From contig WRGW01000111.1 of assembly GCA_009786985.1 (NCBI GenBank), positions 1 to 56,968 of the forward strand: a DNA stretch of 56,968 nt, given 5' to 3'. The stretch's first letter is position 1. Each line of letters begins with the position of its first letter. The position numbers were made by a program, and so were the translations under genes. Positions 1 to 56,968 of this stretch are shown here, piece by piece. The notes under the pieces are model-generated. The model made no database searches and had not been told where the DNA came from. It saw only the letters and a program-made list of their open reading frames with translations. Origin of the DNA: Oscillospiraceae bacterium. GTDB taxonomy: Bacteria; Bacillota; Clostridia; Oscillospirales; Ruminococcaceae.

Positions 1-1
1 A

Positions 2-100
2 AAGTGCAACAAAGTAACAAACCAAATTAACAAGGGATTTAATCGTTCGGGGACACAACGCTGTATGTGCAAGGAGTGCGGCATTATCTACACATTATAA
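2..100 (+). pseudogene. Fragment of a zinc-ribbon transposase-like N-terminus (IS1/IS1595-like), cut by the window edge
   Basis: Frame 2 reads KCNKVTNQINKGFNRSGTQRCMCKECGIIYTL*, a CxxC..CxxC ribbon of the '..RSGxQRYxCKxCG' type. It ends immediately at a stop. Confidence 0.45.
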
Positions 101-144
101 TCAAACCACTTGCAAAAGGTTTAATAATGTGATATAATATAATC

Positions 145-267
145 ATGAGTTATGATATAAAATTACGCCGTCGAGCAATAGAATATTGGAACGACGGACA
201 CAGCAAAGCAGAAACAGCCGCCGTGTTTAAAGTAGGCACAACCACTCCGTTCCGAGTACAACGATGA
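145..267 (+). pseudogene. Truncated IS630-like transposase N-terminal HTH
   Basis: ATG ORF MSYDIKLRRRAIEYWNDGHSKAETAAVFKVGTTTPFRVQR*, a transposase HTH followed by an early stop. Confidence 0.55.
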
Positions 268-446
268 ATATGTACTTGCACTCATTCCAAAAAGCACTGG
301 CAATCGCTACGGCTCTGGGCAATCGCTACGGCTCTGGAAAAGTGGCAGGACTGTCGGCGTCGAAAAACGCGAGTCGGCGTAGGTTGAAATAAGATACATC
401 AAGTATCTTTTAAGTATCAAACGCCCGATTTCGAGGTAAAATAAAA

Positions 447-477
447 CCGCAATCCCGCTCATAGAGCGAGATTGCGG
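447..477. terminator. Hairpin (CCGCAATCccGCTC/GAGCgaGATTGCGG)
   Basis: Near-perfect inverted repeat at the end of the IS-relic region. Confidence 0.4.
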
Positions 478-511
478 AATTGGGCTATCAGGATTTGAAA
501 ATTCCAAATGG

Positions 512-587
512 GTGGATTTTCAATGTGGTCTAATGAAATTAAATCTCAAGTGAGTGGATTTTCGAGGAGGTCTAATGAAATTAAATC
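512..587 (+). repeat. Tandem duplication (about 34 bp units, 42-bp period) over the translation start of the WYL regulator
   Basis: gtggattttcaatgtggtctaatgaaattaaatc (512-545) and gtggattttcgaggaggtctaatgaaattaaatc (554-587) match at 31/34 positions. Confidence 0.85.
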
Positions 588-1414
588 GAATGTTCGGGAT
601 TCTTACAATCCTTTTGCAAAAAGAAAAAGTTACGGCAGCTTTGCTTGCAGAAAAGTTTGAAGTCAACCGTCGAACAATCGGTCGGGATATAGACGCACTC
701 TGTATGGCTGGAATCCCGATTATCACACAACAAGGTGCAGGTGGCGGAATTTCGATTGAAGAGGGCTATGGACTATATTCGGGCAATGATACATCTGAAT
801 TGTTCTCAAAAGTGATTAATATCGACCTTTATTCGTATTACCGCGAATTGTTACCCCAAAAAGTCGAGCAGTTAAAATATGCTGCTGTTCAAAGACAGTT
901 AGTCGAGTTTGATTATTTTTACAGTAAAGGTGAATCACACCGTAAAATTGAGCCATATTTTGTGATGTATCAATGGTCATCATGGTATGTGTACGGATTT
1001 TGCTTAAAACGGCAAGATTGGAGAATGTTCAAGCTACTTAGAATGCAGAACTTACAAACTTGTGATGAAATCTTTGCACAACGAGAAATTCCTTCTAACG
1101 AAAAAATCGATATGGATTTTAGTCTCCCTACCAATTCTGAAGATTTATATGTAGTTGCGTTATTTGACAAGTCGGTAAAATATATGCTTGTAGAGGAATT
1201 TGGCACAGAGTGCTATAACGAAACAGATGATGGATTATTGTTTGAACTCGATTTTTCGTACATAGTTTTTGAATACAACTCTGAGGAAACTAATCACGAA
1301 TTTTTAGTCAACTGGCTGTGGGGATTCGGAAATAAAGTTAAAATCCTGCGGCCTATGCGTGTTATAGATGAAATTAAAACACTCGCTGAAAATATTTTAA
1401 AATTTTATGAATGA
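575..1414 (+). CDS. HTH (DeoR/YafY-type) WYL-domain transcriptional regulator
   Basis: MKLNRMFGILTILLQKEKVTAALLAEKFEVNRRTIGRDIDAL HTH followed by a WYL-like region. The ATG at 575 has a GAGGAGG ribosome-binding site. Confidence 0.85.
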   Translation: MKLNRMFGILTILLQKEKVTAALLAEKFEVNRRTIGRDIDALCMAGIPIITQQGAGGGISIEEGYGLYSGNDTSELFSKVINIDLYSYYRELLPQKVEQLKYAAVQRQLVEFDYFYSKGESHRKIEPYFVMYQWSSWYVYGFCLKRQDWRMFKLLRMQNLQTCDEIFAQREIPSNEKIDMDFSLPTNSEDLYVVALFDKSVKYMLVEEFGTECYNETDDGLLFELDFSYIVFEYNSEETNHEFLVNWLWGFGNKVKILRPMRVIDEIKTLAENILKFYE

Positions 1415-1483
1415 ATAGGGCATACTGTTGTCGTATTTAGTGTGGTATACTGTAAAAAAACTAAGAAAGCGAGAATTTTAATT

Positions 1484-1927
1484 ATGAACCCGATTGTTAA
1501 AAGAGCTGGAGAGCTAATCAATTCAAAAACTGGTTACATTGGTAATGGTATGGGGGGATACGCTGTTGTCACGCTGATTGACGAAAACGGATATCCGTCT
1601 TCATCAACTATGTCTATTTCCAAAGCTGATGGAGTTAAATGGCTAACGTTTTTGACTGACTCTAACGGTGTAAAAGCAAAACGAATTTCTAATTGTAACA
1701 AGGCGTGTGTTTGCCTTGCTTCGAGTGAGTATCATATTTCACTGACTGGTACAGCTGAAATCATAACCGATAACGCTGTAAAAAAAGAAAATTGGCAACA
1801 ACCTATTGTTGATTATTTCAAAGCTAACCATGATGACCCAAATTGGGCAGTTTTGCGGTTCACTGCCGAAACGTACAACGTCTTTTTCGCCGATGACGAT
1901 ACCGAAGAAAAAGGTAATGTTAAATAA
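1484..1927 (+). CDS. Pyridoxamine 5'-phosphate oxidase family protein (FMN-binding split barrel)
   Basis: Starts MNPIVKRAGELINSKTG; ..YPSSSTMSISKADGVKWLTFLTDSNGVKAKRI resembles general stress protein 26-like PPOX proteins. Confidence 0.75.
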   Translation: MNPIVKRAGELINSKTGYIGNGMGGYAVVTLIDENGYPSSSTMSISKADGVKWLTFLTDSNGVKAKRISNCNKACVCLASSEYHISLTGTAEIITDNAVKKENWQQPIVDYFKANHDDPNWAVLRFTAETYNVFFADDDTEEKGNVK

Positions 1928-1979
1928 TTACAACGTTAAGTACTTTTCAAGCAGTCAAAAAAGAAAGAAGGTAAAAATA

Positions 1980-2420
1980 ATGTTAATACCAACGATTTCA
2001 TTTCAAGGAAATTGTGATGAGGCGATTAATTACTACAAAGAAACACTCGATGCTAAAGCTGAGAACATAGCTTATTTAAAAGACTCACCAAAAGAATTTT
2101 TGGAATCACCAGAACTTTTAGAAGCAATGGGTGGCAATCTACCACCGAATTTTGTGACATATTCAGAAGTGACTATTTCAGATACTCTTCTCTGTATGAC
2201 TGATGGAGGCGAAAAACCGATTACAGGCGATTTTTTTTCGATGATGCTGGCGTTTGATTCGGCTGATGAAGTTACTGCTACTTTTGAAAAGCTGTCCAAA
2301 GACGGAAAAGTCGTGCAACCACTCGCTAAACAATTCTGGGCTGACCTCTGCGGTGATGTGGTGGACAAATTCGGGATTAACTGGCATATCTGCACCGAAA
2401 GCTGTTCCGCTTCAGAGTAA
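1980..2420 (+). CDS. VOC/PhnB-like glyoxalase-fold protein
   Basis: MLIPTISFQGNCDEAINYYKETLDAK.. is the typical PhnB/VOC N-terminus, with ..FWADLCGDVVDKFGINWHI near the end. Confidence 0.85.
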   Translation: MLIPTISFQGNCDEAINYYKETLDAKAENIAYLKDSPKEFLESPELLEAMGGNLPPNFVTYSEVTISDTLLCMTDGGEKPITGDFFSMMLAFDSADEVTATFEKLSKDGKVVQPLAKQFWADLCGDVVDKFGINWHICTESCSASE

Positions 2421-2495
2421 GTATAGATGTCAACTTTCCGAGGGGCAATATGGATACCCAAAAAAGGATTATTTTTTAAAAAATTCAAAAAAGTG

Positions 2496-2524
2496 TTGAC
2501 TTTCGTCAAAAATTGTGCTATAAT
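2496..2524 (+). promoter_or_regulatory. Sigma-A-type promoter TTGACT-17-TATAAT
   Basis: ttgact (2496-2501), 17-nt spacer, tataat (2519-2524), upstream of the SLOG gene. Confidence 0.75.
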
Positions 2525-2580
2525 GTAAATTGTCTGGTAGAAACAAGCCCTTCTTTCATGTGTGAAAGGACAACTATATA

Positions 2581-3597
2581 ATGAAACACAAATTTGAACC
2601 TGCGTCTTGTTGCATGATTGCAGGAAGTGCTGTGAATGATTTAGAGTTCGGACAAGATGAGAAACATCCTTATTGTGTGAAGCTGAAGTTATCTATTTGT
2701 GAGCGAATACTTAATCTCTGCGACCAAGGAATTATTGATTTCTTCACTACTGCAGAGCGAGGAGTGGCGTTCTATGCGGCTGAAGCGGTTATTGCCGCAC
2801 GACACCTCCGCCCTAGTTACTCACCACGGCTTCATATCGTAATGCCATACGAGAACCAAGCCAACCGCTGGAGTTCTGATTTGCAAGAGCGATTTTACCA
2901 ACTTCACGCCGACGCATATTCTGTAGACATATTGCAAACACAGTATACTAAGGACTGTTACTCCAAAGCTGATGAGTTTATGCTGAAACAATGTTCAGTG
3001 TTTCTAACGGATAATGGTAATTCAGCACTCGCAAAAATTGCCAAGAGAAAAGGTAAACAAGTTGAACTCTTGTCTGAATCTGATGCCACACCTGCACGGA
3101 GACGTGTGTTATTCCCGAATTTGACTGGGGCTAAGCGTATTGCTGTTGTAGCTGCTGTGTGTGTTGTGTTTGCCGCAACCTTGGCTCAAGGAATATCGAT
3201 GACATTCGTGGATGACAAGCTCGTTGTATGGTTTCGAGAACTCATGAGTTCTGATGGAAATAAACATGTGGTTTTTTTTAACGAAATTCGTGAATATGGC
3301 TCTGTTGAAGAATTGATTGAAGCTGAAAATGTTGACATCTTATTTCCTACAAATCAAAGATTTGAGCGGTTTGAAGCATATAATATTGGCGACATCTTGC
3401 ATATAGTAATAACTACAACAGAACCTTTTGTTAGGTTTAGTGTAGACATAAATGCTGGCATAATAGTAGAGCAGTACTTTGTTGAGTGGGACGGATTCTA
3501 TCAAGTAGGATGGACTGAAAATGGCAATTATTACAGAGTGCTTACAACTGATAGTCTGTTACTATCAGAAATAATAGAAAATTTAGTTAGGAATTAA
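2581..3597 (+). CDS. SLOG (YpsA/DUF1273-like) domain, transmembrane helix and extracytoplasmic domain
   Basis: The N-terminal half resembles the SLOG/YpsA fold (GSAVNDLEFGQDE..ICERILNLCDQGIIDFFTTAERGVAFYAAEAVI..LHIVMPYENQANRW..). A hydrophobic helix RIAVVAAVCVVFAATLAQGISM follows, then a C-terminal domain vaguely DUF4367-like. Confidence 0.6.
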   Translation: MKHKFEPASCCMIAGSAVNDLEFGQDEKHPYCVKLKLSICERILNLCDQGIIDFFTTAERGVAFYAAEAVIAARHLRPSYSPRLHIVMPYENQANRWSSDLQERFYQLHADAYSVDILQTQYTKDCYSKADEFMLKQCSVFLTDNGNSALAKIAKRKGKQVELLSESDATPARRRVLFPNLTGAKRIAVVAAVCVVFAATLAQGISMTFVDDKLVVWFRELMSSDGNKHVVFFNEIREYGSVEELIEAENVDILFPTNQRFERFEAYNIGDILHIVITTTEPFVRFSVDINAGIIVEQYFVEWDGFYQVGWTENGNYYRVLTTDSLLLSEIIENLVRN

Positions 3598-3600
3598 AAA

Positions 3601-3984
3601 ATGAAAAAAGCATTTTTAAGGTCGGTAGCAGCACTGATGGTTGCTTGTATGTTTGTGTTGACATTCGGTGGATTTACAAGTGAAGGAGTTGTTGTGACAA
3701 ACGATGGTTTTACCGAGATTATTATTTACGGCGTTGATTGTAGCGAAAAAGAACAACAGATTATCGCTGCTCTCAATGGCGAGGTACTTATATCACCAAT
3801 GAACATCCTCTGTTTTTTCGGGCATAATATGTCAACAATATATGCTGTCGTAACCGAACATCGTTTTTTTACAACGTCTCCACGTTGTCGTCAAACCAGA
3901 CACAGAGTGAGCACTTGCACTCGCAATAATTGCCAATATATCTTGACGACATTTATCCGTCAAGATAGAATTACTTGTTGTTAG
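3601..3984 (+). CDS. Secreted Cys-rich small protein
   Basis: Signal peptide MKKAFLRSVAALMVACMFVLTFGGFTS, then a C-terminal module CFFGHNMST..TEHRFFTTSPRCRQTRHRVSTCTRNNCQYIL..RITCC. Confidence 0.6.
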   Translation: MKKAFLRSVAALMVACMFVLTFGGFTSEGVVVTNDGFTEIIIYGVDCSEKEQQIIAALNGEVLISPMNILCFFGHNMSTIYAVVTEHRFFTTSPRCRQTRHRVSTCTRNNCQYILTTFIRQDRITCC

Positions 3985-4129
3985 TGACCGTGTGATGATA
4001 TTAGAAATAATGTAAATTTTTAGTAAGCTGTCTTGAATAGATGGCTTGCTTTTTTCGCTTTTACTCTGCTTGCGAAAATGGCTTCGCTCGGACAATGCCA
4101 AATGAATTGAGTTAAACTACAACATAACC

Positions 4130-4158
4130 CCCCATTCTTGTAAAAATCAAGAATGGGG
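4130..4158. terminator. Hairpin CCCCATTCTTG/CAAGAATGGGG between convergent genes
   Basis: Perfect 11-bp inverted repeat with a 7-nt loop. Confidence 0.65.
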
Positions 4159-4180
4159 ATAATTTTATGTTACTACGCAT

Positions 4181-5833
4181 TTAAGAAGGCTTAAAACTGC
4201 TCTTCAAATCGACAATGCTATTCCACACGTTTTGATTTTTGCTGTCTAAGCAGAAATATCCAGTACGCACGAATTGAAAACGCTCACCCGCTTTGGCTTC
4301 TGATAATGATTTCTCGAGTTTTACGCCTTCTATTTGGCGGACAGAATTTCGGTTTAAAAACTCGTTATAATCACCAGTAATTTCTTCGGCAGTGAACAAT
4401 CTCTCGTATTGCATGACTGTGCTTTCGATACAATGCTCCGCCGATAACCAGTGGATTGTTCCTTTAACTTTACGTCCATCTGCTGGAACACCGTTAGATG
4501 TTTCTAAATCAGCAGTGCAGAGCAATTCGACGATTTCACCATTTATACCCTTAACAATTTCTTCACATTTGATGATGTAAGAACCCATAAGTCTTACTTC
4601 CGTACCTAGTTTTAATCGGTGAAATTTTGGTGGCGGAATTTCCGCAAAGTCAGAGCGTTCTATATAAAGTTGTCGAGTGAAAGGCAAATCCCTCCGCCCA
4701 AATTCGGCGTTACCGGGGTGATTTGCAATTGAAAATGTTTCGACTTCGGGCTTAACTGGATAGTTTATAATCGTGACAAGCAGAGATTCTAACACAGCTA
4801 TTTTTCTGTATGCCTTGGCATTTAGTTCTTCTCGCATACAATGCTCAAGCATCTCGACTGAAACTATACTCTGCGATTTTGAATAACCAGCTCTATCAAG
4901 AAAATCGTTGATTGCTGAGGGAGTATATCCACGGCGACGTAAACCACATAGTGTCGGCATACGAGGGTCGTCCCAACCATCTACTAATTTGGTTTCAACG
5001 AGTTCGCGCAGGTATCGTTTACTCATTACAGTATATGTCATATTCAATCTTGCAAATTCGTATTGTTCAGGTCGCGCTTTACGTATTGGGTGAGCGAAAA
5101 CGTTTTCTACTACCCAGTTATACAAAGGGCGATGATTTTCAAATTCAATCGAACAGCATGAGTGAGTAATCCCCTCAAGTGCGTCTTGAATCGGGTGCGA
5201 AAAATCATACAAAGGATAAATGCACCACTTATCGCCAGTTCTGTGATGAGTGGTGTAGTTTATGCGATAAATTGCAGGGTCACGCATATTCATATTAGGT
5301 GATGTCATATCGATTTTAGCTCTAAGTGTACAAGCCCCAACAGGGAATTCGCCAACTTTCATTCGTGAAAACAAGTCAAGATTTTCATCAACAGAACGCT
5401 CTCTGAAAGGGCTATCTTGACCTGATTCGGTGAGTGTTCCGCGCATTTCACGCATTTGCTCTGGTGATAAATCGCAAACATATGCCAAGTCTTTTTTAAT
5501 TAGCTCAACTGCAAACTCATAACACTTCTCGAAATAATCTGAACCGAAGAAAATCCCACCAGAGGGTTCTTCGCCGATTAGCCATACCAAGTCTTCGCGT
5601 ATTGAACGAACATATTCGTCATCTTCACGTTCAGGGTTAGTATCGTCATATCTTAGATTAAACAGCCCTCCAAAACGGTTCGCTGATGTGTAATTGATTC
5701 TAATCGCCTTAGCGCTACCTATATGAAGATAGCCATTAGGTTCAGGCGGAAAACGTGTATGAATCTGACCAACATTTTCCTCCGCTAAGTCTTTTTCGAT
5801 AATATCGTGAATAAAATTTGCAGGATATTCCAT
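4181..5833 (-). CDS. glnS: Glutaminyl-tRNA synthetase
   Basis: RFPPEPNGYLHIGSAKAI HIGH motif, VMSKR KMSKS motif, and full length (550 aa). Confidence 0.95.
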   Translation of the reverse strand: MEYPANFIHDIIEKDLAEENVGQIHTRFPPEPNGYLHIGSAKAIRINYTSANRFGGLFNLRYDDTNPEREDDEYVRSIREDLVWLIGEEPSGGIFFGSDYFEKCYEFAVELIKKDLAYVCDLSPEQMREMRGTLTESGQDSPFRERSVDENLDLFSRMKVGEFPVGACTLRAKIDMTSPNMNMRDPAIYRINYTTHHRTGDKWCIYPLYDFSHPIQDALEGITHSCCSIEFENHRPLYNWVVENVFAHPIRKARPEQYEFARLNMTYTVMSKRYLRELVETKLVDGWDDPRMPTLCGLRRRGYTPSAINDFLDRAGYSKSQSIVSVEMLEHCMREELNAKAYRKIAVLESLLVTIINYPVKPEVETFSIANHPGNAEFGRRDLPFTRQLYIERSDFAEIPPPKFHRLKLGTEVRLMGSYIIKCEEIVKGINGEIVELLCTADLETSNGVPADGRKVKGTIHWLSAEHCIESTVMQYERLFTAEEITGDYNEFLNRNSVRQIEGVKLEKSLSEAKAGERFQFVRTGYFCLDSKNQNVWNSIVDLKSSFKPS

Positions 5834-5980
5834 TTTTGATTGTTATTCCTTTCGTTGGACTTCTTTTGAAATTTCAAAAAATTTAGTTCGGGGTTCAAAA
5901 CGAATAGAGCTATTTAACATAAAACTTTGAATTCGTCAAGCAAAATATTCGATGGAGTGTGGAAATCAAGAAAACAGATT

Positions 5981-7546
5981 TTAAGTTTGACATGCCAAAT
6001 ATAGCTGTTTAGTGCCATAACAATTTTTAAGTAACGCTCCTTCGATTGAGCGTTTAGAAGCAATTCTTTCGGCGAACTCACGGTCATAATAAGGTTCTAC
6101 TCTTGTTATGATTTGTGCTTTTGTTACACCACAATAATAACAATGTTCAAAATTAGAGTATAGAACACTAGAAGGCTGTGAAGGTTCAGGGCGTGGGAGT
6201 ATTTCATCAAAGTAATCAGCACGTTGTTCTAAGAAACCAAGCATAAAATCGACTTGACCAGTCCAGGTGTCAATCGCCGCCACGTGAGGAGGGTTTGGCC
6301 AAGTAAAAACACCAAGAATATCGTGGCGTTCAAAATTGTGTTCAAAAGCAGTTTGATATCTTAGCGAAAGTTCACGGACGTGTTCAATCGTTTCGTCTAC
6401 AGCTTGTCGTGCGAAATGATGCCAGCGTTCTGCTACTGCTTGCCTAAACTCTGGAATAGCAAAAAGCTCAACCGCCCAGTACCAAGTGTTGCGCGGAAGA
6501 GCGGAGCGTGGTTCGGTTCGAGCGGTCCAGTAAGCGTTTTGTGCGGCAATGTCAAAATCCCACACTGGTGCCATGTGGAGCTTTCGTTCATCGCCTTGCC
6601 CTCTGATTTTCATAAAAACACTGTTCCAGCCAGCATCAGTGTTCACGAATATCTGCTGTACCAACATAAAATCTACCATTGACGGAATGTCAACTAGAGC
6701 AGCAACCCTCTCAAAATCACGCGAACGCATTGCACGCCCTACACGGTCAAGAAAATCACGAGCATACTCTAAATGTTCAGGTGTGGCATTGTTCGGAAAA
6801 CGAACTTCATAAAGATTATCACGTGCAGTTCCGCCACTACGGCTGTTACCAGTAATGCCGTTGGGATGAGTGTTTACACGAATATAATGGATTCCTTCAA
6901 TATTACCACCACGATAAAGCCGTGAATCTTGTTCTATAAAATAATCTGTTAATGCAGGGTCTGAGTGACCTTCTAAATTCGCTCTACCAGGACCTATGCT
7001 TCTTTCATCGGCAAGCATATAGACACCCATATATTCGTCATTAACATACAGGTGCATAAATCTTGCAAAAGGTGCCCAGCACATTCCATCGAGCTTATTG
7101 CCCAAATGATACGCAGTGTAATTTCTGAGTAGTGATTTATCGCCATGGTTCGCAATTAAAACCCAGTCTCTATGGCGTGGACCGCTTGCAACCATCGCAC
7201 GGTTTCCGCTATTGAATCGCAATCGCAGTGAGCGTTTTTCAGGGTGATTACTCCAGCTCGAAGCCCCACGCCCACGAATCCTCCCCATAGCACCGCTGAA
7301 ATTGAGATTATCACGCTCCATGCCCGTTAAATCAAAGCGTGAATCAATCCAGAGAGTTCGTTCGACAAACGGTATCCCGTTCGCTTGAATGGTTAGCGTA
7401 GGAAAGTCTTCTTGTGGTGTAGTTGTAGTGTTTGACAAAAACGTAACTGTATCACTCGAAATAGGGAAAGTGGCAATAGCAGTTGGAGCTGACAATGTTA
7501 GCGATAATACTAACGGAATTATTAATAAAATTAAAATTTTTTTCAT
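5981..7546 (-). CDS. Secreted CotH-kinase family protein
   Basis: Signal peptide, then RGRGASSWSNHPEKRSLRLRF, DWVLIANHGDKSLLRN..A, YVNDEYMGVYMLAD and PVWDFDIAAQN CotH motifs. Confidence 0.85.
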   Translation of the reverse strand: MKKILILLIIPLVLSLTLSAPTAIATFPISSDTVTFLSNTTTTPQEDFPTLTIQANGIPFVERTLWIDSRFDLTGMERDNLNFSGAMGRIRGRGASSWSNHPEKRSLRLRFNSGNRAMVASGPRHRDWVLIANHGDKSLLRNYTAYHLGNKLDGMCWAPFARFMHLYVNDEYMGVYMLADERSIGPGRANLEGHSDPALTDYFIEQDSRLYRGGNIEGIHYIRVNTHPNGITGNSRSGGTARDNLYEVRFPNNATPEHLEYARDFLDRVGRAMRSRDFERVAALVDIPSMVDFMLVQQIFVNTDAGWNSVFMKIRGQGDERKLHMAPVWDFDIAAQNAYWTARTEPRSALPRNTWYWAVELFAIPEFRQAVAERWHHFARQAVDETIEHVRELSLRYQTAFEHNFERHDILGVFTWPNPPHVAAIDTWTGQVDFMLGFLEQRADYFDEILPRPEPSQPSSVLYSNFEHCYYCGVTKAQIITRVEPYYDREFAERIASKRSIEGALLKNCYGTKQLYLACQT

Positions 7547-7590
7547 TATACCTCCTTAGTAGTCCACCATAAATTCTAACTACGAGTTCG

Positions 7591-7740
7591 TTAATTTCTA
7601 TGAAATTCTACTGGCAAGCCTACCAAATACCGCAACACTTCTAAAGCATCGCCTATATCTATTTCTCCATTTGCATTAAAATCATGCGTCCCTATTGTGA
7701 CTCTGTTCTGATTAATGATAATGATATATTTTTCATAGCT
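7591..7740 (-). pseudogene. Orphan dockerin-type repeat fragment
   Basis: Minus-strand frame reads HDFNANGEIDIGDALEVLRYLVGLPVEFHRN*, a dockerin half-repeat (D-x-N-x-x-G...I-x-D-A-L-x-x-L-x-Y-L-x-G-L), with no start codon or leader domain. Confidence 0.6.
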
Positions 7741-7742
7741 TC

Positions 7743-9215
7743 TTATAATTTTTTCTTAAACCTTAAGTTCAAATTCTCTTCATCGTCTATTTTAAGTTCA
7801 ATTGTTTTGATGTATTTGTCACAAAATCGCTTTTTTTCTAAGTCTGACATTTCAATTCTTGTTTGCATAAAAGTGTGAGTCAAAATATCATTTATGTTCA
7901 GGCTTACACGAGCATTGATATAATTTTGGGCAGTAGTGAGTAGCATAGAAGTTTTCATATCATCACTATCACCAGTGTAAAATTTGTCTAGATAACAATA
8001 GAAGATTTTGCCATCTTGTAGCACTTGTTTTGTGAGCGAACTTGTTTTTTCATGCTCAATCATTACAAGAAAGTTTGCCTCTTCGAGAGAAGAAATTAAA
8101 CCCCAATAATCTGAATCGCTTGATGCTAAGATAAACGAATCAGCTTTCCCTTGATAGAACTCTTTACTCACCCCGAGAGCTAACTTCATATCAACCATTG
8201 ATTTGTTATCTTTGATACGTTCAACCAAGATATACTCGACAGGTATGTCTACAAAATTTTCGAGCGAATTCCAAGTAGAAATGGTATTTACATCATCATA
8301 CAAAATAATTTTTGCGATTTTATCGCGATACTCACGTTCAAGCCCTCTAAAAGCTGCAAATAACTTGTACGGGTCAGAGTTTTCGCAATCTACCACAAAA
8401 ATAGTGTTATTACTATTTTCTATAAAATCATAAATTGCATTTTTAGTATGCCCGCTAACATCGGTTACTTTACTGAAATCTGTAAAATCGTCATAATTCC
8501 ATCTGTAAAGCAGTTCTACAAACTTTTTATCGGTATACAAAATATTCCCATAATCAGTAGGTCTCCAATTGATGTAAACTTGGTATGGATAAAATTGAAA
8601 TCCGTTATAATAAGTTTCTGCCGCTTGTTTAATTCCAGCTTCAGTATATCCGTTAGGCATAATGAATAAATCTTTCAGATATTCCCAATTTAGCCATGAT
8701 GGAAACAATACTTGGCAATTGTTGATTTTATCGGCAATTAGTTTATTTATATCAATAATTAACTGTGTGAGTTTTAAGTTGCCTTTTAGATTTATTCCGT
8801 CATCTGAAAGCCTTGTCACAATCTTTTCTACTGGTATATCACATCTATCATAGATACTCGCAGTCGCAGAACACCAACTTTTATGCTCGGATTTCATTAT
8901 ACGGACAATTGCACCGAATTTACGTTCAATCGCAGTTCGTAAACTGCATAAATCTCTGATATTACGTGCGTTTTTATCAAGCTCATATTTTTTGAAAAAT
9001 TCGATTTTAGGTGGTTCACTTTCGTTTGCAAAAATCCTCTCGGGTACACCTATTAAATACGACACTATTGATATGATTGCAAAAGTATTTCCAGCATAAG
9101 CGATTTGTTGTGCTGGGGTATGTCGTGAATCAATTTCAGATTCATGCGAAATTATGGGGTTTAAATCCGTTTTATTATGCCCAATTGGATTAGGCTGAAG
9201 TATGCTTGTCAGCAT
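7743..9215 (-). CDS. NYN/PIN-like domain protein
   Basis: C-terminal half has FVVDCENSDPYKLFAAFRGL .. KSMVDMKLALGV .. SFILASSDSDYWGLISSLEEANFLV, typical NYN acidic motifs. N-terminal ~200 aa unassigned. The start at MLTSILQ has an RBS. Confidence 0.65.
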   Translation of the reverse strand: MLTSILQPNPIGHNKTDLNPIISHESEIDSRHTPAQQIAYAGNTFAIISIVSYLIGVPERIFANESEPPKIEFFKKYELDKNARNIRDLCSLRTAIERKFGAIVRIMKSEHKSWCSATASIYDRCDIPVEKIVTRLSDDGINLKGNLKLTQLIIDINKLIADKINNCQVLFPSWLNWEYLKDLFIMPNGYTEAGIKQAAETYYNGFQFYPYQVYINWRPTDYGNILYTDKKFVELLYRWNYDDFTDFSKVTDVSGHTKNAIYDFIENSNNTIFVVDCENSDPYKLFAAFRGLEREYRDKIAKIILYDDVNTISTWNSLENFVDIPVEYILVERIKDNKSMVDMKLALGVSKEFYQGKADSFILASSDSDYWGLISSLEEANFLVMIEHEKTSSLTKQVLQDGKIFYCYLDKFYTGDSDDMKTSMLLTTAQNYINARVSLNINDILTHTFMQTRIEMSDLEKKRFCDKYIKTIELKIDDEENLNLRFKKKL

Positions 9216-9243
9216 AGTTTGATTTTCTCCTTTTTGTTCAAAA

Positions 9244-9729
9244 TTATTCAGAATCTGAGTTCTCAAATATTTTTTTGAGCTGGTTTTCGAGAGAATTAGA
9301 AAAACTCTCATGAACTAATAATGAAATCTCATCAATTCCAGTAGTAATCAAAAGTGGTGAGCATTCGAGGTTTTGTAGAATTGCAAATACTTTTGCAGCG
9401 AACCCAACTCCATCGACCATTTCGGGCGATTTGATGACTATTTTTGCATTCCCACAATTTATGAGCGGTCTAACTTTGATTTCTTGATTTTTAACAATCA
9501 TCAGAAATTTAGATGTATCACATCCATCAAAAGTAAACCCTAATCCAACTTTATCAGGGATTGAAGGTAGTCCAGTAATTCCAGCAATCATGTCTATATT
9601 AATCTTGACTTCTGCCGCTTTTTCAAGTATCCCGCATATAAACAAATTTTCTTCTAAACTTTTGTGTGAACTTGAAATGCAATCAAAAATTGCAAGTGAT
9701 TGATTTTTATTTGTTGTGATTTGTATCAT
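9244..9729 (-). CDS. Stand-alone tandem ACT-domain protein (aspartokinase C-terminal-like)
   Basis: KAAEVKINIDMIAGITGLPSIPDKVGLGFTF followed by KIVIKSPEMVDGVGFAAKVFAILQNL..ITTGIDEISLLV, with no kinase domain. Adjacent to dapB/dapA/asd. Confidence 0.65.
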   Translation of the reverse strand: MIQITTNKNQSLAIFDCISSSHKSLEENLFICGILEKAAEVKINIDMIAGITGLPSIPDKVGLGFTFDGCDTSKFLMIVKNQEIKVRPLINCGNAKIVIKSPEMVDGVGFAAKVFAILQNLECSPLLITTGIDEISLLVHESFSNSLENQLKKIFENSDSE

Positions 9730-9766
9730 TATGTCTCTCCAGTTGTTTTAAATCGAGTACTGATGT

Positions 9767-10552
9767 TCAGATTGAACTTAATAAATCGCTCATATCGTAT
9801 AACCCTTTTGGTTTGTTTTTCAAGAAAATTGCAGCATTAATCGCACCTACTGCGAAAACCTCTTTAGATAACGCTGAGTGTGATAACGAAATAACCTCAT
9901 CATGTCCAGCGAATATAACTTCGTGTTCTCCGACAATCGTTCCACCTCTAATCGCATGAATCCCGATTTCGGAAGATTTGCGAGATTTTAGTGCGGTATG
10001 ACGGTCATAAACGTACTGTTTTTTTCTTACAAATTCACTGTTAATCGAATCAGCGAGCATTAGAGCGGTTCCTGATGGTGCATCTTTTTTAAGATTATGA
10101 TGCTTTTCAATGATTTCTATATCGAATTGTTCACCTAATACTCTAACTGCACGTTTAGCCAAGTCTTGCAATAGATTAATTCCAAGCGACATATTACCTG
10201 AAAAAAATACTGGAATTTGTGCGGCCGCATTTTTAATTTGGCTAATCTCATCATTGTTATAACCAGTTGTTGCCGCCACAAGTGGAATGTTTTTAGTCTT
10301 GCAATAAGTCAACAAGTCAGTGAGAGCAGACGGGTGCGAAAAATCAATAATCACTTCTGGTTTACCGAAGTTTGAGCTTAGCCCCGAAAGCTCCGACAGT
10401 TTAGAGACAACTGAAAAACCTTCTGGTGGAGTGCTTTCACAGATATCAATACCAGCGATGATTTGACAATCGGCTCTTTGCTCTACAAGTTCTGCGATTA
10501 CACGCCCCATCTTACCACACGCCCCTGATAAAACTATGTTAGTTGTTTTCAT
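9767..10552 (-). CDS. dapB: 4-hydroxy-tetrahydrodipicolinate reductase
   Basis: NIVLSGACGKMGRVIAEL, EIIEKHHNLKKDAPSGTALMLA, IGIHAIRGGTIVGEHEVIFAG. Confidence 0.96.
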   Translation of the reverse strand: MKTTNIVLSGACGKMGRVIAELVEQRADCQIIAGIDICESTPPEGFSVVSKLSELSGLSSNFGKPEVIIDFSHPSALTDLLTYCKTKNIPLVAATTGYNNDEISQIKNAAAQIPVFFSGNMSLGINLLQDLAKRAVRVLGEQFDIEIIEKHHNLKKDAPSGTALMLADSINSEFVRKKQYVYDRHTALKSRKSSEIGIHAIRGGTIVGEHEVIFAGHDEVISLSHSALSKEVFAVGAINAAIFLKNKPKGLYDMSDLLSSI

Positions 10553-10590
10553 GCTTTACTTTTCCCTTAACTTTTGAATTGAAAATTGCC

Positions 10591-11484
10591 TTAGAGCAAC
10601 CCAGCTGATTTTAGTGAATTTTCGAGTGTAGCTAACGACGATTTGTCCATTTCATAGAGAGGCATACGACAACCTCCAACATTTTTGCCCATGAAATTCA
10701 TTGCCGTTTTAATCGGAACAGGGTTCACATCTAATTTCAATAAATCCATAAATAGATTTAAGTATTTGAGTTGTAGCACACCAGCGGATTTAAAGTCGTT
10801 ATCAAGACAGGCCTTACAAATATCACGCATAACAGTAGGCACGATATTCGCCGCAACTGAAACTACACCTTTTGCACCGAGCGACATCGCTGGAACAGTC
10901 AACGCATCGTCACCTATATAAACATCTAAGTTGTCACCACACGCTTCGATAATTCTTGACAGGTAGTTTATACAACCACCAGCTTCTTTTACTGCTACTA
11001 TTCGGGGATGTTTTGCGAGTTCTACAAAAGTTTCAATTTCGATATTTACACAAGTTCGCCCTGGAATGTTGTATAACATAATTGGAATATTAGTAGCGTC
11101 TGCAATAGTGGTAAAGTTAGCAATAAGCCCTCTTTGAGATGATTTGTTATAATACGGTGTCATCAAAAGCAGTGCATCAGCCCCCGCTTTTTCAGCGTTT
11201 TGTGAAAGTGACAGCATATACGCCGTATCATTACTCCCAGTGCCAGCGATTACTGGAATCCGCCCGTTAGTTTTTTCTACAGCGAATCTAATACACTGAA
11301 CGTGTTCGTCATCACCTAGAGTAGACGCTTCACCAGTAGTACCACAGACTATGAGTGCCTTTGAACCACCTGTGATTTGCTCTTCAATCAGATTTGCAAA
11401 AACATCATAGTTTACACTTAAATCTGCGTTCATCGGAGTGGCAATCGCTACTCCGCAACCTGTAAAAATTGTATTTTTAGTCAT
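10591..11484 (-). CDS. dapA: 4-hydroxy-tetrahydrodipicolinate synthase
   Basis: GCGVAIATPMN, CGTTGEASTL, MLYNIPGRTCVNI, AVKEAGG. Confidence 0.96.
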   Translation of the reverse strand: MTKNTIFTGCGVAIATPMNADLSVNYDVFANLIEEQITGGSKALIVCGTTGEASTLGDDEHVQCIRFAVEKTNGRIPVIAGTGSNDTAYMLSLSQNAEKAGADALLLMTPYYNKSSQRGLIANFTTIADATNIPIMLYNIPGRTCVNIEIETFVELAKHPRIVAVKEAGGCINYLSRIIEACGDNLDVYIGDDALTVPAMSLGAKGVVSVAANIVPTVMRDICKACLDNDFKSAGVLQLKYLNLFMDLLKLDVNPVPIKTAMNFMGKNVGGCRMPLYEMDKSSLATLENSLKSAGLL

Positions 11485-11513
11485 ATGATTTTCTCCCTAA
11501 GTTTATATTTGTC

Positions 11514-11547
11514 TATAACCGTTCAGTTAAAAAACTAACCGATTATA
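11514..11547. repeat. R6 palindrome TATAACCGTTCAGTT/AACTAACCGATTATA
   Basis: 34-bp imperfect palindrome about 30 bp upstream of the dapA start. The left half is identical (15 nt) to 49901-49915. Confidence 0.65.
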
Positions 11548-11595
11548 TAAGCCAACGACGCATATTTTTTTGATTAGACCTCATTGGAATTCGCC

Positions 11596-12669
11596 TTAAT
11601 CAAAATACCCCTTTTCAGCAAATAATTCCGCCATTAAGACTGCACCACCAGCAGCCCCCCTTAGCGTATTGTGAGAAAGCCCTATGAATTTATAGTCATA
11701 CACGCTATCTTCACGCAATCTACCGATTGAAATTCCCATACCATTATGCAAATCACGATGTAGATTAGTTTGAGGAAAATTCTCTTCCTCAAAATAAGTC
11801 AAAAACTTTTCAGGAGCAGATGGCAAGTCTACACCTTTGAACTCATTCCATAAATCGAGAATTTCCTGTTTATTCGGCTTGTTGGCGGAATTAGAAAATT
11901 TCACGAATACCGCTGCCATATGCCCATCACTTGCAGGAACGCGGATACACTGCGTCGAAATTTGAGGCGAACTTGCAACAGCTATTTCACCACCTTCAAT
12001 CTTACCCCAAATTTTTAGTGGCTCTAATTCTGATTTCTGCTCCTCACCACCTATAAATGGAATGATGTTATCCACCATTTCAGGCCAAGTTTCAAAGTTT
12101 TTGCCAGCCCCAGAAATCGCTTGATAGGTGCATACGATTACATTTTCGATTCCAAACTTTAATAGCGGATGAAGTATAGGAACATAACTCTGAATCGAAC
12201 AATTCGATTTTACTGCAACAAACCCTCGTTTAGTACCAAGGCGTTTTCTTTGTTCAAGCACGATTTCGGCGTGTTCAGGATTTATTTCTGGTATAATCAT
12301 CGGAACATCTGATGTTCCTCTATGTGCAGAGTTGTTAGAAATCACCGGAATTTCTGCTTTAGCATACGCTTCTTCTAAATCCCTAATTTCTTCTTTTTTC
12401 ATATCTACTGCACAGAATACAAAATCTACCTGTTCTCCAATTGATTTTATCGCTGATGCGTCTAACACAGTCATATTTTTGAATTTTTCAGGTAGTGGTG
12501 CTTCCATAAGCCAACGTTTTTTCATAAGTTCGCCATATTTCTGACCCGCTGAGCGTGGTGATGCTGCTAACACAGTCACATTAAACCATGGATGCTTTTC
12601 AAGCAATAACGCAAATCTTTGCCCTACCATACCAGTAGCACCAACTATTCCTACATTGAAATTTTTCAT
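11596..12669 (-). CDS. asd: Aspartate-semialdehyde dehydrogenase, archaeal/fungal-type
   Basis: VGIVGATGMVGQRFALLLEKHPWF, VISNNSAHRG..PMIIPEINPEH, VKSNCSIQSYVP, SGAGK. Confidence 0.93.
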   Translation of the reverse strand: MKNFNVGIVGATGMVGQRFALLLEKHPWFNVTVLAASPRSAGQKYGELMKKRWLMEAPLPEKFKNMTVLDASAIKSIGEQVDFVFCAVDMKKEEIRDLEEAYAKAEIPVISNNSAHRGTSDVPMIIPEINPEHAEIVLEQRKRLGTKRGFVAVKSNCSIQSYVPILHPLLKFGIENVIVCTYQAISGAGKNFETWPEMVDNIIPFIGGEEQKSELEPLKIWGKIEGGEIAVASSPQISTQCIRVPASDGHMAAVFVKFSNSANKPNKQEILDLWNEFKGVDLPSAPEKFLTYFEEENFPQTNLHRDLHNGMGISIGRLREDSVYDYKFIGLSHNTLRGAAGGAVLMAELFAEKGYFD

Positions 12670-12696
12670 TATTTTAAAACCTCTTTATAAATTATT

Positions 12697-12818
12697 ACTC
12701 CGCAACGAAAGTTTTGTCAAATCGGGCAAACTTCGAGTTGCCTGCTCGTCGGCAGCGACACCGACACCGCAACTTTCGTTTTGCAAAGCCCGATTTTGCC
12801 TTTCGTTGTTTGAAATGG
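12697..12818. repeat. R3 structured repeat, copy a
   Basis: actccgCAACGAAAG..AAATCGGGC..gttgcctgctcgtcggcag..GCCCGATTT..CTTTCGTTG. Matches the copy at 56847-56960 and folds as one long hairpin. Confidence 0.85.
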
Positions 12819-12862
12819 CTCTGTGGTTCGCCTCTTCGAGGCAACAACCACAGGTAGCCGTT

Positions 12863-12905
12863 ATTAAACCGCAAAACTCTTGACAAGAGCTTTGTTACGG
12901 TTTAA
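12863..12905. terminator. Hairpin ttaaaccgcaaaactcttgacaagagctttgttacggtttaa
   Basis: Nested inverted repeat next to R3a, upstream of asd. Confidence 0.45.
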
Positions 12906-13002
12906 TATATCGAATTTTATACTATAATAATCATATTATCAGATTTTGTCCCATATGTCAAGACATTTGAAATTTAATTTTTGCAAAATAGTAAAATAAA
13001 AT

Positions 13003-13031
13003 TTGACAAGAGATTACAATTATGGTATAAT
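13003..13031 (+). promoter_or_regulatory. Consensus promoter TTGACA-17-TATAAT with no intact downstream gene
   Basis: ttgaca 13003-13008, 17-nt spacer, tataat 13026-13031. An IS3-like relic lies downstream. Confidence 0.7.
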
Positions 13032-13059
13032 AGCCAAACAAGAGCATCCCCCAGAGTGG

Positions 13060-13292
13060 TGAATCGGTTATACTTAATTGGACAGGTTTAAGGTTTTCGT
13101 GATATAATAGAAACGAAAAGGAGAAATGATATCATGAAAAAGAAAAACAAAATTTACAAAGAGGAGTTCAAACAGCAAACCGTAAAACTCTATGCGAAGT
13201 GTCTACTTTTTAAGCACTATTCAACCGTTCCAGTGCTTTGTTTAGTCAACTATTTCGCCGCTGTTGACATGAAAAATCAACATATAGCATGA
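13060..13292 (+). mobile_element. Degenerate IS3-family-like remnant (OrfA N-terminus)
   Basis: taattggacaggtttaagg end-like sequence, then an ATG ORF at 13134 reading MKKKNKIYKEEFKQQTVKLYAK.. that diverges and stops at 13292. Confidence 0.5.
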
Positions 13293-13342
13293 TTTAGACA
13301 TAAAAACAGGACTTTACTTACAAGATAAAGTCCTGTTAAATT

Positions 13343-13707
13343 TGGAGTCGGGGAGAATCGAACTCCCGTCCGAAAACCCATCCGAGTGCATTTCTACAAG
13401 CTTATTCTCTTTACTAATTTACTAAGTCACACTTCGCCAAGAGACAGGCTAAGCACAACCGAAGTCCTTTAATGTTCTCGAAGTTACAGGACTCTCACCC
13501 CGAGAAGGGAGCGCTAATTAATGCCCATGCAAAGCCGCGCTACTCTAAGCATAGACAAGGCTACATTTAGGCAGCCATTGCAGCAGGTGCTGCGTAAACG
13601 TTATTGTTATTAGCGTTTATATTTTTGTGTCCTTCGATTAAGGAGATTAGGACGCACTCCGCTTGCTTAACACTTTTTTGAATCCCCGTCGAAACCATTG
13701 CGACCCC
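13343..13707 (-). ncRNA. ssrA: Transfer-messenger RNA (tmRNA)
   Basis: 5' end GGGGTCGCAATGGTTTCGACGGGGATTC and 3' end GGACGGGAGTTCGATTCTCCCCGACTCCA. The acceptor stem GGGGUCG/CGACUCC pairs; the tag ORF ends ..NNNNVYAAPAAMAA*. CCA is not encoded. Confidence 0.95.
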
Positions 13708-13773
13708 ATTCTTGTTGTCATCCACAACAAAGCACAGCTTTGCTTGTGGGCATCTTTTTAATCTATTATATTC

Positions 13774-13802
13774 ATTATACAATCAGAATAAACATTTGTC
13801 AA
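13774..13802 (-). promoter_or_regulatory. tmRNA promoter TTGACA-17-TATAAT
   Basis: Reverse strand: ttgaca aatgtttattctgattg tataat, upstream of the tmRNA. Confidence 0.8.
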
Positions 13803-13863
13803 TCCTTTTTGAACTTATTTTGAAAAAAATATTTAATTTACCATCAATTTATCACTAAAACAC

Positions 13864-13892
13864 TTGAAATTTCAGTCAAAATAGTGTAAAAT
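13864..13892 (+). promoter_or_regulatory. Putative purM promoter TTGAAA-17-TAAAAT
   Basis: ttgaaa 13864-13869, 17-nt spacer, taaaat 13887-13892, upstream of R1a and purM. Confidence 0.4.
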
Positions 13893-13925
13893 AATAATTG
13901 GCGGTCTATATTGGAACGCTGAAAT

Positions 13926-14053
13926 GTTCGGTAACACCGCAGGGCAAAGCTCTCGAAGAGCAGGCTTTGCCCTGCTTGACAGACACTCGCCTTGCACCCC
14001 TCGCGCTTCGCTCGCGAGAACCGACGAGATCGTCGTGGTATTACACCCGAACT
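13926..14053 (+). repeat. R1 cloverleaf-like intergenic repeat, copy a
   Basis: GTTCGGTAACACC...CCCGAACT ends; inner hairpins GCAGGGCAAAGC/GCTTTGCCCTGC, CTCGCG/CGCGAG and CGACGA/TCGTCG. Confidence 0.85.
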
Positions 14054-14086
14054 TTAAATAAAAACGATGAATAGGAAATCAATCAT

Positions 14087-15181
14087 ATGATTAATAATGA
14101 AAGCTACAAATCGGCTGGAGTTGACGTTCATGCTGGATATAAAGCGGTCGAACTTATGAAATCTCACGTCGAGAACACCCATAAGCAAAACAATATTGGG
14201 AGTGCTGGAAAAGTTCCTGAATCGCTCGGCGGATTCGGTGGTATGTTTATTCCCAACTTGCAGGGTATGCAAGAACCCGTTCTTGTTTCAGGAACAGATG
14301 GCGTGGGAACTAAGTTAGACGTGGCTTTCTATGCAAACAAGCTCGACCAAATCGGGATTGATTTAGTCGCTATGTGTGTTAATGACATTGTATGTTGTGG
14401 AGCTAAACCACTGTTCTTTTTAGATTACATCAGCACGCCTAAATGTGAACCTGAAATAATCAGCACAATCGTGAGTGGAATTTCTGAAGGATGCGTTCAA
14501 GCAGGCTGTGCATTAATCGGCGGCGAAACTGCAGAACACCCAGGCACACAAGCATTTGATTTTGCGGGATTCTGTACTGGAATCGTTGATAAATCAAAAG
14601 TAATTTCTAAAACCGCTAAAGCTGGAGATATTATAATCGGGCTAGAATCAAATGGTGTACATTCAAACGGATTTTCCCTGATTCGCAAAGTATTTAACAT
14701 CAAAAAAGAGAGGATTGACGAAATCAACAAAGTCGATGGTGGGTCATTGTTTGATGAGCTTTTGAAACCTACTAAGATTTATATCAAACCAGTTCTCGCT
14801 TTGATTGACAATGAAAGTGCAATTCTTTCTAAATGTAATAATTCACAAGAACATTCGCCTTGTCTAAATCGCAAAATTAAAGGAATTGCTCACATCACTG
14901 GTGGCGGATTTTATGAAAATGTTCCACGATGTCTGCCAGATGGATTTACTGCGGAAATCAAAAAAAACAGCTATGAAATCCCAGAGGTCTTCCAAAAAAT
15001 AATGTGTGCAGGAAACGTACCTGAATCCGATATGTATGGCACTTTTAATATGGGAATTGGTATGGTCATCGTTGTAGAACTAGAATATGTCGAAACTGCG
15101 ATTTCTGTCCTACAATCAAACGGAACTAAAGCCTACAAAATTGGTAAAGTGATTGAGGGTGAGGAGCTAAAAATCATATGA
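14087..15181 (+). CDS. purM: Phosphoribosylformylglycinamidine cyclo-ligase
   Basis: YKSAGVDVHAGYKAVELMK, SGTDGVGTKLDVAF, MCVNDIVCCGAKPLFFLDYI, IGGETAEHPG. Confidence 0.96.
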   Translation: MINNESYKSAGVDVHAGYKAVELMKSHVENTHKQNNIGSAGKVPESLGGFGGMFIPNLQGMQEPVLVSGTDGVGTKLDVAFYANKLDQIGIDLVAMCVNDIVCCGAKPLFFLDYISTPKCEPEIISTIVSGISEGCVQAGCALIGGETAEHPGTQAFDFAGFCTGIVDKSKVISKTAKAGDIIIGLESNGVHSNGFSLIRKVFNIKKERIDEINKVDGGSLFDELLKPTKIYIKPVLALIDNESAILSKCNNSQEHSPCLNRKIKGIAHITGGGFYENVPRCLPDGFTAEIKKNSYEIPEVFQKIMCAGNVPESDMYGTFNMGIGMVIVVELEYVETAISVLQSNGTKAYKIGKVIEGEELKII

Positions 15182-15768
15182 TTAGCACAAAAAAAATAGC
15201 AGTACTCGTTTCAGGTGGCGGAACTAACTTACAGGCGTTAATCGACGAAAAAATCCCGATTGAAATTGTGATTTCTTCCAAATCTGAAAGTGATGCTTAC
15301 GCACTCACCCGTGCTAAAAATAACGAAATTAAAACCGCTATTGTTGAATGGGATAAGTACAAACCGCTTGAAAATGGAAGACGCATATTCACTGAAAAAA
15401 TCCTTACTCTTCTACAAAATCACAAAATTGAATTAGTGGTAGCTGCGGGATTTATGGTGATTTTAGATGAACTTCTCTGCAAAGTCTATTCCAATGCAAT
15501 TGTAAACGTACATCCATCATTGATTCCTTCTTTTAGTGGCGAAGGTTTTTATGGAATAAAAGTTCATAAAGCGGCACTCGAACGCGGGGTAAAGCTGACT
15601 GGAGCGACTGTTCATTTTGTGAATGAAATCTGCGATGGTGGTCCTATTATTTTTCAAAAATCGGTGGAAGTCTGCGACGATGATACGCCTGAAACACTCC
15701 AAAAACGTGTGATGGAGGTTGAGCGTGAAATTCTTCCGTTAGCAATAAAGCAGATTATGATAAAATGA
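15178..15768 (+). CDS. purN: Phosphoribosylglycinamide formyltransferase
   Basis: IAVLVSGGGTNLQALID, IVNVHPSLIPSFSGEGFYG, GATVHFVNEICDGGPII. Overlaps purM. Confidence 0.95.
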   Translation: MISTKKIAVLVSGGGTNLQALIDEKIPIEIVISSKSESDAYALTRAKNNEIKTAIVEWDKYKPLENGRRIFTEKILTLLQNHKIELVVAAGFMVILDELLCKVYSNAIVNVHPSLIPSFSGEGFYGIKVHKAALERGVKLTGATVHFVNEICDGGPIIFQKSVEVCDDDTPETLQKRVMEVEREILPLAIKQIMIK

Positions 15769-15792
15769 CATAAGCCTTTTGTTGCGGAGTAG

Positions 15793-15828
15793 TATAGCCG
15801 GTAGGTTTAATTAAACTGATTGACTATA
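15793..15828. repeat. R6 palindrome (TATAGCCGGTAGGTTTAA/TTAAACTGATTGACTATA)
   Basis: 36-bp imperfect palindrome related to 11514-11547 and 36674-36723. Confidence 0.65.
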
Positions 15829-15848
15829 TTCCACGTTTAAATTAAAAT

Positions 15849-16047
15849 GTTCGGTCAAGGCGATTTTTCTGCGAATAACCGTTGTTATTTAAGGAAAAAT
15901 CAACGATGTGTGGCGAAAAACAGACCGCAAATATTTGATAGTTTTTAGGTTAATCGACTATAACACCGCAGGGCAAGCTCTGTACCCCTCAATCAAAGCT
16001 CGTGAAAACCACCCCTAAAGGAAGGGGCGAGGTATTACACCAGAACT
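15849..16047 (+). repeat. R1 copy b, apparently interrupted by about 106 bp (R7 plus R6 half-site)
   Basis: GTTCGGT (15849-15855) and AACACCGCAGGGC (from 15962) would form a normal R1 left end if joined. The right end is gtattacaccagaact. Confidence 0.6.
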
Positions 16048-16073
16048 TTCAATAAATTTTCGGAGGTTGCTCT

Positions 16074-17348
16074 GTGGCACTAGAATTATTATCACCCGCT
16101 AGGGATTTAGAATCGGTCAAAGCGGCAATGCTTTTTGGGTCAGACGCAGTCTATGTCGGTGGTAATGAGTTTGGACTTAGAGCAAACGCTGGGTTTAGTA
16201 TGAACAATCTTTCTAAAGCTGTAGAACTCGTTCATTCGTACAACAAACGCATTTATCTGACTTGTAATATCGTCGCGAATAACGCCGATATAGATGCGTT
16301 TGTAAACTTTGTACAAGAAGTTGAAAAAATTGGGATAGATGCGATTATAATCAGCGATTTAGGGTTGTTCAGCGTAGCAAAGCTATACGCACCAAACCTT
16401 CCGATTCATATTTCTACACAAGCTGGTGTGATGAATTATGCCACTGCAAACGCACTCTACCATGCAGGTGCAAAAAGAGTCATCCTCGCGCGCGAACTAT
16501 CGATTACAGAAATCAAACAAATCCGCTTGAAAACTCCACCTGAATTAGAACTCGAAGCGTTTGTTCACGGAGCGTTGTGTATGGGGTTTTCGGGGCGATG
16601 CCTGATTTCGAGCTATCTCACCAATCGAGATGCGAATAGTGGCAAATGCGCTCAACCTTGTCGCTGGAGCTATAAAGTTAGCCTTACTGAATCAGAACGC
16701 CCTGAAGAAAAATTTGACGTTTTGCAAGACGGTTGTAACGGCACATATTTCTTTAACTCGAAAGACCTTTGTATGCTATCGCATATTGATAAATTAGCCG
16801 AAGCCGGAATCCACTCATTCAAAATCGAAGGGCGCGCTAAGACGGCGTATTACACTGGAGTCGTAACCAACGCATATAGAGCGGCAATCGATGCTTATAC
16901 AAACGGCAAACCTATACCAGACTGGGTGCTAAGAGAAGTTCATTGTGTTAGCCACCGCCAGTATAGCACTGGATTTTATTTCTCTGGTGAATGTTCTAGT
17001 GAGAGTATAGAAAAGTGTACAAAAAACCTCCAAAATTATGAAAACTCTGGATACGTTCGTGAGTGTGATTTTGTTGCAGTTGTAGATGACTATTGCGATA
17101 AATCTAAAACATACGTAATCATCCAACGCAATTATTTTACAGTAGATGACATACTCGAAATAGTTGCACCAAAATCATCACCAGTACAGATTTTCATAAA
17201 AGAATTGCGTAATTCTAAGGGTGAAATTGTTACTATAGCCAATCATGCGACGGAAAAGATGCAACTTTGTATTCAGGGTGAAGACAGATTTGCTGAAGGC
17301 TCGTTTATTCGACGTGTGAAAAAGGCTAATAGTGAGGGGGGAGTTTAA
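16074..17348 (+). CDS. Peptidase U32 family protein
   Basis: LELLSPARDLESVKAAMLFGSDAVYVGG, EAFVHGALCMGFSGRCLISSYLTNRDANSGKCAQPCRW. GTG start after cggaggt. Confidence 0.93.
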   Translation: MALELLSPARDLESVKAAMLFGSDAVYVGGNEFGLRANAGFSMNNLSKAVELVHSYNKRIYLTCNIVANNADIDAFVNFVQEVEKIGIDAIIISDLGLFSVAKLYAPNLPIHISTQAGVMNYATANALYHAGAKRVILARELSITEIKQIRLKTPPELELEAFVHGALCMGFSGRCLISSYLTNRDANSGKCAQPCRWSYKVSLTESERPEEKFDVLQDGCNGTYFFNSKDLCMLSHIDKLAEAGIHSFKIEGRAKTAYYTGVVTNAYRAAIDAYTNGKPIPDWVLREVHCVSHRQYSTGFYFSGECSSESIEKCTKNLQNYENSGYVRECDFVAVVDDYCDKSKTYVIIQRNYFTVDDILEIVAPKSSPVQIFIKELRNSKGEIVTIANHATEKMQLCIQGEDRFAEGSFIRRVKKANSEGGV

Positions 17349-18123
17349 ATTGAACAAAACTATGAAAAAATCTTTTTCAAAAAATCTCAAAACCAAGCTC
17401 AATAAAATAAGAGAACCAGTTAAATCACACCAAAAAGTTTTGGAATATAGCATAGCGTATGGGAGCGATAATGTAGGTGGTGCCAAAAGCCTGATTCATG
17501 ACAAAATCCTCTCTAACGATGAATATTCGAGGATTTTTCTAAGAGGTGTATTTTTATCGTGCGGAAGTATAAGTGACCCTAAAAAAGACTACCACTTAGA
17601 ATTATTGCTACCTAATGAAGAAAAGTGCCTTGAATTATTCAATTTTGTTAATGATAGAGGGTTATCCCTAAAAAAGTCAGAACGTAAAGGGAGAGGTAAA
17701 AATTCACACAAAACTGTAGCTTTTCTATATTGTAAAACACATGAACAGATTTCTGATTTTTTGGGGTATATAGGTGCAATAAAAGAATCGTTTGATTATA
17801 TCAATATCACGATTAATAAAGAAATACGCAACAATGTAAATCGTGCTGTTAATTGCGAAACCGCAAACATTGACAAGACCACTCGCGCTGCTGAAAAACA
17901 TATTCAAGAAATTCGTTATATTTTAGAACTCGAGGAAAAATTACAAAAACGAATCTTGTCTGAACAGCTTAGAGAGGTTGCAAAAATCCGAATTGAAAAT
18001 GCAGAAATGTCTCTTTTAGAAATCGGCGAATCGCTAAAAACACCTTTAAGCAAAAGTGGTGTAAATCATAGACTAAAGCGAATTAGCGAAATTGCTAATC
18101 GGCATAGAGAAGATGAGAATTAA
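17332..18123 (+). CDS. whiA: DNA-binding protein WhiA (shortened N-terminus)
   Basis: FLRGVFLSCGSISDPKKDYHLEL and C-terminal NIDKTTRAAEKHIQEIRYI..LREVAKIRIENAEMSLLEIGESL..LSKSGVNHRLKRI. Confidence 0.88.
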   Translation: MRGEFKLNKTMKKSFSKNLKTKLNKIREPVKSHQKVLEYSIAYGSDNVGGAKSLIHDKILSNDEYSRIFLRGVFLSCGSISDPKKDYHLELLLPNEEKCLELFNFVNDRGLSLKKSERKGRGKNSHKTVAFLYCKTHEQISDFLGYIGAIKESFDYINITINKEIRNNVNRAVNCETANIDKTTRAAEKHIQEIRYILELEEKLQKRILSEQLREVAKIRIENAEMSLLEIGESLKTPLSKSGVNHRLKRISEIANRHREDEN

Positions 18124-19778
18124 AATTGTGTATAAATGAATTGTTGAGCGTCATATCCAAAACCATATACGCCAAAGATGATTACTCCGAATAGCAGAAC
18201 GCCGTATACCGTAAATCTAAACGGCATTGGTTTGAGTGCAAGCCATTCACGAACACTACCATCATTTAATAATTTGATTTTGATGTATGCCGATATAAAC
18301 AAAACTAAAAGTGCCGCACCAATTACAATATAATCTTCCATCTGTAATCCGAGGGTGCTTACTCCGTAAGTGGTAAATTGCCCCCAGCTGAAATCTGTAA
18401 AAATCGAGAGGTGTAGACCTACAGTCGTTCTTACTGAATACAAATCAAACGAACGAATGAGGTTCATTAACCAGAACGTACGAAAAATTTCAAAACCAGT
18501 ATAGAAACGTGAGGCAACTAAATTCGGGAATTTAGTGTTGAAGCGATTGTATAGAGGTTCAAGTTCGGTGGAAATCACAATTATCACACCATTGATTAAA
18601 CCCCATACGATGAAGTTCCACGAAATGCCGTGCCAAATTCCGGTTGCGAACCACGCAACTAATGTAGCGAGATGTACTGGGATTCGTCGTGCGAGATTGT
18701 TCCCTATTCCCCCAATTCGTTTACGCAAAGCTCCACCGAATTTGAGCATAGGTTTACATACTGAAAACGGGTAAAACAGATAATCACGAAACCATGTCCC
18801 CATAGTAATATGCCATCTCCGCCAGTATTCGGCTATGTTTCGTGCAAAGAAAGGTTTTACAAAGTTTTCTTTCATAGGTATGCCGAGTGCTTGTCCTATG
18901 CCTATTGTTATATCGATTCCGCCAGTAAAGTCGGCGTACAGCACAATCGCATAGAAGAAAAACGCCATCAAAGCATAGATTCCTCGGTATTGTTCGGGAG
19001 ATTGAATGAGGGTGATTAGTGCTATTGCGAGCCTGTCTGCAATTACGAGCTTCTTGAAAACCCCCCACAAAATCCGCTGAATCCCGAATGAAAACTTACG
19101 AAAATCAAAGCAGTTACCTTTGAAAAGTGCGGTTCCACTCTCGTCGAATCTAGTAATCGGACCTTGTAGCAGTACTGGAAAAAACGATACATACAGTGCA
19201 AATTTTAAAAAATCTCTGATTGCATTAAACTGTCGTCCATGTAGAACATCTCGTTTGGCTTGATTAGTTTTTGGTTCTTCATAGTCTGGATTAAGACCTT
19301 CAGTGAGTTTAAATTTTCCACGGTGTAAATCGATTAAAAAGCTCACGCTCCTAAAGATATAAAACGAAATCCCCAAAATAGCAAATGGGCTGACTTTTAC
19401 AAAAGTAAGCATTCCGAAATTGAGCAAAAGGCAAATCACAAGCACCCAAAGTCGCTTGTTTTTATTAACTTTTTTGTAGGCTTTGAGTGCATCTTTTGGG
19501 AGGCGTTCTGGAGAGTCTTCTGGTTTAGCTTTGTTTGCCGATATAAACTCAAACTGTCGGCGATTGAGCCAGTCAATCAGCAACGCACCAATAAAAGTTG
19601 TAACAATCGTAATTCCTAGATAAATCAGATTTCCTACACCAGTCAAGTAGTAGAAAAACACACTCGCAATTAGAAGCAACTTCCATTGCAGTGTTTTTTT
19701 AAATCGTTTAGGAATCAAGTAATAAGCGATGAACAAAATCGCTAAAAATATAAGAAATTCAACTGTTGTGAATAGCAT
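18120..19778 (-). CDS. MBOAT family O-acyltransferase (DltB/AlgI-like)
   Basis: Multi-TM; FWRRWHITMG-like AEYWRRWHITMGTWFRDYLFYPF and FATGIWHGISWNFIVWGLING catalytic His region. Confidence 0.9.
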   Translation of the reverse strand: MLFTTVEFLIFLAILFIAYYLIPKRFKKTLQWKLLLIASVFFYYLTGVGNLIYLGITIVTTFIGALLIDWLNRRQFEFISANKAKPEDSPERLPKDALKAYKKVNKNKRLWVLVICLLLNFGMLTFVKVSPFAILGISFYIFRSVSFLIDLHRGKFKLTEGLNPDYEEPKTNQAKRDVLHGRQFNAIRDFLKFALYVSFFPVLLQGPITRFDESGTALFKGNCFDFRKFSFGIQRILWGVFKKLVIADRLAIALITLIQSPEQYRGIYALMAFFFYAIVLYADFTGGIDITIGIGQALGIPMKENFVKPFFARNIAEYWRRWHITMGTWFRDYLFYPFSVCKPMLKFGGALRKRIGGIGNNLARRIPVHLATLVAWFATGIWHGISWNFIVWGLINGVIIVISTELEPLYNRFNTKFPNLVASRFYTGFEIFRTFWLMNLIRSFDLYSVRTTVGLHLSIFTDFSWGQFTTYGVSTLGLQMEDYIVIGAALLVLFISAYIKIKLLNDGSVREWLALKPMPFRFTVYGVLLFGVIIFGVYGFGYDAQQFIYTQF

Positions 19779-19785
19779 ATTCGAC

Positions 19786-20010
19786 TCAGTCCTCCAGACT
19801 TTGAATCAAAGCGTACATAGCTTCAACGGTGTTGAAATTTTCAGGTACGAGTTTATCGGCTGGCATTTCTATATCGAATTCATTACAGATTTCGCCGATT
19901 GTTGTCATAAAATCGAACGAATCGATTATATTATCATCAATCAAAGCCTTTTCGTTGACAAAATCTACATCAGGGTGTAAGTCGGTTAGTATTTTAAGTA
20001 ACTTTTCCAT
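19786..20010 (-). CDS. Acyl/peptidyl carrier protein (DltC-like)
   Basis: 74 aa, with ..ALIDDNIIDSFDFMTTIGEICNEFDIEMP; DSF phosphopantetheine site. Confidence 0.85.
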   Translation of the reverse strand: MEKLLKILTDLHPDVDFVNEKALIDDNIIDSFDFMTTIGEICNEFDIEMPADKLVPENFNTVEAMYALIQSLED

Positions 20011-20013
20011 TTT

Positions 20014-21561
20014 TCATGAATCTCCGTGATTATATATTTCCATAAGTTTAGTTCGGTCGATTTTTCCATTTGGTGTGAGTGGCATTTGCTCTAATCTAAA
20101 AGTCTTATTAGGTAACATATAGCGTGGAAGTTTTTGTTTGAGGGCTTTTACAGCATCAGCAGGAGTAAACTCTCCAACGTAATACAACAAGATTTTTCCT
20201 TTGATATTGTCGTACAAACAGCAGACTAACGTGATTTCATCACTTTGCGCGAACGTCGCTTCAATTTCAGTCAACTCAATTCTATACCCCATATGTTTGA
20301 TTTGATAATCTTTTCGTGCAATATAAACAAGCTCGCCATATGAGTTATACTCACCCAAATCACCAGTTTTGTAGATTAAGTCAGGGTATACACTGATTTG
20401 TGGATTTTGCACAAAAGAATCCGTCGTTTTTTCAAAATCGTTATAATATCCAAGTGAAAGACAAGAACCACGTATGCAGATTTCACCCGCCACTTCAGAT
20501 ACGTTACTTTCAATTACAGTGCCATCTTTACCGATTAGTAAGATTTCAGTATTCTTAAAAGCTTTACCGATTGGAATTCGTTCATCTTCGGCAAACTTTC
20601 GGTTTACTTCATAAAAACTGCTCATTCCAGTGGCTTCAGTTGGTCCGTATAGATTTATAAATCGTGCATTCGGCAAAGCATCACGCCAGATGTTTAAGTT
20701 TTTGACTGGGAATAATTCACTCCCAAAAGCTACGGTGTGTAGATGTTTTGGTTTTATACACTCAAAAGTCTTAAACCCTGCTACCATCGACAACGCTGAT
20801 GACACCCAGCAAATTGTGTTGATTTTATGCTCATTCAAAAATTCAATTAGTTTTACAGGGAACATAAATTTTTCTTTAGGAATCAGAACTGCAGTTGAAC
20901 CAGTTTTTATTCCAGTATACACTTCTTTCAAACAAGCATCAACATACAAAGGTGCTTGATTTCCGAAAACAGTTGTACTATCTACCTTTAGAAGCTCCGA
21001 TAAATTCTCGATATAGTCAATCACCGAGCGGTGACAAGCAGTCACGCCTTTAGGAATGCCAGATGAACCAGATGTGAAAACCACGTACAGTGGGTCTAAG
21101 TCAATGCTATGATTAATTGCCGCTTCAATTGCCTTTTCACTCTCTGAGGTTAGTTCGGTCTGCGAAACTTCATCATAAAGCCAAATTTCAGTCATAGAGT
21201 TTGTATCTGTGCTGACTTGTTCTACTACGCTCACGGTAGAATCGTCACAAATTATAATTGCGGGTTTTAGCGTTTGTAGAATCTGTTCAATTCGCACGAG
21301 TGGCATTTCACGGTCAAGAGTTATGTAGTAGTTCCCCGAGTATACTGCCGAAAAGTTAGCAGCAATCGCATTGGGTGACTTTTCCATAAAGATTGCAATA
21401 GGTTTCATAAAAAAACCAGACTCACAAATTTTTACTGCGATTCTGTGTGAAATATTTCGTAATTCGGCGAAAGTGAGTTTGTTCACGCCATCAGTGAATG
21501 CGATTTTATCTGGATATTTTTTTGCAGTAGCGTCAAGATATTTTGTTATGTTGGTGAGCAT
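20014..21561 (-). CDS. Amino-acid adenylation (AMP-binding) enzyme, DltA-like
   Basis: VVFTSGSSGIPKGV, NLYGPTEATGMSS, YKTGDLG, IARKDYQIKHMGYRIELTEIE, PNGKIDR. Confidence 0.9.
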   Translation of the reverse strand: MLTNITKYLDATAKKYPDKIAFTDGVNKLTFAELRNISHRIAVKICESGFFMKPIAIFMEKSPNAIAANFSAVYSGNYYITLDREMPLVRIEQILQTLKPAIIICDDSTVSVVEQVSTDTNSMTEIWLYDEVSQTELTSESEKAIEAAINHSIDLDPLYVVFTSGSSGIPKGVTACHRSVIDYIENLSELLKVDSTTVFGNQAPLYVDACLKEVYTGIKTGSTAVLIPKEKFMFPVKLIEFLNEHKINTICWVSSALSMVAGFKTFECIKPKHLHTVAFGSELFPVKNLNIWRDALPNARFINLYGPTEATGMSSFYEVNRKFAEDERIPIGKAFKNTEILLIGKDGTVIESNVSEVAGEICIRGSCLSLGYYNDFEKTTDSFVQNPQISVYPDLIYKTGDLGEYNSYGELVYIARKDYQIKHMGYRIELTEIEATFAQSDEITLVCCLYDNIKGKILLYYVGEFTPADAVKALKQKLPRYMLPNKTFRLEQMPLTPNGKIDRTKLMEIYNHGDS

Positions 21562-22241
21562 AATGACACAGCCTTTCTCGCTAAAACCTCCATACAGTCA
21601 ATATGGTTAGGGAGGTTTTTTGCAATTAACGTTGAAATTAGTGAAAGTTCGGTGCAAGCTAATAATGATACATCAGCTTGTCCCGAAAAGTTGAGTTGTT
21701 TTTTTAGATTTTCAGGTTCAGGTCTTTTCCCAGATTTAAGACTATAAATCACATCCATAACCTTCATACTTTCTGAAGGTGTGGGTAGTACTGGTTGAAT
21801 ACCTGCGTTTTCGAGGGTTTTCTGCAAAATTCCGCTAGTAATCGTGCCGTCAGTAGCAATAATTCTTGCACTTTGCACCTCCATTGTTCGGAGATGCAAA
21901 ACCGTTTCATCAAGTATATTAAGCATTACGGCGTTGCTTGCATTTTGAATTTGCTCGGCGAAATAATGCCCAGTTATACACGGCATAACGATATAATCTA
22001 CATCGAGTGTGTTTAGTTTTTCAACGATTTCTAAAATCGCAGGCAGAGGGCTTTCATCGCTTTTACCAGTGATAAAAGCAGTTCTATCTGGTATAGATGA
22101 GCTACTGAAAATTATAATGTCTATATGTTCTTGGTCAGATGTGGCGTTTGTATAATTAGTGAGCATCTCATAAAATCGAACAGTCGCCATAGGACCTAAT
22201 CCGCCAATTATTCCGAGTTTTTTCTTTTTAAGATTTGACAT
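21546..22241 (-). CDS. Aspartate/glutamate racemase family protein
   Basis: KLGIIGGLGPMATVRFYEML, cysteine motifs MPCITGHYF and LLACTELS. Overlaps the adenylation gene by 16 bp. Confidence 0.88.
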   Translation of the reverse strand: MSNLKKKKLGIIGGLGPMATVRFYEMLTNYTNATSDQEHIDIIIFSSSSIPDRTAFITGKSDESPLPAILEIVEKLNTLDVDYIVMPCITGHYFAEQIQNASNAVMLNILDETVLHLRTMEVQSARIIATDGTITSGILQKTLENAGIQPVLPTPSESMKVMDVIYSLKSGKRPEPENLKKQLNFSGQADVSLLACTELSLISTLIAKNLPNHIDCMEVLARKAVSLCSPT

Positions 22242-22340
22242 TTATATAGTATAACATAAATTTTGAATATTGTCAAGGCAAATGAATGCGACAAATCATC
22301 TATAATTCTACCATAAATTTCAGATAAAATCAATAATCTA

Positions 22341-22369
22341 TTGACAAAAGCTCAAAAATAGTGTATTAT
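22341..22369 (+). promoter_or_regulatory. secA promoter TTGACA-17-TATTAT
   Basis: ttgaca 22341-22346, tattat 22364-22369. Confidence 0.7.
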
Positions 22370-22408
22370 AAATAGTGGTGTGCCAATGAATCACCAAAAA
22401 GCTGGCAT

Positions 22409-22423
22409 TATAGTCGCTTAACC
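22409..22423. repeat. R6 half-site upstream of secA
   Basis: tatagtcgcttaacc, about 27 bp from the annotated secA start. Confidence 0.5.
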
Positions 22424-22449
22424 TACTAAAAATTATAAAAAAGAAAGCG

Positions 22450-25227
22450 GTGTTGAATCATACAATGAAACTTTTCAAAAGCTATTCAGAAAAAGAATTA
22501 AAGCGGATTGAACCGCTCAAACAAAAAACTTTAGATTTAGAATCACGCTATCAAGGTATGGACGATAAGACTCTAAAGGAACAAACGTCAGTCTTAAGAA
22601 GCCGACTCGAAAGTGGCGAAACTTTACAAGATGTTTTGCCAGATGCTTTTGCGGTCATGCGCGAGGCTATGTGGCGTGTAATTTCGATTAAACCATACCC
22701 AGTTCAAATTATCGGCGGAATAGTCTTGCACCAAGGAAGAATCTCTGAAATGAAAACGGGTGAGGGTAAAACTTTTGTAGCAGCACTCCCTGCTTATCTA
22801 AACGCACTTACTGGTAAAGGCGTTCATGTTGTTACGGTTAATGATTATCTTGCCAAATACGGTTCTGAACTAATTGGGCGTGTTTTTAGATTTCTCGGAA
22901 TGACTGTGGGTCTGATTTCTCAAGGCGAAGGTAAAGGCAGAAAACGCGAACACTATGAGTGCGATATTACGTATGGTACAAATAATGAATTCGGGTTTGA
23001 TTATTTGCGTGATAATATGTGTGTTCGTAAAGAAGACAAAGTTCAACGTCCTCATCATTACGCAATTGTCGATGAGGTTGACTCAATTTTGATTGATGAA
23101 GCGAGAACACCTCTTATCATATCAGGGCATGGAGATAAGTCTACCGATTTGTATGAACGCGCTAACAGGCTTGCACGTTCTTTCAAAGCGGCAAAAGTAG
23201 TTGAGCTTGATTCAAAAGAAGACCACGACCATATTGAGGGCGATTATATAGTAGACGAAAAAGCAAAATCTGCTACTCTTTTACCATCTGGTGTGAAAAA
23301 AGCCGAGGCTTTCTTTGGGCTTAATGATGACAATAACTTGATGGAAGTCGAAAATCTGTCAACTTTACATCACGTTAATCAAGCTATTAAAGCGTATGGT
23401 ATCATGAAGCGTGATGTTGATTATGTCGTAAAAGATGGCGAAATTATTATAGTAGACGTATTTACTGGTAGGCTTATGATTGGGCGAAGATTCAACGAGG
23501 GTTTGCATCAAGCGATTGAAGCCAAAGAAGGCGTAAAAATCAAGAACGAGTCTAAAACACTGGCAACTATTACTTTTCAAAATTATTTCCGCTTATACGA
23601 AAAACTATCTGGAATGACTGGTACCGCTATGACCGAAGAAGAAGAATTTCGTGGCATTTATGGGCTTGATGTCGTAGAAATTCCGACGAACAAACCAGCA
23701 GTTAGGAAAGACCACAATGACCAGATTTATAAGACTGAAAACGGCAAGTATGGAGCGACTGTATTAAAAGTAGAAGAATGTCATAAAAAAGGGCAACCGA
23801 TTCTTGTTGGTACAACGTCAATTGAAAAGTCAGAACTTATATCAAAGCTACTCAAGAAAAAAGGAATTAAGCACGAAGTATTAAACGCAAAAAATCACGC
23901 ACGTGAGGCTGAAATCGTCGCACAGGCAGGTAAAAAAGATGCTGTTACTATTGCGACGAATATGGCAGGTCGTGGAACTGACATCATGCTTGGTGGTAAT
24001 GCCGAATATTTAGCACGTGCAGAAATGCGTAAACGCATCAAAAAAGCTGGTACTTTTACTGGCACAGACAACGAAGAAGACTTAATCGAACAAGTTATCT
24101 ATGAAGCGACTGGATTTGCCGAAACAGATAATCAAGATGTTCTCAAAGCACGTGAGGATTTTAAGGAGCTGTTTGCAAAGTACAAAAAAGAAATCGAACC
24201 TGAGGCAGATGAAGTCCTTAACTCGGGCGGGTTATTCATTCTCGGAACTGAGAGACACGAATCACGTCGCATAGATAATCAACTTAGAGGGCGTGCAGGC
24301 CGTCAAGGCGACTCTGGGGAAAGCCAGTTCTTCCTCTCTCTTGAGGACGATTTAATGCGATTATTCGGTGGTGAGCGAATTTCTGGTGTGATGAATACTT
24401 TAGGTGTTGATGAAGATGTTCCAATTGAGAACAGAATCCTTTCACGCACAATCGAAAATGCACAGAGAAAGGTTGAAGCACGAAACTTTTCTTCGCGCAA
24501 ACAAGTTCTTGAATTTGATGACGTTATGTCGCAAATGAGAACTACTATTTACGCACAACGCGGAAAAGTTCTTGACGATGAGGATATTGGTGCAAAAATC
24601 ACCGAAATGCTTGAAGAAACGGTCACAGAAACAGTAAACACTTTCTGTCAAGGTGACGCTCCAGACGACTGGAATCTTACTGGATTGCGTGAGCATTTCA
24701 GAGGATTTGGACTTACTACTGATGGCGATTTTATGTATCCAAAAGAAGAAATGGACGAAATTAACCGTAATGAAATTGAAAAAGAGCTTATGGAGCGTTC
24801 TCATAAAAGATATACTGAACAAGAAGAGCTTTTCACCAGCGAAATTATGCGGAAGATGGAACGCGATATTCTTCTAAAATGCGTTGACACTCGCTGGATG
24901 GAGCATATTGACGCTATGTCCGACCTAAAACAAGGCATATATATGCGAACTATGGGAACTGGTAAACAACCGATTGTTGAATACCGCCATGAAGGTTTCT
25001 CTATGTATGATGAGATGATTGCGTCAATCCGTGAAGATACAGTGAGAATGATTTTAACCGTTCGCAAACAAACTGAACGGGAACAAGTTATGAAAGCACT
25101 CGATGGTGCGATTGCTAAGGCTTTAACTGTCAAGAAAAAACAAAGTGAAAAAATAGGAGCGAATGAGCCTTGTCACTGTGGAAGTGGCAAGAAGTTCAAA
25201 AAATGCTGCGGAATAGCAAGTGAATAG
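22450..25227 (+). CDS. secA: Preprotein translocase SecA
   Basis: ISEMKTGEGKTFVAALPAYLNAL, IVDEVDSILIDEARTPLIISG, NMAGRGTDIMLGGNAEYLA, C-terminal CHCGSGKKFKKCC. Confidence 0.98.
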   Translation: MLNHTMKLFKSYSEKELKRIEPLKQKTLDLESRYQGMDDKTLKEQTSVLRSRLESGETLQDVLPDAFAVMREAMWRVISIKPYPVQIIGGIVLHQGRISEMKTGEGKTFVAALPAYLNALTGKGVHVVTVNDYLAKYGSELIGRVFRFLGMTVGLISQGEGKGRKREHYECDITYGTNNEFGFDYLRDNMCVRKEDKVQRPHHYAIVDEVDSILIDEARTPLIISGHGDKSTDLYERANRLARSFKAAKVVELDSKEDHDHIEGDYIVDEKAKSATLLPSGVKKAEAFFGLNDDNNLMEVENLSTLHHVNQAIKAYGIMKRDVDYVVKDGEIIIVDVFTGRLMIGRRFNEGLHQAIEAKEGVKIKNESKTLATITFQNYFRLYEKLSGMTGTAMTEEEEFRGIYGLDVVEIPTNKPAVRKDHNDQIYKTENGKYGATVLKVEECHKKGQPILVGTTSIEKSELISKLLKKKGIKHEVLNAKNHAREAEIVAQAGKKDAVTIATNMAGRGTDIMLGGNAEYLARAEMRKRIKKAGTFTGTDNEEDLIEQVIYEATGFAETDNQDVLKAREDFKELFAKYKKEIEPEADEVLNSGGLFILGTERHESRRIDNQLRGRAGRQGDSGESQFFLSLEDDLMRLFGGERISGVMNTLGVDEDVPIENRILSRTIENAQRKVEARNFSSRKQVLEFDDVMSQMRTTIYAQRGKVLDDEDIGAKITEMLEETVTETVNTFCQGDAPDDWNLTGLREHFRGFGLTTDGDFMYPKEEMDEINRNEIEKELMERSHKRYTEQEELFTSEIMRKMERDILLKCVDTRWMEHIDAMSDLKQGIYMRTMGTGKQPIVEYRHEGFSMYDEMIASIREDTVRMILTVRKQTEREQVMKALDGAIAKALTVKKKQSEKIGANEPCHCGSGKKFKKCCGIASE

Positions 25228-25242
25228 CTTTCCCACGATAAT

Positions 25243-25313
25243 GTCCGTAAGCGAAGCAAAAGTTCTCGAAGAGCGGGCTTTGCCCGCTTGACAGACCAGC
25301 TCCGCTTACGGAC
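25243..25313. repeat. R4 palindromic element GTCCGTAAGCG...CGCTTACGGAC
   Basis: Perfect 11-bp terminal inverted repeats. The inner tctcgaagagcgggctttgcccgcttgacagac is shared with R1a. Confidence 0.75.
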
Positions 25314-25341
25314 ATCTTGTTTGGTTTAACTTTAACGTCAA

Positions 25342-25384
25342 GCTAATCCCTACGAGGTGGCAGAGCCACTTCGTAGGGATTAGC
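25342..25384. terminator. Long near-perfect hairpin between secA and ybbR
   Basis: gctaatccctacgaggtggcagagccacttcgtagggattagc. Confidence 0.7.
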
Positions 25385-25395
25385 TCTTGTTTTGC

Positions 25396-26703
25396 TTACG
25401 AACGGCGTGTAACTGCAACCTCGACCTCGTAAGTTCCGATAACCCATGCCTCAACATCTTCACCCGCAATTGTAAACGTAATTCCAACAAACCGTGTCCC
25501 AGTCATGATTTCACCGATTCCCGCAAAGTTGATTGTACCTACAATATCAGTAACGGTGAGAGCTTCGACTACATCAGAAGGACCTATAACGTTGATTTGA
25601 ACTGTACCCAAACGCGGATTTACATTATAACCAGCAGGAGCATTAGTTACATAAAAGCTCGAAGCTGGAATATTTAGTGTCACTATTTTATAATCATCAA
25701 CACCCTCAAACCCAAACGCCACAGAACCATATCCAGAAATATTTCTATATCCTGGTGGGAGCGAAACTTGAATAACTCTCCCGTTCTCTAAATCATCAAG
25801 ATTAATGCTCGAAAGCGAGAACGTCCCAAGGCTCCAACTGTCGTGTGCGTCGATTGTTCGGTCTGGCGAAGCAATGGTAAGCTCAGACGGTTCAAACACC
25901 ATTCGTGAAAGCAAACCCTCTAAATCAAAATTGTCTGGGACATTGGTGAAATTCACTTCAAGTGGGAGGGTTTTGTGCATAAATACCGGAACACTCACAA
26001 CAAAAGCTCTATCTTCAACCTGAATGCCTTCTATTTCATACGGTGCAAGAACTTCGCCATCAACACCTAAAAATACAAGTTCTCCAGGTAAATTAGTAAG
26101 TTCAGAAATCTCCGAATCGCTATGTGCGTTTACTTTTGCACCACTAATTCTGTCGATAAGCGAACGTTCACCCTGAATAGTCACCGAATTAGGCGAAACA
26201 TAAGCACCACCACTCTCGATTTCCATACCCTCAGCCGCAGAAACGCTCTCGATATTTGGGATAATTTGTAATGTTTTTTCAGCAGTCTGTATAATTGTGA
26301 CTGTTCGTGTATCGCCCTGATTCGTAATCGCAAAATTATCAGAACGACCTGCATCTGGTCTAAGCAATATTGTTACTGGAACCTCAAACGTTCCAGGTTC
26401 GTTAATTCCAGTAAAGTCGAGTTCTACTCGGAAATCATCAGCAGTAATCCCCATAATTTCATAACGCCGACCTTCTACTAAGACATCGATTATTTCTGAA
26501 AAATCTTCTGCTAACTGAAGATTTACATCCTGCATATAAGCCGATAATTCAGCAGAAATCGGAACAGAAATTGGTCTTGTAACATCTGGGAAAAGTTGAA
26601 AAGAAATCGCAAACCAGATTATAATCGCCAAAATAAGAGAGAAAATAATAGTTTTAATATTTAGCCAAAATAGTCTTGCAAAATTCAAAAAAGTTGTTTT
26701 CAT
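25396..26703 (-). CDS. cdaR: YbbR-domain protein (CdaR-like)
   Basis: Single N-terminal TM, repeated YbbR-like domains (..YEIMGITADDFRVELDFTGINEPGTFEVPVTI..), directly downstream of cdaA. Confidence 0.88.
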   Translation of the reverse strand: MKTTFLNFARLFWLNIKTIIFSLILAIIIWFAISFQLFPDVTRPISVPISAELSAYMQDVNLQLAEDFSEIIDVLVEGRRYEIMGITADDFRVELDFTGINEPGTFEVPVTILLRPDAGRSDNFAITNQGDTRTVTIIQTAEKTLQIIPNIESVSAAEGMEIESGGAYVSPNSVTIQGERSLIDRISGAKVNAHSDSEISELTNLPGELVFLGVDGEVLAPYEIEGIQVEDRAFVVSVPVFMHKTLPLEVNFTNVPDNFDLEGLLSRMVFEPSELTIASPDRTIDAHDSWSLGTFSLSSINLDDLENGRVIQVSLPPGYRNISGYGSVAFGFEGVDDYKIVTLNIPASSFYVTNAPAGYNVNPRLGTVQINVIGPSDVVEALTVTDIVGTINFAGIGEIMTGTRFVGITFTIAGEDVEAWVIGTYEVEVAVTRRS

Positions 26704-27632
26704 TTGCTATTTCCCTCCTTTTTTTGATTGTGGATAATTGGAGGTTCGTTAGAAGCCTTTTTTGAAAATTTTTTAGGCGATTTCTTAGAATTTTTTTTAG
26801 AAGCCTTTTTTGAAGCTGGCATAATTTCTTTAATAAGATAAGCGTGTAATTTATCATAATCAAAACCACGGACTAATTTTCCATCTTCAGCAATCGAAAT
26901 AGTTCCTGTTTCTTCCGATACGATAATAACGAGTGCGTCTGAAACTTCACTCATTCCGATTGCTGCTCTATGGCGTGAACCTAAATCCTTAGAAATCAAT
27001 TCTTCTTTTTGAGGTTTAGGGAGAAAACATCCAGCCGCAATTACAAATCCATCACGAATTATAACCGCACCATCATGCAAAGGTGTTTGCGGATAGAAAA
27101 TGTTCCCTAGCAAAGCTTCGGACGGGATTGCGTTAAGAATAGTTCCAGTCGCAATTTGTTCGCCGAGTTTTGTATCACGTTCAACAACAATCAATGCCCC
27201 TGTGCCTTTTCTTGAAAGCGATACACAAGACAAACAAATCTGTTCGATTGAGCTATTTAATTTATATGGTTCTGTATCTAAATTTATAGCGAAAGTTTTT
27301 ACTAACTGTGTACGCCCCATTTTTTCTAAAACACGACGCAATTCGGGTTGAAACATAACAATCGCCGCAATCACACCGACGTTTATAATCGTTTCTCCTA
27401 AAACACCAAGAACACGAAAATCAAGCCCCTGTAGCAAAACAGAAACGATAAATATAAAAAATAACCCTTTTAGTAGTTGAACTGCTCTCGTTTCACGAAC
27501 AAACCGAGTCAAAATATAAACAAGACAGGTTAAAATAAAGATTTCAACATAATCTACAAACGACATTGTTTGGATGACGCTTATTGTGTTATCAATTATA
27601 TCTTGGAAATAAATCCTAAAATCTGTAAACAA
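26700..27632 (-). CDS. cdaA: Diadenylate cyclase CdaA with Lys-rich C-terminal tail
   Basis: TPLHDGAVIIRDGFVIAAGCFLP, LGSRHRAAIGMSEVSDALVIIVSEETGTISIAEDGKLVRG (DGA and RHR motifs). Confidence 0.96.
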   Translation of the reverse strand: MFTDFRIYFQDIIDNTISVIQTMSFVDYVEIFILTCLVYILTRFVRETRAVQLLKGLFFIFIVSVLLQGLDFRVLGVLGETIINVGVIAAIVMFQPELRRVLEKMGRTQLVKTFAINLDTEPYKLNSSIEQICLSCVSLSRKGTGALIVVERDTKLGEQIATGTILNAIPSEALLGNIFYPQTPLHDGAVIIRDGFVIAAGCFLPKPQKEELISKDLGSRHRAAIGMSEVSDALVIIVSEETGTISIAEDGKLVRGFDYDKLHAYLIKEIMPASKKASKKNSKKSPKKFSKKASNEPPIIHNQKKEGNSK

Positions 27633-27696
27633 AACGCCACCCTCCTTTCAAAAAGTCTTTTTTAATCAGTAGAAATCATAAGAACCGACCTTTAAT

Positions 27697-27783
27697 GTTC
27701 GGTAACACCGCAGGGCAAGTCCTGCACCCCTCTCGCTTCGCTCGAGAGAACCGACGCAGAGCGTCGGGGTATTCACCCGAACT
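27697..27783 (+). repeat. R1 repeat, copy c
   Basis: GTTCGGTAACACCGCAGGGCAAGTCCTGC ACCCCTCTCGCTTCGCTCGAGAGAACCGACGCAGAGCGTCGGGGTATTCACCCGAACT. Confidence 0.9.
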
Positions 27784-27821
27784 TGTCAATAAACGGAATA
27801 TTTGGATTTTGAGCGAATTTT

Positions 27822-27906
27822 ATGTCGGTTGAGACAAATTTTTTGCGAATAACCGTGTATATTTAAGAAAAATTTAACGATAAATGGCGTAAAATTAGCC
27901 GAAATA
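27822..27906 (+). repeat. R7 repeat (second copy of the 15849-15940 segment)
   Basis: gtcggttgagacaaattttttgcgaataaccgtgtatatttaagaaaaatttaacgataaatggcgtaaaattagccgaaata aligns to gttcggtcaaggcgatttttctgcgaataaccgttgttatttaaggaaaaatcaacgatgtgtggcgaaaaacagaccgcaaat. Confidence 0.6.
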
Positions 27907-27919
27907 CAGATGTTTTGCG

Positions 27920-28846
27920 TTATTGGGGGTCGGTTCTAAATTCACCATATTGTGAGATTATGGACGAAATCAACTCGACTATACGACCGCTCGGTCTTTC
28001 AAAATAAGAATTGTTCAAAACAATTACACGCCCTATAGTGACTGCTTCCAATTGTGCGAACAAGTCATCGGTCTGTAAATCAGTGATTGTGAAGACATCG
28101 CTGAGCAAAATCACATCTGGCTGTTCTTCAAGCAATTGTTCTCTATTAAACTGATAGCCCACCCCCTCTTTCGCAAGATTGTCACCAAATCGAGATAAAA
28201 CTGAGCTTTCAAAAGTATCTCCAGTTGCAAATGCCATATTTTCGGTGACATATACAAAACTACCGATATTAACAGCTTCAGAATTATTTAGAACTTGCGT
28301 CAAAGGCAAAAAAGCTAAATCCCCCATTTCTTCACCAATGAACCCACCGTACAAAATCACCCCGAGCAGTCTATACATTTCTCGAAAATCCTCAACACTC
28401 TGTGGCGGTGGAAGAACTAATATTGCGATTCCTTCGCGTAAAATCGCAACCCGCGATATTTCCGCAATTGGTGAAGAAAGCAACAACAAATCAGGTGCAG
28501 CGCTCAAAATTTCGTCGACATCGAACCCGCTACCCACTTCAAAAGCTTCAATGCTACTTACACCAGTAGGATAATTACAATGAGGGCTTCGACCAATGAG
28601 CCTGTCGCCATACCCAAATTCAAACAAAATTTCAGTAAACGCTGGCGAAAGGCTGATAATTCGCTCCGGACTCTCGTAAATCGCCACACCATCAATAGTG
28701 ACCGGAAAAGGTTGCAACTCTCCCGTTTCAATACCACTGTTAGAATCGCCTGTCTCCCTCTGCTCTTCCCTATAAAAAAAGCCACAGCTTGTTGTGTGAA
28801 CCAGCATAATCAACATAACTAAACTAAATAATTGTTTTAATTTCAA
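27920..28846 (-). CDS. ABC-transporter substrate-binding lipoprotein (BtuF/FepB-like)
   Basis: Lipobox-like LVHTTSCG; PERIISLSPAFTEILFEFGYGDRLIGRSPHCNYP.. and DLLLLSSP.. periplasmic-binding fold. Confidence 0.8.
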   Translation of the reverse strand: MKLKQLFSLVMLIMLVHTTSCGFFYREEQRETGDSNSGIETGELQPFPVTIDGVAIYESPERIISLSPAFTEILFEFGYGDRLIGRSPHCNYPTGVSSIEAFEVGSGFDVDEILSAAPDLLLLSSPIAEISRVAILREGIAILVLPPPQSVEDFREMYRLLGVILYGGFIGEEMGDLAFLPLTQVLNNSEAVNIGSFVYVTENMAFATGDTFESSVLSRFGDNLAKEGVGYQFNREQLLEEQPDVILLSDVFTITDLQTDDLFAQLEAVTIGRVIVLNNSYFERPSGRIVELISSIISQYGEFRTDPQ

Positions 28847-29832
28847 GACCTGTCACCTTTAAGAATAAATTCGATTAACCTATACACATCATCAATTGTT
28901 TCAAGACTCATGCACTTATTCCGCAAAGCTGCCGCTCCATGAACCCCTTTGATGTACCATGCCGCTTGTTTTCGACATTCGCGAATAGCACGATACTCCC
29001 CTTTTAGTTTAACTGCAAGTTCAATATGTTCACGCATGAACGATAACTTTTCAGACAAAGTAGGTGGTGGAAGATTTTCACCAGTTTTCAAAAAATGTCG
29101 AATTTCATTAAACAACCACGGTCGCCCAAACGATGCACGACCGAGCATTACTAAATCACAACCAGTTTGACGATACATCTCAGCACAACTTTCGCCACTA
29201 TTGACATCTCCGTTCCCAATTACTGGAACACTCACAGCTTGTTTGACTTTTTTAATAAAATCCCAGTCTGCTTTGCCCGAATACATTTGCACACGCGTTC
29301 TGCCATGAATTGTAATCGCAGCTACTCCAGCAGATTCAGCGATTTTAGCAATTTCTACAGCGTTTAAACTATGTTCATCCCACCCAGTGCGAATTTTTAC
29401 AGTGACCGGTATTCCGTAAGGTTTTGCGGTTTTGACTGCTGTTTCCACAACCTCACCAAATAATTTGGGCGTTTTCATAAGAGCTGAACCTGCACCATTC
29501 TTTACAACCTTGTTGACTGGGCAACCTGAATTAATATCAATAATTTCAGGCAAATCAGATTTTGAATTCTGCACAATCAACCTAATCGCTTTTTCGATAT
29601 ATTGAGGCTCGTTACCAAAAAGCTGAATTGCTGCAGGGCGTTCTAAGTCATAGATTTGTAGGAGTTCGGCGGTATTCTTGTCGCCGTAAACAAGCCCTTT
29701 AGCACTTGCCATTTCCCCGACAACATATGCTGCACCGTGCTTTTTTGCGATTATTCTAAAAGCTGCGTCCGCCACATCAGCTAAAGGAGCCAAGGCGGCA
29801 GTTTTTTCAATTTCTACATTCCCAATATACAT
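28843..29832 (-). CDS. dusB: tRNA-dihydrouridine synthase (DusB-type)
   Basis: APLADVADAAFRIIAKKHGAAYVVGEMASAKGL, DINSGCPVNKVVKNGAGSALMKTP, ITIHGRTRVQMYSGKADW. Confidence 0.93.
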   Translation of the reverse strand: MYIGNVEIEKTAALAPLADVADAAFRIIAKKHGAAYVVGEMASAKGLVYGDKNTAELLQIYDLERPAAIQLFGNEPQYIEKAIRLIVQNSKSDLPEIIDINSGCPVNKVVKNGAGSALMKTPKLFGEVVETAVKTAKPYGIPVTVKIRTGWDEHSLNAVEIAKIAESAGVAAITIHGRTRVQMYSGKADWDFIKKVKQAVSVPVIGNGDVNSGESCAEMYRQTGCDLVMLGRASFGRPWLFNEIRHFLKTGENLPPPTLSEKLSFMREHIELAVKLKGEYRAIRECRKQAAWYIKGVHGAAALRNKCMSLETIDDVYRLIEFILKGDRS

Positions 29833-30013
29833 AAGACACATTATAACACATTTTTTTAAATCAGTCAAGGGGTATGTTGAATAATTGCTTATGGAAATAG
29901 TGGGGATGTGAACGAACGACATTAAATTATCCAACCAGCACTCAAGCGAAACAACAAAAAAATGTATGAATAGTAAATCTCCACGGAATACAACACCGTG
30001 GAGATTGCCTTAA

Positions 30014-31456
30014 CTAACCCTTTAATACATCAGTAAGTGTAGATTTAATAACATCAGGGCTTGCAGTTCCGCCAAGTTTTTTCATAGTCTGCCCCATCAA
30101 AAACCCGAACGCTTTTTGTTTACCAGCACGATAATCATCAACCGCACTCTGGTTTTTAGCTAAAATTGATTTTACTGCTTCTTCAACCGCACCAGTGTCA
30201 GTTATCATTAACAAGCCTTTTTCTTCAATATACGCCATAGGTTCAATTTCATGAGGAGATTCAAAAACTTTGCCCACAACTTCTTTATAAGCTCCACGAT
30301 TGATTTTGCTGTCAACTACTAATTTTACAAGCTCTGCGAATTTTCTACCAAGGATTTCTGGCTCGATTTTTTCAGGCAGAGTATTGCTACTCTTGAGAAG
30401 TCGCATAAACTCACCCGAAATTAGGTTTGCAACTTCCCCTCCCTGCTCACTATGCTCAGTCGTAATTTCAAACAAGTCAGACAAATTTTTGTGCGACGTG
30501 ATTGTACAAGCAACGATTTTACTCATACCATAATCTTTCATATACCGCTCGCGCTTTTGATGTGCTAATTCTGGCAAGCTTTTACGAATCAACTCAAGTT
30601 CTTCATCAGTGATACTAATCGGCAACAAATCAGGGTCTGGGAAATATCGATAATCCTGTGCGTTTGCTTTTGAACGCATAGCGTAAGACTCGCCACGTTC
30701 ATCATCCCATCGCCGTGTTTCTTGCTTGACTTCGCCCCCACTTTCAAGCAGGTCAATTTGCCGCTCTGACTCATACACAATCGCACGTGCAATTGCTTTG
30801 AAAGAGTTTAAGTTCTTCATTTCAGTACGTGTTCCAAGCTCTCCACCCAGTTTTCTTACCGAAAGATTAACGTCCGCCCTAAGGCTACCTTCCTGCATTT
30901 TACAATCACACACGTCAAGATACATCAGAGTTTCGCGAAGCTTTTCGAGGTAAGCAATAACCTCATCACCGCTACGAAAATCTGGTTTTGAAACAATTTC
31001 TAATAACGGAACACAACCACGATTATAATCGATTTGTGTGAAATTTGACTCATGAACTAATTTACCAGCATCTTCTTCCATATGAATTTGGTGAATATTT
31101 ATAAACTTCTTTTCGCCACTTTCACCGACTTCGATTTCAAGACCACCTCCCTGACAAATCGGAGCGTATAATTGCGACACCTGATAGGCTTTTGGCAGGT
31201 CAGGATAAAAATAATTCTTACGGTCAAACTTACAGTTTTGGTTGATGTTGCAACCAAGCGTCACCCCTAATTTTAGAGCGTAGTCTAAAACTGCACGATT
31301 TAGAACTGGCAAAGTTCCTGGCATTCCAGTACAAATCGGACAGACATTTGTGTTAGGTTTGCCACCGAACACGGTCGAACAGCCACAGAAAATCTTGGTC
31401 TTAGTCGAAAGTTCAGCATGAACTTCAAGCCCCATCACTACTTCCCATTTACTCAT
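30014..31456 (-). CDS. gatB: Asp-tRNA(Asn)/Glu-tRNA(Gln) amidotransferase subunit B
   Basis: WEVVMGLEVHAELSTKTKIFCGCSTVFGGKPNTNVCPICTGMPGTLPVLN, RKNYFYPDLPKAYQ. Confidence 0.97.
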   Translation of the reverse strand: MSKWEVVMGLEVHAELSTKTKIFCGCSTVFGGKPNTNVCPICTGMPGTLPVLNRAVLDYALKLGVTLGCNINQNCKFDRKNYFYPDLPKAYQVSQLYAPICQGGGLEIEVGESGEKKFINIHQIHMEEDAGKLVHESNFTQIDYNRGCVPLLEIVSKPDFRSGDEVIAYLEKLRETLMYLDVCDCKMQEGSLRADVNLSVRKLGGELGTRTEMKNLNSFKAIARAIVYESERQIDLLESGGEVKQETRRWDDERGESYAMRSKANAQDYRYFPDPDLLPISITDEELELIRKSLPELAHQKRERYMKDYGMSKIVACTITSHKNLSDLFEITTEHSEQGGEVANLISGEFMRLLKSSNTLPEKIEPEILGRKFAELVKLVVDSKINRGAYKEVVGKVFESPHEIEPMAYIEEKGLLMITDTGAVEEAVKSILAKNQSAVDDYRAGKQKAFGFLMGQTMKKLGGTASPDVIKSTLTDVLKG

Positions 31457-32922
31457 GCTTTCACCACACTTCCTGCAATATTTTCGTACGCTTTAGCGAT
31501 TCCTAACAACTTTTCATCAGCGAACGAATCACCAATAATCTGAAGCCCGATTGGCAAACCCTCACCATCAACACCGCAAGGCACTGAAATTGCTGGAAGC
31601 CCCGCTAAATTGACAGACGCTGTATAAATGTCACCCATATACATTTTCATAATACCAACATTTGCGATTTCACTTTCGGTCTGGTGTGATTTGAGCTTGT
31701 AAGCAGTAATCGGAGTAGTAGGAGTGAGTATAACATCGAACTTTTCAAATAATTTCAAATAATTATTTTTGATTAACTCACGAGCCTGTAACGCTTTTTT
31801 ATAATAAGCATCATAATACCCACTCGACAATACAAACGAACCTACCATGATTCGTCTCTTTACTTCCATTCCAAACCCCTCGCTACGTGAAAGGCGGTAG
31901 ACTTCATTTAAGGTCTTAGCTTTCTCGCTACGATAACCATATTTAAGTCCATCATACTTAGAAAAGTTTGACGAACCTTCAGCACAAGATATTATATAAT
32001 ACGCTGGAATAATATATTCCATTAGTGGCATTTCAAACTCTTCAATAATAGCACCTGCTGTTCTGAATGTTTCAATTGCCGCTGTAACGCTTTCTTTTAT
32101 TTCTTTGTCGAGTACATCAACATCAAGAAAATTGCGCGGAATCCCAACTTTTAGCCCACTCAAATTAGCAGATTCATCTATCGTTTCAAGACAAAACGGC
32201 TTTTTTGTAACGCAAGTGCTGTCCAACTTATCTTCGCCCGAAATCACCGACAACAAAGCTGAACAATCGCTGACATTAGAAGCAATTGCACCAACTTGGT
32301 CTAGTGATGACGCAAAAGCGAGCACACCATAACGTGACACAGTTCCGTAAGTTGGTTTCATGCCGACCACTCCACAAAAAGCTGACGGTTGACGAATGCT
32401 CCCTCCAGTGTCAGAGCCGATTGCAAGAGGAATTTCTTTGGCTGCAACTGCTGCCGCACTCCCTCCAGATGACCCCCCCGCAACTCTATCATTATTGTGC
32501 GGATTGGTCACCGCACCATAGAAGCTGGTTTCGTTAGTACTCCCCATTGCAAATTCGTCCATGTTAAGTTTTCCGACAATTAACATTCCAGCCTGTTCAA
32601 TTTTATCCACAATTGTAGCATTAAACACAGATTCGTATCCAGTGAGCATTTTAGACGAACCCGTCACCAACTCATTGATTTGTGATACGTTGTCTTTTAG
32701 TCCGATTGGTACACCTGCTAACGGTGAATCGACAAATTCACCAGCATCGATGCGTTTTTGTAATGATTCAGCCTTTTTTAAGACACGCTCTTCATGTCCA
32801 GTTTTTACAGGTGTAAAAGCGTTATGGCGATTTTCTTTCAAAGCATCAAGACAAGGTCTAACAGCGTCAACAACCTTGAGTTCACCCGCCTTAATTTTCG
32901 CCGAAATTTCTAATGCACTCAT
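31453..32922 (-). CDS. gatA: Asp-tRNA(Asn)/Glu-tRNA(Gln) amidotransferase subunit A
   Basis: GVPIGLKDNVSQ, VAGGSSGGSAAAVAAKEIPLAIGSDTGGSIRQPSAFCGVVGMKPTYG. 4-bp overlap with gatB. Confidence 0.97.
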   Translation of the reverse strand: MSALEISAKIKAGELKVVDAVRPCLDALKENRHNAFTPVKTGHEERVLKKAESLQKRIDAGEFVDSPLAGVPIGLKDNVSQINELVTGSSKMLTGYESVFNATIVDKIEQAGMLIVGKLNMDEFAMGSTNETSFYGAVTNPHNNDRVAGGSSGGSAAAVAAKEIPLAIGSDTGGSIRQPSAFCGVVGMKPTYGTVSRYGVLAFASSLDQVGAIASNVSDCSALLSVISGEDKLDSTCVTKKPFCLETIDESANLSGLKVGIPRNFLDVDVLDKEIKESVTAAIETFRTAGAIIEEFEMPLMEYIIPAYYIISCAEGSSNFSKYDGLKYGYRSEKAKTLNEVYRLSRSEGFGMEVKRRIMVGSFVLSSGYYDAYYKKALQARELIKNNYLKLFEKFDVILTPTTPITAYKLKSHQTESEIANVGIMKMYMGDIYTASVNLAGLPAISVPCGVDGEGLPIGLQIIGDSFADEKLLGIAKAYENIAGSVVKA

Positions 32923-32980
32923 TGATTAAAATTCCTTTCCAATGGAGATGTTCTCCAAAAACCCTTCAGACTGCGGTGGG

Positions 32981-33008
32981 TATAGTCGTTTAACTTGAAA
33001 ATCTATAA
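32981..33008. repeat. R6 28-bp repeat at the purL 3' end
   Basis: tatagtcgtttaacttgaaaatctataa, identical to 36674-36701. Confidence 0.9.
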
Positions 33009-36000
33009 TAATTTACGCCACCCTCAAAAATCGGTAAGAATTTCTCACCCGGAATGTTTTTAGCCACAAATTGTCCCACTCTCTCTGAGTGTGCCATCTT
33101 GCCTAAAATTCGCCCATCAGCACTGCTAATACCTTCAATCGCCCAGTCAGAGCCGTTAGGGTTATGATTTACGTGCATACTCGGAAGACCACCATAGTTG
33201 ACATACTGAAACGCAATCTGCCCTTTTTCTTCAAGGTTTTTCAGTACTTCTGGTGAAGTAGTAAATCGACCTTCACCGTGAGAAATTGGCTGTATATAAA
33301 TTTCCCCTATTTCGCATTTAGAAAGCCATGGCGAATTCACCGCAGAAACACGCGTTCTGACATATCGTGCTTGGTGTCGCCCTATACGATTATAGGTTAA
33401 AGTGGCGTTACGAGCGACTATTTCATTCTCGGTTTGAAGAATTTTCCCGTCTGGTAACAGCCCTAATTTCACTAATGCCTGGAAACCGTTACAAATACCG
33501 AGAATCAACCCATCGCGCTTGTACAAAAGCTCATGAACAGCTTCTACCAACTTAGGATTTCTAAATAACGATACAATAAATTTACCAGAACCGTCTGGTT
33601 CGTCACCACCCGAAAATCCACCTGGGAAAATCAAGATTTGTGACTCTTTAATCGACTTTTCGAGGGCAGCAACTGACTCTTGCAGTAATACTGGTGTAAG
33701 ATTACGGACTAATACCTGTTGTGCTTCACCGCCAGCTTTTTGGAACGCAAATTCGGTATCAAATTCACAGTTAGTCCCTGGGAATACTGGGATTACCGCC
33801 TTAGGTTTAACTCCACCAGTGAGTGGTGTAGGCGATTTTAGCAGATTACAATCAAAAGTATTAGTATACGTGATTAGAGGTGCTTCTCCTGGTTGTTCTA
33901 CTTGTAGAGGGAAAACATCTTCAAGCTGTGAATCAAATCTTTGTTGTAAATTTTCGAGTGAAACACCATTGTATTCGAGGGATTTTTGCGTTCTTCCGAG
34001 CAAGACAAAATCTTCGAGTTTTTCACTCGTTTCAAAAACAATTCCTCCGATATATTTTAGCATTTCCTGCATTCCTAATTCGCCTTTGAAGCCTACCATA
34101 TTACCAAGGCTCATATTAGCAAGGCATGAAAAACGCTCAAACATACACGCTGAGAGTATTTTGTCGTCTTTCACCAACTTAAGATAACTTTGAATCTGCT
34201 CCCAATCCATAGTAGTAGCATACACATAACTATTTGGCTTTTTAAATTCATTGCTGACTAATTTAGCTGCTTTTCCTACGCCAACCGCAAAAGAAATCAA
34301 AGTTGGAGGAACATCAAGCTCACCAAAAGAACCAGACATCGAATCTTTTCCGCCAATTGCCGCTATTCCGAGTTGTGCTTGTGCAGCAAACGCACCAAGC
34401 ATTGCGGAAAATACCACACCCCAACGTTCTGGGCAATCGTTGACACGTGGAAAATATTCTTGTAACGATAAATGAATGCTTTCTAATTCTACACCAGTAG
34501 CTACAAGTTTCATAACCGAATCAAACACCGCACGTTGTGCCCCACCGAATGGGTCAGCTTCAGTTATATACGGGTCGAACCCATACGACATCACGCTGGC
34601 TTTAGCTTTATCGCCCTCGCCAGTATCTGGAATTAACGAAGCCATTACTTGGCTTTCGCACATTTCAAACTTTCCGCCAAATGGTGAAAACACACTCTTT
34701 GAACCAATTGACGAATCAAACCTTTGAACCAAACCTTTTTGAGGGAATGAGTTTAACTCATGCAAAGCAAAATGCTCTGAATCAGACGGTCTAGCTTCTT
34801 TTTTGTAGATATCCGGAACTTTAACATCGGCATAACGCTTTGCACCATTAGTGTCAAGAAAATCACGTGCAATGTCAACGATTTTTTTACCACGCCATTT
34901 CATAACAAGCCGTGGTTCTTGAGTTATTACTGCAGCTTTGAGTGCTTCAACATTTTCGCTTTCACAATGTTTTAGAAGCTCGGGCAAATCAGATTCGGCG
35001 ATTACTACTGCCATACGCTCCTGCGATTCTGAAATAGCAAGCTCTACACCATTAAGCCCTTGATATTTTACTGGTAAAGCGTCTAAATCAATTTCGATTC
35101 CATCGGCCAATTCTCCAATCGCCACCGATGCACCACCTGCCCCGAAATCGTTGCACTTTTTGATTAGTTGTGTGACTTCTCGTTTAAGAAATAATCGTTG
35201 CAATTTACGTTCTTCTGGGGCGTTTCCTTTTTGAACTTCTGCCGCACTTTCGCTGACTGTGCTTTCACCGTGGACTCTAGATGAACCAGTCGCCCCACCA
35301 ATACCATCTCTACCTGTTCTACCCCCCATAACGACTACAATGTCACCTGGTGCTGGTTTTTCACAACGGACATGGCTCTCTTTGGCCGAACCAATTACCG
35401 CTCCAACTTCGAGGCGTTTTGCAACATATCCAGGGTGGTAGAGTTCTTTTACAAACCCAGTCGCCAGCCCAATTTGATTACCGTAAGAACTAAATCCCTC
35501 CGCCGCAGTAGTGGTAATTTTCCTCTGTGGAAGTTTACCTGGAAGCGTTTCGTTAATAGACACACGAGGGTCAGCTGAACCAGTAATCCTCATTGCCTGA
35601 TAAACATACGCACGCCCTGAAAGTGGGTCACGGATTGCGCCACCTATACAGGTTGATGCCCCTCCCAAAGGTTCAATTTCTGTAGGGTGATTATGCGTTT
35701 CATTCTTGAAAAAAAGCAAGGTGTCATCATCTGAACCTTCGCACGGAACTCTAATCGTACAAGCGTTATTTTCGTCTGATTTGCTTTCATAAAGCATAGG
35801 CAAACTACCTTCCTTACGGAAATGTCGCATAGCTGCCGTCGCTATATTCATGAGAGTGACTGGTTTATCACCGTTTATTGACTTAAAAAGCTCAAAAGCA
35901 TCTTTAACACGCTTGTCCTGAATGTCAATGTTTTTTAATATAGTTGTAAAAGTGGTATGCCTACAATGGTCAGACCAGTAGGTGTCAAGCACTTTGATTT

Positions 36001-36646
36001 CGGCGAGTGTAGGGTTACGCTTTTCGCTCTTAAAATATTCACGCACTACCGCAACATCATCTTTAGACATAGCGAGAGAAAGTCCGTCATAATCATCCTC
36101 ATGCACTTCAGGAATGTCTGGAATATTTGTATTAGCCTCTTCTAAAAGCGATTGTGGTTTGTCTGAGTTAGTTTCACGCTCTTCAACTTTGTTTATAAGA
36201 TATGATTTTACACGCTCAAATTCAGCATCATCGACAATTCCCCAAATCACATAAACCTTTGCGATTTTAACTTTAGGGCGAATTGCATCATCAGAATCAG
36301 ACAACAGCATTTGAATACATTGCTCACACGAATCAGCACGAATATCAAACTGCCCTGGCAACGGCTCAACATACAAAACCCGAACATCGCCTTTGCCCGC
36401 TAAATCAGGCAAGTTTTCTTCGTAAATATTGTCGCAAACCGGCTCGCTAATCACCGTGTTATAAACTTTTTTGAGATGCTCAGACGGAACACCCTGAACA
36501 TCATAACAATTAAACAGTCGCACTTCTATATCTACTGGGTTTTTTAACTCCAAAAATTCTGCCAATTCCGCTTGAACTGCTTTTGCTGCCACATCAAACC
36601 CTGACTTCTTTTCAACATAACAGCGTAAAATATTGTTATTATTCAT
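32990..36646 (-). CDS. purL: Phosphoribosylformylglycinamidine synthase (fused PurL/PurQ, long form)
   Basis: 1218 aa; LDTYWSDHCRHTTF, KNETHNHPTEIEPLGGASTCIGGAIRDPLSGR, C-terminal GATase PKAVIPVFPGTNCEFDTEFAF..LILGICNGFQALVKLGLLP. Confidence 0.97.
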   Translation of the reverse strand: MNNNNILRCYVEKKSGFDVAAKAVQAELAEFLELKNPVDIEVRLFNCYDVQGVPSEHLKKVYNTVISEPVCDNIYEENLPDLAGKGDVRVLYVEPLPGQFDIRADSCEQCIQMLLSDSDDAIRPKVKIAKVYVIWGIVDDAEFERVKSYLINKVEERETNSDKPQSLLEEANTNIPDIPEVHEDDYDGLSLAMSKDDVAVVREYFKSEKRNPTLAEIKVLDTYWSDHCRHTTFTTILKNIDIQDKRVKDAFELFKSINGDKPVTLMNIATAAMRHFRKEGSLPMLYESKSDENNACTIRVPCEGSDDDTLLFFKNETHNHPTEIEPLGGASTCIGGAIRDPLSGRAYVYQAMRITGSADPRVSINETLPGKLPQRKITTTAAEGFSSYGNQIGLATGFVKELYHPGYVAKRLEVGAVIGSAKESHVRCEKPAPGDIVVVMGGRTGRDGIGGATGSSRVHGESTVSESAAEVQKGNAPEERKLQRLFLKREVTQLIKKCNDFGAGGASVAIGELADGIEIDLDALPVKYQGLNGVELAISESQERMAVVIAESDLPELLKHCESENVEALKAAVITQEPRLVMKWRGKKIVDIARDFLDTNGAKRYADVKVPDIYKKEARPSDSEHFALHELNSFPQKGLVQRFDSSIGSKSVFSPFGGKFEMCESQVMASLIPDTGEGDKAKASVMSYGFDPYITEADPFGGAQRAVFDSVMKLVATGVELESIHLSLQEYFPRVNDCPERWGVVFSAMLGAFAAQAQLGIAAIGGKDSMSGSFGELDVPPTLISFAVGVGKAAKLVSNEFKKPNSYVYATTMDWEQIQSYLKLVKDDKILSACMFERFSCLANMSLGNMVGFKGELGMQEMLKYIGGIVFETSEKLEDFVLLGRTQKSLEYNGVSLENLQQRFDSQLEDVFPLQVEQPGEAPLITYTNTFDCNLLKSPTPLTGGVKPKAVIPVFPGTNCEFDTEFAFQKAGGEAQQVLVRNLTPVLLQESVAALEKSIKESQILIFPGGFSGGDEPDGSGKFIVSLFRNPKLVEAVHELLYKRDGLILGICNGFQALVKLGLLPDGKILQTENEIVARNATLTYNRIGRHQARYVRTRVSAVNSPWLSKCEIGEIYIQPISHGEGRFTTSPEVLKNLEEKGQIAFQYVNYGGLPSMHVNHNPNGSDWAIEGISSADGRILGKMAHSERVGQFVAKNIPGEKFLPIFEGGVNYYRFSS

Positions 36647-36673
36647 TCTAATTATTCCAACCTCATTGCTTTC

Positions 36674-36723
36674 TATAGTCGTTTAACTTGAAAATCTATA
36701 AATTTTTATGTTAATCGACTATA
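36674..36723. repeat. R6 palindrome upstream of purL
   Basis: TATAGTCGTTTAAC..ttgaaaatctataaatttttat..GTTAATCGACTATA. Confidence 0.85.
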
Positions 36724-36754
36724 CTTCCTATCACATTTATGACAATACTCAAAA

Positions 36755-37042
36755 TCACTCCACCGTTTTAGGTACAATGAACATTTCATCATTTTTTTCA
36801 GGAGCGTTTTTTAGAATAAGCTCACGGTCAAAAGATGAGACGACTACGTCTTCTCTAAAAGCGTTGACATTATCGAAAGGGTGGCTTCTCGGAATTACAC
36901 CCTCTGTGTCTAACTTGTCTATGATTTGTATATGATTTAAAATCTTTTCAAGGTCGCTTTGTAGAGTAGCCTTTTCATCTTCCGAAAGTGCAAGACAAGA
37001 CAAATCTTCCAAGTATGAAACTAATTCGTGATTGAATTTCAT
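36755..37042 (-). CDS. gatC: Asp-tRNA(Asn)/Glu-tRNA(Gln) amidotransferase subunit C
   Basis: VSYLEDLSCLALSEDEKATLQSDLEKILNHIQIIDKLDTEGVIPRSHPFDNVNAFREDVV. Confidence 0.95.
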   Translation of the reverse strand: MKFNHELVSYLEDLSCLALSEDEKATLQSDLEKILNHIQIIDKLDTEGVIPRSHPFDNVNAFREDVVVSSFDRELILKNAPEKNDEMFIVPKTVE

Positions 37043-37494
37043 GCATTTTCTCCTTTAGCTTTGACTTCGAGTTCGGTAATCTTTTTCACTCTCGCTATAT
37101 GGCGTGCATCACCAGAAAAATCAGTTTCAAGCCAAACTTTGGCGAGTTCTAACGCAACTTCTTCACCAATCGTCCGCCCACCGATACAAAGCACATTTGA
37201 ATCATTGTGCAATCTCGTAAGTTTCGCTGAATAATAGTCCGAGCAAAGTGCCGCACGAATACCATCAATTTTATTCGCCGCAATTGACACACCAATGCCA
37301 GTTCCACAAACGATAATTCCGCAATTTTCGGGAGATTTGAGAACTTTCTGACAAACCGCCTCTGCAATATCTGGATAGTCAACAGCTGACCCATCACACC
37401 CTACATCAGCGAACGGAATTTTATTCTTGTCGAAGTATTTTTTCAAAAACTCCTTCGTCACATATCCACCGTGGTCTGAACCTATAATAACCAT
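37039..37494 (-). CDS. rpiB: Ribose-5-phosphate isomerase B
   Basis: MVIIGSDHGGYVTKEFLKKYF..VGCDG..DYPDIAEAVCQKV, IIVCGTGIGVSIAANKIDGIRAALC..YSAKLTRLHNDSNVLCIGGR. 4-bp overlap with gatC. Confidence 0.95.
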   Translation of the reverse strand: MVIIGSDHGGYVTKEFLKKYFDKNKIPFADVGCDGSAVDYPDIAEAVCQKVLKSPENCGIIVCGTGIGVSIAANKIDGIRAALCSDYYSAKLTRLHNDSNVLCIGGRTIGEEVALELAKVWLETDFSGDARHIARVKKITELEVKAKGENA

Positions 37495-37608
37495 GATTAT
37501 GTTACCTTTCCTTTTTTGCATAGTGGCAAACCCTCTGCCACCCTTTATTATACCTCAAATTTATGAATTTGTCAAGCAATTTTTCGAAGCAGTAGAAAAT
37601 TTATTGAA

Positions 37609-37695
37609 AGTTCGGGTGAATACCCCGAAGCTCTGCGTCGGTTCTCGCGAGCGAAGCGAGAGGGGTGCAGGGCTTGCCCTGCGGTGTTACCGAAC
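37609..37695 (-). repeat. R1 repeat, copy d (inverted)
   Basis: Reverse complement GTTCGGTAACACCGCAGGGCAAGCCCTGCACCCCTCTCGCTTCGCTCGCGAGAACCGACGCAGAGCTTCGGGGTATTCACCCGAACT. Confidence 0.9.
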
Positions 37696-37807
37696 ATTTT
37701 CACGCAAAGCCTGTTTTACTTTCATAATAGTTTAATAATAGCATTTTCAAAATCATATTCAATAGACTCTATTTTATAAAATTGTCGTAAAATTTAATAA
37801 AGAGTGG

Positions 37808-37836
37808 TTGACTTTTTGTTAAATATATGATATACT
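37808..37836 (+). promoter_or_regulatory. ahcY promoter TTGACT-17-TATACT
   Basis: ttgact 37808-37813, tatact 37831-37836. Confidence 0.65.
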
Positions 37837-37882
37837 CAACCATATATACAAATAAATTAGAAGGAAGAAGTGTCTAAATAAA

Positions 37883-39142
37883 ATGAAAAATTGTGAAATT
37901 CGCGATATCAATTTATGGGAATCTGGTAAACGTAAAATCGACTGGGTTGAAGCTAATATGCCTTTATTGCGTGGAATCAAAGCTGACTTCGAAAAATCTA
38001 AACCATTTTCGGGTCTAAAAATCGCTTTATCTGTTCATCTTGAAGCTAAGACTGCGTATCTCTGCAAAGTATTAGCGGCTGGTGGAGCGGAAATGTATAT
38101 TACTGGAAGCAACCCGCTTTCTACGCAAGATGATGTGGCGGCAGCTCTCGCTCACGAAGGACTTAGTGTTTTTGCGTGGTATGATGCTACTGACGAAGAA
38201 TATAAACGCCACATTTCAAAAGTAATTGAAGTAGCTCCTAATATCATCATTGATGATGGTGGAGATTTAGTCACGCTAATCCACACTGAATACACGCATT
38301 TACTCGATGGTGTAATTGGTGGTTGCGAAGAAACAACTACTGGAATTGTTCGTTTGCTCGCTATGAATCGCGAAGGAAAACTAAAGTTCCCGATGGCGCT
38401 TGTAAATGACGCTGACTGTAAGCATTTGTTTGACAACCGTTACGGAACTGGTCAATCAGTATGGGATGGAATCAACCGCACTACTAATCTGATAGTCGCA
38501 GGCAAAAACGCTGTAGTCGCTGGTTACGGCTGGTGCGGAAAAGGCGTTGCAATGCGTGCTAAAGGGCTCGGGGCATCAGTAATCGTCACGGAAATCGACC
38601 CAATTAAAGCGATGGAAGCTGTTATGGATGGGTTCAAAGTAATGCCTATGAACGAGGCTGCAAAAATCGGTGATTTCTTTATAACGGTAACTGGTTGTAG
38701 CGGAGTAATTACCGAAGCTGATTTCAACGTAATGAAAGATGGTGCAATATGCTGTAATGCAGGTCACTTTGATTGTGAAGTTGATGTTGCTGGATTAAAG
38801 AAAATCGCAACCGAAGAAAAGCTCGCTCGTAACAACATTCAAGGTTATAAGATGAGTAATGGGCGTTGGATATACGTAATCGCTGAAGGTAGGCTCGTAA
38901 ATCTTGCTGCAGGCGATGGTCATCCAGCGGAAATCATGGATATGTCATTTGCAATTCAGGCTTTGTCGGCACAGTACATTCTCGAAAATAAAGATAAACT
39001 TAAAGGACAAAAAGACAAAGTCATCAAAGTTCCAGACGAGGTAGACACTGAAGTCGCACGCCGTCAACTCGGTTACTGGAACGTAAACATCGACAAACTC
39101 ACATCAGAACAAGAAAAATATCTTAATAGCTGGGAAAGCTAA
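37883..39142 (+). CDS. ahcY: Adenosylhomocysteinase
   Basis: GLKIALSVHLEAKTAYLCKVLAAGGAEMYITGSNPLSTQDDVAAAL, YGTGQSVWDGINRTTNLIVAGKNAVVAGYGWCGKGVAMRAKG. Confidence 0.96.
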   Translation: MKNCEIRDINLWESGKRKIDWVEANMPLLRGIKADFEKSKPFSGLKIALSVHLEAKTAYLCKVLAAGGAEMYITGSNPLSTQDDVAAALAHEGLSVFAWYDATDEEYKRHISKVIEVAPNIIIDDGGDLVTLIHTEYTHLLDGVIGGCEETTTGIVRLLAMNREGKLKFPMALVNDADCKHLFDNRYGTGQSVWDGINRTTNLIVAGKNAVVAGYGWCGKGVAMRAKGLGASVIVTEIDPIKAMEAVMDGFKVMPMNEAAKIGDFFITVTGCSGVITEADFNVMKDGAICCNAGHFDCEVDVAGLKKIATEEKLARNNIQGYKMSNGRWIYVIAEGRLVNLAAGDGHPAEIMDMSFAIQALSAQYILENKDKLKGQKDKVIKVPDEVDTEVARRQLGYWNVNIDKLTSEQEKYLNSWES

Positions 39143-39290
39143 ACAAGAGTATCCCCTGAAAGGCAGGCTTTGCCTGTCTGGAATGGGGGGGAACTCGACG
39201 AAGCTAAGCTCTTCAAGTCGCCTACTCAGTGGCAGAGCCACTCGGCGACTTTGTCGGTGGCTTAATAACACCGCAACTCTTATTTACTAA
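39143..39290. repeat. R5 complex palindromic intergenic element
   Basis: aacaagagtatcccc...ggcaggctttgcctgtct...gtcgcc..agtggcagagccactcggcgac...ccgcaactctt. Shares hairpin modules with R3, R4 and R1. Confidence 0.55.
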
Positions 39291-39305
39291 AAACGGAGAA
39301 AAATT

Positions 39306-40040
39306 ATGTCTAAATTATTACCAGAAGGACACGGAAGTTATGAACTACAACCCGCAAACGATTCGACAGCGTTAGCAGTAGTCAAAGCAATTTGCCCACT
39401 TTGTGGATTTGAATTCGACAATCACTTTTTGTTGACTTCGCGATTAGGTCGTGGTAAAACCGAACCTGATATGCGTATACGCCATACTGGAATCGAACCG
39501 CTACACTACGCAATCACGACTTGTACTAAATGCTTGTTTAGTACTGAACTAAAGATATTTGAAGAAACGCCTAAACGATATGCGGAAAATATTCACAAAG
39601 CACTAGAGCCGTATAAAGATGAAAACCTCGAAATAAAAATCGGACGTGAACGAGATATGAACTCTGTATTCATCAGCTTTTACTTAGCACTCATCTGCAC
39701 ACCTTTAGCGGTAGACCGTAATCAAGAGCTTGAATGTGCGGGTATACACCTCAAAATTGCTCGATTGTATTCCGATTGTAAGGATAAAAAAATGGAGCGT
39801 GTCGCATTCCAAAAATCGTATGAGGCTTATCACCACATCTACACCACTAACTCAAGAATCGATGATAAACTGTCACTCCAAATCGCTTTCCTGCTCGGTG
39901 ACATCAGCTACAAGTTAGAAAACTATGACGATGCTCGCCAGTATTTCTACAAAATTAAGACCTCAAAGAAAGCAACTCCAACGCTCGCTAAAATGACTGA
40001 TGACCGCATTGAAATTATTCGTGATATTATGAATCCGTAA
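39306..40040 (+). CDS. DUF2225 family protein
   Basis: CPLCGFEFDNHFLLTSRLGRGKTEPDMRIRHTGIEPLHYAITTCTKCLFS; TPR-like C-terminus. Confidence 0.8.
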   Translation: MSKLLPEGHGSYELQPANDSTALAVVKAICPLCGFEFDNHFLLTSRLGRGKTEPDMRIRHTGIEPLHYAITTCTKCLFSTELKIFEETPKRYAENIHKALEPYKDENLEIKIGRERDMNSVFISFYLALICTPLAVDRNQELECAGIHLKIARLYSDCKDKKMERVAFQKSYEAYHHIYTTNSRIDDKLSLQIAFLLGDISYKLENYDDARQYFYKIKTSKKATPTLAKMTDDRIEIIRDIMNP

Positions 40041-40100
40041 GGACTGTTGAATCTCAAAAAACAAAATTAGATTAAATTATACCCTGCCTTTTCTAAAGGT

Positions 40101-40136
40101 TGTCGACACGAGAGTGTTTTGAACTTGGTGTCGACA
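40101..40136. terminator. Hairpin TGTCGACAC/GTGTCGACA between convergent genes
   Basis: Perfect 9-bp arms with an 18-nt loop. Confidence 0.4.
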
Positions 40137-40141
40137 GCTTC

Positions 40142-40468
40142 TTAGATTTCATACGCTTTTTTTGCACTAAGTTTTAAAATTAAGTCATAATCATCATCCT
40201 CAGCTACTATATTTTTTCTAATTTCACCGCATTTTTCACACTTATGTAAAAGCTGCATTACGCCAGCTTTCTTTTTATGCGGTTCAATACCAATTGGTCT
40301 CATAATTCCACCACACTCACTTTGTCTATCGCCTGGGAAATTATCGAGGTGAATCGAACACAAACACTCCCTACAATGATTACGTGCAGTGTAATTCAAA
40401 GTAGGGATTTTTGTTCCGCAGATGATACAAACAAACGATTCATCGATATGCGTAAACTTCCTTTGCAA
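40142..40468 (-). CDS. RNHCP-domain zinc-binding protein
   Basis: FVCIICGTKIPTLNYTARNHCRECLCSIHLDNFPGDRQSECGGIMRPIGI. Confidence 0.88.
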   Translation of the reverse strand: MQRKFTHIDESFVCIICGTKIPTLNYTARNHCRECLCSIHLDNFPGDRQSECGGIMRPIGIEPHKKKAGVMQLLHKCEKCGEIRKNIVAEDDDYDLILKLSAKKAYEI

Positions 40469-40559
40469 TGTCGTTAAAACCCCCTAATAAATTCAAAATA
40501 ACCCCAAAATTAACAGTTATTCGAGATTGACCAAAAGTGTTTAGTGAACTTTTCACAAT

Positions 40560-42029
40560 TTACAGCATAAATTTTGCATTTATTTTGTGAATTATATTAT
40601 GCGCAATCTTATTGACATCTCCGCATCCAAGTGTTATAATTAAATCATGGGTACGACAATTTTCGACAATCTCATTAGCAACATCATCAAAGGTAGAAAA
40701 ATAATCACAATTTTTACCACATTTCGAGATTTCACGCACTAAATCAGCAGAGTGTATATCACCTGGGTCGACTTCTCTACTACCCATAATTTCTGTTAGA
40801 GTGATTTCATCCGCAATTGATAACGCTTTAGCAAATTCGCCTAACATACTCTTAGTACGTGAGTATGTGAAAGGCTGATGCACTGCCCATACACGTTCAT
40901 ATCCCATAGACTTTGCGGCTTTTAGCGTTACAGTGATTTCAGCGGGGTGATGGGCGTAATCGTCCGCTACTGTAATACCGTTCACCTCTCCTAAAATCTC
41001 GAACCGTCGTCTGGCACCCGTAAACGCTTCTAATCCCTTAGAAAGCGTATCGGGACTACAACCGAGCGTTGTTGCAACTGCACAGGCACACACAGCGTTT
41101 AAGGCATTATGCTCACCTGGGACATTTAACCTAATTGTTGTGAGAGACTGACCGTTATGGACAAGCTCAAACACATTACCGCCACCTTTAGCATTACCGT
41201 TGAGTTCCAGTGGATAGAAATCATTAGATGCACTTTTGCCGAATGTCACAACTTTCCCTGAAAACTCGGAATTTTTGACTGCAAGCATGGTGTTCGCATC
41301 ATCACCATTGACTACAAGGTAATCAGTTGTAATGTTACAAAATTTTGTAAAAGACAAACGCAAATTATCCATACTCCCGAAATATTCAAGGTGGTCTTCA
41401 TCTATATTGATAATTACCGAAACATTCGGTGCGAGTTGTAAAAAAGTATCGGCATACTCACAGGCCTCGCATATCATGATGTCGCTACCCCCGCTTCGCC
41501 CTGAACCACCATCAAGAATTTTCAGCTTACCGCCGATTACCGCTGAAATATCAGTTTGTTCAAAACAGTCCCCATTCATAAAAATGTAAGCCAGCATTGA
41601 TGAAACCGTGGTTTTACCATGGGTTCCCGAAACGCAGACTGCTTTGTTATACTGCTTCGTAATATAACCGAGCAGTTCGGAACGCTCAATAACTGGGATT
41701 CTAAGTTCTCTTGCTTTGATAATTTCAGGGTTGTCATCACTAATTGCAGCAGAACGAACAATCGCACTTGCATTTACAACATTCTCTGGAGAGTGTCCCA
41801 TAAAAACCGAAATCCCCATTTTACGAACCGCATCAACAGTATCAGTTTGATTGTTATCAGAACCTGACAAATTAAACCCTTTTCCATGAAGAATTTGAGC
41901 TAACGGATACATTCCGCTCCCTCCGATTCCGATGTAATGGATTAAATGCGAATCGTTTTGCTTCATCTCAAAAAGTAAATCACTAACAGAAAATGAAGGC
42001 TTTGTTTTATTAGTTGACAAATTTTCCAT
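40560..42029 (-). CDS. murC: UDP-N-acetylmuramate--L-alanine ligase
   Basis: HLIHYIGIGGSGMYPLAQIL, CVSGTHGKTTVSSMLAYIF, VADDYAHHPAEITVTLKAAK. Confidence 0.96.
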   Translation of the reverse strand: MENLSTNKTKPSFSVSDLLFEMKQNDSHLIHYIGIGGSGMYPLAQILHGKGFNLSGSDNNQTDTVDAVRKMGISVFMGHSPENVVNASAIVRSAAISDDNPEIIKARELRIPVIERSELLGYITKQYNKAVCVSGTHGKTTVSSMLAYIFMNGDCFEQTDISAVIGGKLKILDGGSGRSGGSDIMICEACEYADTFLQLAPNVSVIINIDEDHLEYFGSMDNLRLSFTKFCNITTDYLVVNGDDANTMLAVKNSEFSGKVVTFGKSASNDFYPLELNGNAKGGGNVFELVHNGQSLTTIRLNVPGEHNALNAVCACAVATTLGCSPDTLSKGLEAFTGARRRFEILGEVNGITVADDYAHHPAEITVTLKAAKSMGYERVWAVHQPFTYSRTKSMLGEFAKALSIADEITLTEIMGSREVDPGDIHSADLVREISKCGKNCDYFSTFDDVANEIVENCRTHDLIITLGCGDVNKIAHNIIHKINAKFML

Positions 42030-42216
42030 ATGAATATTCTACCCACCTTAGCGAAAAATAATCTATAGTTTAGCAATCGTCAGAGTTGCGATGTCGGCGC
42101 GAGCTTCAGGGAGAAAAGCTCCCCTTATGAGCTCTTAGTTTGACTTTACATATGTACTCAAAACATATGCACGTATGCGTAGCGTACGGTAAATAAGACG
42201 CGAAAGGGTGTTCAAA

Positions 42217-42555
42217 ATGTTAGAAATAAGCGATATCAGAGTAAGAAAAATCATCCATGAGGGGAGACTAAGAGCGGTTGTTTCTCTAACAATCGACAAT
42301 GCGGTTGCAGTCCACGACATTAAATTAGTTCAAGGCGATGAACGTATGTTCGTAGCGATGCCAAGTCGTAGAGATGAATCAGGAACTTTCCGTGACATCA
42401 TTCATCCGATTAACCCAGAAGCACGTCAGCAAATCGAATCACAGATTCTAAAGGCTTATGACGAGCATTTGGCAGCGGAAGAAGCTACCATGGCTATGAT
42501 TGGTGAAACAACCGAAGATTCTATTCAAAAAGAAACGATTCTATCCGATTTCTAA
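42217..42555 (+). CDS. spoVG: Septation protein SpoVG
   Basis: MLEISDIRVRKI..GRLRAVVSLTIDNAVAVHDIKLVQGDERMFVAMPSRRDESGTFRDIIHPINPEARQQIESQIL. The track ORF begins 9 nt earlier. Confidence 0.96.
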   Translation: MLEISDIRVRKIIHEGRLRAVVSLTIDNAVAVHDIKLVQGDERMFVAMPSRRDESGTFRDIIHPINPEARQQIESQILKAYDEHLAAEEATMAMIGETTEDSIQKETILSDF

Positions 42556-42578
42556 AAAATTAAAAAATCATAGTATGA

Positions 42579-42604
42579 AAGGCGAGCATTAGCTTGCCTT
42601 TTTT
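42579..42604 (+). terminator. spoVG intrinsic terminator
   Basis: aaggcgagc-atta-gcttgcctttttt. Confidence 0.75.
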
Positions 42605-42665
42605 GCGTTGTTGAAAATTCTGTAAAATTACATACTCCATCACTTTAGGGACTATTTGAATAAGT

Positions 42666-43247
42666 TCAAACAACATCCGAAAAATGCCCAAGCACTTTAG
42701 ATTTAAGAACAGCAGCCTGCGTCTTACCATCAGGGATTTCACCACCTAAAATCATTTCAAGAATTTTACTGACTGGTAGTTTTATAACGTTCAAAAACTC
42801 ATCATCATCTAAATGATTTTGGGGCGTTAAATCGTTATTATGAGCGTTTTCGACATACAACCCCTTTGCCAGATACATATGAATAACTTCAGTGCAATAT
42901 GCGGGCGTTGGATAAAACTCCCCAAGAGATACAAATTCTTTTGCGTGATAACCAGTTTCCTCGAAAAGTTCACGCTTTCCACATTCAAGTGGATTATGCC
43001 TTTCGGCGAGTTCGAGTTTACCAGCTGGAATTTCTAAAATCGCTTTTGCAAAAGGATAACGAAACTGTTCTACTAAGATGATGTTTCTACAGTCAGTAAG
43101 TGGCAATACACACACACCTCCCGAATGTTCGACAATCTCTCTGAACGCCTGATTTCCATTAGGGAGTTCCACCGTATCTTTGTGGATTTTCATGATTTTT
43201 CCATCGTAAATCTTCTCGTTAGACAACGTTTTTTCTCTTATTTCCAT
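42666..43247 (-). CDS. NUDIX hydrolase (ADP-ribose pyrophosphatase-like)
   Basis: GKLELAERHNPLECGKRELFEETGYHAKEF Nudix box. Confidence 0.9.
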   Translation of the reverse strand: MEIREKTLSNEKIYDGKIMKIHKDTVELPNGNQAFREIVEHSGGVCVLPLTDCRNIILVEQFRYPFAKAILEIPAGKLELAERHNPLECGKRELFEETGYHAKEFVSLGEFYPTPAYCTEVIHMYLAKGLYVENAHNNDLTPQNHLDDDEFLNVIKLPVSKILEMILGGEIPDGKTQAAVLKSKVLGHFSDVV

Positions 43248-43259
43248 GTAAAACTCCTT

Positions 43260-46200
43260 CTAATTTTCATTAATTTCATATATTTCCTGTTTTAGCAACC
43301 GTGACACGCCTTTTTCTTGCATAAATACGCCGTAAAGCACATCACACCCTTCAATTGTAGAGCGCCTATGAGTTATCATCATAAGTTGTGTGGTGTCAGC
43401 GTATCGCTTGAGATAGTTGATGTATTTCACAACATTTACCTCATCGAGAGCTGCATCAACCTCATCAAGCATACAAAACGGAGTCGGACGGTGGAGTAGA
43501 ATCGCTAAGTAGAGTGTAATCGCAACTAACGCTTTTTCCCCTCCAGATAACGCCATCAAACTTTTGCTTAATTTCCCTGGGGGAGCTGCAAAAATTTCAA
43601 CACCTGCGGCGAGTACGTCTTCCGCCTCCTCATAATTTTCGTGATTAGATGTATTGACCAATTCAAGCCGAGCGGTTCCACCACCAAAAATCTCTGTAAA
43701 AATTCGACTAAAATGTACACTAATTTCATTAAAACTTGCCAAAAACCTTGTGCGGATTTCATTTTGCAACTCGTCAATCAACTTTTCTAACTCTCGTTTA
43801 GCTTTACGAATATCACTTAATTGTTCCGACAAATCTTTATATCTTGCACTGACTTCTGAAAACTCGGTAATCGCTGCATAGTTTACATCACCGAGAGCCG
43901 CTAACTGTTTGCGAATTTCGCCGAGTGCTGCCTTTGCTTGTTTAATAACGTTGCGGTCAGCGGCTTCAGTTGTGCTTTCAACCATCAACCCACCACACGC
44001 CGCAAATCCATCAGTGCCAGATGCAACTTTTCCAGAAAATTCCACCGCTTCAGTCGGAGTAAGCTCATAATCGTCAAACAAACTCGCTTTAATTTCTTCT
44101 GCTTTTTTTTCGAGGCTTGTTTTACGTTCTATTGCCGTCGCCAATGCGTTAGAAAACTTTTCTTTGTGAGAGATTTTTTCGCGAATTTCACTATGAATTT
44201 GAACACTACGTTTTTCATGTTCTTCATTCAGCTTAGTGAGTTCAGCAATTTCACTCTTATTTTCAAACAACCCACTGTCAGTTTGGGAAATTTTTTCTTT
44301 CTTTGTGACAATTTCGTTTTCGAGTTCTTTGTTTTTCGCTTCTAATTCGGCGATTTCGTCGAGCAAACTCACACGATTAGCATCAGACTGTGAGCGTGTA
44401 TTCTCAAAATGAACAATCTGCGAATTATAATTCTCGATGTCTTTTTGTTTGGTTAGTTTTTGCATATTTAAGTCAGAAATACACTCACTGATTTTACGGC
44501 GATTTTCTACTATACTTTCAAGCAGTGAACCTTTATTAGATGCTTCTACTTCTCTTTGAGATAATTCTTGAACGATTTGCACTAAATCATTCTGGTTTTT
44601 ATCACATGCAGTTTTTTCTTCGGCGATTTTATCCTCACAGCTCTCGAGTGTTTCTTCTGACTGGTCTAATCGTTCATTAAATTGCTTCAGCATCTCACCA
44701 ACACCGTTTAATTCGGCAGTCAACCGCATTTCTTCGCCTGAAAATCTGGACAAGTTTTCACGGAAACCTTCACACTCGAGCTTCATTTTAGCACATTCTG
44801 CTGCTAATAAATCGTGTGATTCTTTAGCTGGCAAAAGCTCACTCTGAAGTTTAGCTGTGCGTTTTTGCAAGCCCTCGAGTTCTTGTTTACGGCTGATAAT
44901 TCCCTCAGATTTCTTAACAGAACCTCCAGTAAACGAACCCCCAGCATTAATGACTTGTCCGTCAAGTGTCACAATTCTGAATTTGTAACCATGCTTTTTG
45001 GCAATTATAGTCGCCGAATCGATGTCTTCAGCGAAAGCCGTTCTACCGAGGAGCGAACGTATAACAGATGAAAACTTTTCATCACAACCAACGATTTCGT
45101 GACCTAACCCTATAAATCCATCTTCAGAATACAACGCATGATTTTCAAGCACCCTGCCCTGCACTGATGTGAGCGGCAAAAAAGTCGCACGACCAGCCTT
45201 GTTTTCTTTGAGAAAAGATATACAACGTTTGGCAACACTTTCGTTAGCGACAATAATATTTTGCAAAGCTGAACCCAATGCGATTTCAACCGCAGTTCCA
45301 AATCTACTTTCGACTGTTATGACATCGGCAACCGTTCCTAAAACGTCATTTGTCGTAAACCGTCCAGATTTTGTTGCCTGCATAACTGTCTTGACGCTGT
45401 GATAATATCCAGACATCGAACGCTCAACATCAGAAAGTATTTCTAAGCGAGTTTTACACTGCTGTTCATCTATTTTGAGCTTATCTAGTCTCTCACGAGC
45501 CACATCTAATTTTGAAGCTTTTCCCTCATACAGCTTTGAATAACCAGACAACTTGTTTGCCGTTTCATCACGTTCTTCAATAAGCACGTCGAGTTCAGAG
45601 TTAAGTGCATTTTTGCTCGAAACTAATCGTGCTTTTTCTTTGGCTTGACCTGAAATCAGCTCTTTTGCTTGAATGATTTGGTTTTCGAGTTCCGCAATAC
45701 TTTCACCACTACGAGAGATAAAGATTTCCGCCGCCGATTTTTTTGCATAAAGTTCAACGATTTTTTGCGAAAGTTCAGAGTTTTCGCCATCCAATGAAGA
45801 ACTCTGTTCTTCTAACTTTTCTAATGCTTCTTGTTCAGAATGTCTGCTACTCTCAATTTTAACAATTTCACATTCAATATCAACTATTTGTTTCCGCAAA
45901 TCTTCGATTTGCAAAGAAAGTTCATCATCACCTTTTTCGGAAAGTGCAAACTGTTCACGAATACCCGAAATACGCCCGTTGTTATGCGAAATTTCGCTCT
46001 GCATAACGGCAATTTCTTTATCAGTATTAGCGATTTTTTCGCGTGAAACCTCACCCTCACGACGCAATCTATCAATTTTAGCATTTAATTCTTGCTTGGT
46101 CAGTAAAATTGAATCAGCCTCTTTTTCGTATTCTTCGATTTCACGTTCATAATGTTCACATTCGCCCTGATTCAAAAGAATTGTATTTTCATTTTCTTGA

Positions 46201-46982
46201 ATGTCTTTAGAAATGCGTGTAAGCTCACGAACGCTCACCGCCACACCGAGTGCACGTTCTTCTTCTTTTAATGCAAAAGCTTTATTAGCTTTTTCCGCCT
46301 GTTTTTCTAGTTTTGGAAGGCGTTCTTTTAGCTCATTCTCAATGTCAAGAAGTCTGAGTAAGTTTTCATCAGTACGGTCAAGCTCACGCTGAGCACCTGC
46401 TTTCTTGAATAGAAATTTAGATACACCCGCAGCTTCTTCAAAAATTTCACGGCGATTAGTCGCTTTTGAATTTACAATTTCGTCAATTCTCCCCTGCCCT
46501 ATAATCGAATACCCGTCACGACCCAATCCAGTTCCCATAAAAAGTGTATGAATATCTTTAAGTCTACTCTTCTTGCCGTTTATAAGATATTCTGAATCTC
46601 CAGTACGGTATAACTTACGTGTTATTACAACATCGTTATCCTGCTCTTGAACCGAATTTTGTTCTGATTGCTCTAAATCAACCTCTAATCCCAAAACGCT
46701 CCCTACCCGAATTCCACCGTCAGAATTATCAATTGTCAGAGTAACTTTAGCAAATCCCAGCGGTTTTCTCGTAAGTGTTCCATGAAAAATAACATCTTCC
46801 ATTTTATCACCGCGCAGAGTTTTAGCACCCTGTTCGCCCATAACCCAGCGGAGAGCGTCAGATATATTACTTTTACCGTTTCCGTTACTCCCGACTACTG
46901 CGGTTGTACGACTATCAAAAGTCAATACAGTTTTATCTGGAAACGACTTAAACCCTTGAATTTCTAACGTCTTAAATCGCAT
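43260..46982 (-). CDS. smc: Chromosome segregation protein SMC
   Basis: MRFKTLEIQGFKSFPDKTVL, VVGSNGNGKSNISDALRWVMGEQGAKTLRG, hinge, LSGGEKALVAITLYLAILLHRPTPFCMLDEVDAALDE. Confidence 0.98.
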   Translation of the reverse strand: MRFKTLEIQGFKSFPDKTVLTFDSRTTAVVGSNGNGKSNISDALRWVMGEQGAKTLRGDKMEDVIFHGTLTRKPLGFAKVTLTIDNSDGGIRVGSVLGLEVDLEQSEQNSVQEQDNDVVITRKLYRTGDSEYLINGKKSRLKDIHTLFMGTGLGRDGYSIIGQGRIDEIVNSKATNRREIFEEAAGVSKFLFKKAGAQRELDRTDENLLRLLDIENELKERLPKLEKQAEKANKAFALKEEERALGVAVSVRELTRISKDIQENENTILLNQGECEHYEREIEEYEKEADSILLTKQELNAKIDRLRREGEVSREKIANTDKEIAVMQSEISHNNGRISGIREQFALSEKGDDELSLQIEDLRKQIVDIECEIVKIESSRHSEQEALEKLEEQSSSLDGENSELSQKIVELYAKKSAAEIFISRSGESIAELENQIIQAKELISGQAKEKARLVSSKNALNSELDVLIEERDETANKLSGYSKLYEGKASKLDVARERLDKLKIDEQQCKTRLEILSDVERSMSGYYHSVKTVMQATKSGRFTTNDVLGTVADVITVESRFGTAVEIALGSALQNIIVANESVAKRCISFLKENKAGRATFLPLTSVQGRVLENHALYSEDGFIGLGHEIVGCDEKFSSVIRSLLGRTAFAEDIDSATIIAKKHGYKFRIVTLDGQVINAGGSFTGGSVKKSEGIISRKQELEGLQKRTAKLQSELLPAKESHDLLAAECAKMKLECEGFRENLSRFSGEEMRLTAELNGVGEMLKQFNERLDQSEETLESCEDKIAEEKTACDKNQNDLVQIVQELSQREVEASNKGSLLESIVENRRKISECISDLNMQKLTKQKDIENYNSQIVHFENTRSQSDANRVSLLDEIAELEAKNKELENEIVTKKEKISQTDSGLFENKSEIAELTKLNEEHEKRSVQIHSEIREKISHKEKFSNALATAIERKTSLEKKAEEIKASLFDDYELTPTEAVEFSGKVASGTDGFAACGGLMVESTTEAADRNVIKQAKAALGEIRKQLAALGDVNYAAITEFSEVSARYKDLSEQLSDIRKAKRELEKLIDELQNEIRTRFLASFNEISVHFSRIFTEIFGGGTARLELVNTSNHENYEEAEDVLAAGVEIFAAPPGKLSKSLMALSGGEKALVAITLYLAILLHRPTPFCMLDEVDAALDEVNVVKYINYLKRYADTTQLMMITHRRSTIEGCDVLYGVFMQEKGVSRLLKQEIYEINEN

Positions 46983-47940
46983 CGATTTCTAAATCCTCAC
47001 TTGGTTTTTCTTTAATTTTATAGGTGAATCCATGTTCTAATAATTTACATTTATTTTCACCTTTTTGTCCAACGATTTTACTAATATTCCGCTTATCAGT
47101 AAAAATTCTAAACTTAGTCGCACCGCTTTCAAAATTTGATTTCTGCATAAAAGCAAGAATTCTTTTATAATAATATCGACTAATGCAAAGTTCACCGATT
47201 GCATTGTGCGGATTAGCCTTTGAATTAAGCCCCAAACGAATCACACGTACACCGTTTTCGACAAATCGCCCATAAATGTCGGCACATAAGTCAATGGTCT
47301 GTTCAAGTGGAAACGGTGAGTGTCCAATCTGTGCGAGCTTAGTTCCTGCAACTACAACCGTGGGATAAATACGAGCGGTATTCGGCTGTAGTTTAATCAG
47401 TTCATTGCAGGTGTAAAGGCATTTTTCAGGAGTATCTCTGTACAATCCAGTCATCATCTGGACACCAAGCTCAACCCCATAATCTTTGATTAATTTTGCA
47501 GATTTACGTACATCGTTAGAGTTATGCCCACGTTCGTTTGCGATTAACACGTCATCGTCCATACTTTGACAACCTAATTCTATTGCGGTGATGTTATACT
47601 TACAAAGTTGCTCTAAAACTAAAACGTCTATGCAATCTGGTCTTGTCGAAATACGAATGCCTGTAAAAATTTCAGGATATTCACTTAGAAAATCGTTCGC
47701 AATCGTGAGTAATTTTTCTCTATATTCGTAAGACAGTGCTGTAAAAGTTCCGCCAAAAAATGCGATTTCTGCAGTGAACTTTCTACGTGCAAGCGATTTC
47801 ACATGATTTTCGAGAATTGTAGTAACTTCACAAACTTCAACCGATTTTATATTTTCGGTAATCGCATTCTTATTACAAAAGCTACATTCATGAGGGCACC
47901 CCAAATGCGGAATAAAGACTGAAGCGTTAGTGCTTTTCAT
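46972..47940 (-). CDS. Elp3-like radical SAM protein
   Basis: FIPHLGCPHECSFCNKNAI (CxxxCxxC-type cluster), IAFFGGTFTALSYEYREKLL, ISTRPDCID. Located between rnc and smc. Confidence 0.85.
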   Translation of the reverse strand: MKSTNASVFIPHLGCPHECSFCNKNAITENIKSVEVCEVTTILENHVKSLARRKFTAEIAFFGGTFTALSYEYREKLLTIANDFLSEYPEIFTGIRISTRPDCIDVLVLEQLCKYNITAIELGCQSMDDDVLIANERGHNSNDVRKSAKLIKDYGVELGVQMMTGLYRDTPEKCLYTCNELIKLQPNTARIYPTVVVAGTKLAQIGHSPFPLEQTIDLCADIYGRFVENGVRVIRLGLNSKANPHNAIGELCISRYYYKRILAFMQKSNFESGATKFRIFTDKRNISKIVGQKGENKCKLLEHGFTYKIKEKPSEDLEIDAI

Positions 47941-48674
47941 ATATCAGCACCAAGTTTGATGAGTGCTGCTTTTGCTGATTGTTGTTCCGCTTCTTTTTTA
48001 GTACTACCGCTCCCAATTCCAGTAATTTCGTCATCAATTTTTACACTTGCTTCAAAAGTTTTGCAATGAGCTTCCCCGTGTTCACCGACGATTTCATATT
48101 CGATTACAACATTAGGGTCTTTTTGAATAATTTCTTGTAACGCTGTTTTATAATCGCCTATATGAAACTTCACTTTCCCGCCCTCTAACGCTTCTTTGGT
48201 AGGCAGAAACGGCACTACAAAATCAGCGGCACATTCGAGAGCGTCAACACCACGCTCACACGAATCGAGATAAACAGCGGCGATTAAAGCCTCAAAAGCA
48301 TCAGATAAAATCGACTTTCTCTCACGCCCACCAGAGTTTTCTTCGCCTTTGCTCATTATAAGCAAACTACCGAGTTCAAGCTTAATCGCATATTTGTATA
48401 ACGCTTCCTCACAAATCAAATTAGCACGTAACTTAGTAAGCTCACCTTCTGGTTTTTGAGGGAGGTTTCTGTAAAGATGTCGTGACACAATAACAGACAA
48501 TATGCTATCACCGAGAAATTCCATACGTTCGTTAGAGTTACAAAAAGTTGTCAATCCTTTTTCAGCGAGTGCAGATGAGTGAATTAACGCCTGTTGTAAT
48601 AGTGACTTTTTAGCGAAAGTATACCCGATTGCTTTTTCAAGTTTTTCGTGTTCTTTATTATTTTTCATACTCAT
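47937..48674 (-). CDS. rnc: Ribonuclease III
   Basis: NERMEFLGDSILSVIVSRHLYRNLP, LSDAFEALIAAVYLDSC, C-terminal dsRBD ..GSGSTKKEAEQQSAKAAL. Start chosen at MSMKNNKEHE. Confidence 0.94.
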   Translation of the reverse strand: MSMKNNKEHEKLEKAIGYTFAKKSLLQQALIHSSALAEKGLTTFCNSNERMEFLGDSILSVIVSRHLYRNLPQKPEGELTKLRANLICEEALYKYAIKLELGSLLIMSKGEENSGGRERKSILSDAFEALIAAVYLDSCERGVDALECAADFVVPFLPTKEALEGGKVKFHIGDYKTALQEIIQKDPNVVIEYEIVGEHGEAHCKTFEASVKIDDEITGIGSGSTKKEAEQQSAKAALIKLGADI

Positions 48675-48688
48675 TGTAAACTCATTAA

Positions 48689-48846
48689 GCAACCTCCGAA
48701 AACCTCCTGCACGTTTTTGCTGTACGGGCTTTATCCGTCTCTTACCCAAAAAGCCTCGCCAAAACACAAAGTTTGCCTACGTTTTTTGTGCAAAAGCACG
48801 AAAAAATTCGTATGGCGAAAATATACATGAGATTTTCAGAGGTTGC
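48689..48846. repeat. 158-bp region bounded by imperfect inverted repeats between plsX and rnc
   Basis: gcaacctccgaaaacct ... agattttcagaggttgc (about 14/17 inverted match). Confidence 0.45.
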
Positions 48847-48865
48847 CATTATAAAATTTTGCCCC

Positions 48866-49876
48866 CTAATCGTTTTTGAGCGAATTTTCAATTTCAGAAA
48901 TCACACCAGCACTCACAAATTCGGCAGCTTGTTTGATTGCGTTCTTAATCGCTTTTGCGTCGCTCGAACCGTGGGCTTTAATGACTGGTTTCGCTGTTCC
49001 AAGTAAAGGGCTTCCACCAATTTCACGATAATCAGTACGTTTGCGGATTTCTTTCACCCCACTTTGCGAAAGTGCGTATCCGATTTTGGAAGCAGCGTTT
49101 TTACCAAAAATGCTCCTGAGTGAACTCTTCATAAATCCGCCCATGCCCTCAACTGTCTTGAGATATATGTTACCAGTAAATCCATCAGTAACGAGAACGT
49201 CACACGCCCCAAGAGGAACTTCTCTAGCTTCCACATTTCCCACAAAGTTGATTGTAAGTGGAGAAGCTGATTTTAATAGCTTGTAACTATCAAGCTCAAG
49301 CTCACGCCCTTTTTCGGATTCAGCACCAACATTCAAAAGCCCGACACGCGGATTTTTAATGCTCATGACTTTCTGCATATAAACACTACCCATAATTGCA
49401 AACTGAAGTAACATTTCAGGGCGACATTCTATATTAGCACCACCATCGAGCAGGATATAATTACCCTCTGTACTTGGCATAATCGGCGATAATGCAGGGC
49501 GTTTGATGTCTTTAATCCGTCCTAATGTCATCGAACCGCCTACCACTAACGCCGCCGTACTCCCAGCACTTACAAATGCGTCAGCATCGCCTTTTTTGAC
49601 TAAATCGAACGCAACCCCCATCGACGTTCCCGCTTTTGAAGTGCGAATGTCCATAGGGTTATCTTCAACTTTTATTACACCGTTAGCGTAAACCAGTTCG
49701 ATTTTTGTCATAGGCAGTTTCAGTTTTTGAAAAACTGTCTGCAACTTTTCTTTATCACCAGTGATTAAAAGCTGGAGTTCATGCTCCTTACCAAGCTCTT
49801 TAACAGCCATCACTGCACCTTCGATTATTGATTCAGGGGCATTATCACCACCAAAACCATCTATTACTATTTTCAA
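48866..49876 (-). CDS. plsX: Phosphate acyltransferase PlsX
   Basis: MKIVIDGFGGDNAPESIIEGAV, FVSAGSTAALVVGG, CDVLVTDGFTGNIYLKTVEG. Confidence 0.95.
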   Translation of the reverse strand: MKIVIDGFGGDNAPESIIEGAVMAVKELGKEHELQLLITGDKEKLQTVFQKLKLPMTKIELVYANGVIKVEDNPMDIRTSKAGTSMGVAFDLVKKGDADAFVSAGSTAALVVGGSMTLGRIKDIKRPALSPIMPSTEGNYILLDGGANIECRPEMLLQFAIMGSVYMQKVMSIKNPRVGLLNVGAESEKGRELELDSYKLLKSASPLTINFVGNVEAREVPLGACDVLVTDGFTGNIYLKTVEGMGGFMKSSLRSIFGKNAASKIGYALSQSGVKEIRKRTDYREIGGSPLLGTAKPVIKAHGSSDAKAIKNAIKQAAEFVSAGVISEIENSLKND

Positions 49877-49900
49877 TTCTTAACCTCCTGCGATTCCTTG

Positions 49901-49915
49901 TATAACCGTTCAGTT
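49901..49915. repeat. R6 half-site upstream of plsX
   Basis: tataaccgttcagtt, identical to the left arm of the 11514 palindrome and 25 bp from the plsX start. Confidence 0.55.
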
Positions 49916-51276
49916 TATAATTTTTGTAAATCTCGTAATGCACGCTCAGATAATTTTGTGTTTCGTTCCTGTTTATTCTTAATTGGTGGCTGAATTGTCA
50001 GCGGTGGGAGTAATCCCATATTAGCCCCCATAGGCTGAAAAGCTACTACAGTTTTATCGCTGATATATCGTGTCAATGCTCCAAGAATTGTTGTATCAGG
50101 CAATTCTATCGCATTCTCGCCTGAGCATCTTGCCGCCATCGCTAAACCAGCAATGATTCCGCTCGCCGCTGATTCCATATACCCCTCAACGCCCGTAATC
50201 TGACCTGCAAAATAAATGTTGTCAGAATTTTTTAGCATAAAAGCAGAGTCAAGCAATCGTGGGCTGTCAATAAAAGTATTCCTGTGCATTACGCCATAAC
50301 GCACGAACTCAGCGTTTTCAAGTCCAGGTATTAGCGTAAAAACACGCTTTTGTTCACCAAATTTTAGATTAGTCTGAAAACCTACAAGGTTAAACATAGT
50401 TACAGTTGCATTCTCTTTTCGGAGCTGGACATTAGCATATGGTCGCTTATGAACCTGATTTGAGCTTCCAGCATTAGCAGAACCCCAAAGATTTATATGC
50501 CCCTCTGGATATAAAATACCAACTGGTTTCATACAACCATACCGCACCGAATCAATGCCACGCTTTGCAAGAACTTCTACTGGCATACAACCCTCGTAAA
50601 AATTAGGCTTGCCATTCTCCGATAAATCAACATCATGAAGTGAGGCAACCTCTGCGTTTATGAGTTCTTCGTAAAACCGCTCATACTCACCTTTAGTAAA
50701 TGGGCAATTTAGATAATCCGCTTCTCCTTTATCATACCGAGTCGCCACGAACGCTTTTTCCATGTTGATACTTTCAGCGGTAATAATTGGAGCAGCAGCA
50801 TCATAAAAACTAAGAAATCCACCACATTTTATTTTGATTGCATCGGCAAACTTGTCCGAAGTGAGCGGTCCAGTAGCAATAATTGCATGGCTTTTCGGAA
50901 AATCAGTGACTTCACCAGACACTATTTCTATATTAGGTTCACTACGAATCCGCCGTGTGATTTCGTTGGAAAAAGCAACCCTATCTACTGCCAAAGCCCC
51001 TCCAGCGGGGACTTTTGTGTAATTAGCAACTTCCAAAACAAGCGAACCAAGCACCCGCATTTCCGCTTTAAGAAGCCCTCCAGCAGTAGATAACCTATCA
51101 GCTTTGAACGAGTTAGAACAAACAAGTTCCGCAAACCCCAAATGTTTGTGAGCTGGCGAATACTTTTGTGGCTTCATCTCATATAATCTGACTTTGAACC
51201 CTCTAATCGCCAAAACATGAGCTGCCTCTACTCCCGCTAACCCTGCCCCTATTATCGATATGATTGGTTTGGACAT
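49915..51276 (-). CDS. trmFO: Methylenetetrahydrofolate--tRNA-(uracil-5-)-methyltransferase
   Basis: ISIIGAGLAGVEAAHVLAIRGFKVRLYEMKPQKYSPAHK..FAELVCSNSFKA, QITGVEGYMESAASG. Confidence 0.96.
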   Translation of the reverse strand: MSKPIISIIGAGLAGVEAAHVLAIRGFKVRLYEMKPQKYSPAHKHLGFAELVCSNSFKADRLSTAGGLLKAEMRVLGSLVLEVANYTKVPAGGALAVDRVAFSNEITRRIRSEPNIEIVSGEVTDFPKSHAIIATGPLTSDKFADAIKIKCGGFLSFYDAAAPIITAESINMEKAFVATRYDKGEADYLNCPFTKGEYERFYEELINAEVASLHDVDLSENGKPNFYEGCMPVEVLAKRGIDSVRYGCMKPVGILYPEGHINLWGSANAGSSNQVHKRPYANVQLRKENATVTMFNLVGFQTNLKFGEQKRVFTLIPGLENAEFVRYGVMHRNTFIDSPRLLDSAFMLKNSDNIYFAGQITGVEGYMESAASGIIAGLAMAARCSGENAIELPDTTILGALTRYISDKTVVAFQPMGANMGLLPPLTIQPPIKNKQERNTKLSERALRDLQKL

Positions 51277-51334
51277 TCACGATTCTCCTCACACTAAGAA
51301 GCTGTGTTCTATAGACTAAGCCATTCATATTTTT

Positions 51335-51420
51335 GCGAATTTCCCGCCATACTGCATTGAATTTTCTTGATAGGCACAAAGCCTACTACAAAAATTCGCC
51401 TTGTCTGGCAGAAAATTCGC
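51335..51420. repeat. Long nested hairpin between trmFO and the gyrA-like gene
   Basis: gcgaatttcccgcca ... tggcagaaaattcgc outer arms, gaattttcttgataggc/gcctactacaaaaattc inner arms. Confidence 0.6.
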
Positions 51421-51436
51421 CCAAAATCCAAACAAC

Positions 51437-53740
51437 TCAATCTATGAACGCAACTTCTAACTCCATCTGAACACTACTCGTAGCCTGAACCCCAGCGACT
51501 GGAATCGTCTTTGTTCTATACTTATTTGGATTTTTTATCATTCCCTCACGATACACCGCAGCTGATTGTAGCATAGTCTTAGTAAGTCGCATAACCTGCA
51601 CACCTTGAGTGTCGCGCGTAGTCTTAGGTAAAATTAACGTTGACGGGAAAATAATAACTTTCCCTGATTCTGATTTTAGCAAAAACTCTACTGGACTTTC
51701 CGAACCCTCTGAACTCTCATTTTCTAACGAGATTTTAAACATCGCAACAAGCATTGAATTTGTGTTAAGTGAATTCGCCAACTTCTTGCGTTTAGTCTTA
51801 GTAACAAACGAAGTTAACGGTACTTTTGCACACTTTCCATTTTGAAAAAACATCACAAGCGTTTCTGAAAAATCAGCCGTGTGAACCATTTCTAACAGCT
51901 TTTCATCATCATCAAATTCGAGTTTTGATGGAATATAATCTCCCATAAGGCTGGCTTTAGTATCCTCAAAATCACCCGCTTTTGACTTGTAAGCCACACC
52001 TTTATCAGTGAAGAATAATAACGAATCGCGATTATTAGTAGTTTCGGACGAATGTTGGGCCATTATAGAATCGCCCTCTTTCATCTTTTGCTCACCAGAC
52101 ATTCTAAGCGATTGAGGTGTGATTTTTTTGAAATACCCCTCCTTAGTGAGAATAATATTCACTGGATAATCTGGAATTTCTTCGAGAGAATCGTTAGTAT
52201 TTTCGCTAACCCCCGTAATTCCATAAAGGATTTCAGTTTTACGAGGTTTACCATGTTTTTTTGCAATTTCTCGCAAGTCTTCTATAATCAGTTTGCGGAT
52301 TTTGCGTTCACTTTCGAGGGTTTCTTCTGATTGTGCAATAGACTCTCTCAAATTTTCGATTTCAGCCGTCCGTCTAAGAATATATGCTTTGTTGATATTA
52401 CGCAATTTAATTTCTGCGACGTATTCAGCTTGAATTTCATCAATGCCAAACCCCACCATTAGATTAGGCACAACTTCATCTTCTTCATTGGTTTCACGGA
52501 TGATTTTTACAGCTTTGTCTATATCAAGCAAAATCTTTTTTAGTCCAAGTAACAGATGGAGCTTAGACTTCATTTTAGAAAGCTCATAAGCAATTCGCCT
52601 TTTGACGCATTCTATGCGAAATTTTGCCCACTCATCTAAGATTTGGACTACCCCCATAACTCGTGGGCTACCTGAAATCAATATATTAAAATTGCATGAA
52701 AAACTGTCTTGCAGAGTAGTCAGCTTAAACAGCTTTTGCATGAGTGATTCGGGGTCAACGCCACGTTTTAGGTCGATTGTCAGCTTTAATCCAGACAAGT
52801 CGGTTTCATCACGAATGTCGCTAACTTCCTTGATTTTCCCGTTTTTGACGTGTTCGACAATTTTGTCGATAATAGCTTCAACTGTTGTAGTTGGAGGAAT
52901 CTCTGTCACTTCTATACAATTTGCTGATTTATCGTAAATATGCTTAGCACGAACTTTAAATCCCCCTTGTCCAGTAGCATAAATCTGCTTTAGCTCATCT
53001 TCATTATAGATGATATAGCCTCCACCCGGAAAGTCCGGAGCAATCAACGTGCTTAGAATTTCTTCGGGATTAGAAGCGAAAAGCTCAGGGTTTTTCATAA
53101 TCAGTTCGGTAGTCTTACAAACCTCCGTCAGATTAAACGGGCAGATGTTAGAAGCCATTGAAACTGCAATCCCTATATTAGAATTGACTAAAATTGCCGG
53201 AAACTTAGCTGGTAATAACACTGGTTCGGTTGTAGAATAGTCATAATTAGGAACAAAGTCTACCGTATCACGCTCGATTTCGGAGAAAAGCTCACCACAA
53301 ATCGCCTCGAGCTTAGCTTCAGTATAACGAGAAGCGGCAAATGCCATATCACGCGAATACGCCTTACTAAAGTTACCCTTACTATCAACATAAGGATGTA
53401 GTAATGATTCATTGCCACGTGCTAATCGAACCATCGTTTCGTAAATAGCCGCATCACCGTGAGGATTTAGTCGCATAGTCTGCCCCACTATATTCGCCGA
53501 TTTAGTACGTGGTGCGTTCAAAAGCCCCATCTTGTACATCGTGTACAACAGCTTTCGATGACTCGGCTTAAATCCGTCGATTTCAGGCAACGCACGTGAA
53601 ACAATAACACTCATCGCATAAGGCATATAGTTTTCTTCGAGCGTTTCGACAATATTTTTTTCACTAACTACACCTGCACCTTCGATATAAGCATTAGGCA
53701 TAGTTGTTTTTTTGGTGGATTTAGGTTGCTTTTTTTTCAT
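51437..53740 (-). CDS. Type II topoisomerase subunit A (GyrA/ParC family)
   Basis: YAMSVIVSRALPEIDGFKPSHRKLLYTMYKM, LNPHGDAAIYETMVRLAR, AASRYTEAKL active-site Tyr. Confidence 0.93.
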   Translation of the reverse strand: MKKKQPKSTKKTTMPNAYIEGAGVVSEKNIVETLEENYMPYAMSVIVSRALPEIDGFKPSHRKLLYTMYKMGLLNAPRTKSANIVGQTMRLNPHGDAAIYETMVRLARGNESLLHPYVDSKGNFSKAYSRDMAFAASRYTEAKLEAICGELFSEIERDTVDFVPNYDYSTTEPVLLPAKFPAILVNSNIGIAVSMASNICPFNLTEVCKTTELIMKNPELFASNPEEILSTLIAPDFPGGGYIIYNEDELKQIYATGQGGFKVRAKHIYDKSANCIEVTEIPPTTTVEAIIDKIVEHVKNGKIKEVSDIRDETDLSGLKLTIDLKRGVDPESLMQKLFKLTTLQDSFSCNFNILISGSPRVMGVVQILDEWAKFRIECVKRRIAYELSKMKSKLHLLLGLKKILLDIDKAVKIIRETNEEDEVVPNLMVGFGIDEIQAEYVAEIKLRNINKAYILRRTAEIENLRESIAQSEETLESERKIRKLIIEDLREIAKKHGKPRKTEILYGITGVSENTNDSLEEIPDYPVNIILTKEGYFKKITPQSLRMSGEQKMKEGDSIMAQHSSETTNNRDSLLFFTDKGVAYKSKAGDFEDTKASLMGDYIPSKLEFDDDEKLLEMVHTADFSETLVMFFQNGKCAKVPLTSFVTKTKRKKLANSLNTNSMLVAMFKISLENESSEGSESPVEFLLKSESGKVIIFPSTLILPKTTRDTQGVQVMRLTKTMLQSAAVYREGMIKNPNKYRTKTIPVAGVQATSSVQMELEVAFID

Positions 53741-54105
53741 TTAGATTTAGTTTTCCTTTTAGCTTTCTGGGAAGCTCTAATCAAATCATAAGCGTGTCCA
53801 ATCATTCGTTGTAATTCTTCAAAAGGAACATCGCCATCTACATAGACAGTATTCCAATGTTTTTTGTTCATATGCCAGCCTGGTATAACATCGGTATAGA
53901 TGTTACGCAAAAAATCAGCCTCATTCGGTTCACATTTGAGATTTACGAATAGCCGCCCTTCTTTAGACTTATTGCAAATCCCAATCAAAGCAAACATTTT
54001 TTTATTATCTTTATGCCGTATTACAGCGGCGTTCTCATCGAAAGGATAGTCTTCATACACATTAGGCATAGTTAAACAAAGGTCGATTAACTCACGTTTG
54101 GTCAT
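53737..54105 (-). CDS. MmcQ/YjbR family protein
   Basis: MTKRELIDLCLTMPNVYEDYPFDENAAVIRHKDNKKMFALI..VNLKCEPNEADFLRNIYTDVIPGWHMNKKHWNTVYVDG. Confidence 0.88.
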   Translation of the reverse strand: MTKRELIDLCLTMPNVYEDYPFDENAAVIRHKDNKKMFALIGICNKSKEGRLFVNLKCEPNEADFLRNIYTDVIPGWHMNKKHWNTVYVDGDVPFEELQRMIGHAYDLIRASQKAKRKTKSK

Positions 54106-55483
54106 ATACCCCTCCATTAGTGATGAGCGATAAATAAAACTCAAGCATTTTCCTAAAAGCGTCAGTCGAAATACGCTCGTTAATTCCATGAATCGCCTCA
54201 CGGTCTTGCGACGACATAAACATTGGCGAAAATCTATACACATAATCTGTAATTTCAGAATAAAAGCGTGAATCTGTTCTTGCAATCATCAGATATGGGA
54301 TTATTACACACTTACGCTCATCCGTATTCCATGTGATTTTAATCGCAGAGTTAAGCCTTTCCCAACCTTCACCTTCAACGCGCGAAATTTTAGACGGCTC
54401 TAAACTTTCGAGTAGATTCACCTCAACATCAAGCCCACGCAGTGTTTTTTTTATGATTTCGAGAGTTTCTGCCACAGTACTGCCATTTATTACACGAAAG
54501 TTCCCGACTGCACGAATTTCTTCAGGGATTACGTTTTTAGCACTTCCGCCACTAATCAAAGTGACGGCACCAGTAGTTTGAAGTAATGCTCCGATTTCAG
54601 GGACTAATTGCGATACCTTAGGCAAGAGCAGTTTTCGTAGAATAGGGCTTTTGAGTGCTACTTTTACCTTAAATCCAAAATTCCTAATAATCGCACCACC
54701 CATAATTTTAACTGGTTCGCTAATAATCGGCTTAAACGGTTTATCGAGGCGATTGATTACTTTTGCCATTGTAGAAAGTGGATTATGCTTAGTCGGCATA
54801 GAAGTGTGACCTCCTTTACCACGAGTGATAAATTCGACATCCATATAACCTTTTTCGGCGATTCCGATTAGTGCTGTAAGCTCACTACCGCCGACTATGC
54901 TTGCATCAACAATCGCACCGCCCTCATCGACTACTAACATAGGGCTGACTCCACGTTCTTTGAGTAAAGCCGACATAGTAATCGCAGCATTACCAGACGT
55001 TTCTTCATCGCCACCAAAGCACATATAGATATCATAATCGGTAATGTAACCCTGTTCGAGAAGCGTTTCAACACTTTCCATAATCGCACAGAGGGTGCAC
55101 TTTGTATCGAGTGCACCACGTCCGTAAATTTCGCCTTCGCTAATTCCCCCAGTAAAAGGATGGGCTTCCCATTTTTCGTCTTTAGACGCTGGTACTACGT
55201 CAAAATGCGACATAAGCAGAATGCTTTTGCTTGAATCTTTACCTTTTAATCTATACATAAGCCCACCTGGGCTTGTTTGAGTGACTGCTACACGTTCTAA
55301 CTCACATTTAATATGAATATTCGGATAAAGCACTTCAAGTGCTTTTATAAACTTCTCGCACTCTTCAATATTACCATCAACTGTTTCATAAATTAAAAGT
55401 TCGCTAAATCGTGCTACAGCGTAATCAAAGTTAAATTCGATTTTTTTGTTTGAACCACTCTGGTTTGTGGAACTATTGGTCAT
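54092..55483 (-). CDS. M20-family peptidase (carboxypeptidase S / PM20D1-like)
   Basis: LLMSHFDVVPA, IYGRGALDTKCTL, CFGGDEETSGNAAI, KGGHTSMP. Start chosen at MTNSSTNQ. Confidence 0.9.
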   Translation of the reverse strand: MTNSSTNQSGSNKKIEFNFDYAVARFSELLIYETVDGNIEECEKFIKALEVLYPNIHIKCELERVAVTQTSPGGLMYRLKGKDSSKSILLMSHFDVVPASKDEKWEAHPFTGGISEGEIYGRGALDTKCTLCAIMESVETLLEQGYITDYDIYMCFGGDEETSGNAAITMSALLKERGVSPMLVVDEGGAIVDASIVGGSELTALIGIAEKGYMDVEFITRGKGGHTSMPTKHNPLSTMAKVINRLDKPFKPIISEPVKIMGGAIIRNFGFKVKVALKSPILRKLLLPKVSQLVPEIGALLQTTGAVTLISGGSAKNVIPEEIRAVGNFRVINGSTVAETLEIIKKTLRGLDVEVNLLESLEPSKISRVEGEGWERLNSAIKITWNTDERKCVIIPYLMIARTDSRFYSEITDYVYRFSPMFMSSQDREAIHGINERISTDAFRKMLEFYLSLITNGGVYDQT

Positions 55484-56756
55484 TTTTAATACTCTCCGCA
55501 ATCGCTTGAATTTTATCGCTAAACAACTTTGTGCTTTCCCAATCGACTTGGTTGCCATATAATTTTTGCATGACTAACCCATCAGAATCTGGATACCATC
55601 TCGGCATTACACCACCGTAATAAAAACCATGAGCTTTTAGTGCTTTAATCGTCGCCCCGTTATGAGGGCAAGAAAGCGGAACATTAATCGCTAACGATTT
55701 TGTGCCATTAGAACTCGCCTCTTTATCGATTTGTTTAACAACATCATTAATATCAGCACCAACTTCAAGGAAAGTGATTACTACGTATTGCGTCGAAATA
55801 AGTTCGGAATCGTTTACTTCATAAGTAGTCGGATTATTAGGGGCGGTATCAGAAGCATTTCTGAATATACGAGTGGTCACTAGTGGTAAGTCAGAAACCG
55901 CAAACTCGATTTGAGATTTGTATTCGCTCGGCAGGTAGCACCAAAGTGTCGCTTCGCCACGTTCAATGCAAGAACACACACAGCTAATTCGCTCATCGAG
56001 ATTTTGTGTGGTTTCTCCATGACCTTCTCCGTGAGAATGTGCTAAATTCAGCTTTAATGCCGTGTCAATAAACCCACCAGCAATACACGAACGCTGTGAG
56101 TATTTATGGCTAGTAATACTCTCCGAATAAATCACACCACCTTTAAGCTCTTGATTAGAAAGGCAAGAGATTAGTAATTTTGCTACATCAGTTCCACGAT
56201 AATCTGGTGTGACCATAAGCTGTCCTAACTCAAAAGCGTTAGGATTAGGCGAAAGTTTGATTAAAGATATCATACCAGTAGCCTTACCGTCAGTGTTGAC
56301 TGCGATATAAGGATAAACCTCGCCACTTTCGATTTTTGCCCAAAATTCATCAGGATTATAGAGATATTCTGAAGCATATCCTTTGCCATAAATCGACGTT
56401 ACTAAAGCTGGAACTTTAGCAGTTAATTTCTTGGTAATCGGCGATACTACACAACGAGATTTAACTAGCGGGAGTTCGCCGTCATCATCAGACTCGTTAA
56501 TCTCAGTCACTTTTTCGGCTTTGTTCGCAACTTTGCTTTCAACATAAGTACAAATTTTCTTGATTGTGATAAACTTACGGAAATCACGCTCAGGAATTTT
56601 GAAAGAAAAAGTTTCTTCAAAAGCACATACCATGTCGATAAACCCCATTGATTCCATTCGTAAATCATGCAGTAGATTAGTATCTTCGTTAATTTCACTT
56701 GCGAGAGTGCCACTGTATTTAGATACAAGACCTATAATTTTATCAAGTTCATACAT
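55473..56756 (-). CDS. Acyl-carrier-protein domain fused to GNAT acetyltransferase domain(s)
   Basis: N-terminal ACP LLHDLRMESMGFIDMVCAFEETFSFKIPERDF (ES(M) phosphopantetheine site); GNAT ELGQLMVTPDYRGTDVAKLLISCL. Confidence 0.75.
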   Translation of the reverse strand: MYELDKIIGLVSKYSGTLASEINEDTNLLHDLRMESMGFIDMVCAFEETFSFKIPERDFRKFITIKKICTYVESKVANKAEKVTEINESDDDGELPLVKSRCVVSPITKKLTAKVPALVTSIYGKGYASEYLYNPDEFWAKIESGEVYPYIAVNTDGKATGMISLIKLSPNPNAFELGQLMVTPDYRGTDVAKLLISCLSNQELKGGVIYSESITSHKYSQRSCIAGGFIDTALKLNLAHSHGEGHGETTQNLDERISCVCSCIERGEATLWCYLPSEYKSQIEFAVSDLPLVTTRIFRNASDTAPNNPTTYEVNDSELISTQYVVITFLEVGADINDVVKQIDKEASSNGTKSLAINVPLSCPHNGATIKALKAHGFYYGGVMPRWYPDSDGLVMQKLYGNQVDWESTKLFSDKIQAIAESIKNDQ

Positions 56757-56846
56757 ATTTCATTTCCTCCGATTTTTTGGTTCTATTATGTAATGGTGCG
56801 ATAGTAAACCTCCTTGGTAACTAACGCACAGGGGTATTTGACATTA

Positions 56847-56960
56847 CTCCGCAACGAAAGTCTTATCTAATTCGGGCGAACTTCGAGTTGCCTGCTCGTC
56901 GGCAGAGCCACCGACACTGCAACTCTCGTTTTGCGAAGCCCGATTAGGACTTTCGTTGCT
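56847..56960. repeat. R3 structured repeat, copy b (near the window edge)
   Basis: actccgCAACGAAAGTC..CTAATtCGGGC..cgagttgcctgctcgtcggcag..GCCCGATTAGgaCTTTCGTTG. Confidence 0.85.
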
Positions 56961-56968
56961 CAAGATGC

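Follow-up and report, generated by a model that had tools for sequence, protein, structure and literature searches.

Four copies of the R1 repeat in one contig

The window analysed here is a whole stretch of 56,968 nt, contig WRGW01000111.1 of the Oscillospiraceae bacterium assembly GCA_009786985.1, read on the forward strand; the genome that carries it (G000), presumably of a termite-gut bacterium, comprises 1.81 Mb in 112 contigs. Four copies of R1, a repeat family of about 95 nt, were located in the window by direct reading of the sequence, and a covariance model run on the window returned exactly the same four, placing copy b at 15952-16056. All four had been claimed in an earlier note on this DNA, and their refined ends are given in Table 1. 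The genes that flank them are ordinary, encoding a diadenylate cyclase, a periplasmic binding protein, an rpiB-like isomerase, an AdoHcyase, an AIR synthase and a peptidase U32. The R1 unit can be written as AAT-G TTCGG TAACACC (three hairpins) GGTATTACACC CGAAC TTTC-AATAA, and its conserved stretch, AATGTTCGGTAACACC...GGTATTACACCCGAACTTTCAATAA, exceeds the extent first described. Above the gathering score, an Rfam scan of the window matched the tmRNA gene alone and not R1; at a low threshold, the R1 loci gave 2 weak, chance-like matches, neither of them credible.

Table 1. Positions of R1 copies, their parts and other features within the window
Feature	Position	Strand	Remarks
99-nt repeat pair	12694-12817 and 56843-56967		separate from R1; 86% identical; adjoins a 29-nt repeat
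tmRNA gene	13342-13707	-	just upstream of R1 copy a
R1 copy a	13923-14062	+	long form, 140 nt; P2 extended by about 40 nt; upstream of AIR synthase gene
R1 copy b, 5' fragment	15846-15855	+	AATGTTCGGT; direct reading
Insert interrupting copy b	15856-15960	+	about 105 nt; R2-like segment ending TTAATCGACTATA
R1 copy b, remainder	15961-16056	+	TAACACC...TTTCAATAAA; upstream of peptidase U32 gene
R2	27681-27939		second dispersed repeat
R1 copy c	27694-27793	+	complete, AAT-G...TTGTC-AATAAA; sits in left end of R2
Copy c, P1 5' arm	27697-27702	+	GTTCGG, runs on as TAA/ACC to 27709; fold, covariation
Copy c, hairpin P2	27710-27725	+	GCAGG...CCTGC; fold, covariation count
Copy c, hairpin P3	27730-27748	+	CTCTCG...CGAGAG; fold
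Copy c, hairpin P4	27751-27767	+	CCGACGC...GCGTCGG; fold, covariation
Copy c, P1 3' arm	27777-27782	+	CCGAAC, then tail TTGTC + AATAAA; fold, covariation
R1 copy d	37600-37698	-	complete, inverted; between rpiB-like and AdoHcyase genes

R1 folds as a four-way junction

Folding several copies as RNA and as DNA gave the same four-way junction each time, with a stem, P1, enclosing three hairpins, P2, P3 and P4. These correspond to the terminal stem and to hairpins 1, 2 and 3 of the earlier note, and folding reproduces all of them with a stem longer than was then stated: P1 pairs GTTCGGTAA.ACC with GGT.TTA(C)...CCGAAC, which adds TAA.ACC/GGT.TTA. Folding energies had z scores of -3.3 to -4.8 against dinucleotide shuffles as RNA, and of -2.9 to -4.4 against shuffles as DNA. 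P1 occurs as GTTCGG/CCGAAC, GTAAGG/CCTTAC or GTTAGG/CCTAAC. In other species, P3 reads CTCGCC/GGCGAG instead of CTCTCG/CGAGAG, and P4 reads CCGCCCC/GGGGCGG instead of CCGACGC/GCGTCGG. Although paired bases in P1, P3 and P4 were replaced, each of the four arms still forms in both lineages.

R1 is abundant in a handful of related genomes

Copies extend well past the window. The genome that carries it holds at least 57 matches to the covariance model, 45 BLAST matches at E<=10 and 64 R1 3' ends against 0 for a control pattern, so R1 is not a product of chance; its density there is about 1 per 28 kb. The covariance model also found R1 in four relatives (36 matches in G064, 25 in G006, 2 in G066 and 1 in G020), giving a presence in 5 of 71 genomes of the genus and an absence from the other 66. 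Across the order, sampled evenly with 399 genomes, R1 was present in the genome of the window alone. When GTDB representative contigs were scanned with the P2 pattern of the sister type, 26 contigs were recovered, all from four Oscillospiraceae MAGs; these isolates (Th196, Nt197) are presumably termite-gut samples, judging from their sample names. Phage and plasmid collections yielded no match to R1. As had been described for the window, copies lie in both orientations and are nearly all intergenic, with about 6 of 115 falling inside an ORF by crude ORF prediction.

R1 is mobile and inserts at AATAA

Copy c occupies an R2 repeat that has an empty counterpart: an R2 paralogue elsewhere in the genome (L078) reads CTTTAATAAACG without interruption, against CTTTAAT-GTTCGG...TTGTC-AATAAACG in the window. 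A systematic search found paralogous empty sites for six insertions in two species (copy c, L009, L029, L030, L124 and L127), and the same rule holds at all six: NNN-AATAA-NNN becomes NNN-AAT-G...TTTC-AATAA-NNN, with a single AATAA when the site is empty. At one further locus, an orthologous gene pair in five relatives is without the R1 copy that is present in G064, and in G006 five identical copies sit at different loci. R1 is mobile, and in one relative or more the movement is recent. The earlier proposal of a small mobile element is thus borne out by paralogous and orthologous empty sites and by a patchy distribution among species.

AATAA follows the terminal C in 86 of 100 copies, and nothing is conserved beyond AAT...AATAA(A). 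AAT flanks R1 on both sides and is single in empty sites, a pattern that is the same whether AAT is duplicated or borne by the element; because the target is nearly always AAT, a 3-bp target duplication and an element-borne AAT are indistinguishable. Six copies read TTTCAAATAA with AAT at the left, which argues against a strict 3-bp duplication. The inverted repeat GTTCGG.TAA.ACC is subterminal and asymmetric, with 3 nt beyond it on the 5' side and about 10 nt, including the target, on the 3' side. With respect to dyad symmetry or terminators at the targets, the folding energy of joined flanks was no different from that of control AATAA sites.

Miniature, long and interrupted copies

Two miniature copies (L222 and L234) are 53 nt long and consist of P1 only. 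They share the same internal deletion and a common substitution at unrelated loci, which suggests that the paired ends of P1 are enough for movement, though two separate deletions may also account for them. Because this stem-only form occurs at two places, hairpins P2 to P4 are probably not essential. At the other extreme is a long subfamily (L096, L097, L098, L099, L105, L107, L110, L112 and copy a), seen only in the genome of the window, in which P2 contains an inserted unit like AAAGCTCTCGAAGAGCAGGCTTTGCCTGCTTGACAGA.

Several other repeats meet R1. R2 has inverted ends AGAACCGACCTT(T/C)AATAA, and the same genome holds two paralogues of it that are nearly complete, besides about 30 partial ones. 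The repeat end TTAATCGACTATA adjoins 5'-truncated R1 copies in two species (in copy b of the window, and at L051 in G020), as if another element inserts or recombines at one point of R1, GGT^AACACC. In G006, about 3 kb (L215:1250-4215, contig C59) with inverted ends ..GCCATAAAACAG splits an R1 copy in the P4 loop; it encodes a membrane protein and a putative lipoprotein, carries no recognised transposase, and may be a cargo element. An element reading TCCGCAATGAAACTATTGC... interrupts an R1 copy in G000 (L226:5762-5908), and a similar sequence adjoins an R1 3' end in G066 (L221). Finally, three copies in G006 and G064 (L045, L124 and L127) sit at the identical point, ATG^AATAAGCCTGTCAAG, of another dispersed repeat, reflecting either repeated targeting or joint spread.

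The fold covaries between lineages and not within this genome

We counted paired changes on a hand-set structure taken from the fold of one copy, because the RNAalifold consensus of the mixed alignment retained only 16 pairs, with P3 misaligned between lineages. The joint cross-lineage alignment has 34 double-change cells against 9.2 expected, a count that includes shared ancestry and so stands for fewer independent events (at least 6 by eye). None of 500 shuffles reached it, and slid versions of the structure gave at most 12. Within the sister group, standard pairs make up 94.8% against 92.7% in shuffles, and double changes number 18 against 3.2, coming mostly from subfamilies with a common P4 or P1 type. 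Among 37 short copies of the window's own genome, by contrast, standard pairs show no excess (91.3%, or 0.913, against 91.1%, or 0.911, when shuffled), and the 8 double changes do not differ significantly from the 5.1 in shuffles. The compensatory changes first reported for the window are real between lineages; inside this genome they stay at the level of shuffles.

Since pairing in these copies is at the level of shuffles, resident copies in this genome decay without detectable selection for pairing and the fold is renewed in the moving lineage; it is therefore maintained in moving copies, and resident ones decay freely. A mobile element would be expected to behave in this way; an RNA serving the host would not. 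Departures from standard pairing give no significant strand bias either (74 G-U against 62 A-C). The suggestion that R1 is selected at the RNA or ssDNA level finds no support in the missing within-genome covariation, in the similar numbers of G-U and A-C, or in the search for RAYT/TnpA-Y1 genes described below. With covariation between lineages and none inside the own genome, selection for mobility can be told apart from selection for a function in the host. The two are often confused where "structured repeats with compensatory changes" are labelled functional RNAs.

How R1 may move

We favour, with a probability of roughly 0.65, the reading of R1 as a MITE-like element, about 95 nt long and non-autonomous, that is moved in trans through its paired ends at AATAA. 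P1, formed by pairing of the two ends, would be recognised as a TIR-like unit by a recombinase or transposase supplied in trans. This enzyme would cut at AATAA and either duplicate the 3-bp AAT or achieve an equivalent target-specific insertion. The fold would be selected in source copies, either for making R1 movable or for rendering it harmless when read into mRNA, and would not be selected in individual copies for service to a host gene. In keeping with this reading, R1 lies beside housekeeping genes of many kinds, among which no family recurs. A counterpoint to the MITE reading is that the subterminal, asymmetric inverted repeat of R1 is unlike a textbook TIR.

The search for the moving enzyme turned up no transposase or recombinase with matching ends. 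No parent IS with R1 ends was found among the R1 3' ends in 71 draft genomes, and drafts may miss one. Odd R1 3' ends, considered as a possible autonomous parent, were just truncated, interrupted or mini copies, and the 3-kb split copy of G006 looks like an unrelated insertion into R1. Candidates for rve and DDE_Tnp_1 were few, partial or broken matches, none of the transposase loci found had R1-like ends, and among 141 proteins encoded around R1 copies no transposase or recombinase family recurs. The missing transposase is weak evidence, since multicopy IS contigs are often lost from MAGs.

In an unlikely variant, the junction itself would be the substrate, with a recombinase reading the cloverleaf shape of extruded DNA or of a folded strand and inserting R1 at AATAA. 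Transposition would then, if this is true, be guided by shape, and any helix could change sequence provided that its pairing is kept. An improbable alternative is ssDNA transposition, in which a Y1/HUH transposase of the IS200/IS605 or RAYT type would recognise the folded strand and insert it 3' of AAT. A folded element, a short, fixed, one-sided target and an insertion readable as duplication-free would all suit such an enzyme. However, the RAYT/TnpA-Y1 partner that the earlier note had pointed to is absent from all four main hosts of R1 (no Y1_Tnp in G000, G006, G064 or G066); Y1_Tnp is present in 20 of the 71 genus genomes, mostly where R1 is absent, R1 has no GTAG tag, and its ends pair with each other rather than forming separate subterminal hairpins.

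Also quite improbable is the route put forward for the Bacillus repeat bcr1 at TTTAT, in which a short repeated motif is recombined site-specifically and no classical transposase takes part. On its opposite strand the R1 target is TTTATT, near the bcr1 motif (PMC6542083), and the ends of R1 are asymmetric; the likeness, however, is one of motif only.

We think it very unlikely that R1 is a functional RNA or regulatory element that spread for the benefit of the host, for instance as a signal in mRNA processing, termination or stability. What speaks for this is position: for sense copies the median distance is 11 nt from the preceding stop codon and 36 nt to the following start, the gaps that hold antisense copies are longer, and the distance from stop codon to R1 edge is shorter for sense copies (p about 1e-5). 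Yet copies are found in every orientation (40 sense, 30 antisense, 16 divergent and 13 convergent, by crude gene calls), own-genome copies do not keep their pairs, most genomes of the genus do without R1, and no Rfam family matches it. The position bias is also compatible with selection against insertions that harm operons and is, alone, no evidence of function. Just as improbable is SINE-like spread, in which a transcript would be reverse transcribed with priming at A-rich AATAAA: the conserved tail TTTC-AATAAA, its fading A-richness (75% and 50% A at positions 6 and 7) and the structured transcript that such an element would yield fit this, but reverse transcriptase is absent from G000, G006 and G066 (G064 has one), most copies run to both ends and lack obvious 5' truncation, and G-U is not favoured over A-C.

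R1 among known small repeats

Small bacterial repeats without known transposases, such as YPAL, bcr1 and CIR, are a long-standing puzzle, to which R1 adds a tractable new case: a well-documented small mobile family whose insertion rule is clear, with many empty sites, from an uncultured gut lineage. R1 is a new MITE-like family. A literature search for cloverleaf MITEs, or for MITEs in termite Oscillospiraceae, found nothing relevant. Like other MITEs, R1 is non-autonomous, shorter than about 200 bp (95-140 nt) and without coding capacity, and it is present in 57-64 dispersed copies.

MITEs and REPs had both been named as the closest known concepts; R1 belongs near the first and not near the second. 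REPs are palindromes of 20-40 bp tagged with GTAG or CGTC, the GTAG type often accompanied by a RAYT gene (PMC3733652). R1 resembles them as a palindromic intergenic repeat of many copies, but it reads AATGTTCGG...TTTCAATAA, is about 95 nt long, has neither tag, and has no RAYT in its four main hosts.

The MITEs RUP, ERIC and Correia/NEMIS are likewise non-autonomous, dispersed and palindromic, and they make target duplications, as R1 may, but they have TIRs at their ends and TA termini, and RUP is tied to IS630 (PMC2229807); in R1 the borders are instead AAT/AATAA, the pairing is subterminal and three hairpins lie inside.

R1 is most like bcr1 and YPAL/RU-2 in kind. bcr1 of the Bacillus cereus group is folded and belongs to the BCR set of 100-400 bp repeats; its mobility is linked to TTTAT (PMC6542083, PMC3446304). 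Both bcr1 and R1 are restricted to one group, folded, intergenic or in UTRs and present in tens of copies, and the complement of the R1 target is TTTATT; the host groups differ, and the likeness is one of description and motif. YPAL/RU-2, a 168-bp element of Yersinia and Erwinia, makes duplications of 3-26 bp at targets that span or adjoin dyad symmetry (PMC2229807). It shares with R1 its non-autonomous nature, a length below 200 bp, internal inverted repeats, ends without TA, a composition that is not A+T-rich, known empty and filled sites, being read together with upstream genes and, if AAT is duplicated by R1, target duplications (PMC2229807). R1 differs from it in having a fixed AATAA target, no preference for dyads, and a four-way junction.
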